From positions 695,001 through 759,000 of the forward strand of contig NZ_JOMJ01000003.1 of the NCBI RefSeq assembly GCF_000711295.1: DNA of 64,000 bases. Reading direction: 5' to 3'. Source of the DNA: Desulfohalovibrio reitneri. Its GTDB lineage: Bacteria; Desulfobacterota; Desulfovibrionia; Desulfovibrionales; Desulfovibrionaceae. The notes beneath the pieces were generated by a model, which was not told where the DNA came from, ran no database searches, and saw only the letters and a list, made by a program, of their open reading frames with translations. This document shows positions 1 through 64,000 of the stretch, piece by piece; the first letter of the stretch is position 1, and each line of letters opens with the position of its first letter. A program made the translations under genes and the position numbers.

Positions 1-1082
1 GGGGAGGGCTCGGCCGAAGGTTCGTTGGCCGTGGACGGACCTGTTGCATCTGGCTTGGCTTCCGGCCAGCTCACCGTCCCCATGCCCTCCAGGGCGCGAA
101 GCACCACACGCCGCACTAGGCCGAATACCCGTTTCTCGTCGCGGAAGCGCACTTCAAGCTTGGCCGGGTGGACGTTGACGTCCACTTCGTGCAGCGGAAG
201 CTCCAGGAAAAGAGCGGCCTGGGGGTGTTCCCGGGCAAGCAGCCGTCCCTTGTAGGCCTCGCGCAGCGCGCCTTGCAACAGCTTGTCCTGCACGGGGCGG
301 CCGTTGACGAAAAAGAGGATGCGGTCGGGCCGCCCCTGGGCCTGGCTGGGGTCGCCGACCAGCCCGGATAACTTGAAGGGACCGTCCTCGCCAGAGGCAT
401 CGGCCAGGTTGCGGCAGGCAGCCGGGGGCCACAGGGCGTCCAGGCGCTGCCGCAACGTCTGCTCCGGAGGAAAGCGGAACACGTTCCGCCCGCCGGAGGT
501 GAAGGAAAATCCGCAATGCAGGTTGGCCAGGGCCAGCCGCTGCAGCGATTCCTGGCAGCGCTTGGCTTCAGTGGTCTCCGTCTTGAGGAATTTCAGCCGT
601 GCCGGGACGTTGGCGAAGAGGTCGCGCACTTCCACACGGGTGCCTTCGGTCGCGGCCGCAGGCATGGGCTCTCCCTGCTCGCCGTGCTCCACGGCGATGC
701 TGGTGCCCTCTTCAGCGCCGCGCGGCGTGGACGTCACGGTAAGCCGCGCAACCGAGCCGATGGAGGCCATGGCCTCGCCCCTAAAGCCGAAGCTGCCTAT
801 GGAGGCCAGATCGGTGAGGTCGGCGATCTTGCTGGTGGCGTGGCGGGTGACGACCAGAGGCAGTTCTTCCGGCGGGATGCCCCAGCCGTTGTCCGTAACG
901 CTGATGCGCCCCTGCCCCCCGCGCTCGATGGCCACCTCGATGCGGTCCGCGCCCGCGTCCAGGGCGTTTTCCACCAGTTCCTTGAGCACGCTGGCGGGGC
1001 GTTCCACCACCTCGCCGGCGGCGATCTGGTTGGCCAGTTCGGGGGAGAGCTCCCGGATGGAGCGGCGGTCGTTCTGCGGCAT
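1..1082 (-). CDS. mutL: DNA mismatch repair protein MutL, C-terminal part beyond window
   Basis: The N-terminal about 360 residues of MutL, the GHKL-type ATPase that links MutS mismatch recognition to downstream strand excision. Translation of the minus strand shows ELVENALDAGA (ATP-Mg motif I, near residue 27), DNGWGI (motif II) and GFRGEAMASI, followed by the transducer domain containing FVNGRPVQ. The reading frame is open to base 1, so the C-terminal dimerisation part lies outside the window. The ATG at 1082 begins MPQNDRR, and no in-frame ATG lies between it and the lptD stop at 1100, so the two genes are 17 bp apart and probably co-transcribed. Family assignment is firm; the length of the missing part is unknown. 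Confidence 0.95.
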   Translation of the reverse strand, partial: MPQNDRRSIRELSPELANQIAAGEVVERPASVLKELVENALDAGADRIEVAIERGGQGRISVTDNGWGIPPEELPLVVTRHATSKIADLTDLASIGSFGFRGEAMASIGSVARLTVTSTPRGAEEGTSIAVEHGEQGEPMPAAATEGTRVEVRDLFANVPARLKFLKTETTEAKRCQESLQRLALANLHCGFSFTSGGRNVFRFPPEQTLRQRLDALWPPAACRNLADASGEDGPFKLSGLVGDPSQAQGRPDRILFFVNGRPVQDKLLQGALREAYKGRLLAREHPQAALFLELPLHEVDVNVHPAKLEVRFRDEKRVFGLVRRVVLRALEGMGTVSWPEAKPDATGPSTANEPSAEPS

Positions 1083-1099
1083 GAAGTCCGTGAGCCCGA

Positions 1100-3448
1100 T
1101 CAGAAGCCCATGCCCACGTGCGGCGTGTCGAAACCGAGGATGGTGAACCAGACGGTGAAGCTGGTGTCGTATTCGGTTTGCTGGAATTCGCCTGTCAGAT
1201 CCCAGCACTGGGCGTGGTAGGTCAGGCCAATCTGACGGAGCACGTCGTTGTTGTTCTCTATATCTCGCTGGTAGCGCCCGGTGAGCTCAAGGGAGGCGGG
1301 CAGCTTGGCAGTGAAATCCGTACGCAGCATGTTCAGGCCGCTCTGGTCCCGGGAGTGGTCCTCAATGTCTCTGTAGTAGGTCCAGCGCGCGCTGAAGCTG
1401 CCCCATTTTTCTTTTTCCATGTTCAGCCCGAGTTCCTGCTGGGTGACACCGTCGCCGTAGACCGAGGTGAAGGTGCGTGAGAAGAGGGAACCCCACTCGT
1501 ACGGGGAAATGGTCAACTCGGCCAGCACGTCGGAGAAGGGGCGGCGCTCGTAGCGGCCGAGCCGGTCGTCCCGGTCCGCCTCCCGCAGGTCGTAGGATTG
1601 CTCCAGGCGCAGCCGCAGGAACTCGCGGCGGGAATACCGCAGTTGCGGCTCCACCCCGCCCTGACCGTCCTCACGCAAGGCCACCTCGGCGCGTTTGCGG
1701 GAGAGCAGGTTGGTCAGGGAGTAGCGCAGTTCGTTTTTGGGGCGAATGCGGTCCTTGCCGTCAAAGCTGGGCAGTTCGTCCTGGTCCTTGTTGGGGGTCC
1801 AGTCGTATTCCACGCGGGGCTGTATGGCATGGCGCAGCTTGACCCAGGTGCCGTTGCCCGCGCCAGAGAGCAACAACTCGGGGTCGTCGTGCACGTCGTA
1901 AACGCCGGAAATTTCGCTGAAGGCGGTCACTCCGGCGCTGGGCAGGCTGCGCGACTGGGAGCTTGAGCCGGATCGGCCGGCGGGGTTGTCCTCGAAATCG
2001 CTGATGGCGTAGCCGGTGCCGCGCCAGGAAGCGCGGGGAATGACCGTGCCGTACTGGCTGGACAGGGGCATCGAAAGCTCGGGCTTGAAGTCCACCCGGC
2101 CGCCGGAGTTGCCGTAGCGGCGGGTGAAATAGGTGCCCTCCAGCTCGGATTGGAACTCCAGGGGGGTGCCGGGGATGGCCTGCTTGTAGGCGTAGGCGGA
2201 GAGCTCGGGCAACCGCTGCGGCGTGGGGTCGCGTTCGCCGGAGAGGTTGCCGTTGCGGTAGCGCAGGTTCTCAATGTATTCGGCCTTGGCGTTTACGGCG
2301 AAACGGGCGAAGAAGTCGCGGGAGGCGAGGATGCTGGAGGTTCGGTTGGTGGAGTCGATGACGTCCAGGCCGCGACCGAACTGGTCCTCGAAGTCGTCCC
2401 GGCTTTGTTCGTAGGAGGTGTGGCCCAGCCGGAAGGTGCGCAGGTAGTTCTGGTCGGAGACGTAATCCACGTCCAGCTTGAGCTTGTTTTCCGGGTCGAA
2501 CAGGTAGCCGTCGAATTTGCTTCGCACCCAGTAGCGGTTGTGGTTTTTCCGCACTAGGCCGTCGTTGTCGAACTGGTCGTCCTCGTCCGCCTCGATGGAG
2601 GCTGTGTGGCGGTCGTTTATGAAGTCGGCCCGCCACAGTCCGCGCGTGTCAACGTCTGGCGTGTGGCGGTACTCCAGCCCGCCCATGAGCCCGCGTTTGC
2701 CGTAGTAGTCGCCGTACACGGTCAGGTCGCGCTCTTCGCTGATGGCCCAGTAGTAGGGCTGGCTGTAGTAGGTGCCGAGGCGGTCCGATCCGCCGAATTC
2801 GGGAGCCAGGAAGCCGCTCTGCCGCTGCCCGATCATGGGGGCGCGGAGATAGGGGGCGTAGAGCACGGGCGCGCCCCGCACACGGAAGATCGCTCCCTCC
2901 ACTTCGGCGTGCTCCTGTTCGGTCAGTGAGCCGGAATCCGCCTCGATGGACCAGTCGGGATTTTCGCCCTCGCAGGCGGTCAGGGTGGCGCGTTGAAATG
3001 TGTACGTCTTGGCCCCGGTTTTCTGGAAAACGTCGCCCTTGATCTTGATGTCCTGGTCCGGGACGAAGACCAGGCCGTTGTCGATGCGGCCGATGGTCTC
3101 TTCCAGATCGAACTCGGCCTTTTCGGCAAAAATTTCGTAACCCTGCCAGACTGCGTGGACGTCGCCTTTGAGATATATCCAGCGGGTCCCCCGGTGGTAT
3201 TGGGCATACTCCGCCCGCAGCATGTTGCCCGCCGCGCTGCGCAGGGTGGCGTTGCCCCAGGCCTCGATGATGCCCGCGGCGTGGTTGGTGGCCAGCCGGT
3301 CGGCTTCAAGGTTCCAGCGGTCGGCGAGTTCCGCGCTACCGGCGAAGACGGGCCACAGCAGCGACAACGCCAGCAATCCGGCCAAAAGACGAGGCGGAAT
3401 GGTGCGGCGCGGCGCTCTCCGCTGCGGTGGGGTGTGACGATGGCTCAT
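1100..3448 (-). CDS. lptD: LPS-assembly protein LptD (OstA/Imp), 782 aa
   Basis: Outer-membrane beta-barrel translocon that inserts lipopolysaccharide into the outer leaflet together with LptE. The ATG at 3448 (MSHRHTPPQR) gives a basic N-region and a hydrophobic stretch ending near FAGSA, a good Sec signal peptide. A GTG 57 bp upstream would add a non-signal extension and is less likely. Residues about 40-180 are the LptA-like OstA jellyroll (EADRLATNHAAG, GNATLRSAAGNML), followed by a long alternating aromatic barrel. One Cys lies at about residue 159 (LTACEG) and one at about 748 (AQCWDL). This fits one N-to-C interdomain disulfide, rather than the four cysteines of the E. coli protein. 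It is transcribed ahead of mutL. Confidence 0.93.
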   Translation of the reverse strand: MSHRHTPPQRRAPRRTIPPRLLAGLLALSLLWPVFAGSAELADRWNLEADRLATNHAAGIIEAWGNATLRSAAGNMLRAEYAQYHRGTRWIYLKGDVHAVWQGYEIFAEKAEFDLEETIGRIDNGLVFVPDQDIKIKGDVFQKTGAKTYTFQRATLTACEGENPDWSIEADSGSLTEQEHAEVEGAIFRVRGAPVLYAPYLRAPMIGQRQSGFLAPEFGGSDRLGTYYSQPYYWAISEERDLTVYGDYYGKRGLMGGLEYRHTPDVDTRGLWRADFINDRHTASIEADEDDQFDNDGLVRKNHNRYWVRSKFDGYLFDPENKLKLDVDYVSDQNYLRTFRLGHTSYEQSRDDFEDQFGRGLDVIDSTNRTSSILASRDFFARFAVNAKAEYIENLRYRNGNLSGERDPTPQRLPELSAYAYKQAIPGTPLEFQSELEGTYFTRRYGNSGGRVDFKPELSMPLSSQYGTVIPRASWRGTGYAISDFEDNPAGRSGSSSQSRSLPSAGVTAFSEISGVYDVHDDPELLLSGAGNGTWVKLRHAIQPRVEYDWTPNKDQDELPSFDGKDRIRPKNELRYSLTNLLSRKRAEVALREDGQGGVEPQLRYSRREFLRLRLEQSYDLREADRDDRLGRYERRPFSDVLAELTISPYEWGSLFSRTFTSVYGDGVTQQELGLNMEKEKWGSFSARWTYYRDIEDHSRDQSGLNMLRTDFTAKLPASLELTGRYQRDIENNNDVLRQIGLTYHAQCWDLTGEFQQTEYDTSFTVWFTILGFDTPHVGMGF

Positions 3449-3636
3449 GCAGTGCACTTGCTTTTCCGCGAAAAGACTGGCCCGGATTGGCGAGTTGACT
3501 AGCACCTTTCCCCGTCAAGCACAAGCGGGCCAATCCGCCGAGACCCTTCATCCACGCGGTTTTTGGGACTTCTCATTGGTGTCCTGAAGATGTATGCAAA
3601 CACCTTGTCCGCAGGAACAGGGAACCTGGAGACCCC

Positions 3637-4767
3637 ATGAGCATCCCCCACAACAAGGTGCGGGCCCGCATCGATCTCGATAGCATCCGGCACAACTACC
3701 TTTTCCTTAGACAGCATGGGGGCAATCCCTATCCGGTCATCAAGGCCGACGCCTACGGGCACGGCTTGGAGCGGGTGGCTGCGACGTTGGCCGAATCCGG
3801 GGCGAAAGCCGCCTGCGTGGGCTCGCCCGCCGAGGCCCTGGCCCTGCGGGAATCCGGTTGGGAAGGGCGCATCGTGGCTTTGCTCGGCCCCCTTGACGCC
3901 GAGGACTACGGCTGTTTGGCCGAGGCTTCGGCCGTGGCCATGATCCACCGGTTCGACCAGCTTGCGGCCCTGGCTGAACGAGCTGGTTCCAAACCGCTGC
4001 CCGTGGCCCTGAAATTCGACACCGGCATGGGACGGCTGGGCTTCGGGCAAAAGGACCTGATCAAACTGGCGGGCGTGCTGGCCGACAACCGCTCGCGCTT
4101 GGACCTGGCCATGGCGGTCTCCCACTTGGCCACGGCCGACGACCCGGATCAGGCATTCCTGGAACAGCAGATGACCCGGTTCGCAGACGCATGCGCCGAG
4201 CTTCGCCGGGCGGGCTTCGTCTTCGAGGCCTCCCTGGGCAATTCCGCCGGGCTGCTGGCCCGCTCCGACACGCGGCTGGACATCCAGCGGCCGGGCATCG
4301 CCCTCTACGGCGGCAATCCGTTCCATGGCACCTCCCTTGAGGAATTGGGGAGCGGCCTGCGTCAGGCCATGCACGTCAGCGCCCCGGTGCTGCAGGTGCA
4401 CGACCTGGCAAAAGGGGAAAGCGTCAGCTACGGCCGGACCTTCACCGCCCCCACATCCATGCGGGTGGCCATCGTGGCCGCGGGCTACGCCGACGCCTAT
4501 TCCCGGGTGCTTTCCGGCAGGGGGGCCGAGGTATGCCTCAAGGGCAGCCGCGCCCGGGTTCTTGGACGGGTCTGCATGCAGCTTACCGTTGTGGACGCCA
4601 CGCGTATCGGAGAGGTGGTTCCCGGCGAGCGGGCTTGGCTGTTGGGCGGAGAAGGGGAAGGATTTGTCCCGGCCAACGAATTGGCGGGCTGGTGGGGGAC
4701 CAACTCCTATGAGGTATTCTGTGTGCTGGGCCTCAACAGGCGGGAGTACACGGACGCGGGCGTATGA
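3637..4767 (+). CDS. alr: Alanine racemase
   Basis: PLP-dependent interconversion of L- and D-alanine, supplying D-Ala for peptidoglycan. At 376 aa it has the usual family length. The PLP lysine lies in VIKADAYGHG (about residues 33-42), and the C-terminal domain has the GYADAYSR segment that normally carries the catalytic tyrosine of the partner subunit. The segment usually written GRxxMD reads GRVCMQ here, so the Asp of that motif is Gln. The start ATG has a GGAG Shine-Dalgarno 4 bp upstream. It is transcribed divergently from lptD and stands alone, since the gene downstream is convergent. Confidence 0.95.
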   Translation: MSIPHNKVRARIDLDSIRHNYLFLRQHGGNPYPVIKADAYGHGLERVAATLAESGAKAACVGSPAEALALRESGWEGRIVALLGPLDAEDYGCLAEASAVAMIHRFDQLAALAERAGSKPLPVALKFDTGMGRLGFGQKDLIKLAGVLADNRSRLDLAMAVSHLATADDPDQAFLEQQMTRFADACAELRRAGFVFEASLGNSAGLLARSDTRLDIQRPGIALYGGNPFHGTSLEELGSGLRQAMHVSAPVLQVHDLAKGESVSYGRTFTAPTSMRVAIVAAGYADAYSRVLSGRGAEVCLKGSRARVLGRVCMQLTVVDATRIGEVVPGERAWLLGGEGEGFVPANELAGWWGTNSYEVFCVLGLNRREYTDAGV

Positions 4768-4770
4768 AAA

Positions 4771-4800
4771 CGGGCCGGCTCCCGTGGGGGAACCGGCCCG
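4771..4800 (-). terminator. Hairpin terminator between alr and mrp
   Basis: An 8-bp perfect inverted repeat CGGGCCGG/CCGGCCCG (4771-4778 and 4793-4800) with a 14-base loop. Read on the minus strand it is followed by TTTT, so it can end the mrp transcript. It also sits just after the alr stop and may act in both directions. Confidence 0.65.
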
Positions 4801-4830
4801 CGTTGCGCTGCCTCGGAATGATCGGGCCGC

Positions 4831-5715
4831 TCAGGCGGCTTTTTCGCCTGTAAACTGCAGGATGGGTTCGATCACGGCGCGCATGGCCTTGGCCGTTTCG
4901 GTGTCCGGAAAAACCTTGCCGTAATTGAAGCCTTCGTCACCTGCGCGGGCCAATTCCGGGTCCATGGGGATGCGGCCCAGGAAGGGCACGCCCATCTCCG
5001 CGGCCAGCTTCTCCCCGCCCTTGGAGGAGAAGATTTCGTGCTGTTTGCCGCAGTCCGGGCAGACGAATCCGCTCATGTTCTCCACCACGCCCAGCATGCG
5101 GCCGCCGACGTGGCCAACGAAGGTGATGGAGCGGCGCACGTCGTCCACCGAAAGCATATGCGGAGTGGTGACCACCACGGCCTGTGCCTCGGGGCCAAGG
5201 AGCTGCATCACGGTCAGGGGTTCGTCGCCGGTGCCCGGGGGGCAGTCGATGACCAGGTAATCCAGCTCGCCCCAGTCGGTCTGGGCGAGGAACTGGCGGA
5301 TGACGCCGATCTTCATGGGCCCGCGCCAGATGACCGCTTCGGAGTCATTGGGCATGAGGAAGCCCAGGGACATGACCCACAGGTTGCGCTCCCACTGCAC
5401 CGGCTCCATGCGGCTCTCGCCGACCACCTGGGGCTGCTTTCCCTGCAAACCCAAAAGGCGGGGGATGGAGGGGCCGTGGACGTCAACGTCCAGCAGCCCG
5501 ACCTTCTTGCCCTCCTGGGCCAGGGACATGGCGATGTTGGCCGCCACGGTGGACTTGCCCACGCCGCCCTTGCCGGAGAGGACGACCAGCTTGTTCTTGA
5601 CGCGGCCCAGATTTTCTTCCAGGGCGATCTGCTCCGGGGACTTGCCCTCGCAGTTTTCCTTCATTTCATCAGAGCAGCTCGACCCGTGCGAGCAGCTTTT
5701 GCACGCTTCGCTCAT
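4831..5715 (-). CDS. mrp: Mrp/NBP35-family iron-sulfur carrier ATPase
   Basis: A 294-aa P-loop ATPase of the Mrp/ApbC/NBP35 group, which binds and transfers Fe-S clusters. The deviant Walker A is GKGGVGKST at about residues 46-54. Walker B-like LLDVDVHGPS follows, and the bridging-cluster CxxC is in FVCPDCGK at about residue 218. The N-terminus carries extra cysteines (CKSCSHGSSC, residues 5-14) reminiscent of the NBP35 N-terminal cluster. It is the third gene of an operon with two NifX-fold proteins. In Desulfovibrio vulgaris a Mrp ATPase fused to an ORP-like C-terminal domain (MrpORP) is known; here the ATPase and the ORP-like protein are separate neighbours. That supports a functional link. 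Confidence 0.92.
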   Translation of the reverse strand: MSEACKSCSHGSSCSDEMKENCEGKSPEQIALEENLGRVKNKLVVLSGKGGVGKSTVAANIAMSLAQEGKKVGLLDVDVHGPSIPRLLGLQGKQPQVVGESRMEPVQWERNLWVMSLGFLMPNDSEAVIWRGPMKIGVIRQFLAQTDWGELDYLVIDCPPGTGDEPLTVMQLLGPEAQAVVVTTPHMLSVDDVRRSITFVGHVGGRMLGVVENMSGFVCPDCGKQHEIFSSKGGEKLAAEMGVPFLGRIPMDPELARAGDEGFNYGKVFPDTETAKAMRAVIEPILQFTGEKAA

Positions 5716-5821
5716 GTGCGGTTCCTCCTGAATGTCACGATCGGATGAAGCGTTTCCAGGGAAGGGACACGCCCCTCCGTCCGATCCTGCGGGTAGTCAT
5801 TCGCGACGGAAATGGCAAGCC

Positions 5822-6181
5822 CTACCAGTGACCTTGGCGGTCCGGCCCTTCGGCCGGCTGGAGGCGGCCGGCCTTGAGATTCTCGATGGCGCCGGCCACG
5901 GTGTCTCCCTCGACCAAGTAGATATCAATGCCTCCCTTGCGCAGAGCGGTGAAAGCCTTTGGGCCCACATGGCCGGTGATGACGGCCTTCGCTCCTGCGT
6001 CCGCCACGTTCTGGGCGGTTTGCAGGCCCGCCCCTTGGGCCAATTGCAGGTTCTGGCCGTTGGCCCGCCAATTCCAGTCGCCGGAATCGGTGTCGTAGAT
6101 CACGAAGCCTTCGGTTCGGCCGAAGCGGGGGTCGATTGGTGATTCAAGGGATTGCTCGCGGCAACTCACGGCGATTTTCAT
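5822..6181 (-). CDS. ORP/NifX-type dinitrogenase cofactor-fold protein
   Basis: A 119-aa protein of the NifX/NifB C-terminal fold. Members bind Fe-Mo or Mo-Cu clusters; the Desulfovibrio orange protein ORP carries a Mo-Cu sulfide cluster. Visible features are the N-terminal strand MKIAVSC, the DPRFGR segment (about residues 17-22), GLQTAQNVADAGAKAVITG and a C-terminal GAIENLKAG helix. Its ATG overlaps the stop of the upstream gene (ATGA), so the two are translationally coupled, and mrp follows 106 bp downstream. No nif structural genes are visible, which favours an ORP-type role over nitrogenase. The cluster type cannot be read from the sequence. Confidence 0.85.
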   Translation of the reverse strand: MKIAVSCREQSLESPIDPRFGRTEGFVIYDTDSGDWNWRANGQNLQLAQGAGLQTAQNVADAGAKAVITGHVGPKAFTALRKGGIDIYLVEGDTVAGAIENLKAGRLQPAEGPDRQGHW

Positions 6182-6591
6182 TTTTCCTCCTTGGTGTTGT
6201 GCGCGGATAACGCCCCGCGGCGGCCTCTACCCTGGCCGTCGCATGGTGCTTTGTTGCGGCGGCAACGGCCCGGCATGGCCAAAGCGTCCAGTTTGTCCTC
6301 CCGCAAAGCCCGCAGCACCTCGTCCACTTGGCCGCAGGTCCAGGAGCGCAGGGACAGGCCGGATTGCGCCAGGCGTTCCTCCACGCGGCGGCACAGCGCG
6401 CCGCAGATCAAAAAACGCGCCCCGCAGGCCAATGTGGCGGATATCCTGTCCGTTGGGTCCTTTGAGGGAAGGGGGAGGCGGCCTGCGGGGCGAATATGAC
6501 CATCCTCCGCCAAGTCGAAGAGGCGGAGTTCGGTGGCGTTTTCAAAGACCGAGGCGAGTCGGTTTTCATGGCAGGCGAGACAGATGAGCAT
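6178..6591 (-). CDS. Second NifX/ORP-type small protein, first gene of the ORP-like operon
   Basis: A 137-aa protein starting at MLICLACHENR. The start at 6591 has an AGGA Shine-Dalgarno 5 bp upstream; a longer frame to 6645 would begin upstream of the transcription start predicted from the sigma-54 site. The middle (ATLACGARFLICGALC) resembles the NifX/NifB-fold core in which a metal-cluster protein alternates strand and helix. The C-terminus is basic with a GRCRRNKAPCDGQGRGRR tail containing Cys. It is read before the ORP-like gene and mrp, like the paired small proteins of the D. vulgaris orp locus. The fold assignment is moderate; no function is known for the tail. Confidence 0.75.
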   Translation of the reverse strand: MLICLACHENRLASVFENATELRLFDLAEDGHIRPAGRLPLPSKDPTDRISATLACGARFLICGALCRRVEERLAQSGLSLRSWTCGQVDEVLRALREDKLDALAMPGRCRRNKAPCDGQGRGRRGALSAHNTKEEK

Positions 6592-6628
6592 CGTTTCCTG
6601 GCCCCGATCGCGGTTTACGGCAATGGAC

Positions 6629-6645
6629 AGCAGGAACGATGCCAA
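6629..6645 (-). promoter_or_regulatory. Sigma-54 promoter of the ORP-like operon
   Basis: On the minus strand the sequence reads TTGGCATCGTTCCTGCT, with the invariant GG (6643-6642) and GC (6631-6630) separated by exactly 10 bp, against the consensus TGGCAC-N5-TTGC. The predicted start is near 6618, giving a 27-base leader with a Shine-Dalgarno before the ATG at 6591. The sigma-54 activator gene ends 90 bp upstream, matching the known sigma-54 control of orp operons in Desulfovibrio. Confidence 0.8.
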
Positions 6646-6695
6646 CTAAAAAAATAAGTATATCCGGGCGCTTTCAGGCGAAAGAGAGGAGGTAT

Positions 6696-6712
6696 GGGCG
6701 CGTCGCGCGCCC
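6696..6712. promoter_or_regulatory. GC palindrome: enhancer site or terminator
   Basis: GGGCGCG-TCG-CGCGCCC, a 7-bp inverted repeat. It lies 53-70 bp upstream of the -24 element of the ORP-like operon, where a sigma-54 activator could bind. It also lies 24 bp past the stop of the regulator gene, where a terminator would be; only a weak T/C-rich tract follows on the minus strand. The two roles cannot be told apart here. Confidence 0.4.
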
Positions 6713-6735
6713 AGTCGGTGAAGGGTGTGGGCGCG

Positions 6736-8061
6736 TTATTCGCCTTCGCCGCAACGGGCCAGCATGCGGCGCAGGGTGTCCTTGGAGATGTCCAACTCGC
6801 GGCAGGTCCGCATCTTGCGGCCCTGGTTGCGGGCCAGGGCTTCCCGCACGGCGCGGCACTTGATCTCCTCCAAGCTCATCGGGCCGTGGACGGGGGGGTC
6901 GCCGTGGGAAGGGCGCAGGTGTTCGGGAAGATGCTCGGCCTGAATGAAGCCGCCGTGGCAGAGGATGAAGGCGAATTCCAGGATGTTCTCCAATTCGCGC
7001 ACGTTGCCGGGGAAGTCGTGCCGCATGAGTACGGACATGACGTCTTCGCTCACGCCGTCTATGGATTTGCCGGTGGAGGCGTTGAGCCTGGTCACGATGT
7101 GGTCCACCAGCAGAGGGATGTCCTCCCTCCGCTCGGAAAGGGGAGGGAGGCGCAGGCTGACCACGTTGAGCCGGTAGAAGAGGTCCTGACGGAAGGAGCC
7201 GTCGGCCACCCTGGCGTCGAGGTCCTGGTTGGTGGCCGCGATGACCCGCACATCCACCGGTTCGCTTTCCACCGCTCCCAGCGGTTCCACCCGTTTTTCC
7301 TGTAGCACGCGGAGCAGCTTTACCTGCAAGGCCTGCGGCATATCGCCGATTTCGTCCAGGAAGAGTGTGCCTCCTCGAGCCAGGGCGAAGCGGCCGGGCT
7401 TGTCGCGGCGGGCGTCGGTGAAGGCCCCGGCCTTGTAGCCGAAAAGTTCGGATTCCAGCAGGTTGTCCGGCAGGGCGCCGCAGTTGACCGCCACAAACGG
7501 CCCTCGGGCCCGGTTGGAGCGGTTGTGGATGGCCCGGGCGAAAAGTTCCTTGCCCGTGCCGGAAGGCCCCAGCAGGAGGACGGTGGATTCCGAGGCGGCC
7601 ACCTGGGGAAGGATGTTGAAGATCTTGGCCAGGGAGGCGCTTTTCCCCACGATGTCGTCGAAGGTGTAGGCGGCCTGCATCTCCTTGCGCATGAGGTGCA
7701 GGTCGGTCAGGTCGCGAAAGGTCTCCACTCCGCCGATGACCCGCCCGGACTCGTCGTACAGGGGGGCGGCGGAAATGGAGACGGGAATCTTCTCCCCGGT
7801 GGCGTCGAGGATGAAGATGGAACGGTTGGACAGGGTCTGGCCCTGGGCGATGCACTCTCCCAGGGCGCAGTTCCCGTCACACAGCGAGGAGTGCAGCACG
7901 TCGAAGCACTTGCGGCCCACCGCCTCGGCCGGGTCGACCTTGGTGATGCGGGAGGCCGCCTTGTTGAAGAAGGTGATGTTCCAGTCGCGGTCGACGGTGA
8001 AAACGCCGTCGGCCAGGCTGTCGAGAATGGCCTCGCAGGCCGCTGGAACCTGCTCGAACAC
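6736..8061 (-). CDS. PAS-domain sigma-54-dependent transcriptional activator
   Basis: A 441-aa enhancer-binding protein. Residues about 8-120 form a PAS domain containing four cysteines (52, 61, 65, 70; pattern C-x8-C-x3-C-x4-C), which could bind a metal or respond to redox. The AAA+ domain has Walker A GPSGTGKE (165-172) and Walker B TLFLDEIGDM. The sigma-54 contact loop reads GAFTDA (212-217) instead of GAFTGA. The C-terminus is a Fis-like HTH (TCRELDISKDTLRRML). Translation starts at a GTG 3 bp after the hypB stop, so it is the third gene of hypA-hypB. It faces the ORP-like operon, whose promoter is sigma-54 type, and is the likely activator by analogy with the orp regulator of D. vulgaris. 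Confidence 0.9.
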   Translation of the reverse strand: MFEQVPAACEAILDSLADGVFTVDRDWNITFFNKAASRITKVDPAEAVGRKCFDVLHSSLCDGNCALGECIAQGQTLSNRSIFILDATGEKIPVSISAAPLYDESGRVIGGVETFRDLTDLHLMRKEMQAAYTFDDIVGKSASLAKIFNILPQVAASESTVLLLGPSGTGKELFARAIHNRSNRARGPFVAVNCGALPDNLLESELFGYKAGAFTDARRDKPGRFALARGGTLFLDEIGDMPQALQVKLLRVLQEKRVEPLGAVESEPVDVRVIAATNQDLDARVADGSFRQDLFYRLNVVSLRLPPLSERREDIPLLVDHIVTRLNASTGKSIDGVSEDVMSVLMRHDFPGNVRELENILEFAFILCHGGFIQAEHLPEHLRPSHGDPPVHGPMSLEEIKCRAVREALARNQGRKMRTCRELDISKDTLRRMLARCGEGE

Positions 8062-8064
8062 GAG

Positions 8065-8721
8065 CTACCCCTTCTTGTCCGTCACCTTGGTCCGCAGCCA
8101 CTCGTACCAGGGGGCGAGCCCCTCGCCGGAGCGGCAGGACAGGGGGAATACCTGGATGTCCTCGTTGATGCGCTTGCCCTGTCCGGCGGCTTTGTCCAGG
8201 TCGAAGTCCACGTAAGGCAACAGATCGACCTTGTTCAGGACCATGGCTTCGGACTTGTGGAAGAGCAGGGGATACTTTTCCGGTTTGTCGTCGCCCTCGG
8301 TCACGGACAGGAGCGCCACGCAGGCGTCCTCGCCCAGGTTAAACTCCGCCGGGCAGACCAGGTTGCCCACGTTCTCGATGAAGAGGATGTCAAGGCCGTC
8401 CAGGTCCAGGGACTCCAGGGCGGAGAGGACCATGGAGCCGTCCAGGTGGCAGCCGCCGTCGGTGTTGATCTGCACGGCCTGGGCTCCTGTGGCGGCCACC
8501 CGCCGGGCGTCATTGTCCGTCTGCAGGTCGCCCTCGATGACGGCCATCTTGTACTCCCCGGCCAGCTCGGCCAGGGTCTTTTCCAGCAGGGCGGTCTTGC
8601 CCGCGCCGGGGGAGCTCATGAGGTTGAGAACCAGGATGCCACGGTCGTCGAAGAGCTTTTTCAACTCCGCGGACATGCGGTCGTTGGCCTCGAGGATGTT
8701 GCGAACAACGGGAATCTGCAT
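8065..8721 (-). CDS. hypB: Hydrogenase nickel incorporation GTPase HypB
   Basis: G3E-family GTPase that, with HypA, delivers nickel to the [NiFe]-hydrogenase large subunit. The start at 8721 (MQIPVVRN) has an AAAGGAA Shine-Dalgarno; the longer frame overlaps hypA and is not used. The 218-aa protein has the P-loop SSPGAGKT (about 35-42), ENVGNLVCPAEFNLGE (Cys of the G-domain metal site) and the NKVD specificity motif. The N-terminal CxxCGC high-affinity nickel site of E. coli HypB and any His-rich stretch are absent, so only the G-domain metal site is predicted. It follows hypA by 20 bp. Confidence 0.95.
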   Translation of the reverse strand: MQIPVVRNILEANDRMSAELKKLFDDRGILVLNLMSSPGAGKTALLEKTLAELAGEYKMAVIEGDLQTDNDARRVAATGAQAVQINTDGGCHLDGSMVLSALESLDLDGLDILFIENVGNLVCPAEFNLGEDACVALLSVTEGDDKPEKYPLLFHKSEAMVLNKVDLLPYVDFDLDKAAGQGKRINEDIQVFPLSCRSGEGLAPWYEWLRTKVTDKKG

Positions 8722-8741
8722 GCTCGTTCCTTTCTCGCGGG

Positions 8742-9095
8742 TCATTCCGCTTCGATGTGCTCGATGTGGAGTTCTCGGCCGCTGACCAGTTCGTGCCCGA
8801 TCTGCTCCTCGCAGTAGGGGCATGGGGAGATCATGGCGGCCAGCCCTTCCGGTGTGAATTCCCGTCCGCATCCGCCGCACTTGAGCACCAGGGGAACCTC
8901 TTCGGTCTCAAGCCCCGCGCCCTCGAATTCTGTGTCGCGTGTCAGGGCCTCCCAGGCGAAGTCCAGGGCCTCGGGCACCACGTGGGTCAGCTTGCCGTGT
9001 TTGATCTTGACCGAGTGGAGGGTGGAGACGTTGTGGGTGGCCATTTCCTGGCGAATCAGGTCCAGCAGGTTTTGGACGATGGACATTTCATGCAT
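8742..9095 (-). CDS. hypA: Hydrogenase nickel incorporation protein HypA
   Basis: A 117-aa nickel chaperone for [NiFe]-hydrogenase maturation. The start MHEMSI places the nickel-binding His at position 2, which fixes the start codon even though no strong Shine-Dalgarno precedes it. The zinc site is two CxxC pairs, CGGC (about residue 73) and CPYC (about residue 92). First gene of hypA-hypB-PAS regulator. The hydrogenase structural genes are not in the window. Confidence 0.95.
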   Translation of the reverse strand: MHEMSIVQNLLDLIRQEMATHNVSTLHSVKIKHGKLTHVVPEALDFAWEALTRDTEFEGAGLETEEVPLVLKCGGCGREFTPEGLAAMISPCPYCEEQIGHELVSGRELHIEHIEAE

Positions 9096-9130
9096 GGACG
9101 AAAGCTATAATGAATCCACTCCGGCGCGTC

Positions 9131-9157
9131 CAGGGGCGTTCGTTGGGAAAGCCCCTG
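9131..9157. promoter_or_regulatory. Inverted repeat in the hypA / CBS-ACT divergent region
   Basis: CAGGGGC (9131-9137) and GCCCCTG (9151-9157) are complementary across 13 bases in the 217-bp space between two divergent operons. It could be an operator or a structured leader; no T-run supports a terminator. Confidence 0.3.
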
Positions 9158-9312
9158 TGGTCTTGACTTTCCCGCCGCCTTGGCGTTTCGTTCGGCAACA
9201 TGGCCCTTCCGTTCGGAACCTCTCGCCGTTGCCGGAATGATTTCGACCGTTCACGGATGACGGCTCGCCCCGGGGCGGGGGCGAATGTACGAAAACGCAA
9301 CAAGGAGCCCGC

Positions 9313-9966
9313 ATGTACGTTGGTCTGAAGATGCTGAAGAAGTTCGCCACAGTGACTCCCAAAACGCTGGTCAAGGACGCTGACAAGCTCATGGAGGAGG
9401 AGAAGCTGTGGATGCTTTTGGTCATGGATGGAGAGAAGCTGGTGGGCTATCTGCGCAAGGAGGACATCCGCGCCGCGCTGCCTTCCATCATGACAACACT
9501 CGAGAAGCACGAGCTCAATTATCTGCTCAGCAAGCTCACGGTGGAAAAGATCATCCGCCGCGACATCACTTCCATCCCTCCCACGGCGGAAATTGAGACC
9601 GCCGCCGAGGTCATGTTCGAGAAGAACCTGGCCGGACTGGCCGTGGTGAACCATGACGGCAAGCTGCTGGGGTACATCAACCGCACGGTTATGCTCGACG
9701 TTTTGGTGGAGGAGATGGGCCTGCGCCAGGGCGGGCAGCGCATCGCCTTCGACACGCCGGACCGCCCCGGGGTCATTCGCGAGGTTTCGGGCATCATCGC
9801 GGACATGGGGATGAGCATCATCTCCACCGGCACCTTCTTCCACAACGACCGGCGCATGGTGGTCATCCGGGTGGCCACGGACGACGCCTCGCCCGTGGCC
9901 GCGGCCCTGCAGGACAAGGGCTACCGGTTGGTTACGGCCGAGGACTTCGTTTCGGAGTGGCTCTGA
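9313..9966 (+). CDS. CBS-ACT domain protein, first gene of the Liv/CoA-ligase operon
   Basis: A 217-aa cytosolic protein. Residues about 7-125 form a CBS pair (Bateman module; MLVMDGEKLVGYLRKEDI, then VVNHDGKLLGYINRT), which usually binds an adenine nucleotide. Residues about 140-217 form an ACT domain (FDTPDRPGVIREVSGIIAD), a fold that commonly senses amino acids. AAGGAG lies 6 bp before the ATG. Only 1 bp separates it from livG. The pairing with an amino-acid/carboxylate importer and CoA ligases suggests an energy- and ligand-sensing regulator of that operon, but the target is unknown. Confidence 0.85.
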   Translation: MYVGLKMLKKFATVTPKTLVKDADKLMEEEKLWMLLVMDGEKLVGYLRKEDIRAALPSIMTTLEKHELNYLLSKLTVEKIIRRDITSIPPTAEIETAAEVMFEKNLAGLAVVNHDGKLLGYINRTVMLDVLVEEMGLRQGGQRIAFDTPDRPGVIREVSGIIADMGMSIISTGTFFHNDRRMVVIRVATDDASPVAAALQDKGYRLVTAEDFVSEWL

Positions 9967-9967
9967 G

Positions 9968-10756
9968 ATGGGGAAAGCCCTCCTGGAAGCGGACAAGCTG
10001 ACCCTGACGTTCAAGGGCATCGCCGCCCTGCTTGACGTGGGATTCTCCGTGGATGAGGGCTCCATCGCCTCGCTCATCGGCCCCAACGGAGCGGGCAAGA
10101 CTTCCTTGTTGAACTGCGTGTCCGGGCGCTACACGCCGGACTCCGGCTCCATCAGCCTCAAAGGGCGAGACCTGCTGGCTGTGCCGGCGCACAAGCGCAC
10201 ACGCCTGGGGCTTTCGCGCACCTTTCAAAACATCGCCCTGTTCAGGGGGCTGAGCGTGCTGGACAACCTGATGGTGGGCCGCCACGCCCGCATGGAGTAC
10301 GGTCTGCTGGCCGGTATTCTCTACGCGGGGCGAGCCAGGCGCCTGGAGGACGCACACCGCGAGCGGGTGGAGCGGGTCATTGATTTTCTGGGCTTGTCCG
10401 CCCACCGCCACCAGCCCGCGGGCAGGCTGCCCTATGGTGTGCAGAAGCGGGTGGAGTTGGGCCGCGCCCTGGCCGCCGATCCGGAGCTGATTCTGCTGGA
10501 CGAGCCCATGGCGGGCATGAACCTGGAGGAGACCGAGGAGATGGCCCGCTACATCCTCGACATCAACGAGGAGTGGGGGGTGACGGTCTTTCTGGTGGAG
10601 CACGACATGGGCGTGGTCATGGACATATCGGACAAGGTGGTGGTGCTGGACTTCGGCCAAAAGCTGGCCGAGGGCACGCCCGCCGAGGTCCAGCGCGACG
10701 AGGCCGTTGTGGCCGCCTACCTGGGCAGCGAGGACGCCGCCTTCCTGGGGCGATGA
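9968..10756 (+). CDS. livG: Branched-chain amino acid-type ABC transporter ATP-binding protein LivG
   Basis: A 262-aa ATPase of the HAAT (Liv) importer family. Walker A GPNGAGKTS (about 38-46), signature LPYGVQKRVE in place of LSGGQ, Walker B ILLDEPMAGM and the H-loop LVEHDMG are all present. The C-terminal DFGQKLAEGTP is typical of LivG rather than LivF. The stop lies 3 bp before the start of the acyl-CoA ligase gene. Confidence 0.92.
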   Translation: MGKALLEADKLTLTFKGIAALLDVGFSVDEGSIASLIGPNGAGKTSLLNCVSGRYTPDSGSISLKGRDLLAVPAHKRTRLGLSRTFQNIALFRGLSVLDNLMVGRHARMEYGLLAGILYAGRARRLEDAHRERVERVIDFLGLSAHRHQPAGRLPYGVQKRVELGRALAADPELILLDEPMAGMNLEETEEMARYILDINEEWGVTVFLVEHDMGVVMDISDKVVVLDFGQKLAEGTPAEVQRDEAVVAAYLGSEDAAFLGR

Positions 10757-10759
10757 GGG

Positions 10760-12655
10760 ATGGGCATGCCGGAAGCCTACGAAACGACCCTGCCGAGGCT
10801 GCTGCTCAAGCAGGCCCGTGAACGGGGCTCCGCGACAGCCCTGCGGGAGAAAGAGTTCGGCATCTGGCAACCCGTGACCTGGGCCGAACATCTGCGCGTT
10901 ACCTCGGAGCTCGCCGCCGGGCTGAAAGAACTTGGCCTTGGCACGGGGGACATCGTCATCCTCATCGGCGACAACCGCCCGGAATGGTTGTGGGCCGAGT
11001 TGGCCATTCAGGCTTTGGGGGGCATGGCCCTGGGGCTTTACCAGGACGCCCCGGCCGAGGAGATCGCCTACATCTTCGAATTGGCCGAGGCGCCGCTGGT
11101 GGTGGCCGAGGACCAGGAGCAGGTGGACAAGATGCTGGAGCTGCGGGAGAGCCTGTCCTACGACCTGCGCCACATCGTCTACCACGACCCCAAGGGCTTG
11201 GCATCCTGCGACGCACCCGGCCTGCTGTCCTTCGACACGGTGCGGGAAATGGGCCGGGCGGAAGCGCACCGCTTCGGGGAGTGGGCGGAGGAGGGGGCGC
11301 CGGACGATCCCTGCCTGGTGGTGACCACCTCCGGCACCACGGGCCGTTCCAAGCTTGCCGTGCTGTCCCACCGCAACATGCTTTCCATGGCCGCCAACCT
11401 GGGCGCGGTGGACCCCAAGAGGCCCAGCGACGAGTTTGTTTCCTTCCTGCCTTTGGCCTGGATAGGCGAGCAGATGATGGCTGCGGCCTCCAGCCTGCTG
11501 TTCGGTTTCTGTGTCAACTTCCCGGAGGAAGTGGACACGGTGCAGGAGAACATCCGCGAGATAGGCCCCCACGTCATCTTTTCCCCGCCCCGTGTGTGGG
11601 AGAACATGGCCGCCAGGGTGCGGGTGCGCATCATGGAGACCACGCCGCTGAAGCGGTTCCTCTACAACCGGTTCATGGCCGTGGGCACCCGCATGGCGGA
11701 CACGCGCTTCCGGGGCGACAAACCCGGCGCGGCCCTGCGGCTGGCCAACCGGACGGCGGAGTGGCTGCTCTTTCGCCCCCTGCGCGACCGCCTGGGCTTC
11801 TCCCGCATCCGCTCCGCCTCCACAGGCGGCGCGGCTTTGGGGCCCGACACGTTCCGCTTTTTCCACGCCATCGGGGTCAATCTCAAACAGATTTACGGCC
11901 AGACCGAGATCGCGGGCATCTCCTGCATCCACCGTGACGGAGACGTGGACTTCACCAGCGTGGGCCAGCCCATCCCCGAGACCGAGATCGCCTTGAGCGA
12001 CGAAGGGGAGATCCTCTCTCGCAGCCCGGCGGTCTTTCTCGGCTACTACAAGAACGAGGAGGCCACGGCCGAGACCCTGGAGGACGGCTGGCTGCGCTCG
12101 GGCGACGCCGGGTACTTCGACGAGCGGGGCAGGCTGGTGGTCATTGACCGCCTCAAGGACGTCATGGAATTGGCTTCCGGCGAGAAATTCTCCCCGCAAT
12201 TCCTGGAGAACAAGCTCAAGTTTTCCCCCTATGTGCGCGAGGCCGTGGTGCTGGGAGCGGGACGCGAGCACGTGGCCGCCATCGTCTGCATCGATCCGGA
12301 AATCGTCGGTCGCTGGGCCGAGTCGCGGGCCATCACCTACACCACCTACCAGGACCTGGCGGCCAAGCCCGAGGTCTACGATCTGGTGCGCGAGGCCATC
12401 ATGGGGATCAACGAGGAACTGCCCGAGGCGCAGCGCATCCGCCGTTTGGCCCTGCTGTACAAGGAACTGGACGCCGACGACGGCGAACTGACCCGGACCC
12501 GCAAGGTGCGGCGCGGCGTGGTTTCAGAGCGGTATGGGAAACTGGTGGAGGCGCTCTACACCCAAGAGGACTCGCTGCGCCTGCGCACGGAAATCCGCTA
12601 CCAGGACGGCTCGGCCAGGCGCATGGACGGGACCATCCGGTTGGAGAACGTTTAG
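10760..12655 (+). CDS. Long-chain acyl-CoA synthetase-like AMP-dependent ligase
   Basis: A 631-aa ANL-superfamily adenylating enzyme that activates a carboxylate with ATP and then forms the CoA thioester. Motif A3 VTTSGTTGRSK is at about 189-199, A5 YGQTE at about 380, A7/A8 SGDAGYFDERG and DRLKDVMELASGEK in the C-terminal third. The insertions and length match the FAA1-like long-chain group rather than short acetyl-CoA synthetases. It sits between livG and livH, and its TAG shares a base with the livH GTG. The imported ligand may therefore be activated on entry. The substrate cannot be read from sequence. Confidence 0.88.
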   Translation: MGMPEAYETTLPRLLLKQARERGSATALREKEFGIWQPVTWAEHLRVTSELAAGLKELGLGTGDIVILIGDNRPEWLWAELAIQALGGMALGLYQDAPAEEIAYIFELAEAPLVVAEDQEQVDKMLELRESLSYDLRHIVYHDPKGLASCDAPGLLSFDTVREMGRAEAHRFGEWAEEGAPDDPCLVVTTSGTTGRSKLAVLSHRNMLSMAANLGAVDPKRPSDEFVSFLPLAWIGEQMMAAASSLLFGFCVNFPEEVDTVQENIREIGPHVIFSPPRVWENMAARVRVRIMETTPLKRFLYNRFMAVGTRMADTRFRGDKPGAALRLANRTAEWLLFRPLRDRLGFSRIRSASTGGAALGPDTFRFFHAIGVNLKQIYGQTEIAGISCIHRDGDVDFTSVGQPIPETEIALSDEGEILSRSPAVFLGYYKNEEATAETLEDGWLRSGDAGYFDERGRLVVIDRLKDVMELASGEKFSPQFLENKLKFSPYVREAVVLGAGREHVAAIVCIDPEIVGRWAESRAITYTTYQDLAAKPEVYDLVREAIMGINEELPEAQRIRRLALLYKELDADDGELTRTRKVRRGVVSERYGKLVEALYTQEDSLRLRTEIRYQDGSARRMDGTIRLENV

Positions 12656-13542
12656 TGGAATACTACCTGCAGCTCTTCATCAACGGGCTGGTCATCGGCT
12701 CCATCTACTCCCTGGTGGCCCTGGGGTTCGTCATCATCTACAAGGCCACCAAGGTGGTCAATTTCGCCCAGGGCGAGATGCTCATGGCCGGGGCCTACGT
12801 CTGTTTCGCTCTGACCGTGCAGGCCGGGCTGCCCTTCATCGCCTCCTTCCTGCTGACCCTGGGCTTCTCCGTGCTGCTGGGCCTGTGCATCGAGCGTGTG
12901 GTGCTGCGCCCCATGATCGGCGAGCCCATCATCTCGGTGATCATGGTCACCATTGGCCTGTCCAGCGTGCTCAAGGCGCTGGTGCAGCTCTTCTGGGGCA
13001 CGGACATCCGCGTCTACCCCCAGGTGCTTCCGGAGGAACCCATCTTCCTGGCCGGGGTGCCGGTGGCCCCGGTGTACGTGGCCGCATTCCTGCTGGCCGG
13101 GCTGCTCTTCGCGGCCTTCACTTTCTTCTTCAAGTACTCGCGCACCGGCATCGCCATGCGGGCCACGGCCTTCGATCAGCAGGCCGCCCAGTCCATGGGG
13201 GTTTCCATCAAGCGCATCTTCGCCCTGTCCTGGTGCATCGCCGCCGTTGTTTCCTCCATCGGCGGGGTCATCCTGGGCAACATCAACGGCATCAACAACC
13301 AACTCGGCGTGCTGGGGCTGAAGGTCTTTCCCGCGGTCATCCTTGGCGGGCTGGACTCCCTGCTGGGAGCGGCCGTGGGCGGCCTGGCCATCGGCGTGCT
13401 GGAGAACGTGCTGGGCGGCGCGGCCAAGGAGTTCCTGGGGCTGTCCGGCTTCCGCGAGGTGGCGGCCTTCATCGTTCTGGTCATCATTCTCATGATCCGG
13501 CCCTACGGCCTGTTCGGGGAAAAGGAAATCGAGCGGGTGTGA
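12655..13542 (+). CDS. livH: Branched-chain amino acid-type ABC permease LivH
   Basis: A 295-aa inner-membrane permease with about eight hydrophobic segments. The N-terminus (LFINGLVIGSIYSLVALG) and NFAQGEM are typical of LivH. It starts with GTG overlapping the stop of the preceding ligase by one base, so it is translationally coupled. LNNQLGV-type and LGGLDS segments near the C-terminus belong to the EAA-like ATPase contact region. Confidence 0.92.
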   Translation: MEYYLQLFINGLVIGSIYSLVALGFVIIYKATKVVNFAQGEMLMAGAYVCFALTVQAGLPFIASFLLTLGFSVLLGLCIERVVLRPMIGEPIISVIMVTIGLSSVLKALVQLFWGTDIRVYPQVLPEEPIFLAGVPVAPVYVAAFLLAGLLFAAFTFFFKYSRTGIAMRATAFDQQAAQSMGVSIKRIFALSWCIAAVVSSIGGVILGNINGINNQLGVLGLKVFPAVILGGLDSLLGAAVGGLAIGVLENVLGGAAKEFLGLSGFREVAAFIVLVIILMIRPYGLFGEKEIERV

Positions 13543-13543
13543 C

Positions 13544-14590
13544 ATGCGGGGAAAATGCGGCCTTTTCTACACCTCCTACGGCCAGGAGCGGGCGCTTCTC
13601 ACCACCCCTTCCCAGAAGTGGCGCTTCGGCCTGTTCCTGCTGGTCTACCTGCTCTCCCCCCTGGCACTGGACGCCTACGATCTGTCCGTGCTCATCATGG
13701 TCCATATCGCGGTCATCGGAGCGGTTTCCCTCAACTTGCTGACGGGCTCCTGCGGGCAGATTTCCCTGGGGCACGGCGCGTTTTTGGGCGTGGGGGCCTA
13801 CGGCGCGGCCTACTGCACGGCCAATGGCGTGCCTTTCGTGCCGGCGTTGTTGCTGGGCGGGACGGCCTCCGCATTGGTGGGGCTGCTCTTCGGCATCCCG
13901 TCCCTGCGGCTGAAGGGCATATATCTGGCCATCGCCACCCTGGCGGCGCAGATCATCCTGACCTACGTCTTTCTGCACTGGGACGCGGTCACCGGCGGGG
14001 CGCACGGCATGATGGTGGCCACTCCCTCCATCCTGGGCTACGCCTTCGACACCGACGCCAAGACCTTCTTCCTGACTCTGGCGGTGGCCGTGCTGGCCAT
14101 TCTGACCGTGGCCAACATCCTGCGCACCCGCACCGGAAGGGCCTTCGTGGCCGTGCGGGACCACTACCTCTCGGCCGAGATCGTGGGCGTGAACCTGTTC
14201 CGCACCAAGCTCGTCGCCTTCGGCGCAAGCTCCTTTCTGGCCGGTGTGGCCGGTGGATTGTGGGGCCATTACGTGATGTACATTACCCCGGAAATGTTCG
14301 GCATCGGCCTGTCCATCTCTTACCTGGCCATGATCATCATCGGCGGGCTGGGCAGCGTGCAGGGCGCGGTATTCGGGGCCATCTTCATCACCCTGTTGCC
14401 GGAGTTCCTCAACTGGGGATCGGGCGAACTGTCCGGGCTGCTGCCAGGGGTGGCCGATTCGCTGATGGCCATGAAAGAGGGCATTTTCGGCCTGGTGCTG
14501 GTGCTGTTCCTGATTTTTGAACCGGAAGGGCTGAACCGCCGTTGGCAGCTCTTCAAGGCCTACTGGAAACTCTACCCCTTCGCTTACTAG
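13544..14590 (+). CDS. livM: Branched-chain amino acid-type ABC permease LivM
   Basis: A 348-aa inner-membrane permease, partner of LivH. After a soluble N-terminus of about 25 residues come about nine hydrophobic segments, including SLNLLTGSCGQISLGHGAF, the usual LivM signature, and IIGGLGSVQGAVFG near the end. It begins 1 bp after the livH stop. Confidence 0.92.
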   Translation: MRGKCGLFYTSYGQERALLTTPSQKWRFGLFLLVYLLSPLALDAYDLSVLIMVHIAVIGAVSLNLLTGSCGQISLGHGAFLGVGAYGAAYCTANGVPFVPALLLGGTASALVGLLFGIPSLRLKGIYLAIATLAAQIILTYVFLHWDAVTGGAHGMMVATPSILGYAFDTDAKTFFLTLAVAVLAILTVANILRTRTGRAFVAVRDHYLSAEIVGVNLFRTKLVAFGASSFLAGVAGGLWGHYVMYITPEMFGIGLSISYLAMIIIGGLGSVQGAVFGAIFITLLPEFLNWGSGELSGLLPGVADSLMAMKEGIFGLVLVLFLIFEPEGLNRRWQLFKAYWKLYPFAY

Positions 14591-14621
14591 GAGGTGCGCC
14601 ATGTTTGTATTCCGCCAGCTA

Positions 14622-14634
14622 GGGGGCTTCCCCC
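14622..14634 (+). other. Small GC hairpin in the livM / binding-protein gap
   Basis: GGGGG-CTT-CCCCC within the 117-bp gap between livM and the binding-protein gene. Such hairpins between permease and binding-protein genes often stabilise the upstream message or limit read-through. There is no T-run, so full termination is unlikely. Confidence 0.3.
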
Positions 14635-14707
14635 CGCATAGCCATCACGCCGCCCACATCCGTCGAAGCTGGCAGCATTCCCCACCGCCAACCCTGTGAG
14701 GTAGACC

Positions 14708-15874
14708 ATGACCGCTCTCCGCCTGTTCGCCCTGTGCCTGGCCCTGTGCCTGGCCGCGGCCCCGGTTTCCGCCAAGACCATCAAGATCGGCGTCCTCTCC
14801 ACTCTTTCCGGCCCCACCTCCGACGTGGGCGTTCCCTATTCCGAAGGCGTCAACGACTGCGCCGACTGGCTCAACCAGACGGACTTCATTCCTGGGCACA
14901 CCCTGGAGCTTTTGACCGTTGACTACGCCTACAACGCCCAGCAGGCCATCGCCGCCTACAAGCGGTTCACCGCCAAGGACAACATTGTGGCCCTGCAGGG
15001 CTGGGGCACCGCCGACACCGAGGCTCTGACCCGCTTCGTGGCCAAGGACAAGATTCCCACCGTGTCGGCCTCCTATTCGGCCCACCTGACCGACCCCGCC
15101 AAGGCGCCGTATAATTTCTTCATCGCGGCCGACTATTCCACTCAACTGCGGGCCGCGCTGAAGTACTTCCGCGAACGGTGGGACAAGGACCGCGCCCCGC
15201 GCTTGGCCCTGATGTACCCCGATCATCCCTACGGCCTCTCGCCGATTGAAGCGGGCAGGAAGTACGCCAAGGAGATCGGCTACGAGATCGTGGGCGAGGA
15301 GAACGTGGCTTTGGGCGCGCTGGAAGCCACCACCCAGCTTCTCGCGCTGCGGGAGGACGAACCGGATTTTGTCTGGATCGGCGGCACAACCTCCTCCACG
15401 GCGGTCATCCTCAAGGACGCCGCCAAGCTGGGCATGGACCCGGTGTTCTTCACCAACATCTGGGGCGCGGACGAGAACCTGCCCAAGCTGGCGGGTGACG
15501 CGGCCGAGGGCTGCTATTCCCTGCAATCCGCCGTGGCTTACGGCGCGGAAGTGCCCGGCATGGAACCCATCAAGGAAGCCACCGGCGGCGAGCCGAAGAT
15601 GACCCACTACATCCGGGGGTTCGCCTCCATGTACGTCATGGCCGAGGGCATTCGTCGGGCGGCGGAGGAGGGCGAGATCAACGGCCCGGGCGTCAAGAAC
15701 GCCCTGGAGACCCTGCGGGACTTCGACCCAATGGGGCTGACCCCGCCCATCAGCTTCTACCCGGACGACCACCGGCCCAACATGTCCGTTTTCATCTATC
15801 AGGTCGAGAACGGCCAACTGGTTCTGCGCGGCGAGCCGAGCCTGGAGCGCAAGGACGAATGGCTCGGACACTAG
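14708..15874 (+). CDS. Periplasmic ligand-binding protein of the Liv-type importer
   Basis: A 388-aa type I periplasmic binding protein. Residues 1-22 are a Sec signal peptide ending APVSA. The mature part begins KTIKIGVLSTLSGPTSDVG, the standard Leu/Ile/Val- and amide-binding opening. The body keeps the two-lobe pattern (FTAKDNIVALQGWG, DHPYGLSPIEAGRKYAKE). Binding specificity is not obvious. The ligase genes on both sides make an organic acid ligand as plausible as a branched-chain amino acid. The last 16 bases overlap the annotated livF start. Confidence 0.9.
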   Translation: MTALRLFALCLALCLAAAPVSAKTIKIGVLSTLSGPTSDVGVPYSEGVNDCADWLNQTDFIPGHTLELLTVDYAYNAQQAIAAYKRFTAKDNIVALQGWGTADTEALTRFVAKDKIPTVSASYSAHLTDPAKAPYNFFIAADYSTQLRAALKYFRERWDKDRAPRLALMYPDHPYGLSPIEAGRKYAKEIGYEIVGEENVALGALEATTQLLALREDEPDFVWIGGTTSSTAVILKDAAKLGMDPVFFTNIWGADENLPKLAGDAAEGCYSLQSAVAYGAEVPGMEPIKEATGGEPKMTHYIRGFASMYVMAEGIRRAAEEGEINGPGVKNALETLRDFDPMGLTPPISFYPDDHRPNMSVFIYQVENGQLVLRGEPSLERKDEWLGH

Positions 15875-16695
15875 AAGGACCTCGGGATGAAGGCGCGGTG
15901 GACCTGCTGGCCATCGAGAACCTGGAAGTCGTCTACAACGACGTTGTGCTGGTGCTGAAGGGCTTGTCCCTGCGCGCGGCCAAGGGACGCATCACCGCCT
16001 TGCTGGGCGCCAACGGAGCGGGCAAGTCCACCACCCTCAAGGCGGTCTCCGGGCTCTTGCACAGCGAGGACGGCAAGGTAACGGACGGCAGGGTGCTGTT
16101 GGACGGCCAGCCCATCCACGGCAAGCCGCCGGAAAGCATCGTGCGGCGCGGCGTCTTCCAGGTCATGGAGGGCCGCCGCATCTTCGAGGATCTGAGCGTG
16201 GAGGAAAACCTGCTCTGCGGGGCCTACTCCCGCCCCAGAGGGGAGTTCGCCCGGTCCGCCGAGCGGGTGTATGAGTACTTCCCCCGTCTGGCCGAGCGAA
16301 AGGGGCAGCTGGCCGGGTACATGTCCGGCGGGGAGCAGCAGATGCTGGCCATCGGGCGGGCGCTCATGGCCCGGCCGGGCCTGCTCTTGCTGGATGAACC
16401 ATCCCTGGGGCTGGCCCCCATGCTGGTGGAGGAAATCTTCGGCATCATCCGCCAGATCAACCAGGAAGAGGGCGTGACCATCCTCCTGGTGGAGCAGAAC
16501 GCCCGCGCCGCCCTGCATATCGCCGAACACGGCTACATCATGGAGTCGGGCCGGATCGTCATGGACGGTCCGGCCGCCTCCCTGCTGGACAACCCGGACG
16601 TGCAGGAATTCTACCTGGGCATGGGACACGGCGGGGAGAAACGCAGCTATCGCGACGTGAAGCATTACCGCAGGCGCAAACGTTGGCTGGGATAG
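15859..16695 (+). CDS. livF: Branched-chain amino acid-type ABC transporter ATP-binding protein LivF
   Basis: A 278-aa ATPase, partner of LivG. Walker A GANGAGKST, signature MSGGEQQM, Walker B LLLLDEPSLGLAP and H-loop LLVEQN are present. The C-terminal tail (YRDVKHYRRRKRWL) is a basic extension seen in LivF proteins encoded beside PaaK-like ligases. The first ATG overlaps the binding-protein gene by 16 bp; a GTG at 15898 with AAGG 4 bp upstream is an equally good start and would remove 13 unconserved residues. Confidence 0.9.
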   Translation: MARTLEGPRDEGAVDLLAIENLEVVYNDVVLVLKGLSLRAAKGRITALLGANGAGKSTTLKAVSGLLHSEDGKVTDGRVLLDGQPIHGKPPESIVRRGVFQVMEGRRIFEDLSVEENLLCGAYSRPRGEFARSAERVYEYFPRLAERKGQLAGYMSGGEQQMLAIGRALMARPGLLLLDEPSLGLAPMLVEEIFGIIRQINQEEGVTILLVEQNARAALHIAEHGYIMESGRIVMDGPAASLLDNPDVQEFYLGMGHGGEKRSYRDVKHYRRRKRWLG

Positions 16696-16703
16696 GAGGA
16701 CGC

Positions 16704-17960
16704 ATGGCCGATCTGGAGCGCAGGAAGGGTTTTTATGGCGACCGGGAGCGCGAATCCCCGGTAATGCGGGCCGAACGGCAGTGGGTGCTGCTGGAAAAGC
16801 TCATCCGCAGGGCGTACGAGGGGTCGGCGGAGTTCAAGTCTCGGCTGGCCGGAATCGGCGCCAAGCCCGGGGACATCCGTTCCATTGAGGACTTCCGCCG
16901 TCTGCCGGTTCTGCCCAAGAAGGACCTGCTCGCGCGGCAGTGTTCGGGACCCGGCCTGGGCGGCATGCTGACCACGGAGCCCGGGCGGCTGGGCCGTATC
17001 TACCAGTCGCCCGGCCCCATCTACGACCCGGAAGGACGCGGGCCGGACTACTGGGGCTGGGCCGAGGCTTTCTTCGCCGCCGGATTCCGCCAGGGGGATG
17101 TGGTTCAGAACACCTTCTCCTACCACCTCACTCCGGCGGGACTCATGCTGGAGGAACCGCTGCGGGCCATTGGCTGCGCCGTCATTCCCGCCGGGCCCGG
17201 CAACACGGAAAAGCAGATCGAACTCATGACCGATCTGCCGGTCACAGGCTTCGTGGGCATGGCCTCGTACCTGCGGGTCATCGCGGACAAGGCGGCGGAA
17301 AAGGGGCTGGACCTGTGGAAGGACTTTTCGCTGGAATGCGCCTTTGTGGCTGCGGAGCGGCTTTCCGAGTCGATGCGTTCGGAGCTTGAGTCGGATTTCG
17401 GCATGCTCATCCGCCAGGGCTACGGCACGGCGGACGTGGGCTGCATTGCCTACGAATGCCTGGAACTGGGCGGCATGCACCTGACCTCACGGGGGCTGGT
17501 GGAGATATTGGACCCTGTGAGCCGCGAACCAATGAGTGCGGGGGAGATCGGCGAGGTGGTATTCACCCCCTTTAGCGAGGAATATCCGCTCATCCGCTTC
17601 GCCACCGGCGACTTGTCCTTCGTGGTGGATTCCGAGTGTCCGTGCGGTCGCACCTCCCCAAAGCTGGGCGGGATCCAGGGCAGGGTGGACGACACCGCCA
17701 AGGTCAAGGGGCAGTTCATTTATCCTTCTCAGGCGGCCGAGGTGTTGGAGCGATTCCCGGCGGTGACGGCCTGGAGGCTGGTGGTGGACAACCCCGGCGG
17801 AAGGGATCGGCTCCGGCTGCTTGTGGATGCCCGGGAAGGGCTGGACGAGAAGGCTTTGGTGCGGGGCTTTCAGGAGGCCTGCAAGCTGCGGCCGCTGGTG
17901 GAGCGGGTCGAGGGGCTTGAAGAGGGTCCCAGGTTGCGCGACGAACGCGAGTTTGATTGA
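16704..17960 (+). CDS. Phenylacetate-CoA ligase (PaaK)-like enzyme
   Basis: A 418-aa member of the PaaK branch of adenylate-forming ligases, expected to make an aryl- or acyl-CoA. The ATG at 16704 follows an AGGAGG Shine-Dalgarno that overlaps the livF stop. The N-terminal RERESPVMRAERQ and the C-terminal GRTSPKLGGIQGRVDDTAKVKG and YPSQAAEVLERFP follow the PaaK pattern. The usual phosphate-loop SSGTTGxP is not visible; the equivalent region reads IYQSPGPIYDPEG. It may belong to a divergent subgroup with altered nucleotide contact. Last gene of the operon; a strong hairpin follows. Confidence 0.82.
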   Translation: MADLERRKGFYGDRERESPVMRAERQWVLLEKLIRRAYEGSAEFKSRLAGIGAKPGDIRSIEDFRRLPVLPKKDLLARQCSGPGLGGMLTTEPGRLGRIYQSPGPIYDPEGRGPDYWGWAEAFFAAGFRQGDVVQNTFSYHLTPAGLMLEEPLRAIGCAVIPAGPGNTEKQIELMTDLPVTGFVGMASYLRVIADKAAEKGLDLWKDFSLECAFVAAERLSESMRSELESDFGMLIRQGYGTADVGCIAYECLELGGMHLTSRGLVEILDPVSREPMSAGEIGEVVFTPFSEEYPLIRFATGDLSFVVDSECPCGRTSPKLGGIQGRVDDTAKVKGQFIYPSQAAEVLERFPAVTAWRLVVDNPGGRDRLRLLVDAREGLDEKALVRGFQEACKLRPLVERVEGLEEGPRLRDEREFD

Positions 17961-17993
17961 ATCCCGTCTTCTTTCAATTGCCGAAAAAGAGAA

Positions 17994-18020
17994 GGGTGCC
18001 CCGGATTATCCGGGGCACCC
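17994..18020. terminator. Bidirectional terminator between the ligase operon and hesB
   Basis: An 11-bp perfect stem GGGTGCCCCGG/CCGGGGCACCC around ATTAT. On the minus strand it is followed by TTCTCTTTTT, a good intrinsic terminator for hesB; on the plus strand it closes the Liv/CoA-ligase operon. Confidence 0.85.
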
Positions 18021-18045
18021 TTCGCGCTTTCACCGTGGCGACTGT

Positions 18046-18366
18046 CTAGCAGGCGCAGGAGCCGCCCGAGCCGCAGCTCGAGGCGCAACCGCCGCCGCCC
18101 AGCTCCAGGTTGGAATTCACCTGGAAGCCGAGGTAGGACATGTCGATGGTCACGGGTTGGGCTTTGTCGTAGAGTTCCTTGTCCATGACGAAGGTGTAGC
18201 CGTTGTTCTCCACCTTTTCGTCGGTATCACGCGGCTCATCCAGAGCCAGCGAAAGCCTCGGGCCTGCTCAACCGCCGGTGGCGAGATACACGCGGATGGG
18301 AGAGACCTCCTTGTCCGCGAAGTACTTGTCCAGTTGCTCCTTGGCGGAGTCGGTGACTTCGATCAT
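18046..18366 (-). CDS. HesB/IscA-like selenoprotein, UGA-encoded Sec at position 33
   Basis: A 106-residue protein of the HesB-like (seleno)protein family (TIGRFAM TIGR01911 type), related to A-type Fe-S scaffold proteins. The reading frame runs from MIEVTDSAKE (ATG at 18366, AAGGAG Shine-Dalgarno) through ATGG, then an in-frame TGA at 18270-18268, and continues AGPRLSLALDEP to a TAG at 18046. The TGA sits exactly where IscA proteins have the first cluster cysteine (GG-C-SG). The C-terminus is Cys-rich (CASSCGSGGSCAC) where IscA has CGCG. A SECIS-type hairpin lies directly downstream of the TGA. Ordinary gene finding would truncate this gene at 32 codons. Expected role: Fe-S or metal handling. 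Confidence 0.92.
18230..18251 (-). promoter_or_regulatory. Bacterial SECIS hairpin of the HesB selenoprotein
   Basis: In mRNA sense: CGC, bulged U, GGCUC, loop UGGAU, GAGCC, GCG. The loop begins 25 nt after the UGA, within the 16-37 nt range typical of bacterial SECIS elements, and has a G among its first two bases. The bulged U below the upper stem matches the E. coli fdhF element. It lies inside the coding region, as bacterial SECIS elements must. Confidence 0.88.
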
Positions 18367-18401
18367 CAAGTTCTCCTTGCAGATTGCTCTTTGTCCTATG
18401 A

Positions 18402-18429
18402 AGACTAAACGGCGAGCGGCCTTTGTCAA
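18402..18429 (-). promoter_or_regulatory. Sigma-70 promoter of hesB
   Basis: On the minus strand TTGACA (18429-18424), a 16-bp spacer and TAGTCT (18407-18402). The predicted start near 18395 gives a leader of about 29 bases with the AAGGAG site. Confidence 0.6.
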
Positions 18430-18514
18430 CGAGGAAAAGGCAAATTGCAAGGTCTGTGCGAATTTTCACGATCTTTCCAGGCGGATTTTCGTGCCGCCCC
18501 GTACGTACAATCCA

Positions 18515-18543
18515 TTGCGCGAAGCCCCTGCCTGCTCTATAAG
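18515..18543 (+). promoter_or_regulatory. Sigma-70 promoter of pyrR
   Basis: TTGCGC (18515-18520), a 17-bp spacer and TATAAG (18538-18543). The start would fall near 18550, leaving a short leader with GAGGAGGAA. No room is left for a PyrR attenuator between this promoter and the start codon. Confidence 0.6.
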
Positions 18544-18565
18544 GGCCTTTTTCGAGGAGGAACCC

Positions 18566-19102
18566 ATGGAAGCAGATCGCGTCATCGCCTCGGGCGAGGA
18601 AATGGAAGGCATGATCCAGCGGCTGGCCGAGGAGATCGCCTCCGGCCACGGGGACCTCACCGAACTGGCTCTGGTGGGCATCCAGCGCAGGGGGGCCGAC
18701 CTGGCCGACAGGCTGAAAACCATGCTGGACGGCAGGGGGAACGTCCGGGTGCCCCTGGGCAAGCTGGATATCAACCTCTACCGCGACGACTGGACTTCCC
18801 TGTCGGTACAGCCCTTCATCCAGTGCACCGAGATTCCCTTCGACCTGCCCAGCTACCGCATCATTTTGGTTGACGACGTGCTCTTCACCGGCCGCACCAT
18901 CCGGGCCGCCCTGGAGGCGGTGCTCGATTACGGCCGACCCAAGAAGGTGGAACTCCTTGCCCTTGTGGACCGGGGGCACCGCGAACTGCCCATTCAGCCG
19001 GATTTCGTGGGGACAACCGTGGAAACCGGCCTGGACGACCGGGTCAATGTTTTAGTGCGGGAGCGCGACGGCGAGGATTCCATCAAGGTGGTGCGCGCCT
19101 GA
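18566..19102 (+). CDS. pyrR: Bifunctional pyrimidine operon regulator / uracil phosphoribosyltransferase PyrR
   Basis: A 178-aa PRTase-fold protein. In Bacillus it binds pyr mRNA to attenuate transcription and also converts uracil plus PRPP to UMP. The ATG at 18566 follows GAGGAGGAA and gives the usual family length; a longer upstream frame has no support. The PRPP-binding motif ILVDDVLFTGRTIRAALEA (about residues 95-113) and the LDINLYRDDW segment are conserved. No pyr biosynthetic gene is adjacent, so here it may act mainly as a salvage enzyme. Confidence 0.93.
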   Translation: MEADRVIASGEEMEGMIQRLAEEIASGHGDLTELALVGIQRRGADLADRLKTMLDGRGNVRVPLGKLDINLYRDDWTSLSVQPFIQCTEIPFDLPSYRIILVDDVLFTGRTIRAALEAVLDYGRPKKVELLALVDRGHRELPIQPDFVGTTVETGLDDRVNVLVRERDGEDSIKVVRA

Positions 19103-19226
19103 TGGAGCCTCCCGACGAATTCGATTTCCTGTTCGCAAATTCGGCTCTTCATGCGCTTTGACCCTTCATCGCTCTGATGGGCGGCCACCCGGCCGCGTAC
19201 TTCATCCCCTCTTCGACAGGTTGACC

Positions 19227-20126
19227 ATGCCGCGTCCTTTCTCGGCCATCGGCCCGGGCGTGCGCCTGATGGTCGTTTCCGCCTTCTGGTTCAGTCTGGG
19301 CACAGCCTGCGTCAAGGCGGTGGGTGAACAGGTCGCCCTCATGCAGATTGTCATGGCCAGGGGGCTGATAAGCGCTCTTATTTGCATTCCGCTCATGCGG
19401 CGGGCCGGCGTGCATCCCATGGGGATCAACAGGCGGCTGTTGCTATTGCGCGGCGGACTGGGATTCGGGGCCATGAGCCTCTCCTTCTACGCCATTCTCC
19501 ATCTGCCGCTGGCGGACGCGGTGACGCTGTTCTACCTCCACCCGGTTTTCGCGGCCCTGTTGTCCATGTGCATGGGGCGGGAGGCGTTTTCCAAGCGCAC
19601 CGGGCTGTCGCTTCTGCTGGGTTTGGCGGGCGTGGTGGTCATCGCCCGCCCCGCCTTCCTCTTCGGAGCGGAGGCGGCCCTGCCCCTGTGGCCCTTGCTG
19701 GCCGCGCTGGCCTCCTCCTTCTTCGCCGGAACGGTGAAGGTTATTCTGCATGAGCTAGGCCGGACCGAGCATCCCCTGGGCCCAACCTTCTATGTCAGCC
19801 TCATGAGCGCCGCGCTGGCAGGGGCGGCTTCCATTCCGGTCTGGGTCTGGCCGGACGTATGGGGCGTGGCCCTGCTGCTGGGCATTGGCGCACTGGCCAC
19901 CGTGTCGCAGTACACCATGACCAGGGCCCTGGCCCTGGAACCGGCGGGCCGCGTTTCGGTGGCCGGGTACACGCAGGTTGTCTTCGCGGGAGTATGGGGC
20001 GTGCTGTTCTTCGCCGAGGTGGTCGGCGCGCCTTTCTTCCTGGGGGCGGGACTGATCCTTGGCGGCTCGTTGCTGGCGGGGCGTAGGGGCGTCAAACAGA
20101 AGGAACCCGGCCAGTTCGCGCCCTGA
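19227..20126 (+). CDS. DMT-superfamily permease with two EamA domains
   Basis: A 299-aa inner-membrane protein with ten hydrophobic segments in two EamA repeats (about 10-135 and 150-285). The ATG at 19227 (MPRPFSAIG) is preferred over the longer frame because the first helix follows directly; the Shine-Dalgarno is weak. TLFYLHPVFAALLS is the usual C-terminal helix of the first repeat. The substrate is unknown. The stop codon lies inside a terminator shared with convergent argB. Confidence 0.85.
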   Translation: MPRPFSAIGPGVRLMVVSAFWFSLGTACVKAVGEQVALMQIVMARGLISALICIPLMRRAGVHPMGINRRLLLLRGGLGFGAMSLSFYAILHLPLADAVTLFYLHPVFAALLSMCMGREAFSKRTGLSLLLGLAGVVVIARPAFLFGAEAALPLWPLLAALASSFFAGTVKVILHELGRTEHPLGPTFYVSLMSAALAGAASIPVWVWPDVWGVALLLGIGALATVSQYTMTRALALEPAGRVSVAGYTQVVFAGVWGVLFFAEVVGAPFFLGAGLILGGSLLAGRRGVKQKEPGQFAP

Positions 20127-20147
20127 GTGCGCGCCGGCCGGGTTCCG
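20103..20147. terminator. Shared terminator between DMT permease gene and argB
   Basis: GGAACCCGGCC (20103-20113) pairs with GGCCGGGTTCC (20137-20147), an 11-bp perfect stem whose loop holds the permease stop codon and an inner GCGC pair. It separates convergent genes and should work in both directions. Confidence 0.6.
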
Positions 20148-20158
20148 TCCCGATAAGG

Positions 20159-21046
20159 CTACTTCACGATTTCCGAGCCGATACCCTGGTCGGTGAACAA
20201 CTCCAGGATGATGGAGTTCTCCACCCTGCCGTCTATGATGTGGGCCTTCTCCACGCCGCTCTCCACGGCTTCCAGGCAGCATTGCAGCTTGGGGATCATG
20301 CCGCCCTGGATAACGCCGTTGTCAATGGCCTGTACGGCCTGGGCGCGGGTCATGGATGAGATTCGCTCTTTCTCGTGGTCGAGGATGCCGGGCACGTCGG
20401 TGAGCAGAATCATGCGCCGCGCCTGGAGGGAGGAGGCCACCGCCCCAGCCACGGAATCGGCGTTGATGTTGTAGGTGCGGCCTTCGTCGTCCACGCCCAC
20501 CGGGGCGATGACCGGCACGAAGTTCTCCGCCTGCAGGGAGTGGATGAGGGCGTTGTTGATGGACGTCACTTCGCCCACCTTGCCCAGATCGATGATCTCC
20601 GGCGGGGCGTCCCTCTTCTCCAGCACCATCTCCAGCTTGCGAGCGCTGATGAGCTGGCCGTCCTTGCCGGACAGCCCCACCGCCTTGGCGCCCTCCAGGT
20701 TCAGCTGGTTGACGATCTGCTTGTTGACCTTGCCCACCAGTACCATCTCCACCACGTCCATGGTGGCCTCGTCCGTGACGCGCAGCCCCTGTTTGTACTC
20801 GGAGACGATACCCAGGCGGGAGAGCATGTCCTTGATCTGGGGGCCGCCGCCGTGGACGATGACAGGGTGGATGCCGATGTACTTGAGCAGCACGATGTTC
20901 AGGGCGAACTGCTTCTTCAGCTCCTCGTCCACCATGGCGTGCCCGCCATACTTGATGACGATGGTCTGCCCGTGAAAGCGCCGGATGAAGGGCAGGGCCT
21001 CGAGGATGATGCGCGCCTGGCGCTCCGCCTTGCGGATTACGGACAC
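20159..21046 (-). CDS. argB: Acetylglutamate kinase ArgB
   Basis: Phosphorylates N-acetylglutamate in the second step of arginine synthesis. At 295 aa it has standard length. The phosphate loop IKYGGHAM (about 31-38), VHGGGPQI (about 64-71) and LLTDVPGIL (nucleotide site) are visible. The N-terminal helix (about 20 residues, [19 protein letters not shown]) is the type found in arginine-sensitive hexameric enzymes, suggesting feedback inhibition. It follows hslU by 49 bp on the same strand. Confidence 0.96.
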
Positions 21047-21095
21047 GGTGTGTCTCCTTCAGCGGACGGGGCGGCCCCTCCGCGTGCCTCGGTGT

Positions 21096-22484
21096 TTAGA
21101 GGATGTAGCGCGACAGGTCGCGGTCCTCCACCACGTCGCCCAGGTGGTCCAGCACGTATTGCCTGTCCACCACCACCTTGCCGCCGCCCATGTCCGGGGC
21201 GGAGTAGGAGAGTTCGGCCAGGATGCGCTCCATGATGGTGTAGAGCCGCCTGGCGCCGATGTTCTCGGTGTCGTTGTTGATTTTCTCCGCCACCGAGGCG
21301 ATCTCCCGCAGGGCGTCATCGGTGTATTCCAGCTCGATGCCTTCCGTGGCCAGCAGCGCCTTGTACTGCACCGTCAGGGCGTTGGTGGGCTCGGTGAGGA
21401 TGCGGTAGAATTCCTCGGTGCCCAGATCTGACAACTCCACCCGCAGGGGGAAGCGGCCCTGGAGCTCCGGCACCAGATCCGACGGCTTGGCGTAGTGGAA
21501 GGCTCCCGCGGCGATGAACAGGATGTGGTCGGTCTTGATCATGCCGTACTTGGTGTTCACCGAGCAGCCCTCGACCACGGGCAGCAGGTCGCGCTGCACG
21601 CCCTGGCGGGAGACGTCCTGCCCCTGGCTGCGCTCGCTGCCCGCGACCTTGTCCAGCTCGTCGATGAAGAGGATGCCGGACTGCTCCACGCGCACCTTGG
21701 CTGCTTCGGCGACCTTGTCCATGTCGATGAGGCGGTCGCTCTCCTGCTCGATGAGCAGTTCGCGCGCCTCCTTGACGCTGACCTTGCGCCGCTTCTCCCG
21801 TTTGGGAAAAACGCCCTGGAGCATGTCCTTCATCTGGTTGCCCATGTCCTCCATGCCGGGCATGGAGAGCATTTCCAGCTTCGGCCCCTCGGCCGAGACC
21901 TCGATTTCCACCTCGCGGTCGTCCAGTTTGCCCTCGCGCAGCATGCGGCGGAACTTCTCGCGGGTTTCGGTGGCGTTTCTGGAGTCGGGCAGGAGGCGGT
22001 CGAGCAATTGCTCCTCCGCGGCCTGCTCCGCCTGCGCCCGCACTCGGGTGGACTCCTCCTTCTTGACCAGGTTGACGCCGATCTCCATGAGGTCTCGCAC
22101 CATGGATTCCACGTCGCGGCCCACATAGCCCACCTCGGTGAACTTGGTGGCCTCCACCTTGAAGAAGGGGGAGCGGGAAAGCTTGGCCAGCCGACGGGCG
22201 ATCTCGGTCTTGCCCACGCCGGTGGGGCCCATCATGATGATGTTCTTGGGCGCTATCTCGTCGCGCAGGTCCGGGTCGATCTTGCGCCGCCGCCAGCGAT
22301 TGCGCATGGCGATGGCCACCATGCGCTTGGCTTCGGCCTGTCCCACGATGTAGCGGTCCAGCTCCGAATGGATTTCGCGCGGGGTCAGCGAGGTTTCGCC
22401 GTCGCTGGCGCCGCGCAGAACGAAGGAGGGCAGGCCCGGGCCCTGCTCCTGGGGTTGGTTGGGGTCGTTGGCGTCGTTGCTCAT
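21096..22484 (-). CDS. hslU: ATP-dependent protease ATPase subunit HslU
   Basis: AAA+ unfoldase that feeds substrates to HslV (ClpYQ). Starting at MSNDAND (ATG 22484, overlapping the hslV stop by ATGA) it is 462 aa. Walker [10 protein letters not shown], the pore loop [10 protein letters not shown], an inserted I domain (about 130-260), Walker [12 protein letters not shown] and the C-terminal tail ending YIL, which docks into HslV, are present. The N-terminal about 35 residues are low-complexity. Confidence 0.96.
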
Positions 22485-23026
22485 CTGTCTATGGTCTCGA
22501 TGGTCAGTTGGTCGTTGGTGTACACGCACAGTTCCGCGGCCACGCGCATGGACTCCTCGGCCACGGAACGCTTGTCCATGCCGGCGTGGCGGGTCAGGGC
22601 GCGGGCGGCGGACAAGGCGAAGGGGCCGCCGGAGCCGATGGCCGCCAAACCGTCATCCGGCTCAATGACGTCGCCGGTGCCGGAGAGCACGAATAGGTGC
22701 TCGCCGTCGCTGGCCAGCATGAGCGCCTCCAGGCGGCGCAGGAATTTGTCGGTGCGCCAGTCCTTGGCCAGTTCCACCGAGGCGCGCAGCAGGTTGCCCT
22801 TGAATTCGTCCAGCTTGGACTCGAATCGTTCGAAAAGGGTGAAGGCGTCGGCCGTGGCCCCGGCGAAGCCCACCACGACCTTGTCGTGATGGATGCGCCG
22901 TACCTTGCGGGCGGAGTGCTTCATGACCACGTTCTGGCCCATGGTCACTTGTCCGTCGCCGGCCACGGCCACGCCGGTCTCGTCCAAAACGGCCACGATT
23001 GTGGTGGCCTCGAAGGCGGATTCCAT
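22481..23026 (-). CDS. hslV: ATP-dependent protease proteolytic subunit HslV
   Basis: A 181-aa threonine protease, proteasome-beta fold. The ATG at 23026 gives MESAFEA followed by TTIVAV; Thr8 becomes the catalytic Thr1 after propeptide removal. GDGQVTMGQ and the [14 protein letters not shown] segment are conserved. It is coupled to hslU by a 4-bp overlap and begins 2 bp after the macro-domain gene, which fixes the start. Confidence 0.95.
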
Positions 23027-23028
23027 AT

Positions 23029-23603
23029 TTAGTCGTCCTTTTCCGTCTCGGGTTGGCCCAGTGTATGCTCGGCCGTTTCCTTCCACCGCCGCCAGTCCGC
23101 CTCGGAGTGCAGAACCATCTCCGCCAGGGAGGCGTCGCCACGCAGAAGGCCCTGTCGCAGTTCCTCCAGGGCGAGGGGGGCGGCCAGATCCACCGGATAG
23201 CCGTAGGCGCCGGTGCTGATGGCCGGGAAGGAGACGCTGTCGATACCGTTTTCACCGCACAGCCGCAAGGATTGGGCGTAAGCCGAACGCAGGGTTTCGG
23301 CTTCCCCTTGCTCGCCCCCCGAGTAGACCGGCCCCACGGTGTGGATGACGAAATCCGCCCGCATGTCGAAGCCGGGCGTGATGACCGCCTCACCCGGAGG
23401 AAGGGGGCCATGCGCCCTGGCGATTTCCTTGCATGCCTCAAGCAGCTTGGGGCCGGCCGCCCGGTGGATGGCGCCGTCCACTCCGCCCCCCCCAGCAGGG
23501 ACGAGTTGGCCGCGTTGACCACGGCCTGTCGTTCGCTTTGGGTGATGTCGCCCTGGCGGACGACAAGCGTGCCGGAATCGACGGTCCAGGTTGCCTCAGG
23601 CAT
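23029..23603 (-). pseudogene. Macro-domain (ADP-ribose-binding) protein, frameshifted in a G8 tract
   Basis: Two frames together encode one 191-aa macro domain. Frame one (ATG at 23603) gives [16 protein letters not shown] and [10 protein letters not shown]. Frame two continues [21 protein letters not shown] and ends EKDD at 23029. They meet at a run of eight G on the coding strand (plus-strand 23486-23493); nine G would restore [11 protein letters not shown], the conserved family sequence. Macro domains remove or bind ADP-ribose. The start overlaps the M16 peptidase gene by 8 bp and the stop lies 2 bp before hslV, so the gene is embedded in an operon. The cause may be real inactivation, slippage-based switching or a sequencing error. 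Confidence 0.85.
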
Positions 23604-24885
23604 GGCTCGCCTCCTTGGCTGCTTCGGAAGGGCGGAAGGGTTCCAGCCAGTCCGGGTCGATACGCGGCGCGGTCAGGGACAGGCTCATCCGTCCCTGTCG
23701 GAGGGATTCGGCCGCTGCCTGGCGCACTTCGTTCAGACTCACTTCCCCGATGCGCCGGGCGGATTCCTCGAAGTCCACGTGGCGGCCGTGGAAGAATACG
23801 TTCTTGGCCAGGCGCAGCATGCGCTCCTCGGTGGATTCGGCACCCAGGAGAAGCAGGCCCTGCAGGTGCTCCCTGGCACGGGCCAATTCCTCCCTGGTTA
23901 CAGCGCCGTTCGCCACCGCAGCCAGTTCGTCCCGCAGCACTTCGATGAGTTCGCCGGTGCGCTTCGGTTTGCCCGCGGCGTAAATCTGCAGTGCGCCGCA
24001 GTCCGAGAGGGTGGAGGAACTGGAATACACTGAGTAGGCCAGGCCTCGCCGTTCGCGGATTTCCTGGAAAAGGCGGGAGGACATCTGCCCGCCCAGCAGC
24101 GCCGAGAGGCAAGCGAAGGCGTAGCGCCTGTCGTCGCGCATGGAGACGCCGGGTGTGGCAATGAGCACGTGGCTTTGCTCGGTGTCGCGCTCCCGGCTGG
24201 AGAAGGTGGGTGTGTACTCGGGAACCTGTGGGGTGGGAGGCTCCTCCCCGCGGGGGAGATCGCCGAAGAAGTGTTCAGCAGCCCGGACCAGCCCTTCCGT
24301 GTCCACCGAACCGGCCGCAGACACGATGATGCGGTCAGGAGCGTACTTCCGTTTTCCCCAGCGAAGCAGATCTTCGCGGCTGATGCCGGACACGCTTTCC
24401 TCGGTTCCCAGGATTGAGTGGGAGAGGGGGGAGCCGCTCCACATGTCGGCCCAGAAGGCCTCGAAGGCGGCTTCCTCCGGACTTTCCTCCACCATGGCCA
24501 GCTCCTGCAGCACCACTCCTTTTTCCAGGTCCAGCTCCGCAGGGTCCAGCCTGGGATTGCGGACCAAGTCGGCCAGCACGTCAAAGGCCTCGGTCTGGCC
24601 GTGGTCCACAACCCGGGCGTGGAAGCAGGTCTCCTCGCGCCCGGTGAAGGCGTTGGACAGGCCGCCTAGGCGGTCCAGGGACATGGCGATGTCCAGGGCG
24701 CTGCGGGTGGAGGTGCCCTTGAAGGCCATGTGTTCCCACAGGTGTGCCGCGCCTTCCAGGCCCCGCGGCTCGTGGCGCGAGCCCGCCATGACCCACACCC
24801 CGAGGGACAGGGAGCGGACATGGTTCATGGGCTCGGCCACGATGCGCAGGCCGTTGTCCAGTCTGTGCAGGATTGGTTCGGCCAT
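23596..24885 (-). CDS. M16-family zinc metallopeptidase (processing-peptidase-like)
   Basis: A 429-aa pitrilysin/MPP-type peptidase. The inverted zinc motif HLWEH (HxxEH, about residues 48-52) is intact with downstream Glu in the ELDLEKGVVLQEL region. The second half (residues about 230-420) is the inactive C-terminal M16 domain with RRGLAYSVYS. The ATG at 24885 overlaps the upstream stop (TGATG), so the longer GTG start is unlikely. No signal peptide is visible, so cytoplasmic action is expected. It resembles the single-chain beta-MPP-like enzymes often found near polynucleotide or protein quality-control genes. Confidence 0.92.
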   Translation of the reverse strand: MAEPILHRLDNGLRIVAEPMNHVRSLSLGVWVMAGSRHEPRGLEGAAHLWEHMAFKGTSTRSALDIAMSLDRLGGLSNAFTGREETCFHARVVDHGQTEAFDVLADLVRNPRLDPAELDLEKGVVLQELAMVEESPEEAAFEAFWADMWSGSPLSHSILGTEESVSGISREDLLRWGKRKYAPDRIIVSAAGSVDTEGLVRAAEHFFGDLPRGEEPPTPQVPEYTPTFSSRERDTEQSHVLIATPGVSMRDDRRYAFACLSALLGGQMSSRLFQEIRERRGLAYSVYSSSSTLSDCGALQIYAAGKPKRTGELIEVLRDELAAVANGAVTREELARAREHLQGLLLLGAESTEERMLRLAKNVFFHGRHVDFEESARRIGEVSLNEVRQAAAESLRQGRMSLSLTAPRIDPDWLEPFRPSEAAKEASHA

Positions 24886-25286
24886 CAGGTCCACAGGGGC
24901 AGGCCGGTGGGCTCGTCGAAGCCGCGCACCAGTTCTTCGCCGGGCACAGGCTGCACAAAGAGCTCGCAGGCGAAAATCTTGCAGCCCGGCATGGTGTGCC
25001 CGCCGATTACGGAGAAGTCGGCGCAGCTCAAAGTGAGGTGCATGTGGGCCATGGGCTGGCCGTCCTTGAGGCTGATGTTGCCGATTCCGGACAGGATTTC
25101 CATGTGCTGGTCGAAGGTCTGGCTCTCATAGCGCCGCTCGTCCTGGTGATAATAGCCCAGCACCGCCTTTTCCACGGCGCCGATGCAGGACATGAAGGCT
25201 TTGTTCACGCCGCGTTCGCGGCACACGTCGGCGATCGCTTCCAGCATGTCGGCTTCCTTGGGGAGGCGGACGAGAAAAGGTTCCAT
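24885..25286 (-). CDS. PPC/DUF296 domain protein
   Basis: A 133-aa single PPC (DUF296) domain, the trimeric fold found in plant AT-hook proteins and in standalone bacterial proteins. GVNKAFMSCIGAVEKAVLGYY, HMEILSGIGNIS and HMHLTLSCADFSVIGGH are the characteristic segments; the His-rich stretch may bind metal. No AT-hook is present. Bacterial function is unknown. It is coupled to the M16 gene (TGATG) and lies 18 bp after the M48 gene. Confidence 0.87.
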   Translation of the reverse strand: MEPFLVRLPKEADMLEAIADVCRERGVNKAFMSCIGAVEKAVLGYYHQDERRYESQTFDQHMEILSGIGNISLKDGQPMAHMHLTLSCADFSVIGGHTMPGCKIFACELFVQPVPGEELVRGFDEPTGLPLWT

Positions 25287-25304
25287 GAATCGCTCCTAAA
25301 GAGG

Positions 25305-26714
25305 TTAGAGGTACTTGGAAATGTTTTGTTTTGTTTTGTCGAACTTCTCCAGGGATTCTTCGGCCGACTCGTCCTGGGCATGCTTGGCGGCTTGCGAGCG
25401 TTGGAATCCGGCACGCTCCAGGTCGCCGGAATAGAGCGCGGCATAGGCCAATTGCAAGTGGCCCTGGAACACATCGCCTGAGGCGCCGTATATTCGCCCC
25501 AGGTGGTAGCGGACCTCGCTGTCCTCTGGGAACTCCTCCTTGACCCGCTCCATATATTCGATCGCCTTGGGGTATTCCTTCTGTTCGCCCAGCAGCCGGG
25601 CAAGATAGAAAAGGGCCATGAGATCGGAGGGGGCACGGAGATATGCCTTCTGTAAATGGCGTCCGGCCTGTCCGAATTTCCCTTGTTCAAAATGGAAGAT
25701 GCCCACCTCGCGGTGGATGAGCGGGTCCGCATCATCGCAGGCCAGGGCCTTCCGGAATGATTCGCGTGCCTGGGCCGGACGGTTTTGGCGGCTGCGCACC
25801 ACGGCCAGCCCCATGTGCTCCAGACACGTGAATGAGGATTGGTCGCCCCGATAGTACCCTTCGGCCAGTGAGGTCTCTGTGTAGCGGCAACGGATGAGGG
25901 CCTTGGCGCGTTCGAAACGCTGGTCGCTGTCATCACGCTCCCTGATCTCCTCAGGCAGCCTCTCGATGCGGTCGGTGAGGTAGCCGATGCGCTCCGAAAG
26001 CCCGGGGTGGGTGGACATGTAGGTGGGGATCTCGCGCCCGGAGAGGTTTTGCTTTGTGCGCATGACCTCGAAACCGCGCACCAGCCCCCAGGGGGAAAAG
26101 CCTGATTCCAACAGGTAGTTCATGCCTACCTGGTCCGCCTCGCGCTCGTGGTCGCGCGAGTAGGAAAGCATGGCGGACAGGGAGGCTGCCTGACTGCCCT
26201 GGGCAACGGCAGCGCCCGCGTCGCTGCCCATAAGCGCTCCGGCCAGCGCTCCCACCAGCGAAGCCGCTCCCAGAATCTGCTGCTGGCGTATGCGTTCGGC
26301 CAGGTGGCGCTGGGAGACGTGTGCGAATTCGTGGGCCAGCACGCCGGCCAAGTCAGCTTCGTGCTCGAAATGCAGCAGAAGGCCGGAGAAGATGTAAACG
26401 TGTCCGGCTGGCCCTGCGAAGGCGTTGAGCATCTTTCCCCGGATGACCTTGGTGGTGATGTCGAAGGGGATGGGCGGCATGGAGGACTTGATGCGACTGG
26501 TCAGATCCCGCACGTAGCCTAGCACCACCGGGTCCTTGATGAGCGGCACCTGGGCTTCGACCGCCCGCGCGAACTCCTTGCCCAGCTCCGCCTCCTGACT
26601 GATGTCCAGACCGCCGAACAGCGCCTCGGCCCGACGGACGGGCGGGGCCCAGAGCAAGGTGGCGATGAGGAGGCAGGCCACGGTGACGGCGGCCAGGGTG
26701 CGGCGTTGGGTCAT
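25305..26714 (-). CDS. M48-family metalloprotease with TPR repeats (BepA-like)
   Basis: A 469-aa periplasmic zinc protease and chaperone, similar in layout to E. coli BepA, which assists assembly or degradation of LptD and other outer-membrane proteins. Residues 1-31 are a signal peptide (ending RRAEA). The catalytic HEFAH (HExxH) is near residue 128, with the third ligand in the READQVG segment. Residues about 290-450 contain TPR-like helices (AQARESFRKALACDD, FYLARLLGEQKEYPKAIEY). It starts a minus-strand run with the PPC protein, the M16 peptidase, the macro protein and HslVU, just after the rho terminator. Confidence 0.92.
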   Translation of the reverse strand: MTQRRTLAAVTVACLLIATLLWAPPVRRAEALFGGLDISQEAELGKEFARAVEAQVPLIKDPVVLGYVRDLTSRIKSSMPPIPFDITTKVIRGKMLNAFAGPAGHVYIFSGLLLHFEHEADLAGVLAHEFAHVSQRHLAERIRQQQILGAASLVGALAGALMGSDAGAAVAQGSQAASLSAMLSYSRDHEREADQVGMNYLLESGFSPWGLVRGFEVMRTKQNLSGREIPTYMSTHPGLSERIGYLTDRIERLPEEIRERDDSDQRFERAKALIRCRYTETSLAEGYYRGDQSSFTCLEHMGLAVVRSRQNRPAQARESFRKALACDDADPLIHREVGIFHFEQGKFGQAGRHLQKAYLRAPSDLMALFYLARLLGEQKEYPKAIEYMERVKEEFPEDSEVRYHLGRIYGASGDVFQGHLQLAYAALYSGDLERAGFQRSQAAKHAQDESAEESLEKFDKTKQNISKYL

Positions 26715-26762
26715 TGAGTGAGGATAAAGCCCAAGCAGCCGTTAGGCAACGGGGCCGGCAAA

Positions 26763-26793
26763 CGAAAAAGGGGCCCAGTGGGCCCCTTTTTCG
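26763..26793. terminator. Rho-gene intrinsic terminator
   Basis: CGAAAAAGGGGCCC (26763-26776), loop AGT, GGGCCCCTTTTTCG (26780-26793): a 14-bp perfect stem with T-runs in both directions. It lies between the rho stop and the start of the M48 gene. Confidence 0.9.
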
Positions 26794-26814
26794 CTTCACA
26801 AAACCACATCAGGC

Positions 26815-28062
26815 CTATTTGTTCATCATGTCCAGGAATTCCTTGTTGCTCTTGGTGCCACGCATCTTGTCGAGCAAAAACTCCATGGCGTCCAGGGAGT
26901 TCATGGGGGAGAGGACCTTGCGGAGTATCCAGACGCGGTTGAGCACGTCTTCGGGGAGCAAAAGCTCCTCTTTGCGCGTCCCGGAACGGTTCATATCGAT
27001 GGCCGGGTAGAGGCGTTTCTCCGCCAGGTGGCGGTCCAGGTAGATCTCCATGTTGCCGGTGCCCTTGAACTCCTCGAAGATGACCTCGTCCATGCGGGAG
27101 CCGGTGTCGATGAGGGCGGTGGCGATGATGGTTAGGGAGCCGCCGTCCTCGATGTTGCGCGCCGCGCCGAAGAAGCGCTTGGGGCGCTGCAGGGCGTTGG
27201 CGTCCAAGCCGCCGGAAAGCACACGGCCGGAGGAGGGGGTGACTGCGTTGTAGGCGCGTCCAAGACGGGTGATGGAATCCAGCAGGATGACCACGTCCTT
27301 CTTGCGCTCGACCAGCCGCTTGGCCTTTTCCATTACCATTTCGCAGACCTGCACGTGGCGCTGGGGCGGCTCGTCGAAAGTGGAGGAGACGACCTCGGCG
27401 TCCACGGAGCGCTCCATATCCGTGACCTCCTCGGGACGCTCGTCGATGAGCAACACGATAAGATAGGCGTCGGGGGTGTTGGCCCGGATGGACTTGGCGA
27501 TGGTCTGCAGGAGCATGGTTTTGCCGGTTCGCGGCGGGGCCACGATGAGGCCGCGCTGGCCGGTGCCGATTGGGGCCAGAAGGTCGATGACCCGGGAAGA
27601 GTAGTTCTTGTCCCCGTTCTCCATGACGAATCGCTTGTCAGGGTAGATGGGGGTCAGGTTGTCAAAGAGGATGACCTTCTTGGTGGCCTCGGGCGGCTCG
27701 AAATCGATATGGGAAACGCGCAGCAGGGCGAAATAGCGCTCGCCCTCCTTGGGAGGACGGATACTGCCGTTGACCGTGTCGCCGGTGCGCAGGCCGAAGC
27801 GTCTGATCTGGGAGGGTGAGACGTAGATGTCGTCCGGCCCGGGCATGTAGGAGTACATGGGCGAGCGCAGAAAACCGAACCCGTCCGGCAGTATTTCCAA
27901 CACGCCCTCGCCGTAAATGGAGCCGTTCTGCGAGGCGCGGTTCTGCAGGAGCGCGAAGATGAGCTCCTGCTTGCGCATGTTGGAGGGGTTTTCGATCTTC
28001 AGTTCGTTGGCGAGCTCCATGAGCTCGGGCATGCTCTTGCGCTTGAGGTCGGAGAGGTTCAT
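26815..28062 (-). CDS. rho: Transcription termination factor Rho
   Basis: A 415-aa hexameric RNA-dependent ATPase. It has an N-terminal helical domain ([14 protein letters not shown]), an RNA-binding cold-shock-like domain ([20 protein letters not shown]) and a RecA-type ATPase core with Walker A APPRTGKT (about 179) and Walker [11 protein letters not shown]. The ATG at 28062 has GAGGG 6 bp upstream; a GTG two codons earlier has no spacing for it. A 268-bp leader precedes the gene, compatible with autoregulation by Rho-dependent termination. Confidence 0.97.
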
Positions 28063-28330
28063 TCGCACCCTCTATGCTGCGGATGGGTTTGCCGTTTTCC
28101 TCGTCCGCACGCGCGCGCCACCAAGGAGTTTGCGGCACGCGTGCAGGCTCTTGTCTGCATACTGGTTGGCAAGACGGAAACGATCAGCGAAAATTGTGTC
28201 GTCGGTTTTTCCGGGGCCGCCGGAGCGGCGAACGCTTAGGAGTCGAAGATACCGGTTGGCGGGGAATGCCGGACGTCGACCGAAGGGCAATTACCGCAAA
28301 GAGCCAACTGATGCAACCCTTGCGGCGGGA
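28063..28330 (-). other. Long untranslated region upstream of rho
   Basis: No convincing gene in 268 bp between the carD stop and the rho start. It contains a GCCGC-CGGA-GCGGC inverted repeat near 28218-28231 without a T-run. Long leaders are common before rho genes, which regulate their own transcription. Confidence 0.4.
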
Positions 28331-28843
28331 TCAGAGTTCGTTTTCTTCTCCCAGCACGTCGCTGAACATGTCGCGGATTTCTTCCTTGACCCCTTCCTGG
28401 TCCTTGTCGAGGGCGAAGGACAGTTCGGTGGTCACCAACCCCATGGCCTGCTCCAGAAGCCGCCTCTCGCCGAAGGAAAGCTCCTTGTCCCGGCCGATGA
28501 GCAGCAGTTCCTTGAGGACGTAGGCGACGTCGGCCAGGTCGCCGCTCTTGAGCTTTTCGGAATATTCCCTGTAACGCCGGTTCCAGTTCTGCCCGGTGTA
28601 GCCTGTGAAGTCCGAACGGTCCTGCAGGATGGAGAGGATGCGCTGTCCCTCGTCCTGGCTGGAAAGGGCGCGCAGGCCGACGTTGGCCGCGTTGGCCACC
28701 GGAACCATGAGGGTGACGTTGTTGGCCAGTATGCGGACGATGTAGAAGTCGGCGGTGGCGCCGCCAATCTCCTGAGACTCGACCCGCTCCACCTTGCCGA
28801 CACCCTGCGCCGGATACACCACGAGTTCGTTTACGTTAAACAA
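28331..28843 (-). CDS. CarD-family transcription factor
   Basis: A 170-aa protein with the RNA-polymerase interaction (Tudor-like) domain of CarD/TRCF at the N-terminus (FNVNELVVYPAQGVGKVERV) and a helical DNA-interacting C-terminal domain (NWNRRYREYSEKLKSG, LSFGERRLLEQAMGLV). CarD stabilises the open promoter complex. The start is taken as a TTG at 28843: GGAGG lies 6 bp upstream and the CarD fold begins directly. An ATG farther up (28885) adds 14 unconserved residues without a Shine-Dalgarno. It follows pth on the same strand. Confidence 0.85.
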   Translation of the reverse strand: MFNVNELVVYPAQGVGKVERVESQEIGGATADFYIVRILANNVTLMVPVANAANVGLRALSSQDEGQRILSILQDRSDFTGYTGQNWNRRYREYSEKLKSGDLADVAYVLKELLLIGRDKELSFGERRLLEQAMGLVTTELSFALDKDQEGVKEEIRDMFSDVLGEENEL

Positions 28844-28915
28844 CAAAGTCCTCCATTCCAGACGTAGAACGGCCATGTTACACAAAAGCAGTGGGCAAGT
28901 CCAACATGGTCCTCG

Positions 28916-29545
28916 CTAATCGGCCGTCTCCGCGGCCGCGTCGAAGGGGTGAAGGAATTGCTGCGCAGCGGAGAGTCCGCGGCCGAAAAAGAGTGGCAGG
29001 GCATCGCGGGCGCGAGCCAGCACTGGCGGCAAAAGCTCCAGTTCAACCGGGGAGAAGGGCGTGAGCACATAGTCCTTGACCTGCCACGACTGTTCCGGCC
29101 GTCCGATGCCCACCCGCAGACGCGTGAACGCGTCGGTGCCCAGCTCGTCCACCAGGGAGCGCAAGCCGTTGTGTCCGGCCACGCCGCCGCCTTTCTTGAT
29201 TTTGAGCCGGCCCAGGGGGAGGTCCATTTCGTCGTGAACCACCAGCACATTCTGGGGTGAAACGCCGTGTTCCTTGCACAGTCGCGCCACAGCCACCCCA
29301 GAGCGGTTCATGTAGGTCATGGGCTTGGCCAGCAGGAAGAGCCCACGGTTCTTGGGAACCTTCGGCAGGCTCACGGCGAAGGTTTCGGAGTCGTCCGGCC
29401 CAGGCAGTTCTTCAGCGGTGCGGTAGTGTTTCTCCCTCGCCTCGGCCAGCACAGCATCGACAACCATGAAGCCCGCGTTGTGGCGGGTCATGCGGTACTG
29501 TTCGCCCGGGTTGCCCAGGCCGACGATCATTCCTGCGAATTCCAT
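28916..29545 (-). CDS. pth: Peptidyl-tRNA hydrolase
   Basis: A 209-aa esterase that releases tRNA from drop-off peptidyl-tRNA. GLGNPGEQY (about 9-17), the catalytic His in RHNAGFMVVD (about 21) and Asp in HDEMDLPLG (about 104) are all present. The first ATG lies just after the rplY terminator and lacks a Shine-Dalgarno; a second in-frame Met at position 6 has AGGA touching it. The true start may be either. Confidence 0.95.
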   Translation of the reverse strand: MEFAGMIVGLGNPGEQYRMTRHNAGFMVVDAVLAEAREKHYRTAEELPGPDDSETFAVSLPKVPKNRGLFLLAKPMTYMNRSGVAVARLCKEHGVSPQNVLVVHDEMDLPLGRLKIKKGGGVAGHNGLRSLVDELGTDAFTRLRVGIGRPEQSWQVKDYVLTPFSPVELELLPPVLARARDALPLFFGRGLSAAQQFLHPFDAAAETAD

Positions 29546-29551
29546 GGCGAT

Positions 29552-29582
29552 AAAAAAAGGGCTCCAAGTCGCCTTGGAGCCC
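29552..29582 (-). terminator. rplY terminator
   Basis: Minus-strand GGGCTCCAAG/CTTGGAGCCC (10-bp perfect stem, 4-base loop, 29559-29582) followed by seven T. It separates rplY from pth, whose start codon is only 7 bp farther on. Confidence 0.92.
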
Positions 29583-29608
29583 TGGGTAAAGCGACTCGTG
29601 TAACGGGG

Positions 29609-30271
29609 TTACTCGCCTGACTCTTCTTCGCCTTCGGCGGATTCCTCGCCCTCGGCGGCCTCTTCACCGGCCTCCTCGGCTTCCTCGGCCTCGAGTTCTT
29701 CCTCGGTGGGCTCCATTTGCGGCGGCTGCACGCCCAGCACGGCGAAGTTCTCGTCGTAGTGGATCTCGACGTCCGCGGGCAGCTTGACGTCTTCGATGTT
29801 GACCGAGTCGTTGATGTTCAGTTCGCTGACGTCGATCTGAATGGAGTGAGGAGTCTTAAGCGGCAGGCACTCCACGGTGAGATAGTCGTGGAAGAGGGTC
29901 AGCACGCCGCCCTCGTTGACGCCCGGAGCTTCGCCGAGGACCTCGACGGGAACGTCCACGAGAGCCTTCTTGGTCAGGTCCACGCCGAAGAAGTCGACGT
30001 GAACGAACTGGTTTTTGAAGGGATGGCGCTTGAGTTCGCGGATGAGGGTCGGCTTTTCCAGGCCGCCTTCCACTTTGAGGGTGAAGACGTAGGAGTGGCC
30101 CACCTCGCCGTAGACCTTTTCCAGGGCCACGCCGTCCACCTTGACCGGCACGTTCTGACCGGACCCGTCGTAGTAGATGCCCGGGATCAAGCCCTGGCGG
30201 CGCAATTCGCGGCAAGCGCCCTTGCCCGCCTCTTCACGGGGGAGGGCGGTGAGTTCAAGCTGTTCGGCCAT
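29609..30271 (-). CDS. rplY: 50S ribosomal protein L25 (CTC/TL5 type)
   Basis: A 220-aa 5S rRNA-binding protein of the long L25/CTC type. The N-terminal L25 domain occupies about residues 1-95 (LTALPREEAGKGACRELRRQG, PTLIRELKRHPFKNQFVHVDFF) and the beta-rich TL5 C-terminal domain about 100-185. The last 35 residues are almost entirely Glu, Ala and Gly, an acidic tail of unknown use. It follows prs. Confidence 0.95.
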   Translation of the reverse strand: MAEQLELTALPREEAGKGACRELRRQGLIPGIYYDGSGQNVPVKVDGVALEKVYGEVGHSYVFTLKVEGGLEKPTLIRELKRHPFKNQFVHVDFFGVDLTKKALVDVPVEVLGEAPGVNEGGVLTLFHDYLTVECLPLKTPHSIQIDVSELNINDSVNIEDVKLPADVEIHYDENFAVLGVQPPQMEPTEEELEAEEAEEAGEEAAEGEESAEGEEESGE

Positions 30272-30312
30272 GTCTGTTCTCCTTTGGAGTGAAATGCGCT
30301 CGGAATCCCGGT

Positions 30313-31263
30313 CTAGACGAAAAGCACGCTGACCGAGGATTCGGAATGGATGTTATGAATGGCCTTGGCCAACAGGCCGGCCACGGATTTGACCGCGATC
30401 TTGGAGCATTCCTTCCCCTTGGGTCCCAGGGGGATGGTGTCGGTGACTATGACGCCGTCGTAGGCCGAGTTCTCCAGCCGCTCGATGGCCGGGCCGGAAA
30501 GCACTGGGTGGGTGGCGCAGGCCAGGCACTTCTTGGCTCCGTGCTCGATGAGTACGTCGGCAGCGGTGCAGATGGTGCCCGCTGTATCGATCATGTCGTC
30601 CAGCACGATGGCCACCTTGCCCTCGACGTTGCCGATGAGATTCATGGCCCGGGCCTTGTTGGGCTCGTCGCGGCGCTTGTCGATGATGGCCAGGGAGGCT
30701 CCCAGGCGCTTGCCGTAGGCCCTGGCGCGTTCCACGCCGCCGGCGTCTGGGGAGACCACAACCAGTTCCTCGTCCTTCTGCGTCTCCTTGAGGTAGTCAA
30801 GCAGGACGGGGGCGGCGTAGAGGTTGTCCACGGGCAGGTCGAAAAAGCCCTGGATCTGCCCGGCGTGCAGGTCCACGGTCAGCAGGCGGTGCATACCGGC
30901 CGCGGACAGGAAGTCGGACATGAGCTTGGCGGAGATGGGCGCGCGAGGCACCACCTTCCGGTCCTGCCTGGCATAGCCGTAGTAGGGCACCACCGCTGTC
31001 ACGCGTGAGGCGGAGGCGCGCTTGAGGGCGTCCAGGATCAGGCCGAGCTGCATGATGTTGAAGTTGACCGGGGAGCAGGTGGGCTGAACCACGAAGACGT
31101 CCGCGCCACGGACGTTGGCCCCGATCTCGATGCGGATCTCGCCGTCGGAGAAGGTTTCGGCCAGAATGGGGGTGAGCTTGCACCCGAGGTGATCGCAGAT
31201 GGCCTCGGCCAGTTGCGGATTGGCCGTGCCGCTCAAAATGCGCAGGTCGCCGTGCAGCGCCAT
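30313..31263 (-). CDS. prs: Ribose-phosphate pyrophosphokinase (PRPP synthetase)
   Basis: Makes PRPP from ribose 5-phosphate and ATP for nucleotide, His and Trp synthesis. The start at 31263 ([12 protein letters not shown]) gives 316 aa, the usual class I length; a longer frame would run through the tRNA gene. Conserved: [20 protein letters not shown] (ATP loop), [13 protein letters not shown] and the PRPP motif [11 protein letters not shown]. It lies immediately after tRNA-Gln on the same strand. Confidence 0.96.
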
Positions 31264-31291
31264 GTCCTTGGATCCTTTTGCGAATGAAAAA

Positions 31292-31367
31292 TGGCAGGGG
31301 TGGCAGGATTCGAACCCGCGAATGACGGGACCAAAACCCGTTGCCTTGCCAGCTTGGCTACACCCCT
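31292..31367 (-). tRNA. tRNA-Gln (anticodon TTG)
   Basis: A 76-base cloverleaf on the minus strand: acceptor AGGGGTG/CACCCCT, anticodon stem ACGGG-TTTTGGT-CCCGT with anticodon TTG, T-arm GCGGG-TTCGAAT-CCTGC, discriminator G and encoded CCA. Its 5' end is 3 bp from the ispE stop and prs begins 28 bp after it, so all three probably share a transcript. Confidence 0.96.
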
Positions 31368-31370
31368 GCA

Positions 31371-32231
31371 TTAAAAAATGCCAGTCGCGTATGCGCGGAT
31401 ACCCTCGGCCGCCAGGGCCGAGGCGGCCGCCTCAAGGCGGCGTTCACGGCGGAAGAGGGCGACCATGGCGGCTCCGCTGCCGCTCATGACCGCGCCCGAC
31501 GCGCCGAGCTGAAAGAGCCACTCCTTCAACCGCCGCAGCTCGGGAAACGCGGAAAGGACAACTTTCTCGAAATCGTTTTCCAGCCGGGGCCGTCCAAGGC
31601 AAAAGGGTCCATTATCGACTTCGGATTGGGCTGTCAACCATTGGTAGCCCTTCTCCGCATCATCGTCCAGGGCGGCATAGGCCCAAGCCGTTGGTACATG
31701 GACATCCGGGCAGACCACCAGGGCAAGGCAGTCGTCCAGACCGGGTTCCACCTCTGTGAGCCGGTCTCCAACGCCTGTGGCCTCGGCGGCCGAGCCAAGC
31801 AGAAAAAAGGGGACGTCCGCGCCCAAGTCAACGGCCAACTTCCGCAGGCCGTCTTCTGTCAGAGCTCGCTGTCCGGCCTCTTCCTGCAGAATGCGGAGCA
31901 TGGCCGCCGCATCGGCACTGCCTCCGCCCAGGCCCGCGCCGTCGGGGATTCCTTTGTCCAGGTGGATTTCCAGGTCCGCAGACAGGCCGGTGGCCCGGCT
32001 GTGCGCGACGTAGGCTTTTGAAACGATGTTCTTGTCCAAAGGGAGTTCCGGCAAGCCGGGGCAGTGCAGTTGCAAGCCGCCACCGGGTGCGCCCGGGGAA
32101 ACGCGCATCTCGTCATGGGGTTCGTCCAGGCGAACGAAGAGGCTGTGGAGGGTGTGGTAGCCGTTTTCCAGCCTGCCCGTGACGCGCAGGAAGAGGTTGG
32201 CCTTACAGGAAACGCGGAAGGTGCGGGGCAT
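31371..32231 (-). CDS. ispE: 4-diphosphocytidyl-2-C-methyl-D-erythritol kinase IspE
   Basis: A 286-aa GHMP kinase that phosphorylates CDP-ME in the non-mevalonate isoprenoid pathway. It has an N-terminal [18 protein letters not shown] (catalytic Lys, about residue 10) and the ATP-binding [15 protein letters not shown] motif (about 93-107). [10 protein letters not shown] near the C-terminus is the third GHMP motif. Its ATG lies just downstream of the protease terminator. Confidence 0.94.
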
Positions 32232-32236
32232 GGCTG

Positions 32237-32268
32237 AAAAAAGGGGAGGACGGTCAGCCGCCCTCCCC
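32237..32268 (-). terminator. Terminator of the DegQ-type protease gene
   Basis: Minus-strand hairpin: GGGGAGG, one unpaired base, CGG, a 4-base loop, CCG, one unpaired base, CCTCCCC, followed by six T (32242-32237). It sits between the protease stop and ispE. Confidence 0.85.
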
Positions 32269-32291
32269 GGAGTCGTCCTGCTTATGGGTGT

Positions 32292-33749
32292 CTAGTTGCC
32301 CTGGTCCACCGTGATGGTCCGGATGAGGTTCTGCCCCTGGCGCTTGAGCAGCACCAGCAGCACCCCTTTCTCCTTCCCCTCGTTCTCGTAGATGCGCTTG
32401 AAGGCGCTGACCGAGTCCACGGGTTCCTGGTTGACCTCCAGAATCACGTCGCCGGGCCTTATCTCGGCCTCGGCTCCGGCGGATCCAGGGGCCACGTCCT
32501 GCACCAGCAGGCCCTGCGGGCGCTGCAGGCCCAGGGCGCGCGCTTCCTGCTCGGTCACGGGACGCACGTTCAGCCCCGCCACGTCGCCGCTGGGAGATTC
32601 GGGGCTGGGGCCACGGCGGGATTGGGCCAGCTTCTCGGTGTCGCGCTGTCCCAGAGTGGCGGTCAGGTTGAGGGTCCTGCCCTTGCGCCAGACCTTGAGG
32701 CGGACCTTGTCACCCGGCTTCAGTCCGGCGATGGCCTTGAGCAGCTCGGAGGAATCCGCCACAGACTCGCCGTTGACGGCCTGGATGACATCCTGCGTCT
32801 TGATGCCGGCCTCGGCGGCGGGGTCGCCCTCGATGACCCCGGCGATGAGCGCGCCGCGGGGTTCGGGCAGGTCCAGGGCCTTGGCCACATCTTCGTCAAC
32901 GTCCTGGATGGTCACACCGAGCCAGCCGCGCTCTACCTCGCCCTTGGTCTTGAGTTGGGTGATGATGTCCCTGACCATGGAGGACGGGACGGCGAAGCCG
33001 ATGCCCTGCCCGGCGGCGATGATGGCCGTGTTCACGCCGATGACCCTGCCGTCCATGTCGATGAGCGGACCGCCGGAGTTGCCGGGGTTGATGGAGGCGT
33101 CGGTCTGGATGAAGTTGTCGAAGGGACCGGCGCCGATGACGCGGCCCTTGGCGCTGATGATGCCGGCGGTGACGGTGTGGCCCAGTCCGAAGGGGTTGCC
33201 GATGGCCATGACCCATTCGCCCACCCTGGCCTGGGCGGAGTCGCCGAACTCAAGCGTTGTCAGCTCGCGGTCGGTCTCGATTTTAAGGAGGGCCAGGTCG
33301 GTTTCCTGGTCGCGCCCCACGATTTCCGCTGGAATGCTTTCCTCAGAGTCGAAGAGATTGACGGATACCTCGTCCGCTCCGGCGATAACGTGGTTGTTGG
33401 TCACGATGTAGCCGTCCTCAGAGATGATGAACCCGGTGCCCAGGGAGGTCTGCTGGTGTTTGGGAGCCTGCTCCGGATTGCGGCCGTTGGGGTTCTGCCG
33501 GAAGAAACGCTCGAACTGTTCAAAAAAGTCTTCCATTGGCCCGCCCTCGGGACCGGGATGAAAACGGAAGAAATCGCGCAGTCGCTGTTGGCCCTCCACG
33601 GTTTTGACCGTGGAGATGTTGACCACGGCTTTGCCGGCCTCGTCTGCCAGATCGACGAAATTCGGGAGTTGGGCGGCCGAGGCGCCGTGGGCGAGCGCGA
33701 AAACCAGCCAGATGCTAGCCAGGGAAGTGAAAAAACGTCTGTACGACAT
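32292..33749 (-). CDS. Periplasmic serine endoprotease, Do/DegQ family
   Basis: A 485-aa HtrA-type quality-control protease. The start at 33749 (MSYRRFFTSL) has AAGGAG upstream and gives a signal peptide ending ASA near residue 25. The triad is His in TNNHVI, Asp in ETDLALLKI and Ser in GNSGGPL. Two PDZ domains follow (about 280-370 and 395-480; GWLGVTIQDV, GLLVQDVAPGS). A promoter and hairpin leader precede it. It stands alone between two terminators. The name DegP, DegQ or MucD cannot be decided from sequence. Confidence 0.94.
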   Translation of the reverse strand: MSYRRFFTSLASIWLVFALAHGASAAQLPNFVDLADEAGKAVVNISTVKTVEGQQRLRDFFRFHPGPEGGPMEDFFEQFERFFRQNPNGRNPEQAPKHQQTSLGTGFIISEDGYIVTNNHVIAGADEVSVNLFDSEESIPAEIVGRDQETDLALLKIETDRELTTLEFGDSAQARVGEWVMAIGNPFGLGHTVTAGIISAKGRVIGAGPFDNFIQTDASINPGNSGGPLIDMDGRVIGVNTAIIAAGQGIGFAVPSSMVRDIITQLKTKGEVERGWLGVTIQDVDEDVAKALDLPEPRGALIAGVIEGDPAAEAGIKTQDVIQAVNGESVADSSELLKAIAGLKPGDKVRLKVWRKGRTLNLTATLGQRDTEKLAQSRRGPSPESPSGDVAGLNVRPVTEQEARALGLQRPQGLLVQDVAPGSAGAEAEIRPGDVILEVNQEPVDSVSAFKRIYENEGKEKGVLLVLLKRQGQNLIRTITVDQGN

Positions 33750-33767
33750 GCGAAACTCCTTTCTTCC

Positions 33768-33818
33768 CGGCTTGTTTCCGGATACTTTCGGGAACAAGCC
33801 GATAGTCCCGGGAAGTAT
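33768..33818 (-). promoter_or_regulatory. Two overlapping inverted repeats in the DegQ-type leader/promoter
   Basis: Arm pair A: 33768-33779 with 33790-33801 (12 bp, one G-T pair, 10-base loop), wholly inside the predicted leader. Arm pair B: 33782-33793 with 33806-33818 (12 bp with one bulge), reaching into the -10 box. They share bases 33790-33793, so as RNA they exclude each other. B is more likely a DNA operator and A an mRNA hairpin 20 bases before the start codon. Confidence 0.5.
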
Positions 33819-33841
33819 ACGTTCTCCTTGCGAAATGTAAA
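33814..33841 (-). promoter_or_regulatory. Sigma-70 promoter of the DegQ-type gene
   Basis: On the minus strand TTTACA (33841-33836), 16-bp spacer, TATACT (33819-33814). The start near 33807 gives a leader of about 58 bases. Confidence 0.65.
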
Positions 33842-33934
33842 TAGCGCCCTGGCGGAACAATGGAGAGGAAAACAGCCAAGACCGGGTCGCCTTGACAGCT
33901 GCACGCGGCGGCAGTACCTGTTGCTCCCGTCAAT

Positions 33935-34011
33935 GGCCCCGTAGCTCAGCAGGATAGAGCAACTGCCTCCTAAGCAGTAGGCCGCACGTTCGAATCGTGC
34001 CGGGGTCGCCA
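33935..34011 (+). tRNA. tRNA-Arg (anticodon CCT)
   Basis: A 77-base cloverleaf: acceptor GGCCCCG/CGGGGTC (one G-T pair), D-arm AGCTCAGCAGGATAGAGC, anticodon stem ACTGC-CTCCTAA-GCAGT with anticodon CCT, T-arm GCACG-TTCGAAT-CGTGC, discriminator G and encoded CCA. It stands alone between the protease promoter and the tad locus. Confidence 0.96.
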
Positions 34012-34121
34012 TATTTTTCGCGGGAGCTGCCTTCGCCAAAAGGGTAGCCTCTTTATTTGTATCGGGCCAACTCTGCCCGTTCGCCGTTCATACGCGTCCG
34101 GGGTGTGTTTACGCCGGAAAA

Positions 34122-34162
34122 CGCGAAAGGCGGGCCGTGGAATCCACGGCCCGCCTTTCGCG
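34122..34162 (-). terminator. Terminator of the tadE-tadG-tadE2 arm
   Basis: A 20-bp perfect inverted repeat (34122-34141 and 34143-34162) around a single A. On the minus strand it is followed by TTTT. It ends the left arm of the Tad locus. Confidence 0.88.
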
Positions 34163-34181
34163 TTGCCAGGTTCGGCGGTTG

Positions 34182-34643
34182 TCAGTCGCAGCGCCGCCAG
34201 GGCTCGTTGACCTTTCTGTCGGAGGCTTCAAGCTGGATTTGAGCGGGCAAAAGATCGCCCACCAGCGGAGTGACGGGACTGTAGGACATGCCCGTGCGGA
34301 TCTCAACAGCCTGGCAGGGCTCGCCCGCGTTGTCCTCGATGCAGTCGCCGTCCGTCTGCCAGCCCGGCCAACTGCAGATGGCCACATCCATGGACGGCGA
34401 GGAGCCGGGCAGGGCGCTCTCCCACTCCCTGGCCTTGAGCCGGATGCGTTGCAGCCGGTCTCCTTCCTCCACCCCCTGGCCTGTGGCAGCGAATCTGGCC
34501 GCGGCCTGGGCCGACTTGGTCAGGGTGAGCCAGGCGCGGAACATGTTGCCCGTTTCCACCACCCCCAGCGCCAGCATGAGGAACAGTGGAAAGATCAGGG
34601 CGAATTCGATGATGCTGGATCCGCGTTCTTTGCCAAGGCGCAT
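34182..34643 (-). CDS. TadE-family minor pseudopilin
   Basis: A 153-aa protein with a type IV prepilin-like N-terminus: GKERG then SSIIEF, that is a Gly cleavage site with Glu at +5, followed by a 20-residue hydrophobic helix (ALIFPLFLMLALGVVE). The rest is a periplasmic domain with four Cys that could form disulfides. TadE-type pseudopilins are processed by TadV and are needed for Flp pilus assembly. Third gene of the left arm, 11 bp after tadG. Confidence 0.88.
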   Translation of the reverse strand: MRLGKERGSSIIEFALIFPLFLMLALGVVETGNMFRAWLTLTKSAQAAARFAATGQGVEEGDRLQRIRLKAREWESALPGSSPSMDVAICSWPGWQTDGDCIEDNAGEPCQAVEIRTGMSYSPVTPLVGDLLPAQIQLEASDRKVNEPWRRCD

Positions 34644-34654
34644 GGGGTCTCCTT

Positions 34655-35992
34655 CTACCGCAGCAGGCGCCAGCCGAGCTGGCGGCCGATCTTTTTGAAG
34701 ACATCGTCGATGTCGTATGAGGTGGGCGCATTGAAGTAGTGGTCATCCGTCCCCTCTCGAGAGGATGCCACCTGTTTCATCAGCCACACGTCGGTGGTGT
34801 CGGAGTTGCCGTAGCGGATGGTGAAGATCTCCACCCCGGCGTCCTTGGCGGCCTGGGCTTCGTCCAGCAGGGCCTGGTTCAGCGCTCCCCCGTCCTCGCA
34901 ATGGGATTCGTCGTCGCCCATGCGGAAGTAGGCGTTGGTCCAGTAGTTGTTGGGAGTGTAGCCAACGGCGTACCGTCCGCCGCAGAAACCGTCCTCGGTG
35001 TCGCCGTCGGTCAAAAGAATCATGATCTTGCGGGTGCGGTCGTCGTCGGACCCCTCTTCGTAGGGTGCTTCGGGGGTCAGCACGTGGCGGCCCCATTTCA
35101 CTCCCTCTGAAATGACCGTGCCCGACGCAGCGCCCTCGGCGGTGTGCTGGGACAGGGCTTGGTTGATGGTATACTTGTCGTCGGTCAGGGGCAGTGTCTC
35201 GGGCAGGTCGGAGCAGGTGTCCATGTCCACCCGCTGCCGGTAGTACCAGGGCAGGTCGTAGTAATCGTCCATGTGATCCGGGTGCAGTCCCACCTCGTTG
35301 ACCGAGCCATCCGCGTTGCGGCAGCCTCCCGGCAGGCCGTCCACGCCGTCGCCGACTTTCACCTTGCCGCGGAAGCCCACCAGCCCAACCTTGCAGTCCG
35401 GGTGCGCCCCGTCCGGCAGGATGAGGTCTATGAGGTTTTCGGCCGCGTCTTTGGTCATGGCGATGGGAGTTCCCTTCATGGAACCGGTGTTGTCCAGCAC
35501 CAGCACCACCTCGATGTTGTTGAAACCCGCTTCGGCCTCCGCCCGCACGGTTTTGGCGTTGGCCCCAAGCGCGCCCATGAGCAGCATGGGGACTTCAGCC
35601 GAGGCCCTGACCACCACGCTGCGCACCTCTGAACCGGGATCAACGTTTTCCACCACAGCCCCGGGATAATTCTCGGCCACCATATCCTGCACCGCCTGCT
35701 CCACGATGCCCTTGTCCAGGTCGGGATCGGCGGGCAGCTCCAGGCTGCCGGCCAGGGCGCCCGCGTCCACCGCGGACTGGAGCTTGTTGTGGGAAAGGTA
35801 GAGGTTGCCTAGATCCACAGCGAATCCGGCCATGCCCAGCAGGACCGGCAGGAGCAAGGCCATCAGAATGGGCGAGGAACCCTCTTGCCCGTTACGCTTA
35901 TGGCAGTGGCATGCTGGTGCGGGCCGAAAGCTCAAGCGGCCCTTCAGCCAGCTTTTGCAGAATGGGCCCACTGAAAATGGATTGATAGGCAT
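34655..35992 (-). CDS. tadG: TadG-like pilus protein with von Willebrand factor A domain
   Basis: A protein of up to 445 aa. A hydrophobic helix at about 43-62 (LMALLLPVLLGMAGFAVDLG) is preceded by a basic KRNGQEGSS segment, the TadG/putative Flp pilus-assembly N-terminal motif. A VWA domain follows with the MIDAS start VLVLDNTGSMKG (about residues 162-173) and later FGRK- and TDGDTEDG-type segments. The first ATG lies 94 bp inside the upstream tadE gene; a TTG farther in, with AAGG upstream, would shorten it by about 19 residues. The start is therefore uncertain. It is expected in the envelope, where VWA domains bind partners in a metal-dependent way. Confidence 0.85.
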   Translation of the reverse strand: MPINPFSVGPFCKSWLKGRLSFRPAPACHCHKRNGQEGSSPILMALLLPVLLGMAGFAVDLGNLYLSHNKLQSAVDAGALAGSLELPADPDLDKGIVEQAVQDMVAENYPGAVVENVDPGSEVRSVVVRASAEVPMLLMGALGANAKTVRAEAEAGFNNIEVVLVLDNTGSMKGTPIAMTKDAAENLIDLILPDGAHPDCKVGLVGFRGKVKVGDGVDGLPGGCRNADGSVNEVGLHPDHMDDYYDLPWYYRQRVDMDTCSDLPETLPLTDDKYTINQALSQHTAEGAASGTVISEGVKWGRHVLTPEAPYEEGSDDDRTRKIMILLTDGDTEDGFCGGRYAVGYTPNNYWTNAYFRMGDDESHCEDGGALNQALLDEAQAAKDAGVEIFTIRYGNSDTTDVWLMKQVASSREGTDDHYFNAPTSYDIDDVFKKIGRQLGWRLLR

Positions 35993-36296
35993 GCGTCACC
36001 TCGACGGTTACTTTCTTGTCCTGCATCTGCACGGATGTGGCCGGAGGACCGCCGGGCAGGTCCTTGGCCATGGCCGACACCAGTTGGCCTGTGTTCGCCG
36101 TGTCGCCTTGGCGCAGCACCATGCGCGCTCCTTCACGGCTGGCCTCCTGGATAATGGAGTACGTCCGCAGGGCGTTGCCGCCCTCGACCGCCAGGGCCAC
36201 CAGCATGGCCAGCACCGGCAGGAGCAGCGCGAACTCGGCGGCCATGATGCCGGACTCCGGATCTCGGCCTTGTGTGGTGGAGCGTGGTTTCTTCAT
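35898..36296 (-). CDS. tadE: TadE-family minor pseudopilin, first gene of the left arm
   Basis: A 132-aa TadE-like pseudopilin. The leader MKKPRSTTQGRDPESG is followed by IMAAEF, giving Gly at -1 and Glu at +5, then a 20-residue hydrophobic helix (ALLLPVLAMLVALAVE). This motif requires the first ATG; an internal Met (18) would lose it. No Shine-Dalgarno is visible before that ATG, and the sigma-54-type site upstream would start transcription one base before it. Confidence 0.88.
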   Translation of the reverse strand: MKKPRSTTQGRDPESGIMAAEFALLLPVLAMLVALAVEGGNALRTYSIIQEASREGARMVLRQGDTANTGQLVSAMAKDLPGGPPATSVQMQDKKVTVEVTHAYQSIFSGPILQKLAEGPLELSARTSMPLP

Positions 36297-36307
36297 GCCG
36301 AACTATA

Positions 36308-36324
36308 CGCATTAACCGTGCCAA
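36308..36324 (-). promoter_or_regulatory. Sigma-54-type promoter facing tadE
   Basis: On the minus strand TTGGCACGGTTAATGCG: GG (36322-36321) and GC (36310-36309) are exactly 10 bp apart, and the -24 hexamer TGGCAC is perfect. The -12 part reads ATGC. Transcription would begin near 36297, directly before the tadE ATG, implying a nearly leaderless message. Confidence 0.6.
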
Positions 36325-36443
36325 AATGCCTGGATACCCATGCGGATCAGGAGCCATGCGGCTTAGGCGGGCTATGGCTGATCCACGAATGCGGGAAGCA
36401 GGCTTGACCAATCCCGGGAAAGTGGTCAGGCTGTCCACAAACA

Positions 36444-37856
36444 ATGGAGCAAAAACAAGACATGGCTGCACGCATACTCATCGTGGACGACGACATCGCA
36501 TTTCAGGGAATGCTTCGCGAGGCCATCGAGGAGAAGGGCTTCGAGACGGATTGCGCCGGCTCGGCCGAGGAGGGCATTGAGCGGGCCGGGGAAGGCTCGT
36601 ACGATGTTGTCCTGCTGGACGTCCGCCTGCCCGGTATGAGCGGCATCGAGGCCATTCCCGGCTTCCGTGAGATATCACCGGAGTCCGAGATTATCGTCAT
36701 GACCGCCTACGCGGAAAAGGACCCCGCACTGGAGGCCATTCGGCGAGGGGCCTACGATTATTTCACCAAGCCGTTCTCCCTTTCCGAGATGGAGATTGTT
36801 TTGCGCCGGGCGATGGAGAAACAACGCCTGCAGCGACAGGTGCGTTCCCTGCGTCGGACAATGGGTGATTCAGGGCCGATGGCCAGGCTCATCGGCCGCA
36901 GCGAACCCATGCTGCGGGTCAAGGAGCTCATCGAGCGGGTGGCTCCCCTGGAGACCGGCGTGCTCATTATCGGCGAGACCGGCACCGGCAAGGAGTTGGT
37001 CACGGACACCATCCATGCCCTCAGCAGTCGGGCGGACAAGCCGCTCATCAAGCTCAACTGCGCGGCCATTCCGGAAAATCTGCTGGAATCCGAACTGTTC
37101 GGCCACGAGAAGGGCGCTTTCACCGGGGCCACCTCCATGAAGCGCGGCAAGTTCGAGTTGGCCTCGGGCGGGTCCATCCTGCTGGACGAGATAGGCGACA
37201 TGCCCCTGCACCTGCAGCCCAAGCTGCTGCGCACCGTGGAGCAGAAGCAGGTGGAGCGGGTCGGCGGCGACAAGTCCATCTCCTGCGACGTGCGCATTAT
37301 CGCGGCCACCAACATAGACCTGGCACAGCGTGTGCGGGAGAAGGCCTTCCGCGAGGACCTCTATTACAGGTTGAATGTGGCCCTGATTTCGCTCCCCCCA
37401 CTTCGGGAACGCAAAGACGACTTGCCGATTTTGTCCGAAGCCTTTGTCGAGCGTCTGAACACCAAGCTCGGCACACGCATCAAAGGGGTCAGTCCGGCCG
37501 CCCTCAAAGCCATGCACGCTTTCGACTGGCCAGGCAACGTGCGCCAGTTGGCCAATGTGCTGGAGAGGGCCGTCATCTTCTGCCGCGGTGAGGTGATCGA
37601 GCCGGAGGACATTGACTTCGGAGTTTCCGGAACCCCGCAACCCCATTCCCCCGGTCCCGCGCCCGCGGGCGGAGGTTTGCCGCAGGTTCCCCTGCGCCAG
37701 GCGGTCAACGAGTACGAAAAGACACTCATCCTGACCGCGCTTCGGCAGTCGGACGGTATCCAGACCGAGGCCGCCCGTTTGCTGGGCATCTCGCCGAAAA
37801 ACCTCTGGAACAAGATCCAGAAACACGCAATCGATCCGAACGAACTCCCAGCCTGA
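36444..37856 (+). CDS. NtrC-family sigma-54 response regulator between the tad arms
   Basis: A 470-aa regulator. Receiver domain about 10-120 (ILIVDDD, phospho-Asp in VVLLDVRLPG, Lys in FTKPFS), AAA+ domain about 148-385 with Walker A GETGTGKE, intact GAFTGA and Walker B ILLDEIGDM, and a Fis-type HTH at the C-terminus (TEAARLLGISPKNLWNKI). The first ATG has no Shine-Dalgarno; an ATG at 36462 (MAARILIVDDD) has GGAG 11 bp upstream and could be the real start. It sits between two divergent pilus arms that both carry sigma-54-type promoters, so it is the probable activator of Tad pilus expression. Confidence 0.93.
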   Translation: MEQKQDMAARILIVDDDIAFQGMLREAIEEKGFETDCAGSAEEGIERAGEGSYDVVLLDVRLPGMSGIEAIPGFREISPESEIIVMTAYAEKDPALEAIRRGAYDYFTKPFSLSEMEIVLRRAMEKQRLQRQVRSLRRTMGDSGPMARLIGRSEPMLRVKELIERVAPLETGVLIIGETGTGKELVTDTIHALSSRADKPLIKLNCAAIPENLLESELFGHEKGAFTGATSMKRGKFELASGGSILLDEIGDMPLHLQPKLLRTVEQKQVERVGGDKSISCDVRIIAATNIDLAQRVREKAFREDLYYRLNVALISLPPLRERKDDLPILSEAFVERLNTKLGTRIKGVSPAALKAMHAFDWPGNVRQLANVLERAVIFCRGEVIEPEDIDFGVSGTPQPHSPGPAPAGGGLPQVPLRQAVNEYEKTLILTALRQSDGIQTEAARLLGISPKNLWNKIQKHAIDPNELPA

Positions 37857-37869
37857 TCCCCAAATCGTG

Positions 37870-37898
37870 GAGCGCTCTCTCATTCTGGGAGAGCGCTC
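37870..37898 (+). terminator. Hairpin after the NtrC-type regulator
   Basis: GAGCGCTCTC (37870-37879) and GAGAGCGCTC (37889-37898) form a 10-bp stem 14 bp after the stop codon. The T-run is missing, so termination may be partial or Rho-assisted. Confidence 0.5.
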
Positions 37899-37958
37899 AA
37901 CTCAGACCGCGTTCCGCGCGGTTCCATCTCTCTTCCCTCTGTTTTCTTCCAAGTCTTT

Positions 37959-38013
37959 TCCATGAATCATGGAGAATCTGCACTCGAGTGAATAGCTCTG
38001 TCTACAGGCTATT
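37959..38013 (+). promoter_or_regulatory. Palindrome cluster upstream of the flp sigma-54 promoter
   Basis: Three inverted repeats in 55 bp: TCCATG-AAT-CATGGA (37959-37973), CACTCGAGTG (37981-37990), and AATAGC-T-CTGT-CT-ACAG-GCTATT (37991-38013). They lie 49-103 bp upstream of the -24 element, where an activator of the NtrC family binds. The last one is followed by GTTTTT and could instead end the regulator transcript. The whole 297-bp gap 37857-38153 has no gene. Confidence 0.5.
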
Positions 38014-38060
38014 GTTTTTAACGTGTTGATTATGTTGATTTAAAATCGTATTTTAATGGT

Positions 38061-38077
38061 TTGGCACATGCGTTGCT
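38061..38077 (+). promoter_or_regulatory. Sigma-54 promoter of flp and the right tad arm
   Basis: TTGGCACATGCGTTGCT: perfect TGGCAC (38062-38067) and TTGC (38073-38076) with the 10-bp GG-GC spacing. Predicted start near 38088, giving a 66-base leader to flp with AAGGAGAG. Confidence 0.9.
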
Positions 38078-38153
38078 CAAGGAAAAGCCAAGACCGAAAA
38101 AAGGCAGGCACCCCGAGTAAGCCATCAACAAATCAACGACAAAGGAGAGCACC

Positions 38154-38336
38154 ATGTTCAACGCCATCAAGAATTTCGTGAAGCAGGAAGAAGGCGCCAC
38201 CGCTCTGGAGTATGGCCTGATCGCCGCCCTGATCGCCGCGGCCATCGTCACCGCCGTCACCACTCTGGGCACCAACGTCAGCAACACTTTCGACAACATC
38301 GCCACCAGCGTGGGCGGCGCCACCAGCGGCGGCTAA
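38154..38336 (+). CDS. flp: Flp/Fap-type major pilin
   Basis: A 60-aa prepilin. The 14-residue leader MFNAIKNFVKQEEG is cleaved before ATALEYGLIAALIAAAIV, with Glu and Tyr at +5 and +6, the Flp motif, and a hydrophobic helix. The C-terminus is short and Gly/Ser/Thr-rich. Strong Shine-Dalgarno AAGGAGA. A hairpin follows, which should let flp be made in excess of the assembly proteins. Confidence 0.96.
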   Translation: MFNAIKNFVKQEEGATALEYGLIAALIAAAIVTAVTTLGTNVSNTFDNIATSVGGATSGG

Positions 38337-38361
38337 ACACCACGTAAGCACCGGCCGGAAC

Positions 38362-38394
38362 AGGGGGTGGTGGCGAACATCGCCATCACCCCCT
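38362..38394 (+). terminator. Attenuating hairpin between flp and tadV
   Basis: AGGGGGTGGTGGCGA / TCGCCATCACCCCCT, a 15-bp stem with one G-T pair and a 3-base loop, followed by only TT. It is likely a partial terminator or mRNA-stabilising structure that sets the pilin-to-machinery ratio. Confidence 0.7.
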
Positions 38395-38424
38395 TTCCGT
38401 CCCGGGCGTCAAGGGGGAGAGCGA

Positions 38425-38940
38425 ATGCAGGCCCACATCATATTTCTCTTCATCGTGCTGGGCATCGCCTGCGTAACCGACCTGCGCGATCAACGGATAC
38501 CCAACCTGCTGACCTACCCGGCCATGGCCATGGCCCTGACCTTCCACGCCATGCACGGCGGGTGGGACGGGCTTCTTTTTGGTCTGGCCGGATGGGGCGC
38601 GGGATTGGGGCTGATGCTTCTCCCGCACTTCATGGGTGTCATGGGTGCGGGCGATGTCAAGCTCATGGCCGTGGTCGGCGCCGTCATGGGTCCGGCCGGG
38701 GCCTTGTCGGCGTTTGTGCTGACCAGCCTGGCCGGGGGCGTCTACGCCCTGGTGATGCTGGCCATCCACTGGCGGGTGGCCGGGCGTGTCCTCATTGGCC
38801 TGCTGCAGGCCGTCTCCCTCATGCCCGCCACCGGGGGCATGCAGTACCAGCCGCGGGCGGAAATGCCCCGGCTCTGCTACGGCCTGGCCATCGCTGTCGG
38901 CTCTGTGGCGGCCTGCCTGCTGCAACCCGGACTGGCCTAG
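38425..38940 (+). CDS. tadV: Prepilin peptidase TadV/CpaA (A24 family)
   Basis: A 171-aa integral membrane aspartic peptidase that cuts Flp and the TadE-type pseudopilins. The two catalytic Asp lie in TDLRDQRIPN (about 19-28) and GAGDVKL (about 74-80). About six hydrophobic segments. It lacks the N-terminal methyltransferase domain of PilD, as usual for TadV. Shine-Dalgarno GGGGAGAG. Confidence 0.93.
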   Translation: MQAHIIFLFIVLGIACVTDLRDQRIPNLLTYPAMAMALTFHAMHGGWDGLLFGLAGWGAGLGLMLLPHFMGVMGAGDVKLMAVVGAVMGPAGALSAFVLTSLAGGVYALVMLAIHWRVAGRVLIGLLQAVSLMPATGGMQYQPRAEMPRLCYGLAIAVGSVAACLLQPGLA

Positions 38941-38949
38941 GGGGGAGCC

Positions 38950-39759
38950 ATGCGTAAGTCACGCGCTCTGATCCAACTTTTCCTGGCCCTGCTGCTGGCG
39001 GGGGGAGCCGGATTTCTTGTGCTGAGCATGTCCGCCTCCAAGCCGAAAGAGGCCGAGCAGCCTCCTCCGCGAATTGAAACAACGGATGTCGCCGTGGCCT
39101 CGACGATACTCAAGGCCGGGGAAAAGATCGACGCCGAGTCCGTGCGCATGGTCCCGTATCTCGAGGAGAGTATGCCCGACGGCTGCTTCACCGACTTGGC
39201 CGAACTCGAGGGCAGGGTTGTTCTCACCCCGATGGGCAAGGGCGAACCCGTGACCCGCGGCAAGTTGGTGGACAAGGATTCCGCTGTGGGCGGGGTCAGC
39301 GCCCTCATCGGCGACGGCAAACGGGCCATGGCGGTCAAGGGGAACAAGGTTATGGGGCTGGCGGGTTTCGTGCGGCCGGGCAACAAGGTCGACGTGTTGG
39401 TCACATTGGAGGACGGCCGTCGCAAGTCCAGGACCAAGGTTGTATTGGAAAACGTTCCCGTGCTGGCCACCGGCGAAAAGCTGGAGGCCCTGGAAGACGG
39501 AACCCAGGCTCCGGTGGACGTCTACACCCTGGAGGTTGCACCGGAGGAGAGCGAACGGCTCGCTCTGGCGGCCACCAAGGGAACCCTGCATTTCGCCCTG
39601 CGTGGCATGAGCGACAACGCCACCATACTTACCCATGGGGTTGACGTGGACCGAGCCCTGGCCGCTTACAAACCCAAGCCGCCTCCCAGACCCAGGCGGC
39701 ATCCGCCACACCGTGTTGAAATAATCACCGGTGCCGAGCGCACCGCCAAGAAGTTCTAG
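38950..39759 (+). CDS. cpaB: Flp pilus assembly protein CpaB/RcpC
   Basis: A 269-aa periplasmic protein with an N-terminal signal anchor (about 7-26) and the SAF/CpaB fold (TTDVAVASTILKAGEKIDAESV, GRVVLTPMGKGEPVTRGKL). It is thought to bind peptidoglycan or stabilise the secretin. The C-terminal 35 residues are Pro/Lys/Arg-rich (KPKPPPRPRRHPPH). It follows tadV by 9 bp. Confidence 0.9.
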   Translation: MRKSRALIQLFLALLLAGGAGFLVLSMSASKPKEAEQPPPRIETTDVAVASTILKAGEKIDAESVRMVPYLEESMPDGCFTDLAELEGRVVLTPMGKGEPVTRGKLVDKDSAVGGVSALIGDGKRAMAVKGNKVMGLAGFVRPGNKVDVLVTLEDGRRKSRTKVVLENVPVLATGEKLEALEDGTQAPVDVYTLEVAPEESERLALAATKGTLHFALRGMSDNATILTHGVDVDRALAAYKPKPPPRPRRHPPHRVEIITGAERTAKKF

Positions 39760-39771
39760 GGGGGGATTCAA

Positions 39772-41178
39772 ATGCTGCGCGCCATCCTGCTTAGCCTGTT
39801 CCTGCTGCTTTTGCCGCAGGAGGCCCAGGCCGCGCCCTCGCCGGAAATAGATCCCGTGCGGCTGGAGATGTCCGTGGGCAAGTCGCGCATCGTGCGGACC
39901 GAGGCCAAGGTCTCCCGGATTTCCCTGGCATCTCCCGAGCACGCCGACATCATCCTGCTGTCGCCGACCCAGGTCTACATCCGTGCCAAGCAGGCCGGGT
40001 CCACCAACCTCACCCTGTGGAACGACAACGAAAGGCTGAGCGGCGTTTTCGATCTGGTCATCACGCCTGACGTGGCTCCCCTCAAGGAAATGCTGCACCG
40101 CGTCCTACCCGAGGAGCCGCGGATCAAGGTCCTCACGGCCAACGATTCGGTGACTCTCTCCGGACCGGTCTCCAGCTCCACCAACCTCGCCGCGGCCATG
40201 TCCCTGGCCGAGGCCTACGCCCCGGACAAGGTCATCAATCTGATGCATGTCGGGGGAGTGCACCAGGTCATGCTGGAGGTGCGGGTGGCGGAGATGTCCC
40301 GCTCCCTTGCCCGGAGGCTTGGCGTCAACCTCTCCTACGTATTCGAGGGGCAACTTCTGCAGGGACAGCTTGGGTACACATTCCTCAAGAAGCTCACCGG
40401 ATTCGACAAGGAAGGGCGCTTCATCCTGGCCGACAACGTCAACAGCGCACTGACCCTCAAGCAAGGCGATGTCTACTACAGCGCGTTTATCGACGCGCTC
40501 AAGGAAAACGGCCTGGTCAAGATTCTGGCCGAGCCCAACCTGGTCTGTCTCAGCGGCGAGGAAGCTGATTTCCTGGCCGGCGGAGAGATTCCCGTGCCTG
40601 TGCCCCAGGGGCTCGGCACCGTGGGTATCGAGTACAAATCCTTCGGCGTGAGCCTCTCCTTCAAGCCCACCGTGCTTTCGCAGGAAAGGCTCTCCATCCA
40701 GGTGGAGCCGGAGGTGTCGGAACTCGACTTCACCAACGCCATCGACATGAGCGGCGTGACCGTCCCGGCCATCAGCACCCGCCGGGCCTCCACCCGCGTG
40801 GAACTCAAGAGCGGGCAGACCTTCGCCATCGCCGGTCTTATCCGCGACAATCTCCGAGAGGCGGCGGCACGTTTTCCCGTGCTGGGTGATGTCCCGGTGC
40901 TGGGGTCTCTCTTCCGCAGCTCGGAGTTCCAGAAGGACCAGACCGAACTGGTTATCCTGGTCACTCCCCACCTGGCCAAGCCCCTGGACAAACGGGCCGA
41001 AAAGCTGCCCACCGACGGCCTCAATGAGCCTAATGACCTGGAATTCTACATGCTGGGCATGCTGGAAGGGGCAGAGAAGTCGCCCGATGCCGGGCGCGCC
41101 CCCGCCCCCCCCTCCGGCGGCAAGCGCACCGGTTTCGACGGAGACTTCGGACAGATTCTGCCCGGGGAGGAACAATGA
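39772..41178 (+). CDS. cpaC: Tad secretin CpaC/RcpA
   Basis: A 468-aa outer-membrane secretin. Signal peptide ending AQA (about 20), an N-terminal pilus-type domain (VGKSRIVRTEAKVSRISLASPEHADI), a BON-like or N-domain segment, and the secretin core at about 160-410 (LVKILAEPNLVCLSGEEADFLAGGEIPVPVPQG; RVELKSGQTFAIAGLI). The last 50 residues are Pro/Gly-rich. The stop overlaps the following lipoprotein start. Confidence 0.93.
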   Translation: MLRAILLSLFLLLLPQEAQAAPSPEIDPVRLEMSVGKSRIVRTEAKVSRISLASPEHADIILLSPTQVYIRAKQAGSTNLTLWNDNERLSGVFDLVITPDVAPLKEMLHRVLPEEPRIKVLTANDSVTLSGPVSSSTNLAAAMSLAEAYAPDKVINLMHVGGVHQVMLEVRVAEMSRSLARRLGVNLSYVFEGQLLQGQLGYTFLKKLTGFDKEGRFILADNVNSALTLKQGDVYYSAFIDALKENGLVKILAEPNLVCLSGEEADFLAGGEIPVPVPQGLGTVGIEYKSFGVSLSFKPTVLSQERLSIQVEPEVSELDFTNAIDMSGVTVPAISTRRASTRVELKSGQTFAIAGLIRDNLREAAARFPVLGDVPVLGSLFRSSEFQKDQTELVILVTPHLAKPLDKRAEKLPTDGLNEPNDLEFYMLGMLEGAEKSPDAGRAPAPPSGGKRTGFDGDFGQILPGEEQ

Positions 41179-41468
41179 GACGAATCATCGTGACGCTGCT
41201 TCTTTTCGGCCTGACCGCCTGTTCCGGATTCGGGGCGGGATCGGGAAACAGCCCCGACATGCCGGCATTTCGGGAGACAACCAGCGGGGTCATCGCATCC
41301 CAGCGGGTAATCAAGACGGATCCCACCTCATCGGAGCCTGTGCAGACCTTTGACGGCGCCCGGGCCGCCGAGACCATGAAGACCTACCGCGAGGGCGGCA
41401 AGAAGTCCGACGGCGGGGCCGGCGATGAGTTCCAGTCCGTGTTCCAGGACATGCTGGGCGGAAAATAG
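41175..41468 (+). CDS. Small Tad-locus lipoprotein
   Basis: A 97-aa protein with a lipobox LTAC at residues 13-16 after a short basic, hydrophobic leader, so a lipid-anchored envelope protein. The mature part is polar with no family I recognise. Its ATG overlaps the cpaC stop (ATGA). Its position between secretin and TadZ is where cpaD/rcpB-type lipoproteins are found in other tad operons, so a secretin pilot role is plausible. Confidence 0.7.
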   Translation: MRRIIVTLLLFGLTACSGFGAGSGNSPDMPAFRETTSGVIASQRVIKTDPTSSEPVQTFDGARAAETMKTYREGGKKSDGGAGDEFQSVFQDMLGGK

Positions 41469-41482
41469 GCAAGGAGACGAAC

Positions 41483-42664
41483 ATGCGGACCATCCAAGTA
41501 TCCCTGGCGGTCAAGGATGAGGAACTGCGCGGCCGCATGGCTGAGGCCGTGAAGCGGGACGAATCCTTTGTCCTGCAGAACGCGGGATCTCCCGTGGAGG
41601 GGAGCCTGCTGGTTTTCCAGCCCGGCGAGGAGCCGCTCCAGGACCTGGACCGACTGGCCCGGGTCATCGGCCGCGGCGTGGTGCGCGACGCCTTTTTCCT
41701 GGCCCCCTCGCGAGACGCCGACCTGCTGGTGGAGGCGGCCCGGGCGGGAGTCCGCGAGATTCTCCTGCCGCCGTTTGGCGAGGAGGAGGTCGCCAGCGCC
41801 CTGCGGCGGTACGCATCCCGCACCGGGCAGGATTCCCTGCCCCACGCTTCTCCCGGCGGCGGAGGCCGCCTGGCGGTCGTGGCCTCGGCCAAGCCGGGCT
41901 GCGGAGCCACCACCACGGCGGTCAATCTGGCCCTGGCCGCGGCCAAGGCCGCCCGGGGAGCCAGGGTGGTTTTGGCGGATTTTGCCCGGCCCAGGCCGGA
42001 GATTTCCCTGCACCTCGACCTGGAGCACCAGTACGACTGGTCCGAGGCGGTGGGCGATTCCGACCGGCTGGACACATCCTTTGTGGACGGGTTGCTGGCG
42101 GAGCACGAGTCCGGGGTGGCCCTGCTGGCCTGTCCCAAGGATGTGGACAAGCAGGACCTCGGCGCGGAGCAGGCTTCCCTGCTCGCCCAGCGTCTGACCG
42201 AAACCGCCGATCTGGTGATTGCCGACCTCGGCAGCGATCTGGACGAAGCGTCCATCGCCCTGTTGGAACGGGCTGACAACGCCTATCTCATGCTCGATGG
42301 CGGTTTGGCCTCCCTGGCAGCGGCAAAGGAGGTTGTGGACGCGCTGCGCACGGCCGAAGCCTCTTTCGAGGAGGGGGTGAAGCTGGTGGCCACACGCTGC
42401 TCCAAGTCGGCCATTTCCAAAGCGGACGCTCAGGAGCTGCTGGGCAAATCCATTCACCATCGCCTCCCGGCGGACCACGAACGCTGCCTGGCATCGCTCA
42501 ACCAGGGGCGTCCCTTGCTTCTTTCCTCGCCCGGTTGCCCCTTGTCCAAGGCGTACAAGTCCATGGCCAAGGAGTTCGGCCTCAAGGCGGTCAGCCGTTC
42601 CAGAGGGGGTTCGCCCGGGCTGCCGCGCTGGCTGGGCGGCTCGCGAAACCCGGTGCCCGCGTAA
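41483..42664 (+). CDS. tadZ: TadZ/CpaE pilus-localisation ATPase-like protein
   Basis: A 393-aa protein: an atypical receiver-like N-terminus (about 1-115) and a MinD/ParA-like domain (about 125-370). The phosphate loop reads AKPGCGATTT: the Lys of KGGVGKT at the second position and the GKT Lys are both missing, as in other TadZ proteins of weak or absent ATPase activity. LADFARPRPEI and VIADLGSDLDE stand in for Walker B. It places the Tad machine at a cell pole. It precedes tadA by 13 bp. Confidence 0.9.
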   Translation: MRTIQVSLAVKDEELRGRMAEAVKRDESFVLQNAGSPVEGSLLVFQPGEEPLQDLDRLARVIGRGVVRDAFFLAPSRDADLLVEAARAGVREILLPPFGEEEVASALRRYASRTGQDSLPHASPGGGGRLAVVASAKPGCGATTTAVNLALAAAKAARGARVVLADFARPRPEISLHLDLEHQYDWSEAVGDSDRLDTSFVDGLLAEHESGVALLACPKDVDKQDLGAEQASLLAQRLTETADLVIADLGSDLDEASIALLERADNAYLMLDGGLASLAAAKEVVDALRTAEASFEEGVKLVATRCSKSAISKADAQELLGKSIHHRLPADHERCLASLNQGRPLLLSSPGCPLSKAYKSMAKEFGLKAVSRSRGGSPGLPRWLGGSRNPVPA

Positions 42665-42677
42665 GGGGGAATGACGC

Positions 42678-44093
42678 ATGGATTTGGCCACGAGACTGAG
42701 CAAGAGCAAGGCGCGCAGGTCGTCCGGCGACCTGCGGGAGCAGGCGGGCGGGGAGAACCGTGCGCCCATGCGTCCGGCGTCCAGGAAAGGGCGGGATGAC
42801 GAGAGGGAGGCGGCCGAGCGGTTCTTCGACCTCAAGACCAAGATTCACGACCGGCTCATCGACCTACTCGACTTGTCCATTCTCGATGACCTGCCCACGG
42901 ACGAGGTGCGTGGGGAAATCGCCCGGGCCGTGGAGCGCATTCTTCGCGAGGATTTCGGCCGCGCTCCGCTGTCCGCCCAGGAGCGGCTGAACCTCATCAG
43001 CGAGGTGCAGGACGAGGTGCTGGGGCTGGGGCCGCTGGAGCCTTTCCTCAAGGACGAGACGGTCAACGACATCCTGGTCAACACCTACCGGCAGATCTTC
43101 GTGGAGCGGGGCGGACGGCTGGAACTGGCCCAGGCCCGCTTCAAGGACGACGGCCATCTGCGCAAGATCATCGACCGCATCGTTTCCCAGGTGGGGCGCA
43201 GGGTGGACGAATCCTCGCCCATGGTGGATGCCCGTCTCCTTGACGGCAGCCGTGTCAACGCCATCATCCCGCCGCTGGCCCTGGACGGTCCCTCGCTGTC
43301 CATACGCAAGTTCTCCAAAGACCCCCTGGAGCTGGACGACCTGATCTCGTTCAAGGCCATTCCGCCGCAAATGGGCGAGGTGCTCAAGGCCATCGTCCGC
43401 TCGCGGCTGAACGTGGTCATCTCCGGTGGTACGGGCAGCGGCAAGACCACCCTGCTCAACGTGCTCTCCCGCTTCATCCCCAGGGAGGAGCGCATCGTGA
43501 CCATCGAGGACGCGGCCGAGTTGCAGCTCAAGCAGGTCCACGTGGTCCGCCTGGAGACCCGTCCGGCCAACATCGAGGGGAGGGGCGAGGTCACCCAGCG
43601 CGATCTGGTCAAGAACTGTCTGCGCATGCGGCCAGACCGCATCATCGTCGGCGAGGTCCGCTCCTCCGAAGCGCTGGACATGCTTCAGGCTATGAACACC
43701 GGGCACGACGGCTCCCTGACCACGGTGCACGCCAACTCCCCGCGCGATGCCCTGATGCGCCTGGAGACCATGGTCTCCATGGCCGGCATGAATCTGCCCA
43801 CCCTGGCCATGCGCCGCTTCATCAGCTCGGCCGTGGACGTCATCATCCAGGCCACACGCCTGGCCGACGGCACCCGCAAGGTTATCAGCTTCCAGGAAGT
43901 GACCGGGATGGAAGGGGAAATGATCACCATGCAGGAGATATTCTCTTTCGAGCAAACCGGGGTGGACGCCGAAGGCAAGGTGCAGGGCCACTTCCGCACC
44001 GTGGGCGTGCGGCCCATGTTTGCGGACAAGCTGGCCTCCATGGGCGCGAAGCTCCCGGAAAACATCTTCAACCCGGGCAAACTGGACGTGTGA
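42678..44093 (+). CDS. tadA: Tad secretion ATPase TadA/CpaF
   Basis: A 471-aa type II/IV secretion ATPase that powers pilus extension (and in some species retraction). Walker [14 protein letters not shown] (about 248-260), Asp box EDAAELQL, Walker [17 protein letters not shown], His box [13 protein letters not shown]. The N-terminal about 100 residues are the usual CpaF helical region. Confidence 0.95.
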
Positions 44094-44100
44094 GGGCGCC

Positions 44101-45045
44101 ATGGAAACGCTTCCCGTCATCCTCGCCTTGGTCGCCGCGGGGTCGGTCCTGTTCTTTCTGGCCTCGGTCAGGTCGATCCTCAGTGGCCGCAACGACCGCC
44201 TGCGTGAGCGGGTGGAAAAGCTGGCCGACGACACTCCGGCGGCCACCTCCCTGCTGTTCCGTCCCCAAAAGGGCGGATTGGCGAGGCTTGGCGATTCGCT
44301 GGCCTTCATGCGTCGCCTGGAGGAACTGCGCAAGCGGGCCAAGACCGAGTCCTCGGCACAGGTCATCGTGGCCAAGTGCCTCGGCCTGGCGGTGGTCGGC
44401 TGGTTCGCCGCCAGCTTTACTCCGGTGTCCATGCTGGCCCCCCTGGTGGCCGTACTCTTCGGCATGGCGCCGGTGGTGCTACTGCGCCGCAAGGCGGCAC
44501 GCCGCATGGCCCGCTTCCAGAAGCAGCTTCCCGACGCCCTGGACCTCATGGCCCGCGCGTTATTGGCCGGGCACGCCTTCTCCGGCAGCCTGCGCATGAT
44601 CGCCGAGGAATGCGATCCTCCCATCGGGCCGGAATTCGGCAAGGTTCTGGAGGAGATCAACTTTGGCGCCTCCACCGAGCAGGCCCTGGCCAATTTGCTG
44701 CAGCGAGTGGACTGCCCGGACCTGAAATTCTTCGTGGTTTCGGTGAACATCCAGAGGGAGACCGGCGGCAACCTCACCGAGATCGTCACCTCCATCGCCC
44801 GCCTCATCCGCGAGCGCTACAAGCTGTTCGGCAAGGTCAAGACCCTCTCGGCGGAAGGCAAGCTTTCGGCCATCATTCTGGTCTGCCTGCCCTTCGCCAT
44901 CGGCGGCATCATTTATGTCCTCAACAGCGGCTACATCAGCCTGTTGTGGCAAACGCAACTGGGGAAGCTCATGCTGGCGGGCGCGGGCGTGAGCATGTTC
45001 ATGGGCATGATTTGGATTCGCCGCCTGGTGAGCATCAGGGTGTAA
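44101..45045 (+). CDS. tadB: Tad inner-membrane platform protein TadB
   Basis: A 314-aa T2SSF-domain protein with an N-terminal membrane helix, a cytoplasmic T2SSF domain (about 145-270; QLPDALDLMARALLAGHAFSG, ETGGNLTEI) and two C-terminal helices. The ATG at 44101 lies 7 bp after the tadA stop, and the longer frame overlaps tadA. It pairs with TadC as the pilus assembly platform. Confidence 0.93.
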   Translation: METLPVILALVAAGSVLFFLASVRSILSGRNDRLRERVEKLADDTPAATSLLFRPQKGGLARLGDSLAFMRRLEELRKRAKTESSAQVIVAKCLGLAVVGWFAASFTPVSMLAPLVAVLFGMAPVVLLRRKAARRMARFQKQLPDALDLMARALLAGHAFSGSLRMIAEECDPPIGPEFGKVLEEINFGASTEQALANLLQRVDCPDLKFFVVSVNIQRETGGNLTEIVTSIARLIRERYKLFGKVKTLSAEGKLSAIILVCLPFAIGGIIYVLNSGYISLLWQTQLGKLMLAGAGVSMFMGMIWIRRLVSIRV

Positions 45046-45049
45046 AGCC

Positions 45050-46006
45050 ATGAATGCGGACCCCACCATTCTCTTGGCCGCCGGAATGGCCTTTTTGGCC
45101 GTGCTTTCCCTTTCCTGGGGGATCATGGGGTTCATCGGCGGCGGCGAGGCCAAAAAGCTGCGCGCCCGCATGGACCGCGCCTGGGGCTGGCCCGGTGAGG
45201 AGGAAGCGGAGAAGAAGCAGACCGGTTGGCGCTTCGGAGCCTGGCTGCATGGACAGGTGGAGCGCATGGGGCGCAGGGTGGCCCCCAAGGACCGCGAAGC
45301 CCTCTCCGATCTGCGCGTCAAGCTCATGCAGGCGGGGTTCCGCTCACCCGACGCGCCCACGGTTTTCTGGGGGGCGAGGCTGGCGTTGGTCTCGATTTTC
45401 GTGACGTCCATGTTCTTCCTTCGTGTCATCGCGGATTCCCCGGATTTCAACCGGCTCTTCGTGATGACGGTGGCCCTGGCGGCGGCGGCCGGCTACTACC
45501 TGCCGGACATCTGGCTGCGCCACGTCGTGACCAAGCGCCGCCTGGCCATCGCCAACGAGTTGCCGGACGCGTTGGACCTTTTGGTGGTTTGCGTGGAGTC
45601 GGGCATGGGCATGGATCAGGCCATCAGCCGCGTGGCCAGGGAGATGGCTTTCGCCTCGCCCAACATCAGCCGCGAGTTCCGCTTGTTGAACCTTGAGCTT
45701 CGCGCGGGCAAGAAGCGGCATGACGCCCTTCGAAACATGGCCTCCCGCGTCGGCCTGGACGACGTGGATTCCCTGGTGACGCTCATCATCCAGGCCGATG
45801 CCTTCGGCACCTCGGTGGCCAGCACCCTGCGCGTCTACTCCGACACCATGCGCACCAAGCGCTTCCAGAAGGCGGAGGAAACCGCCGCCAAGCTGCCGGT
45901 CAAGCTGCTTTTCCCGCTGGTCCTGTTCATTCTGCCAGCCCTGTTCGTGGTCATCATCGGTCCAGCGGCGCTGCAGCTCATGGATGTATTCACCCGCATC
46001 AACTGA
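45050..46006 (+). CDS. tadC: Tad inner-membrane platform protein TadC
   Basis: A 318-aa T2SSF-domain protein with the same layout as TadB: N-terminal helix, cytoplasmic linker, two central helices, T2SSF domain (about 175-295; ELPDALDLLVVCVESGMGMDQAI, FGTSVASTLRVYSD) and C-terminal helices. Begins 4 bp after tadB. Confidence 0.93.
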   Translation: MNADPTILLAAGMAFLAVLSLSWGIMGFIGGGEAKKLRARMDRAWGWPGEEEAEKKQTGWRFGAWLHGQVERMGRRVAPKDREALSDLRVKLMQAGFRSPDAPTVFWGARLALVSIFVTSMFFLRVIADSPDFNRLFVMTVALAAAAGYYLPDIWLRHVVTKRRLAIANELPDALDLLVVCVESGMGMDQAISRVAREMAFASPNISREFRLLNLELRAGKKRHDALRNMASRVGLDDVDSLVTLIIQADAFGTSVASTLRVYSDTMRTKRFQKAEETAAKLPVKLLFPLVLFILPALFVVIIGPAALQLMDVFTRIN

Positions 46007-46017
46007 AGGAGGAGAAC

Positions 46018-47433
46018 ATGATCTTCCGTAAGAATATCTTGCTGGTTTTGTTGCTTGTCCTGGTGGCCGGTCTTGCCGGTTGCGCCGCAAAGAACGGCGG
46101 CGAAAAGGAATCCATGCGGCAGTGGATGGACCGTCTGGAAAACGGCGGCGAGACCCGCGAGCCGTCGGAGCACCTTGAATTGGCCCGGGGGTGGCTCGGG
46201 GACGGCGCGCCGGACGAGGCCCTTTTCCACGCCGAGGAGGCCCTGGACGCCAGACCAGAGGACTCCGAGGCCTTGTATCTCAAGGCCGAGTCCCTGCGTC
46301 GGCTGGGCAGGCATGAGGAGGCCGCGGGATTGTATCGGGATTTGCTGGACAATAACCCCCGCAGCGACCGGGCCCACCTGGGGTTGGGACGTTCCGCCCT
46401 GGCCTTGGAGATGCATGAGCAGGCGGCCTCCCATCTGGCCAAGGCGGCGGAGTTGGGAGGGCACTGGCGCTCCTGGCTCTACCTGGGTGTGGCCGCCAGC
46501 GGACTGCAGGACCACGGGAGGGCTGAATCGGCCTTCCGTCAGGCGCTGGCTCTGCGTTCCAACCAGTCGGAAACGCTGAACAATCTCGGTGTCTGCCTGC
46601 TCATGCAGGATCGGCCGGCCGAGGCGGCCAAGGTGCTCTCCCGGGCCCTGCGCCACGGCGAGGGAAACCCCTCCACCTACAACAATCTCGGTTTGGCTCT
46701 GGCCAGACAGGGGCGGCTGGAGGAAGCCCTGGAGGCCTTCAAGGCGTCCGGGGGCGAAGCCGAGGCGCACAACAATCTAGGTTACGTGCTCTACCTGCAG
46801 GGCGAGTACGCCGCGGCCGAACGGCACTTGAATCGTGCGGTGGATGTATCTCCGGTGTATTACCCGACCGCCGCTGAAAACCTGAAGAAGGTTCGGCTGG
46901 CCAGGGCTTCCAGGGAGACCGGCGTGGCCGGGGTCCCCGCGGAAGTGATGCCCTCCTCGGCGCCCGCTGCGGCGGTGAGCCGGTCAAGGGTGAAGAAGGC
47001 CGCCGCTGTAGAGCGGGAGGCCGCAGCTGAAGTGAGCAACGCCTCGGTTGTCCGCCCGACTCCGCTGCCGCAGGGCAAGGCGGAGCCCGAGGGGCGGCGT
47101 GTGGAGGTTGCGCGCGTGGAGGCGAAAGAGGCGCGGCGCTCCGAACAGACCAAGGAGGTCTATGCCTATCTGCTCAGTTCCTGGCAAACCATTGGCAAGG
47201 CCATGAAGGTCCGTGAAAAACTCGCCGAACGAGGCGGGGAAGTCTGGGTGCGAAGCTCCGATCTTGGTGAAAAGGGCGTTTGGCACCGGGTCATGGCCGG
47301 TTCCTATGCCAGCCGGGAACGCGCGGAAGCCGCCAGGGGAAATCTTGACCTGCCGGGCATGGAGTCGGCCATCCTCATGCGGGTTGAGCGGAAGAGCAGG
47401 CTGAAGGCTTCCATGGCGGGTCGTTCGCTCTGA
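46018..47433 (+). CDS. tadD: TadD-like TPR lipoprotein with C-terminal SPOR-like domain
   Basis: A 471-aa lipoprotein: lipobox LAGC with Cys at about residue 22. Residues about 50-290 hold six or more TPR units (ALYLKAESLRRLGRHEEAA, YNNLGLALARQGRLEEALEAF). A charged Ala/Lys/Arg linker and a C-terminal SPOR-like domain (about 390-465; AYLLSSWQTIGKAMKVREKL, WHRVMAGSYASRERAEAA) may bind denuded septal or polar peptidoglycan. TadD proteins assist secretin assembly; the SPOR extension is unusual. Last gene before the operon terminator. Confidence 0.88.
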   Translation: MIFRKNILLVLLLVLVAGLAGCAAKNGGEKESMRQWMDRLENGGETREPSEHLELARGWLGDGAPDEALFHAEEALDARPEDSEALYLKAESLRRLGRHEEAAGLYRDLLDNNPRSDRAHLGLGRSALALEMHEQAASHLAKAAELGGHWRSWLYLGVAASGLQDHGRAESAFRQALALRSNQSETLNNLGVCLLMQDRPAEAAKVLSRALRHGEGNPSTYNNLGLALARQGRLEEALEAFKASGGEAEAHNNLGYVLYLQGEYAAAERHLNRAVDVSPVYYPTAAENLKKVRLARASRETGVAGVPAEVMPSSAPAAAVSRSRVKKAAAVEREAAAEVSNASVVRPTPLPQGKAEPEGRRVEVARVEAKEARRSEQTKEVYAYLLSSWQTIGKAMKVREKLAERGGEVWVRSSDLGEKGVWHRVMAGSYASRERAEAARGNLDLPGMESAILMRVERKSRLKASMAGRSL

Positions 47434-47456
47434 TTTCCATGTATCATCGAGTGCGC

Positions 47457-47492
47457 AAGGGGCTGCCGCGGGTTGAACCGCGGCGGCCTTTT
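47457..47492 (+). terminator. Terminator of the right tad arm
   Basis: GGCTGCCGCGG, loop GTTGAA, CCGCGGCGGCC, extended by G-T and A-T pairs and followed by TTTT. It lies 24 bp after the tadD stop and upstream of the kinase ATG at 47538. Confidence 0.82.
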
Positions 47493-47537
47493 CATTTGGC
47501 CGACCTGGTCGTAGAACAGGGGCGGAGCACGCACCTT

Positions 47538-49649
<2,112 letters not shown>

Positions 49650-49654
49650 GGGGA

Positions 49655-50956
49655 TCAGGAGCCGGGCATCCTGCCGTCCTGGTCCACGTAATAGGTGATG
49701 CGCGAACGCAGGCTCAGGTAGTCCAGTATCTCCGCCGGCAGGTTGTTCAGGCGGATTGACTTCTCGATTTTCAGATCCCCTTCCTCGGCCAGATCGATGA
49801 ACAGGGCTTCCCGTTTGGGAATGTCCGGGTCGTAGAGCAGGACCTGCGGGTTGAGCTGGTCCTCGGCGTTGACCGAGACCACGATGCCGATGGTCCCGTT
49901 GGAAAGCTGCACTACCGTGCCGGGGGGATAGACACCCAGACAGCGGATGAAGAGCGCCAGCATCTCCTTGTCGAACAGCCCCGCCTGCTGGGTGAACATA
50001 TGGGAGAGTGCCTGGTACGGCGTGTAGGAGGAGAGCGGGTCGGGATGGTTGCAATGGTTGTCGTACAGGTTGACGATGGCCAGGATGCGTGAGTTTCTGG
50101 AGATGGTCTCGCCGGACAAGCCCTCGGGGTAGCCGGAGCCGTCCATATACTCGTGGTGCTGGTAGACGGCTTCAAGGGCTTCCGGCGGAAAGGTCCCGAT
50201 GCGCTTGAGCATGTCCACACCCATGGACGGGTGGCGCTCCACCACGGCCCGTTCGGCGTTGGTCAGCGGACCGCGCTTGCGCAGGATTTTCTTTTCGATG
50301 CGGTTCTTGCCGATGTCGTGGAATAGGGCGCTCATGCCGAGGGTGTTCATGGCCTTGGCGTCCAGCCCCGCCTTGCGGCCGAGCATCAGGCCAAGCACGG
50401 CCGTGTTCATGGAGTGGTAGTAGAGCCGCTCCGTCTGTTCCATGACATTGATCAGGTGAAGGGTGGTCTCCTCGTCGCGCAGGAAGAACTCGGTCAATTC
50501 GGCCACAAACGCTGCGGCCTGCTCCACCGATTCCGGTCTGCCAGCGGCGATGCCCTGCATCATGTCCCCGACTTTGGCCAGCGAGCCGACGTACTGCTCC
50601 TCGCATTTGCCGAGGCGGTCGCGCTTGTCCTGGAGCTTTTCCCTTCGGGCCTTCTTTTCACGCCAGAGGGCGTCCAGCACTTCGGCGGATTCAGGGGTGG
50701 GCGCGGAGGCTTGTTTGTTCCGCACCTCGGTACCGGCGGGCTTGCGGCCCGGAAGCCGGTCGCTCTTTTCCGGTACGCAGATGACTTCGTTCAGCCCGAG
50801 GCTGCGCAGAATGTCTATCTGTTCCTGGTTCTTTATCTTGAAGCTGTTGAACAGGAAGGGGTGGTCGAACCAGCCCATCCGCTCCAAGCGGATGAATACA
50901 CCGGGTTCGAGTTGGTCCACGGAGACGCGGTATTCAGGAATGCTGTATTCTGCCAT
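49655..50956 (-). CDS. HD-GYP cyclic-di-GMP phosphodiesterase
   Basis: A 433-aa protein: an N-terminal DUF3391-like domain (about 1-130; VSVDQLEPGVFIRL, GLNEVICVPEKS) and an HD-GYP domain (about 180-380) with FHDIGKNRI and HHEYMDGSGYPEG, the residues needed for metal and GYP recognition. Expected to degrade c-di-GMP to GMP or pGpG. It is convergent with the hybrid kinase and close to the Tad locus, fitting surface attachment control. Confidence 0.93.
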   Translation of the reverse strand: MAEYSIPEYRVSVDQLEPGVFIRLERMGWFDHPFLFNSFKIKNQEQIDILRSLGLNEVICVPEKSDRLPGRKPAGTEVRNKQASAPTPESAEVLDALWREKKARREKLQDKRDRLGKCEEQYVGSLAKVGDMMQGIAAGRPESVEQAAAFVAELTEFFLRDEETTLHLINVMEQTERLYYHSMNTAVLGLMLGRKAGLDAKAMNTLGMSALFHDIGKNRIEKKILRKRGPLTNAERAVVERHPSMGVDMLKRIGTFPPEALEAVYQHHEYMDGSGYPEGLSGETISRNSRILAIVNLYDNHCNHPDPLSSYTPYQALSHMFTQQAGLFDKEMLALFIRCLGVYPPGTVVQLSNGTIGIVVSVNAEDQLNPQVLLYDPDIPKREALFIDLAEEGDLKIEKSIRLNNLPAEILDYLSLRSRITYYVDQDGRMPGS

Positions 50957-51040
50957 GTGTGTCCCACCGCGAAGCGACGCGGAAAAGGCACAATAAATCC
51001 TGCCGGAGAGATTGGCAAATCCAATCGTTACGGTTAGGGC

Positions 51041-51679
51041 TTATCCGTTGGAATCTTTCGCAAAGACGAGAAAGGCTGGCCGTTCGACCACCTCCCCGCC
51101 CAGGCAGAGCCTGGACCGCCATAGAGAAGTAAATCGCTGGTAGTCCAAATGGTATTCGCCGCGTTCGGGATCCAAAATGGTGAAGCCGGTCTCGTCGTAT
51201 CCGGAGACAATCACGCCCTTGTAACGTTCTTCGACGGAATCCGGATCGCGCAACAATACAACGGGCGGAACGGCCTGGTTGAGGTAGCCCTTGAGTCCGG
51301 CCGTCGTCAGGCCGGTGCGGAAGGATGACCGGTCCCCGTAATTCCACTGCCCTGCCGCCCTGCGCAATCCGGCGGCGTCCTGGCAGCCCGCCTTGATCAC
51401 CTGGAGGAACGTGGTGCCGCTGGCCTTCCATACGTCCTCTTTGTCCAGCTTCTTGCCCAGCCGGTAGGAGAGCGCCATGGCCAGGGAGGTGGTGGCCGAG
51501 GAATAGTTGTCGCGCGAAAGGATGAGCGGGACTTGCAGGGCCAGGGAGGACGGCATGCCCGCTTCGTCCTGTTTGTGCTCCACAAGGGGGGAGGGCTTGT
51601 GCGCCGGGGGCCGCTTCTCGGCACAGCCCCATGATGCCAGGATGGCCAGGGCCAGCAGAAAGAGGATGGTGTGTTTCAT
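51041..51679 (-). CDS. C39-peptidase-like lipoprotein lacking the catalytic residues
   Basis: A 212-aa envelope protein. A hydrophobic leader ends SWGC, a weak lipobox with Cys at 19. The body resembles the C39_2 papain-like fold: YSSATTSLAMALSYRLGK (59-76) aligns with the usual CGPxxLAMxL helix, but the Cys position is Ser. GVIVSGYDETGFTILDPERG (155-174) aligns with the HxVxVxGYD strand, with Gly at the His position. It is therefore a probable pseudopeptidase. Its start overlaps the stop of the TonB-like fusion gene (ATGA), so the two are co-translated. Confidence 0.65.
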   Translation of the reverse strand: MKHTILFLLALAILASWGCAEKRPPAHKPSPLVEHKQDEAGMPSSLALQVPLILSRDNYSSATTSLAMALSYRLGKKLDKEDVWKASGTTFLQVIKAGCQDAAGLRRAAGQWNYGDRSSFRTGLTTAGLKGYLNQAVPPVVLLRDPDSVEERYKGVIVSGYDETGFTILDPERGEYHLDYQRFTSLWRSRLCLGGEVVERPAFLVFAKDSNG

Positions 51680-53037
51680 GGTTTCTCCGTATGGCTTCTA
51701 ATCCAGGGGGCGGCTTCGGAGGCGGCCTGGGCCAGTCTGCCTAAGGGCGATTCGCCGCTGAGGGAGCGTACGTCGTAACCGGGGCCGGGGGGGATGCCGT
51801 GGTTCGGGCAGGTGAGAAGAAGGCCGGGGCAGGGAAGCCCGGCGACCTGTTCCAGAGCGTTTCCGCCGGAGCAGACCAGAAAGGCGGGCGGTGGTGATGA
51901 TTCGGCCGCGGCCAGCCGGGATTGCGGGCATTGCTCCGGCTCGCTCCACAGCCCAGCGTTTTTGTCGCCGGATGTACGTCGTATGAAGTCCAGGGCAGCG
52001 GCCGCGTCGCCGGCCAGTTGCTCCACCGTGGCGGCCCGGGCGTTTCCGCCGGAGTTGCCGCAGCCACGGGGGTGCATCAAGAGAGTGGACAGGCCACGCA
52101 AGGCCAGCAGACGGGCAAGAATCATGTCGCGCTCCCGTTCCCGGCAGGTCTCGCCGGGCACACGCACCACCACAGGGTGTTCCGTTTCGTCTTTCGGTCG
52201 CACCAGTGTGGCGGAAAGGGGCACGTCGCCGTGGAAGTAGATCACCTCCCGTTCCTCGAAATCCACGCGATCCCCCATGACCGCCGGCGGATTCTCGGGC
52301 ATCCACATCAGCCTGCTTGTCCAGGGGATGCCCTTGTTCTGATCGTCCTCCGGCTTGACCGGCATGAAGATGACCACACCCTCCACGGACTCGCTTTCGT
52401 TCGATCCGGGGCCGTACACGAAGTGCAGCCCTTCCTTTCTGGTCAGGCGCCGCAATAGCCCGGTTTTCGAGTCGTGGAAGAGCAGGGCGTCGCTGTCCTG
52501 GGAGTATACCACGCTGAGAACGCGGTCCGGGCCGGCCCGGTACAGCCCGGCGAAGTCGTGCCGCCCGTATTCCGGGGCGATGAGGGAGCGCCAATTGAGA
52601 CCGTGTTTGGCGGTTGAGGCCTGGGAGGCGTGGCGCGTCTCGACGGCCAAGTCGTCCAAATCGGCCGGGGCCTTGGTCTTGGTGGGGTCGAAAACTGTTG
52701 TCTTGCGCGGGGATCGGCGCTTACGGGCGGAAATGTCGCCTGGGGATGGCTCTGGAGGCCGCTGGGGCGGTGCGGCGTGAGCCTTACGCTTTTCCGGTCC
52801 TGTAATCGGTTTGGCCGGCGGAGGTTCGGGCCGGGCCCTTTCCTTCTCCGCTGGCGGCTCCGTGGGTGGTGGTTGTTCCGGCGGTGAAGGGGGGGCGGGG
52901 AGCGGCTCGAGTTCCACAAGGTCGACGGTGATGATCTCCTGGGCCCGGGGGGCAAAGTCCCACCGCTCCACGTTCGCCACGAGAATGGCGAACATGCCGT
53001 GCAGCAGGATTGCCGCCAACAAGCTCGCGAGTCGCAT
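51676..53037 (-). CDS. TonB-like N-terminus fused to a degenerate alpha/beta-hydrolase domain
   Basis: A 453-aa protein. Residues about 1-22 form a membrane anchor with LLHG (His 13), matching the His-bearing helix of TonB that couples to ExbB-ExbD. IITVDLVELEPLP and a Pro/Glu/Lys-rich stretch (about 45-105) follow, again TonB-like. The TonB C-terminal domain is absent. Residues about 180-450 look like an S9/dienelactone-hydrolase fold (ATLVRPKDETEHPVVVRVPG; MHPRGCGNSGGN), but the nucleophile elbow that should read GxSxG appears as GLWSEPE (362-368). The ATG at 53037 is preferred to a TTG 9 bp earlier. No exbBD is nearby. Function unknown. Confidence 0.65.
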   Translation of the reverse strand: MRLASLLAAILLHGMFAILVANVERWDFAPRAQEIITVDLVELEPLPAPPSPPEQPPPTEPPAEKERARPEPPPAKPITGPEKRKAHAAPPQRPPEPSPGDISARKRRSPRKTTVFDPTKTKAPADLDDLAVETRHASQASTAKHGLNWRSLIAPEYGRHDFAGLYRAGPDRVLSVVYSQDSDALLFHDSKTGLLRRLTRKEGLHFVYGPGSNESESVEGVVIFMPVKPEDDQNKGIPWTSRLMWMPENPPAVMGDRVDFEEREVIYFHGDVPLSATLVRPKDETEHPVVVRVPGETCRERERDMILARLLALRGLSTLLMHPRGCGNSGGNARAATVEQLAGDAAAALDFIRRTSGDKNAGLWSEPEQCPQSRLAAAESSPPPAFLVCSGGNALEQVAGLPCPGLLLTCPNHGIPPGPGYDVRSLSGESPLGRLAQAASEAAPWIRSHTEKP

Positions 53038-53098
53038 GATTTCCAATCCTTTTCTCAGAGTGGGATAATAAGGCGTGGAGAGGGGGGCAGCAAGTATC

Positions 53099-53148
53099 CT
53101 CCTCTTGCAAGGGGAATGGGGTCGGGGCTATAGATCCCGCAAGAGGAG
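53099..53148 (+). promoter_or_regulatory. Promoter and inverted-repeat operator of the cheY-cheD pair
   Basis: TTGCAA (53105-53110), 18-bp spacer, TATAGA (53129-53134). The promoter is framed by a 10-bp inverted repeat CTCCTCTTGC (53099-53108) / GCAAGAGGAG (53139-53148); the left arm covers the -35 box and the right arm the start site and Shine-Dalgarno. The arrangement suits a repressor. Confidence 0.55.
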
Positions 53149-53153
53149 TGTGC

Positions 53154-53606
53154 ATGGTCCGGGATTCACTGCGCGTGCTGGTGGCGGACGACAGCTCTTC
53201 CGCACTGCGCTTCCTGGAGGAGGCGCTGGGCGGGGTGGCGGAAGTGGCGGAAGCGGTCAACGGGCTGGAGGCCGTGCGGTGTTTCGCCGCGGCCATGGAG
53301 TTGGGGCGGACGTTCGATGCGGTTTTCATGGACATCATGATGCCGGAGGTGGATGGCCTGACCGCGGTCAAGAAAATCCGGCGCATGGAATCGGCCGCCG
53401 AAGTTCCGCCGGAAAGGCGGGCCGGAATCGTCATGCTTTCCAGTCTTTCCGACGCCAGGCACATGATGGAGGCCCAGTACGAATGCGGGGCCGACCTGTA
53501 TTTGACCAAACCGGTCGAGCGCGCCACCCTTTTGGAGGCGCTGGCCAACCTCGGCCTGACTGTCGGGCCGTTTATGGAAAATGACCGAGTCCCCCCAAAG
53601 TCTTGA
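53154..53606 (+). CDS. CheY-like single-domain response regulator
   Basis: A 150-aa receiver with no output domain. The acidic pocket is VADDS, the phospho-Asp is in VFMDIMMPEVDG (about residue 60), the switch Ser in MLSSLSD and the Lys in LYLTKPVE. The ATG at 53154 follows AAGAGGAG. The last 26 bases overlap cheD, so the two are translationally coupled. Confidence 0.9.
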   Translation: MVRDSLRVLVADDSSSALRFLEEALGGVAEVAEAVNGLEAVRCFAAAMELGRTFDAVFMDIMMPEVDGLTAVKKIRRMESAAEVPPERRAGIVMLSSLSDARHMMEAQYECGADLYLTKPVERATLLEALANLGLTVGPFMENDRVPPKS

Positions 53607-54069
53607 AGGTTTGCCTTCGCTCTACCTGTCTGTGAACGAGGGTGGCGTCTGGGGTGAGCCCACAGCGGTCAGGACGGTGCTGGGCTCCTGCGTCTGCGTA
53701 GTGCTTGTTTGCGCGCGGCTTGGCCTTGGCGGGGCGTTCCATGCCCTGCTTCCGCTGGCCTCGCAGTGGGGGGAGACGATTGATGGGGAGAGTCCGTACA
53801 GGTATGTGGACACGGCCATTCACCGGCTGCACGATCTGTTCGCCATGCGCGGGGCCGGGCGTGGAGCCATCCAGGCCAAGGTATTCGGGGGCGCCTGTTC
53901 CATGGGCAAGGGCTACGACGTGGGCAGGCGGAACGTTACTCAGGCGTTCGTCACACTGGAATCCCTCGGGGTCCGGGTTGCGGCTTCAAGCGTTGGCGGT
54001 TCGCGAGGGCGGAAGCTGATATTCAGGACGGATACCGGGGAAGTCTACATGCGCTTTGTTAGAAGTTAG
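53581..54069 (+). CDS. cheD: Chemoreceptor glutamine deamidase CheD
   Basis: A 162-aa CheD-fold protein. The catalytic Cys is in VLGSCVCV (Cys 37), the His in GAFHALLP (His 54), with AKVFGGACSMGK and IGRRNV-type and VGGSRGRK segments typical of CheD. It deamidates Gln on chemoreceptors and can bind CheC-type phosphatases. No chemoreceptor or cheA lies in the window; coupling to a CheY-like protein suggests a small standalone signalling pair. Confidence 0.9.
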   Translation: MTESPQSLEGLPSLYLSVNEGGVWGEPTAVRTVLGSCVCVVLVCARLGLGGAFHALLPLASQWGETIDGESPYRYVDTAIHRLHDLFAMRGAGRGAIQAKVFGGACSMGKGYDVGRRNVTQAFVTLESLGVRVAASSVGGSRGRKLIFRTDTGEVYMRFVRS

Positions 54070-54095
54070 TGATTAAATGCATATATATTTCAGGT

Positions 54096-54189
54096 GGTTG
54101 ATTGTCTCTTTTTGTGTGAACGAAAAATTGGCGCTTGTTGGTTGACTAATCAACCCCAGATGGGTAGATGTGTGACCCACAGGTTGATT
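54096..54189 (+). promoter_or_regulatory. Repeated GGTTGATT operator upstream of the TetR gene
   Basis: A palindrome GGTTGA-CTAA-TCAACC (54140-54155), flanked by two half-sites GGTTGATT (54096-54103 and 54182-54189) spaced about 43 bp from it on each side. The region is unusually AT-rich for this genome. Likely binding sites for the TetR regulator that follows. Confidence 0.6.
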
Positions 54190-54220
54190 GGCTAAACAAC
54201 TTGCTGTCGAGGAGCGCGCC

Positions 54221-54811
54221 ATGAACATGCAAGCCGAGGAGCCAACGAGCAAGGAGAAAATCCTTCTCGCGGCCCGCAACCTGTTCGGGGAGTATGGCTA
54301 CGCCGATACGACCTTCAAGCGTATCGCCGAAAAGTCGGGAATGGCCCTGGGGCTTATCACCCACTATTTCGGCAGCAAGGAAAAGCTCTTTGTCAGTTCC
54401 AGTCTGAGTGTTCTGGACGAACTGTACGGCGAATTGCAGGAAGCGGCTTCCAGCGCCTCCAACGGCTTGGAAGAAGTTCTGGCTTTCGTTGAGGCCTACC
54501 TGAACTACTCCGTGACGCCGGGCAAGGATTTTCTTCTTCTGGTGCGCTGCTCGCCCTATTCCGACATCAAGAGCGACATCAACAAAGACGATGTCAGCAA
54601 GATGTTCGAACGGTTGATTCTTGACATCTCCGAGATGCTCGCCAGGGGAATGGAGGACGGCAGCGTGGTGGACTGCCCCTCCGTCAAGACGGCCAACTGC
54701 ATTTTCGCCACCGTGGTCGGGTCGGTGCGCACGCGGCTGCTGTCGCCGTATTGTCCGGACAACTACTACGAGGAAGTGCTCCACTACGTCCGCAGGAGCA
54801 TAGCCAAGTAA
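54221..54811 (+). CDS. TetR/AcrR-family transcriptional regulator
   Basis: A 196-aa repressor-type regulator. The N-terminal HTH (about 12-60) reads KILLAARNLFGEYGYADTTFKRIAEKSGMALG then ITHYFGSKEKLF in consecutive pieces, the standard TetR pattern. The C-terminal ligand domain is family-specific. The ATG at 54221 has GAGGAG 6 bp upstream; the longer TTG-started frame lies inside the operator region. A 41-codon membrane protein gene follows by 26 bp. Confidence 0.9.
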   Translation: MNMQAEEPTSKEKILLAARNLFGEYGYADTTFKRIAEKSGMALGLITHYFGSKEKLFVSSSLSVLDELYGELQEAASSASNGLEEVLAFVEAYLNYSVTPGKDFLLLVRCSPYSDIKSDINKDDVSKMFERLILDISEMLARGMEDGSVVDCPSVKTANCIFATVVGSVRTRLLSPYCPDNYYEEVLHYVRRSIAK

Positions 54812-54837
54812 CCCCCGGCAGGGGAAGCGAGGGCATC

Positions 54838-54963
54838 ATGAGCGAAGTCATCTTTTACGCCTTGGCTGCAGGTTTTATCGGAACGGCCGTCCATCTGATC
54901 AACCGTTTCCGTAAGCACGGCTCCCCCGAGATCGAGCGTCTCGTGGTCTGGCTGCGAAGCTAG
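54838..54963 (+). CDS. Small single-helix membrane protein
   Basis: A 41-aa product, MSEVIFYALAAGFIGTAVHL and onward, with one membrane helix (about 4-24) and a basic then mixed-charge tail. GAGGG lies 6 bp before the ATG. It follows the TetR gene by 26 bp and precedes a strong terminator, so it is probably transcribed with the regulator. I recognise no family; it is a candidate real small protein, not proven. Confidence 0.5.
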   Translation: MSEVIFYALAAGFIGTAVHLINRFRKHGSPEIERLVVWLRS

Positions 54964-55042
54964 GCGAACACATTTGCCGGCCATCCCCCGGCAATACCCA
55001 CACGCCTTCGAGCGTTTCCATCCCATCCCATCCCCATCCCAA

Positions 55043-55080
55043 CCCTGCCCCGGACGGTCCGGGGCAGGGGCTTTTTTTTT
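55043..55080 (+). terminator. Strong intrinsic terminator after the TetR operon
   Basis: CCCTGCCCCGGA / TCCGGGGCAGGG (12-bp stem, loop CGG) followed by GC and nine T. A short CATCC-type repeat (about 55017-55040) precedes it. Confidence 0.95.
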
Positions 55081-55368
55081 ATCCGCCGCTCAATAGCTCT
55101 ACGTCCGCTCATGGGGCATTTCGCCTGGCTGGGCATGCTTGAGGCGTTGGCTGTTCAGGCAGGCCGCGCCTCGGGTGGATTCCGAAGGACGGGATGCCGG
55201 GAAGTGGCCCGGAAGGGCTGGCGCCTGATACGAATTCGTCGAGCGTCATCCCGGCTGTCTTGAGGGCGGAAAACCACCTTGCCCGCTTTGTGGCGAGAAG
55301 GACGCCGCTAGCACGGAAAATCGATCTGCCACTTCCGATGCAAGGCGGGACGGCGGTGACAGCCGGAA
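55081..55368. other. Gene-free stretch, no convincing coding content
   Basis: About 290 bp between the TetR terminator and the stop of the next gene. Minus-strand reading gives a Pro/Arg-rich frame with no Shine-Dalgarno or recognisable fold. CCGGCTGT (55251-55258) and ACAGCCGG (55359-55366) are complementary but 100 bp apart. I cannot assign a function. Confidence 0.4.
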
Positions 55369-56874
55369 TCAGCCGCCGGGTGAGACGCCGAACTTGCCCA
55401 GTATTTCGGCCAGCCGCGCCTTTAGGTTGGTCGTGGTCCGGGCGAGTTGGTTGAGGTTGATGGCCACCAGCACGTCCACCTTCCATCCACTGTTTTCCCA
55501 GAGGGAGTCTATTGACTCCCTGAGTTCGTCGGAAAGCTGCAGCATCTGGAGCAGCGATTCCAGATCACGGCCGTTTTTCGGGCGGAAAAGACAGTGTTCA
55601 GTGCTGGCGGAGTCCTGCTCGAACAGCTTGCTCCGGCCTATCTTGGTCAACCCGTTCTGCTGCAATTCCCTCAGTTTCTCTACCGGCAGACGCCGCACGG
55701 TGTTGGTCTTGACGATGACCTTGTTGCCCTCGTCCCGCTTTTTTTCCTGCAAGAGCCCAGTAAAAGAGCCCAGCAGCATGGTGAAGAAGGTCTTGTTCAG
55801 GGAGGGCGCGTCGAAAACCCCCAGCAAGTGGGTGACGCTGGCGGAATCCTGGTGGTCGATCCTGGAGAGGGAGAGCAGGAATTCTTCGCGCATGGTGTCC
55901 AGAACCAGCAGGATACCGACCGCCATGGAGACCAGTTGCTCGCGGATGAAATCCAATTCCGCCTGGCGCTGTTCATCCGGGGATTCGTTCTGGAACCGCT
56001 CCAGCTTTTCCCTGTATTGCTCGCAAACCGCGTCCATGCACACGATGCGGGAGATGTGCAGCATGTCGTGCCGCTCCAGAGCACGGCCAAGCACCTCGGT
56101 TTCCCGCCTAAGAACCTCCTGGGCCAGACGGAACCCGGAAAGCGACTCCTCGCCAGCCGTCTCTTCCTCGTAGGCGTTTTGCACCCGTGTTTTCTGGATG
56201 TTCTTGCTGGTTTGCTTGAGTCCGGAGAGAACCGCATCAAAGGGAAACTGGATGAAGAGATAGTTCTGCTCCTTGAACAGGGAGTATCGTTCTTCGGAGA
56301 GAATCTGTTCAAACGCCATTTCCACCGGTCGCGTGACGAAATGGGAGAGCATCTCCCGCCAGTAGCGCTCTCCTGGCTCCAGCTTTTCCGTAAAGGACTC
56401 CACTTCGGCGATGGCCTTCTCGCCGAAATAGGTGATGAGGATTTCCTCCATGTTGTCGTGGATGAGAGACGAGGCGTAGACTGCGCCCTGCACACACTTG
56501 ATGAGGATGACCTCGGTGTTGGCGATCTGTGTGCGCAGCTGCTTGACACCCTCGGAGTCGCGCTGGGAGTCCGCCTTGCTGTAGCGGGTAAGGATGTGAA
56601 GAAAGTTGGAAATGTACCGCTTCAGGAATTCGTTGGCAGGATGTCCCTGGGAACGGTAGCAAAGGATATTGATAAGGCCGTTTCGCTGCGTCTCCAGAAG
56701 CGGATACTCGTTGATGCGGTCGTGGTTGGCTGTGATGAATTCCAGAAGCATTTCCCGCTCCTGGACATCCCGCAGCGAAGCCCGCTCCTTGAGGCCTGCC
56801 AGCTTCTTCAGGTAACGCTCAATGCGTTCATCCAGGGAGATTTGCCCTTCTTCCTTGTCTTGCGGTTGGCTCAT
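55369..56874 (-). CDS. Conserved-looking protein of unknown function, 501 aa
   Basis: A soluble, largely alpha-helical protein starting at MSQPQDKEEGQ (ATG 56874, AAGGA 8 bp upstream); the longer frame has no support. It is rich in Glu, Leu and Arg with a predicted coiled-coil start (DERIERYLKKLAGLKERASL) and no membrane helix or signal peptide. A C-terminal stretch (WKVDVLVAINLNQLARTTTN) ends LAEILGKFGVSPGG. I do not recognise the family. It is divergent from hldE and shares its promoter region. Codon usage looks like its neighbours, so recent transfer is not indicated. Confidence 0.75.
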   Translation of the reverse strand: MSQPQDKEEGQISLDERIERYLKKLAGLKERASLRDVQEREMLLEFITANHDRINEYPLLETQRNGLINILCYRSQGHPANEFLKRYISNFLHILTRYSKADSQRDSEGVKQLRTQIANTEVILIKCVQGAVYASSLIHDNMEEILITYFGEKAIAEVESFTEKLEPGERYWREMLSHFVTRPVEMAFEQILSEERYSLFKEQNYLFIQFPFDAVLSGLKQTSKNIQKTRVQNAYEEETAGEESLSGFRLAQEVLRRETEVLGRALERHDMLHISRIVCMDAVCEQYREKLERFQNESPDEQRQAELDFIREQLVSMAVGILLVLDTMREEFLLSLSRIDHQDSASVTHLLGVFDAPSLNKTFFTMLLGSFTGLLQEKKRDEGNKVIVKTNTVRRLPVEKLRELQQNGLTKIGRSKLFEQDSASTEHCLFRPKNGRDLESLLQMLQLSDELRESIDSLWENSGWKVDVLVAINLNQLARTTTNLKARLAEILGKFGVSPGG

Positions 56875-57051
56875 GGGGGGTATCCTTGCCTCCGAAGGGG
56901 ATTTCGCCTCGCGGTCGTTGCGGCACTCTACAGAAAACAATTGACGCATGGAAGCCCGGTGGAACCGCTGAACGCGTGGCATCCCGCCTCAAGTTGTCAT
57001 TCCGGGAAGGGCGGTCTTGAACGCCCATGAAAAAGGGAGTATCAGGCCGCC

Positions 57052-58506
57052 ATGTCCGACGCCTTGTCCGCAACGAGAGTTCCGTTGTTTTCCGGCCGCC
57101 GTGTGCTGGTGGTCGGCGATGTCATGCTCGACAGATATGTTTGGGGCGATGTTTCGCGCATTTCCCCGGAGGCCCCGGTGCAGGTGGTCCGGGTGGACCG
57201 CAAGAGCTACACTCTGGGCGGTGCGGGCAACGTGGCCGCAAACCTCGCCGCTCTGGGACTGGACGTGCAGTGTCTGGGCGTGCGCGGCAAGGACGAGGAC
57301 GGCCGCTTGCTGGCGGAAAAGTTTGACGAGATCGGCGCCAAGGCGCATCTGGTTTACGAACCCATGCGGCCCACCACCGCCAAGACGCGTGTCATGGGCC
57401 GTGGACAGCAACTCATCCGTTTGGACGAGGAGGATGCCGGGCCGCTCTCCGCGGAGGTCCAGGACGCCCTGTTGCGGCAGGTTGAACGGAGTCTGCCGGA
57501 GTGCGGGGCGGTCATTGTTTCCGATTACGCCAAGGGCGTTTTCGCCGGCAACCTCGCCCAGCGGATCATAAACGTGGGGGCCGAGGTCGGGGTTCCTGTG
57601 CTGGTCGATCCCAAGGGAGCCGATTGGACGCGCTACCAGGGAGCTTTCTGTATTACCCCCAACACGGGCGAGTTCCAGCGGGTCGCCCAATTCGACCCCC
57701 GCGACGACTCCGACCTCGGCGAGCGCGCCTCAACCGCCATCCACGCCTTCAGCCTGTCCTGGCTGCTGGTAACACGCGGCGAGCGGGGGATGTCCCTGTT
57801 CGGCCGGGGGGGCGAGGCGCTGCATGTGCCAACCCAGGCCCGCGAGGTATTCGACGTCTCCGGCGCGGGCGACACTGTCATCGCCACCCTGGCCGCGGGA
57901 GTGGCGGCGGGGCTCTCCATGGAGGATTCCGCCAGGCTGGCCAATGCCGCGGCAGGTGTTGTCGTGGGCAAGGTGGGCACCCAACCCGTAACCCGGGCGG
58001 AACTGGAGGAAGCACTGGCCCTGGACGAGGGCGGCTGCGCGTACAAGATCCGCACCCGCGAAGCGGCCATGGAGGCGGTGCAGGGATGGAAACGCCAGGG
58101 AGAGAACGTCGTATTCACCAACGGCTGCTTCGACCTGCTTCACGTGGGCCACATCACTCTGTTGCACAAGGCTGCGGAGCTTGGCGACCGGCTGGTGGTC
58201 GGCCTCAACTCCGACGCTTCCGTACGGCGCCTCAAGGGGGAGACGCGTCCCATTCTGCCGGAAGCCGAACGAGCCTCCCTGCTGGCCGCCCTGCAGGACG
58301 TGGACATGGTGGTCATTTTCGACGAGGACACGCCACTGGAACTGCTCAACGCCCTCAAGCCAGACATACTGGTCAAGGGCGGGGACTATGTGCGGGAAAC
58401 CGTTGTCGGCCACCAGGAAGTGGAAAGCTGGGGCGGACGGGTGGAGCTTATCTCCCTGGTGGACGGCAAGAGCACCAGTTCCATAATCGACCGTCTGCGG
58501 GGATGA
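57052..58506 (+). CDS. hldE: Bifunctional heptose 7-phosphate kinase / heptose 1-phosphate adenylyltransferase HldE
   Basis: A 484-aa enzyme of ADP-heptose synthesis for LPS inner core. The N-terminal PfkB-type kinase (about 1-320) has GGAGNVAANLA and the anion-hole motif GAGDTVIATLA; the C-terminal nucleotidyltransferase (about 345-484) has FTNGCFDLLHVGHITLL with the HxGH motif and later KGGDY. The linker between domains is short. With LptD at the other end of the window it shows an LPS-bearing outer membrane. Confidence 0.96.
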   Translation: MSDALSATRVPLFSGRRVLVVGDVMLDRYVWGDVSRISPEAPVQVVRVDRKSYTLGGAGNVAANLAALGLDVQCLGVRGKDEDGRLLAEKFDEIGAKAHLVYEPMRPTTAKTRVMGRGQQLIRLDEEDAGPLSAEVQDALLRQVERSLPECGAVIVSDYAKGVFAGNLAQRIINVGAEVGVPVLVDPKGADWTRYQGAFCITPNTGEFQRVAQFDPRDDSDLGERASTAIHAFSLSWLLVTRGERGMSLFGRGGEALHVPTQAREVFDVSGAGDTVIATLAAGVAAGLSMEDSARLANAAAGVVVGKVGTQPVTRAELEEALALDEGGCAYKIRTREAAMEAVQGWKRQGENVVFTNGCFDLLHVGHITLLHKAAELGDRLVVGLNSDASVRRLKGETRPILPEAERASLLAALQDVDMVVIFDEDTPLELLNALKPDILVKGGDYVRETVVGHQEVESWGGRVELISLVDGKSTSSIIDRLRG

Positions 58507-58615
58507 TTTCATTTTTCCCAGCCACCGCTTATCTTTTTTCTAGATTTCCTCTTGTCTTTGTGGGGCGGCGGGGGCTAGCCTGCGTGCTCACCACAAACGC
58601 CACGGAGGGGGAACC

Positions 58616-59041
58616 GTGCCGCAAGTCGCAGCCCGCATCAGCCAGAATCTCGAGGACCGCATCAAGGGGTATTTCAAGACCAAAGGGGCCGGAGCCGAGT
58701 TTCTCCTGCCCTGGGTGATCGATACGTTCGACCGGACGTTGGCCCAACTCAAAACGGAATTTTCCTCGCCGGAACTGAAAACCTTTCTCGAGGCCTACCG
58801 CGACCAGCGCATTCTTCCCGAGCATTGCCGACTGCCATATTTGCAACTGCGTATGCGGGAGGCGTGCGGGGAGGAATTGAAGAACACCATCCATGGAGCC
58901 GGGTGGCCCACCCTGGAGCGCAAGATCGACCGGCTGTCAGATGTGCAGGCCGCGACGCTCATGGTCTGGGCGGCCGCCTATTGGTCGAGCCCGGAGGCCG
59001 GGGAGGTTTCCATGGACGAGTACGTCCGCCCCCAGCCCTAG
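58616..59041 (+). CDS. Hypothetical protein, 141 aa
   Basis: A soluble protein started by GTG after a GGAGGGGG Shine-Dalgarno. Helical and Trp-containing (EFLLPWVIDTFDRTLAQLK; AATLMVWAAAYWSSP), with two Cys. I do not recognise a family. It follows hldE by about 110 bp, which contain a T-rich tract and a TTTGTGG/CCACAAA inverted repeat, so it may have its own promoter. Convergent with the PqqD-like gene. Confidence 0.65.
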   Translation: MPQVAARISQNLEDRIKGYFKTKGAGAEFLLPWVIDTFDRTLAQLKTEFSSPELKTFLEAYRDQRILPEHCRLPYLQLRMREACGEELKNTIHGAGWPTLERKIDRLSDVQAATLMVWAAAYWSSPEAGEVSMDEYVRPQP

Positions 59042-59047
59042 TCCGCT

Positions 59048-59431
59048 TCAACGGAAGGCCACGATGCCCCGTCTGCCGAGTTCCCGAAGGAAGGTGGACA
59101 TGGAAACCTCCGCCTCCCTGGAGTGCAGGTCGTAGCGTTCGGCAAGCTTTTGGCTGAGTTCGGCCACGGAGGACTGGCCGTCGATCCAGGACCAGACCAG
59201 TTCCCCCATCTCATCCAATTGCAGTTTTTTCTGAATGGGTGAACCGTCCCAGATGCCCACCTTGCGGGCCATGCGGGCGAACCAGGGGTTGAGTGTGGTT
59301 GGGTAGGAGAGCACCAGGCCGTCGTCGCCGGATTCCTCCTCCACATCACGGTTGCGCACCGGCACCGAGGCCAGCGCCTCCTCACGCGGAATGGTCGGCT
59401 GAACCGGCTTTTTCTTGCGGAACAAGGACAT
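59048..59431 (-). CDS. PqqD-like protein
   Basis: A 127-aa protein. A basic N-terminus (MSLFRKKKPVQ) and a 45-residue linker precede a PqqD fold (about 62-127): IQKKLQLDEMGELVWSWIDG, then SVAELSQKLAERYDLHSREA and FLRELGRRGIVAF. PqqD domains are RiPP recognition elements that bind a peptide leader for a radical-SAM partner. Here no radical-SAM gene or precursor peptide is seen. Its start overlaps the preceding gene by 50 bp. It is the last gene of the OPT-like operon, so it likely works with those membrane proteins. Confidence 0.8.
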   Translation of the reverse strand: MSLFRKKKPVQPTIPREEALASVPVRNRDVEEESGDDGLVLSYPTTLNPWFARMARKVGIWDGSPIQKKLQLDEMGELVWSWIDGQSSVAELSQKLAERYDLHSREAEVSMSTFLRELGRRGIVAFR

Positions 59432-60260
59432 AATTCATCCGTACCTCGCGCAGCAACTCGGCATCAAGTGGCGAGGCCGAGGCCGCCCGAAGGCAGAGGA
59501 TGCGGTTGCTTCCTTCCGGACGCCAGGCTTCGAGCCGCTTGTACGGCTTGCGGCGGCCCAGGCGTCCGGCCAGCCGGAGTGGATAGGAGGGGGCGCGCCG
59601 GGGCTGCATGAGCAGGCCTTCCGGAGTCTCCGAGGCTTCGGTGTTCTTGAGAAACTCTCCGTACTGCTTTTCCAGAAAGCCATGCATGCCCTGCTTCAGC
59701 AGAACCTCGGCGGGACCGAAGCGGGACAGCTCGATCTCCGACTTCTTGGTTTGGAATGTCAGCCGGAAGAGTCCGGGCTGGAAAGCGTACGTCCCAAGTT
59801 CGTATCCTGCGGGCATGACCGCCCGGATGTCGTACAGCGCGAAGGGGATGTCGCTGCCATTTCCCGACATGTGCAATCCGGACAGGGCCTTTACCGCCTC
59901 GTCGCGGTAGGCGGTCCGCCACTGCGCGGCCAGGGCCGCGCCAGCCTTGGCGTCGTAAAGCAGGCAGCCCCCGCCGCGCTCGCCAGCCAGCTCCCAGGTG
60001 AAAAATATTCGGCTGTTCCAGCGTGAGGGAAAGCCTCCGGGCGGGTTGGCCTTTTTCAGGGAACCGCCCTGTTTGGCGGGGAATCCCCGAGCCATGCGCT
60101 TGAGGTGCTTGTCCGCGGCGAATCGGCCTCGGATGGGATTCCACTTGAGGTCCAGGGCGGGATGACCGGAGGGGCCGAGGGTCAGCGTTCGCTTGCCCAT
60201 GGCCACGGGCTCCCAGGAGTCTGGCGTGGACAGGTCCACGCCATTCCAGGCCACGCGCAT
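59382..60260 (-). CDS. Unknown soluble protein of the OPT-like/PqqD operon, 292 aa
   Basis: A protein starting MRVAWNGVDLSTPDSWEP (ATG 60260, overlapping the upstream stop as TGATG). No signal peptide or membrane helix. The N-terminal third reads GHPALDLKWNPIRGRFAADKHLKRMAR, a pattern of alternating strand and basic helix; the C-terminal part is Arg-rich with two short Pro/Arg stretches. I do not recognise a family. Its tight coupling to an OPT-like protein upstream and to PqqD downstream suggests a shared function, perhaps a cytoplasmic partner of the transporters. Confidence 0.7.
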   Translation of the reverse strand: MRVAWNGVDLSTPDSWEPVAMGKRTLTLGPSGHPALDLKWNPIRGRFAADKHLKRMARGFPAKQGGSLKKANPPGGFPSRWNSRIFFTWELAGERGGGCLLYDAKAGAALAAQWRTAYRDEAVKALSGLHMSGNGSDIPFALYDIRAVMPAGYELGTYAFQPGLFRLTFQTKKSEIELSRFGPAEVLLKQGMHGFLEKQYGEFLKNTEASETPEGLLMQPRRAPSYPLRLAGRLGRRKPYKRLEAWRPEGSNRILCLRAASASPLDAELLREVRMNYVLVPQEKAGSADHSA

Positions 60261-62221
60261 CAGTAGGCCATCTTGCCCAGGGACTTGAGGATGAGGGTGA
60301 AGCCCATTGCCAGCATGCCCATCAAGCCCATGCCGCAGGAGAATCCAGCCAGTAGAACAGGAGCGTACTGACGCCATTTTTTGCCGTATTTCTTCAGGAA
60401 ATAGAAACGCCCCAGGATGGCGCCCAGCATCTCCAACAGGTGCCCGTGCGGTGTGGTCTGCCCTAGGCCACGCACCAGACCATATACCAGCAGCACCGGC
60501 AGCCCGAGCAGGTTGAGAATGAGATAGAGGACCACCCCCAGCCCCAAGCCCGCGCCCACGACCTCCGGACTGAGCGCCTGGAAGAAGGCGGAGTTGCCCT
60601 CGATGGTGGAGGTCTGCATGAGCAGCTGGTTGAGGGCCTGGAGGTGCCAGACCTCCTGGGCGTAGGGGAACTGGGCCGAGGGGATGGGCGCCAGTTGCCA
60701 GAGGAACTGGGAGAAAAGCAGGGAAGCGACGAAGACGATGGGCCAGGCGATGACCTCGGCCTTGATGACCCCGCGCAGCGAGGTCCCGGTAAGCTCGATC
60801 TGCCGGAACTGCACCGTGGCCTCGCCGTAGTTGTGGTACGGGATAGGGGCGTACCATATCTCAATGCCGGAATATCCGAAGTACTTGGCTCCGGCGATGA
60901 AACTCGCCTCCCGCACCATGGGCAGGTTGACCGCCTGGCCTGCGATGCCCTCCATGCGCGCCGTAATGTAGGAGATCACCGGCGTGTAGACGAAGCCGTA
61001 GAGGATGAAGAATATCCATGGAAAACCGGGAACGATGAACACGCAAATGAGGGTGTAGGAGATGGTCGAGAAGAAATAGATGCCGATGGAGAGCCAGAAA
61101 TTGATGTCGCCCCGCTCCGGCCTCCCCCTGACGAGGTCTTTCCAGGATGCCTTGGGCTGGCCTCCCGTCCCCCGGAAGGACCTGACCACGTACCAAACGC
61201 CCACGGCCGCGATGGCCAGGCCGAGGCCGATGGAGAAGCTCATGTAGAAGTCGAAATTGTTGGCGAAGATGGTTTCCACCGTGCGCATGCCGGGATTCCA
61301 TCTGGTGAGCAGGCCGTTTTCGTAGAGAATGGGGTTGGCGATGAAGGTCAGGATGACCCCGAGAAAACCGCCGAGGACGGCCCAGAAGGGCAGCACCATG
61401 CCGATGAAGATCAGCCCCAGGTCGAGTTGGATGCCTGTGGCCACGGCCGGCAGGACGTCCTCGGTGTATTGGGTCAGCTCAATCCAGGGTATGGGGATGA
61501 GGCGGATGGGCTCCATGAAGACTAGGCCGGACACCGCCGGTAAAAGCACATAGATGGCCCCGAAGGCAAGGCCGACCACACCTCCAATGGAAAAGACCCG
61601 CCATTTCCAGCTTGTTTCCTTGTCCTCTGTGGATTCGGCAAGGGCCATGGTGCCAAGCGCGGCCACCGGAGCCATGGGGAAGGGGAGCTTCTCCACGTCC
61701 GAGGTGATTCGGTACATGGCGTAGCCCAGGCCGAACTGGTCAATGCGCTGGATGAGCTGCGCACCGAACAGCAGCAGGATGGGCATGAGCCAGTCGCGGT
61801 GGAGGAAGGTCCGTTCCAGAAGCGATTCGCTGCCCGCCTGCGGGGCGATCCATTCCGGTATGAACTCCGTCAGCCCCAGCATCCGGGCGGCGTCCGACTG
61901 CACTAGGTATTGCTGCCAAAGCAGTCCCTGGAACGGTGAGGCCAGGGCCGCTCCCGCCATGTAGTAAAGGAGGAAGATTTCCTGCTGTTTGAGGGAGGTG
62001 TAGGAGCGCTTGGCGATCTCGGCGAAGAGGATGATGGTCACCCAGCGGGCGGCCGGGCCGATTCCCTGGCCGATGACCAGTTGCAGGTACATCGAGCCCG
62101 GCATCATCAAGAAGCCGATGAATACGGCTCCGATCAGGGTCTTCCAATCGAAGCCCTCTTCGAATTTCTCGGGCGGCTTCAGCAGGTCCCGATATTCTTG
62201 AAGTTCCTTGTCGTCGTGCAT
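60260..62221 (-). CDS. OPT-like multi-pass membrane protein
   Basis: A 653-aa inner-membrane protein with about 13-15 hydrophobic segments, a hydrophilic N-terminus (MHDDKELQEYRDLLKPPEKFEEG) and a C-terminal pair of helices. The layout and segments such as GSMYLQLVIGQGIGPAARWV are reminiscent of oligopeptide-transporter (OPT) superfamily proteins and are often labelled peptide transporter; this assignment is tentative. It follows the second membrane gene by 14 bp and overlaps the soluble gene by TGATG. No ATP-binding protein is encoded here, so secondary transport is expected. Confidence 0.7.
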   Translation of the reverse strand: MHDDKELQEYRDLLKPPEKFEEGFDWKTLIGAVFIGFLMMPGSMYLQLVIGQGIGPAARWVTIILFAEIAKRSYTSLKQQEIFLLYYMAGAALASPFQGLLWQQYLVQSDAARMLGLTEFIPEWIAPQAGSESLLERTFLHRDWLMPILLLFGAQLIQRIDQFGLGYAMYRITSDVEKLPFPMAPVAALGTMALAESTEDKETSWKWRVFSIGGVVGLAFGAIYVLLPAVSGLVFMEPIRLIPIPWIELTQYTEDVLPAVATGIQLDLGLIFIGMVLPFWAVLGGFLGVILTFIANPILYENGLLTRWNPGMRTVETIFANNFDFYMSFSIGLGLAIAAVGVWYVVRSFRGTGGQPKASWKDLVRGRPERGDINFWLSIGIYFFSTISYTLICVFIVPGFPWIFFILYGFVYTPVISYITARMEGIAGQAVNLPMVREASFIAGAKYFGYSGIEIWYAPIPYHNYGEATVQFRQIELTGTSLRGVIKAEVIAWPIVFVASLLFSQFLWQLAPIPSAQFPYAQEVWHLQALNQLLMQTSTIEGNSAFFQALSPEVVGAGLGLGVVLYLILNLLGLPVLLVYGLVRGLGQTTPHGHLLEMLGAILGRFYFLKKYGKKWRQYAPVLLAGFSCGMGLMGMLAMGFTLILKSLGKMAY

Positions 62222-62235
62222 TCGCTCGTCCCGAA

Positions 62236-64000
62236 TCAGTCAGGCAGGACCTGGTAGGTCAGGCCGGTCTCCATGCTGACCAGCGCCCATATGCCGCCCA
62301 TGAGAAAGTCGCCCAGTATGAGGCCGAAGAACAGGAAGCGCACCTTGCGGTAGAGGTTGATGCCGCCGTAGCGCAGGCAGAGCTGATTGGCGGCCCAGCC
62401 CACCAGAAAGTTGAACCACAGGTAGCGCATGGCCGTTGAATAGATGACCAGGTAGCCGATGGGGTGCAGCGGCCACCAGTAGAAGCGGCGGTAGCAGAGG
62501 ATGAGGGTGGTCATGACTAGGCCGCCGATGACGGCGAAGGTGATGACCCATTCCTGCGGGCCGAGGGGGGCGTCCACCAGCCGCTTGACGTTCTCGTACA
62601 CGCTCATGGTGGTGCGCTGGGCCCAGATGAGTTCCAGTTCCCGCAGGCCGTACTTGTAGCAAAGGGCCAGCATGGCTGCGAAAGAGACCAGTACGCCGAG
62701 GAAGATGACGGCCATGACGCCGATGAGCAGCAGGCGGCGGTTGCGCACACGCTCGGAGATCTTGGCGCTGTGGATGAGCGAGGGCATGAGGGATTCGCGC
62801 AGATCCAGGAAAAGAACCTTTTGGGCCACCCCCGCCAGCAGCAGCCCCGCGCTGGAGAAGAACTTGGAGCCGAAGATGGCCAGCAGTCCGTCAATGGGCG
62901 CGGCCGTAAGGGTGAAGTAGGCTAGGCCGCCCTGGGTGATGACCCGGCTGGCCACCAGGGTTATGACCAGGAACATGCCCACAGTGACAACGGCCGGAAG
63001 CAGGTTCATGCCGAAATAGATGCACCATCCGGCCAGCAGGCCGAAGCCGATCACAAAGCCCCAGAAGGCGGTTCGCACCTCCATCCATTCGGATTCGCTG
63101 CGCTCCACTTTGCCTCGGCTGAAGGCGCTGCGCAGAATGAAGGCGATGTGTCCGCGTCCCAGCCAAAGGAGGAAAAGGAAGAAGATGCCGTAGGCGCCGA
63201 TCATCTGGGTTTCTTCCACCATGGCCAGGGTTGGGCCGAAGGTCACGCCCAGGGCGGAGGAGGGCAGTCCCAGGCCCATGACATCGAACACGCCGAACAT
63301 GAGCCCGCCCAGCAGGTAGAAGAACCACATGGAGAAGGAAATCTGCCTCGTGGTCAGGAAGGCGAAGCCGATGAACGCCGGGTAGATGTAGATGCGCAGC
63401 TTGTAGAAGCCGGAAAAGAGCCCGTACTTGGAGAAGTATTTGCCCGCGAAGATGAAGGTGGGGATCTGAGGAATCTGCGGGTAGAAATGGTTGAGCCCGT
63501 TGATGAGGTGCAGAAAGCAGGTCAGCCCCAGCCCGATGAGGAAATAGCGGTTGGTGAAGAAGTCCTTGAGGGCGTTCTGGTCGAAGTATTCGGTCATCAG
63601 CTGCGGCAGGCGCAGCAGAGGAAAGTTGACCCGCTCGTTCTCCACCCACTGCCTAGCCACCAAGTTGGTCAGGCAGATCATCACGAAGTAGGCCAGGAAG
63701 ATGAACACGCCCCACCACAGGAAGGGGGCCACCCAGGCCGACAGCGGAGCGTTGGACAGCACCTCCAGGGGGCCCATGGTGATGCCGCCCTCGATGCCGT
63801 CGTACAATTGCTCCACCGCCTTGTTGTCCGCCGGGTAGAGCTTGTCCGGCAGCAGGGGGCCGAGTACTTCCCTGAAGCGGTTGCCCGGCGTGGCGAAGTG
63901 CAGGGGGACGGTGAGATTGAGCAGGAAGGTGCGGACAAGTCCCGTATAGGGGATGCCGGAGACCAGCACCATGAGTATCCAGGATACCAGCAGTTCCAGC
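62236..64000 (-). CDS. Second OPT-like (DUF6785/DUF6784-type) membrane protein, N-terminus beyond window
   Basis: The C-terminal about 588 residues of a multi-pass membrane protein; the frame is open to base 64000, reading LELLVSWILM before the first visible Met at 63972. About 12 hydrophobic segments are visible, with the conserved-looking WVENERVNFPLLRLPQL and YPAFIGFAFLTTRQISFSMWFF. It resembles proteins classified as DUF6785/DUF6784, related to the OPT superfamily, from memory of such proteins and without a search. First visible gene of a four-gene operon; more may lie upstream. Confidence 0.7.
   Translation of the reverse strand, partial: LELLVSWILMVLVSGIPYTGLVRTFLLNLTVPLHFATPGNRFREVLGPLLPDKLYPADNKAVEQLYDGIEGGITMGPLEVLSNAPLSAWVAPFLWWGVFIFLAYFVMICLTNLVARQWVENERVNFPLLRLPQLMTEYFDQNALKDFFTNRYFLIGLGLTCFLHLINGLNHFYPQIPQIPTFIFAGKYFSKYGLFSGFYKLRIYIYPAFIGFAFLTTRQISFSMWFFYLLGGLMFGVFDVMGLGLPSSALGVTFGPTLAMVEETQMIGAYGIFFLFLLWLGRGHIAFILRSAFSRGKVERSESEWMEVRTAFWGFVIGFGLLAGWCIYFGMNLLPAVVTVGMFLVITLVASRVITQGGLAYFTLTAAPIDGLLAIFGSKFFSSAGLLLAGVAQKVLFLDLRESLMPSLIHSAKISERVRNRRLLLIGVMAVIFLGVLVSFAAMLALCYKYGLRELELIWAQRTTMSVYENVKRLVDAPLGPQEWVITFAVIGGLVMTTLILCYRRFYWWPLHPIGYLVIYSTAMRYLWFNFLVGWAANQLCLRYGGINLYRKVRFLFFGLILGDFLMGGIWALVSMETGLTYQVLPD

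Follow-up and report, generated by a model that had tools for sequence, protein, structure and literature searches.

The window, a 64,000-nucleotide stretch of the Desulfohalovibrio reitneri genome, harbors on its minus strand a gene (18366-18046) whose reading frame is broken by a single TGA at codon 33 and by no other stop, as had been proposed for this locus and as translation bore out. The product, M...GGUAGPRLSLALDEP...GGGGCASSCGSGGSCAC, comprises 106 residues with U at position 33. The gene and the features around it are as follows.

18046..18366, minus strand: selenoprotein gene of the IscA/HesB family, encoding 106 aa with residue 33 as Sec; ATG at 18366-18364, stop codon TAG at 18048-18046
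18268..18270, minus strand: in-frame UGA as selenocysteine, codon 33; falls on the first cluster-cysteine site of IscA, with TGC/TGT in Cys paralogues
18230..18251, minus strand: bacterial SECIS hairpin; bulged U at 18248, stem GGCUC/GAGCC, loop UGGAU at 18242-18238
18373..18378, minus strand: Shine-Dalgarno-like AAGGAG, 6 nt upstream of the ATG, read from the sequence
18049..18096, minus strand: Gly/Cys-rich C-terminal tail (residues 91-106), of low model confidence; C94, C98, and C104 do not vary among 41 aligned sequences
17991..18023, minus strand: intrinsic-terminator-like hairpin, 3' of the selenoprotein gene, separating it from the convergent gene
18566..19102, plus strand: pyrR-like gene, divergent neighbor, found beside the family locus in 53 relatives' loci
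16683..17960, plus strand: phenylacetate-CoA-ligase-like gene, convergent neighbor, found beside the family locus in 14 relatives' loci

The terminator-like hairpin lies inside the 85-nt gap that separates the stop codon from the convergent gene. The divergent neighbor, which we take to be pyrR-like, and the convergent neighbor, presumably related to phenylacetate-CoA ligases, were both named by recognizing their sequences and not by HMM; genes of the same two kinds flank the family locus in relatives too.

Family assignment and fold of the product

The window protein matches the NCBIfam model NF038090 (IscA_HesB_Se) over its full length (126.8 bits against a curated cut-off of 85, profile positions 1-101 of 101), with no structural difference from that family found, and it also exceeds the cut-off of the Pfam family PF01521 (Fe-S_biosyn; 35.0 versus 26.3 bits). 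The original prediction had named a different model, TIGR01911 (HesB_rel_seleno). The UAGP of the window protein does fit the UxGP motif given for that family (PMC13188914), but the match, which covers residues 4-76, reaches 37.4 bits (34.9 in a six-frame search) and stays under the curated cut-off of 66.35; membership of TIGR01911 was therefore rejected, NF038090 being the model that was passed instead. With IscA, SufA, and ErpA (PF01521, TIGR02011, TIGR01997, NF010147), the protein shares the fold, the PF01521 match, and the site of the first cluster cysteine, occupied here by Sec33, but it falls below every equivalog cut-off (23.7, 22.7, and 25.7 bits for IscA, SufA, and ErpA versus 150.6, 136.2, and 117) and has a variable Gly/Cys tail in place of the CGC motif. 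The closest named example is DVU_1382 of Desulfovibrio vulgaris, predicted as a HesB-family selenoprotein and listed with TGA (PMC1914089), a likeness drawn from the published listing and not from sequence. The window gene is an ordinary member of the IscA/HesB selenoprotein family, known since at least 2006-2007, and adds one well-supported member to it.

A structure model built from 41 relatives has a mean pLDDT of 79, with residues 91-106 below 50 and the tail at about 42. Its best PDB matches are IscA and SufA structures (E values of 1e-6 to 1e-4), a [2Fe-2S] IscA among them at 1e-6. In the profile alignment, GG[U/C]xGP is aligned with GGCSG of Aquifex AQ_1857, the first cluster-cysteine site, which is where the TGA had been predicted to lie. 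The alignment of 41 sequences likewise has Sec at the first cluster position, together with three invariant tail cysteines (C94, C98, and C104) and no fixed CGC, and 53 homologous Cys genes encode Cys (TGC or TGT) at the aligned Sec position. Some Sec copies (L105, L107, L110, L115, and L117) have one residue fewer around Sec, for example AGUGGP for GGUxGP.

Both parts of the protein belong to the family, as had been claimed: beyond the full-length NF038090 match, identity to the closest relative is 88% before the UGA and 84% after it at the amino acid level. The corresponding dN/dS values are about 0.09 and about 0.2. With this identity and dN/dS, the second half is conserved and not decayed, so the decay in relatives that had been singled out as evidence against a selenoprotein did not occur.

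The SECIS hairpin and the selenocysteine machinery

The hairpin at 18251-18230 of the minus strand, CGC-U-GGCUC[UGGAU]GAGCC-GCG, has its loop 25 nt downstream of the UGA. Folded alone, the 24-nt element reaches -12.7 kcal/mol (z = -3.0, with 1 of 200 shuffles as good), whereas the 61-nt stretch around it has a different fold of lowest energy, with a stability no greater than that of shuffled sequences; no Rfam match was obtained at the site, which leaves the element without support from a curated RNA model. Folding of a single sequence is weak evidence for a SECIS. Because the 61-nt stretch is energetically ordinary, comparative evidence was sought, and it is this evidence that carries the SECIS claim.

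For the comparison, 128 copies were collected: from the window itself, from 11 loci in named genomes, and from 60 loci in genomes of the host's bacterial family. One locus present under two identifiers (L049, L078) was counted once. All 67 UGA copies keep the bulged U, five stem pairs (GGCUC/GAGCC), and a UGGAY loop, the stem pairs all being standard and a few of them G-U, although such counts come from related sequences and are hence not independent events. The predicted hairpin, with its bulged U, its five-base GG loop, and its distance of 25 nt past the UGA, was seen here, and its core throughout the UGA genes. A compensatory change in mid-stem, C-G to U-A, is found in three Desulfacinum genes, which are near-identical and therefore represent one event.

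The hairpin codes for LALDEP, a peptide largely common to the Cys copies. Codon choice was compared over the 64 distinct UGA genes whose protein fits the search pattern, a set outside which the Desulfacinum genes fall, as they have Val where the others have Ala. All 64 UGA genes use GCT for Ala, versus 6 of 53 Cys genes (p = 2e-26, a value that is too small because the sequences are related, although the contrast spans many genera); the Leu codon is CTG in all 64 versus 34 of 51 Cys genes, and the Glu codon is GAG in all 64 versus 21 of 38. Most Cys genes are without the SECIS hairpin, but a SECIS-like remnant occurs in some of them, with an intact core in L060 and one or two bases off in the others, a likeness that follows in part from the shared peptide. 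Taken across these genes, the comparison points clearly to RNA-level selection on the hairpin in UGA genes.

In the host genome (3.39 Mb, 96.9% complete), selA, selB, tRNA-Sec, and selD all score above their cut-offs, with 603, 353, 82.5, and 342 bits, respectively. All four genes had been expected elsewhere in the genome, and the lack of Sec machinery that was to count against the prediction was not encountered. The selD gene (G000:C3:436642-437562, L121) contains one in-frame TGA and is therefore probably itself a selenoprotein gene. The tRNA-Sec gene (G000:C4:191301-191390, L011/L123) is followed about 150 nt downstream by an IscU/NifU-like gene (191543-191869) of 142 aa, which scores 54 bits to the IscU model, under the cut-off.

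It has also to be considered that the UGA is a true stop, in which case the locus would be a pseudogene or yield a peptide of 32 residues, and the family match beyond the UGA would be a decaying remnant. The standard code without recoding would indeed end the frame at residue 32; nevertheless, the downstream part is conserved and under purifying selection, the SECIS is conserved with synonymous constraint, and the Sec machinery is present in the genome, so that this reading is scarcely credible and was rejected.

Among the matches listed for the 81 host-family genomes that are at least 90% complete, selA occurs together with the UGA form in 69, neither is found in 7, selA is without a listed UGA form in at most 5, and the UGA form is without selA in none. 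The UGA form is without a selA match in three incomplete genomes, as gaps would give. Genes of the NF038090 type are found in other families of the host phylum as well, mostly as UGA forms. One host-family genome (G001) has 9 NF038090 matches, none of those listed with TGA, a possible expansion.

Tandem Sec/Cys pairs in relatives and the single copy of the host

Sec and Cys copies stand side by side, 64 to 397 nt apart, in 48 of 62 host-family loci; the loci were picked from the match list of the host-family genomes, often because two matches adjoined, and the fraction is therefore no unbiased rate. The Sec copy comes first in 36 of the tandem loci and the Cys copy in 11, while one locus has an added Cys copy; in the nearest relatives (L049, L072, L075, and L079), the Cys copy directly follows the Sec copy. 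A tree of 126 copies (95 columns) requires 20 to 21 changes between Sec and non-Sec, of which the well-supported branches alone force 12 to 13, which puts the number of Sec/Cys switches at about 12 or more. Repeated duplication with a Sec-to-Cys change and gene conversion between neighbors may each lie behind the pairs, and both fit. The changed gene order favors several duplications. That some Cys copies keep a SECIS remnant, and that copies outside the family are all Sec, favors Sec as the older state. Two Sec-to-Cys events had already been counted for the HesB-like family by Zhang et al. in 2006 (PMC1794560), so many more in one bacterial family are an extension and not a new kind of finding. 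In the open-access literature, a search for the tandem pair or for the function of DVU_1382 returned only the listing of DVU_1382 as a HesB-family selenoprotein, and the pair may be described elsewhere.

Unlike many relatives, the host genome is without the tandem Cys paralogue. Only one family copy appears among the matches listed for it, and a permissive PF01521 search found only the window gene; the Cys copy is therefore absent in the host assembly, with some doubt left by the missing 3% of the genome. Less expected are the frequent pairing of Sec and Cys copies in relatives, set against the Sec form alone in the host, and the recurrence of the switches. The same permissive search detected no canonical IscA, SufA, or ErpA in the host genome, and none of 99 host-family genomes gave a PF01521 match above 34 bits. 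Since the IscA_HesB_Se family lies near the Pfam cut-off, the PF01521 search brings in only 11 of the 99 and informs solely on strong canonical carriers; it suggests that such carriers are generally missing in the host family. Tentatively, and with the odds rather against it, the A-type carriers may have been replaced in this family by the HesB-like Sec/Cys pair, which would have arisen repeatedly by lineage-specific tandem duplication and a change of one Sec to Cys, or been kept alike by gene conversion. If so, the host genome would depend on the selenoprotein alone for the A-type-carrier step.

Proposed role of the selenoprotein

On balance we favor a functional, SECIS-directed IscA/HesB selenoprotein that probably serves as an Fe-S or iron carrier, the Cys copy of relatives probably being an isoform or dimer partner. 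Judging from the conservation and from the Sec machinery of the genome, the hairpin 25 nt further on, still within the coding region, would direct SelB and tRNA-Sec to insert selenocysteine at UGA-33. The product is predicted to fold like IscA/SufA, and Sec33, replacing the first cluster cysteine, could meet C94, C98, and C104 of the flexible Gly/Cys tail; Sec33 and the tail would then probably bind iron or an Fe-S cluster and pass it on in the manner of an A-type carrier. The Cys copy that stands in tandem in relatives is probably a selenium-independent isoform or a dimer partner. Because Sec occupies a cluster-ligand position in an IscA fold, an Fe-S or iron carrier appears to be the likeliest role. 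Against it stand the variable Gly/Cys tail that replaces the C-terminal CGC of IscA and the lack of an Fe-S gene operon at the locus, where the neighbors are pyrR-like and CoA-ligase-like. A homologue in M. maripaludis was identified by mutagenesis and 75Se labeling, and the hesB-like mutant was reportedly unimpaired in N2 fixation, its role being called unclear there (PMC11097638).

The flexible, Cys-rich tail would also suit a redox selenoprotein, a thiol or peroxide oxidoreductase and not a cluster carrier, with a selenenylsulfide between Sec33 and one of the tail cysteines. Redox sites are where Sec is typically found, and a review from 2026 presumes that most uncharacterized selenoproteins have redox roles (PMC13188914); however, the UxxC or CxxU motif is absent, UAGP in an IscA fold being found instead, and the Sec position is that of a cluster ligand in IscA, which makes a redox function unlikely, if conceivable. 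Sec and the Cys-rich tail could alternatively bind soft metals or metalloids (Hg, As, Cu) for storage or detoxification, as some selenoproteins have been proposed to be metal binders (PMC13188914). We regard this as improbable: neither of the conserved neighbors (pyrR, CoA ligase) is a gene for metal resistance, and the selenoprotein gene is near-universal in the host family among the matches listed, not patchy.

The tandem pairs constitute a repeated natural experiment, with two similar proteins, one Sec and one Cys, and the same peptide with and without a SECIS, in one genome; in a tractable Desulfovibrio, deleting either copy by itself could test what selenium contributes to an IscA-like protein. 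A third tandem paralogue, which lacks the cluster cysteine (FLSxSGPRLEL) and has a Cys-containing tail, is present in five loci (L050 3892-4194, L051 3891-4196, and L074 3571-3876 on the plus strand; also L080 and L087 on the minus strand), and in the tree of 126 copies these third copies group in a single clade with a long branch.
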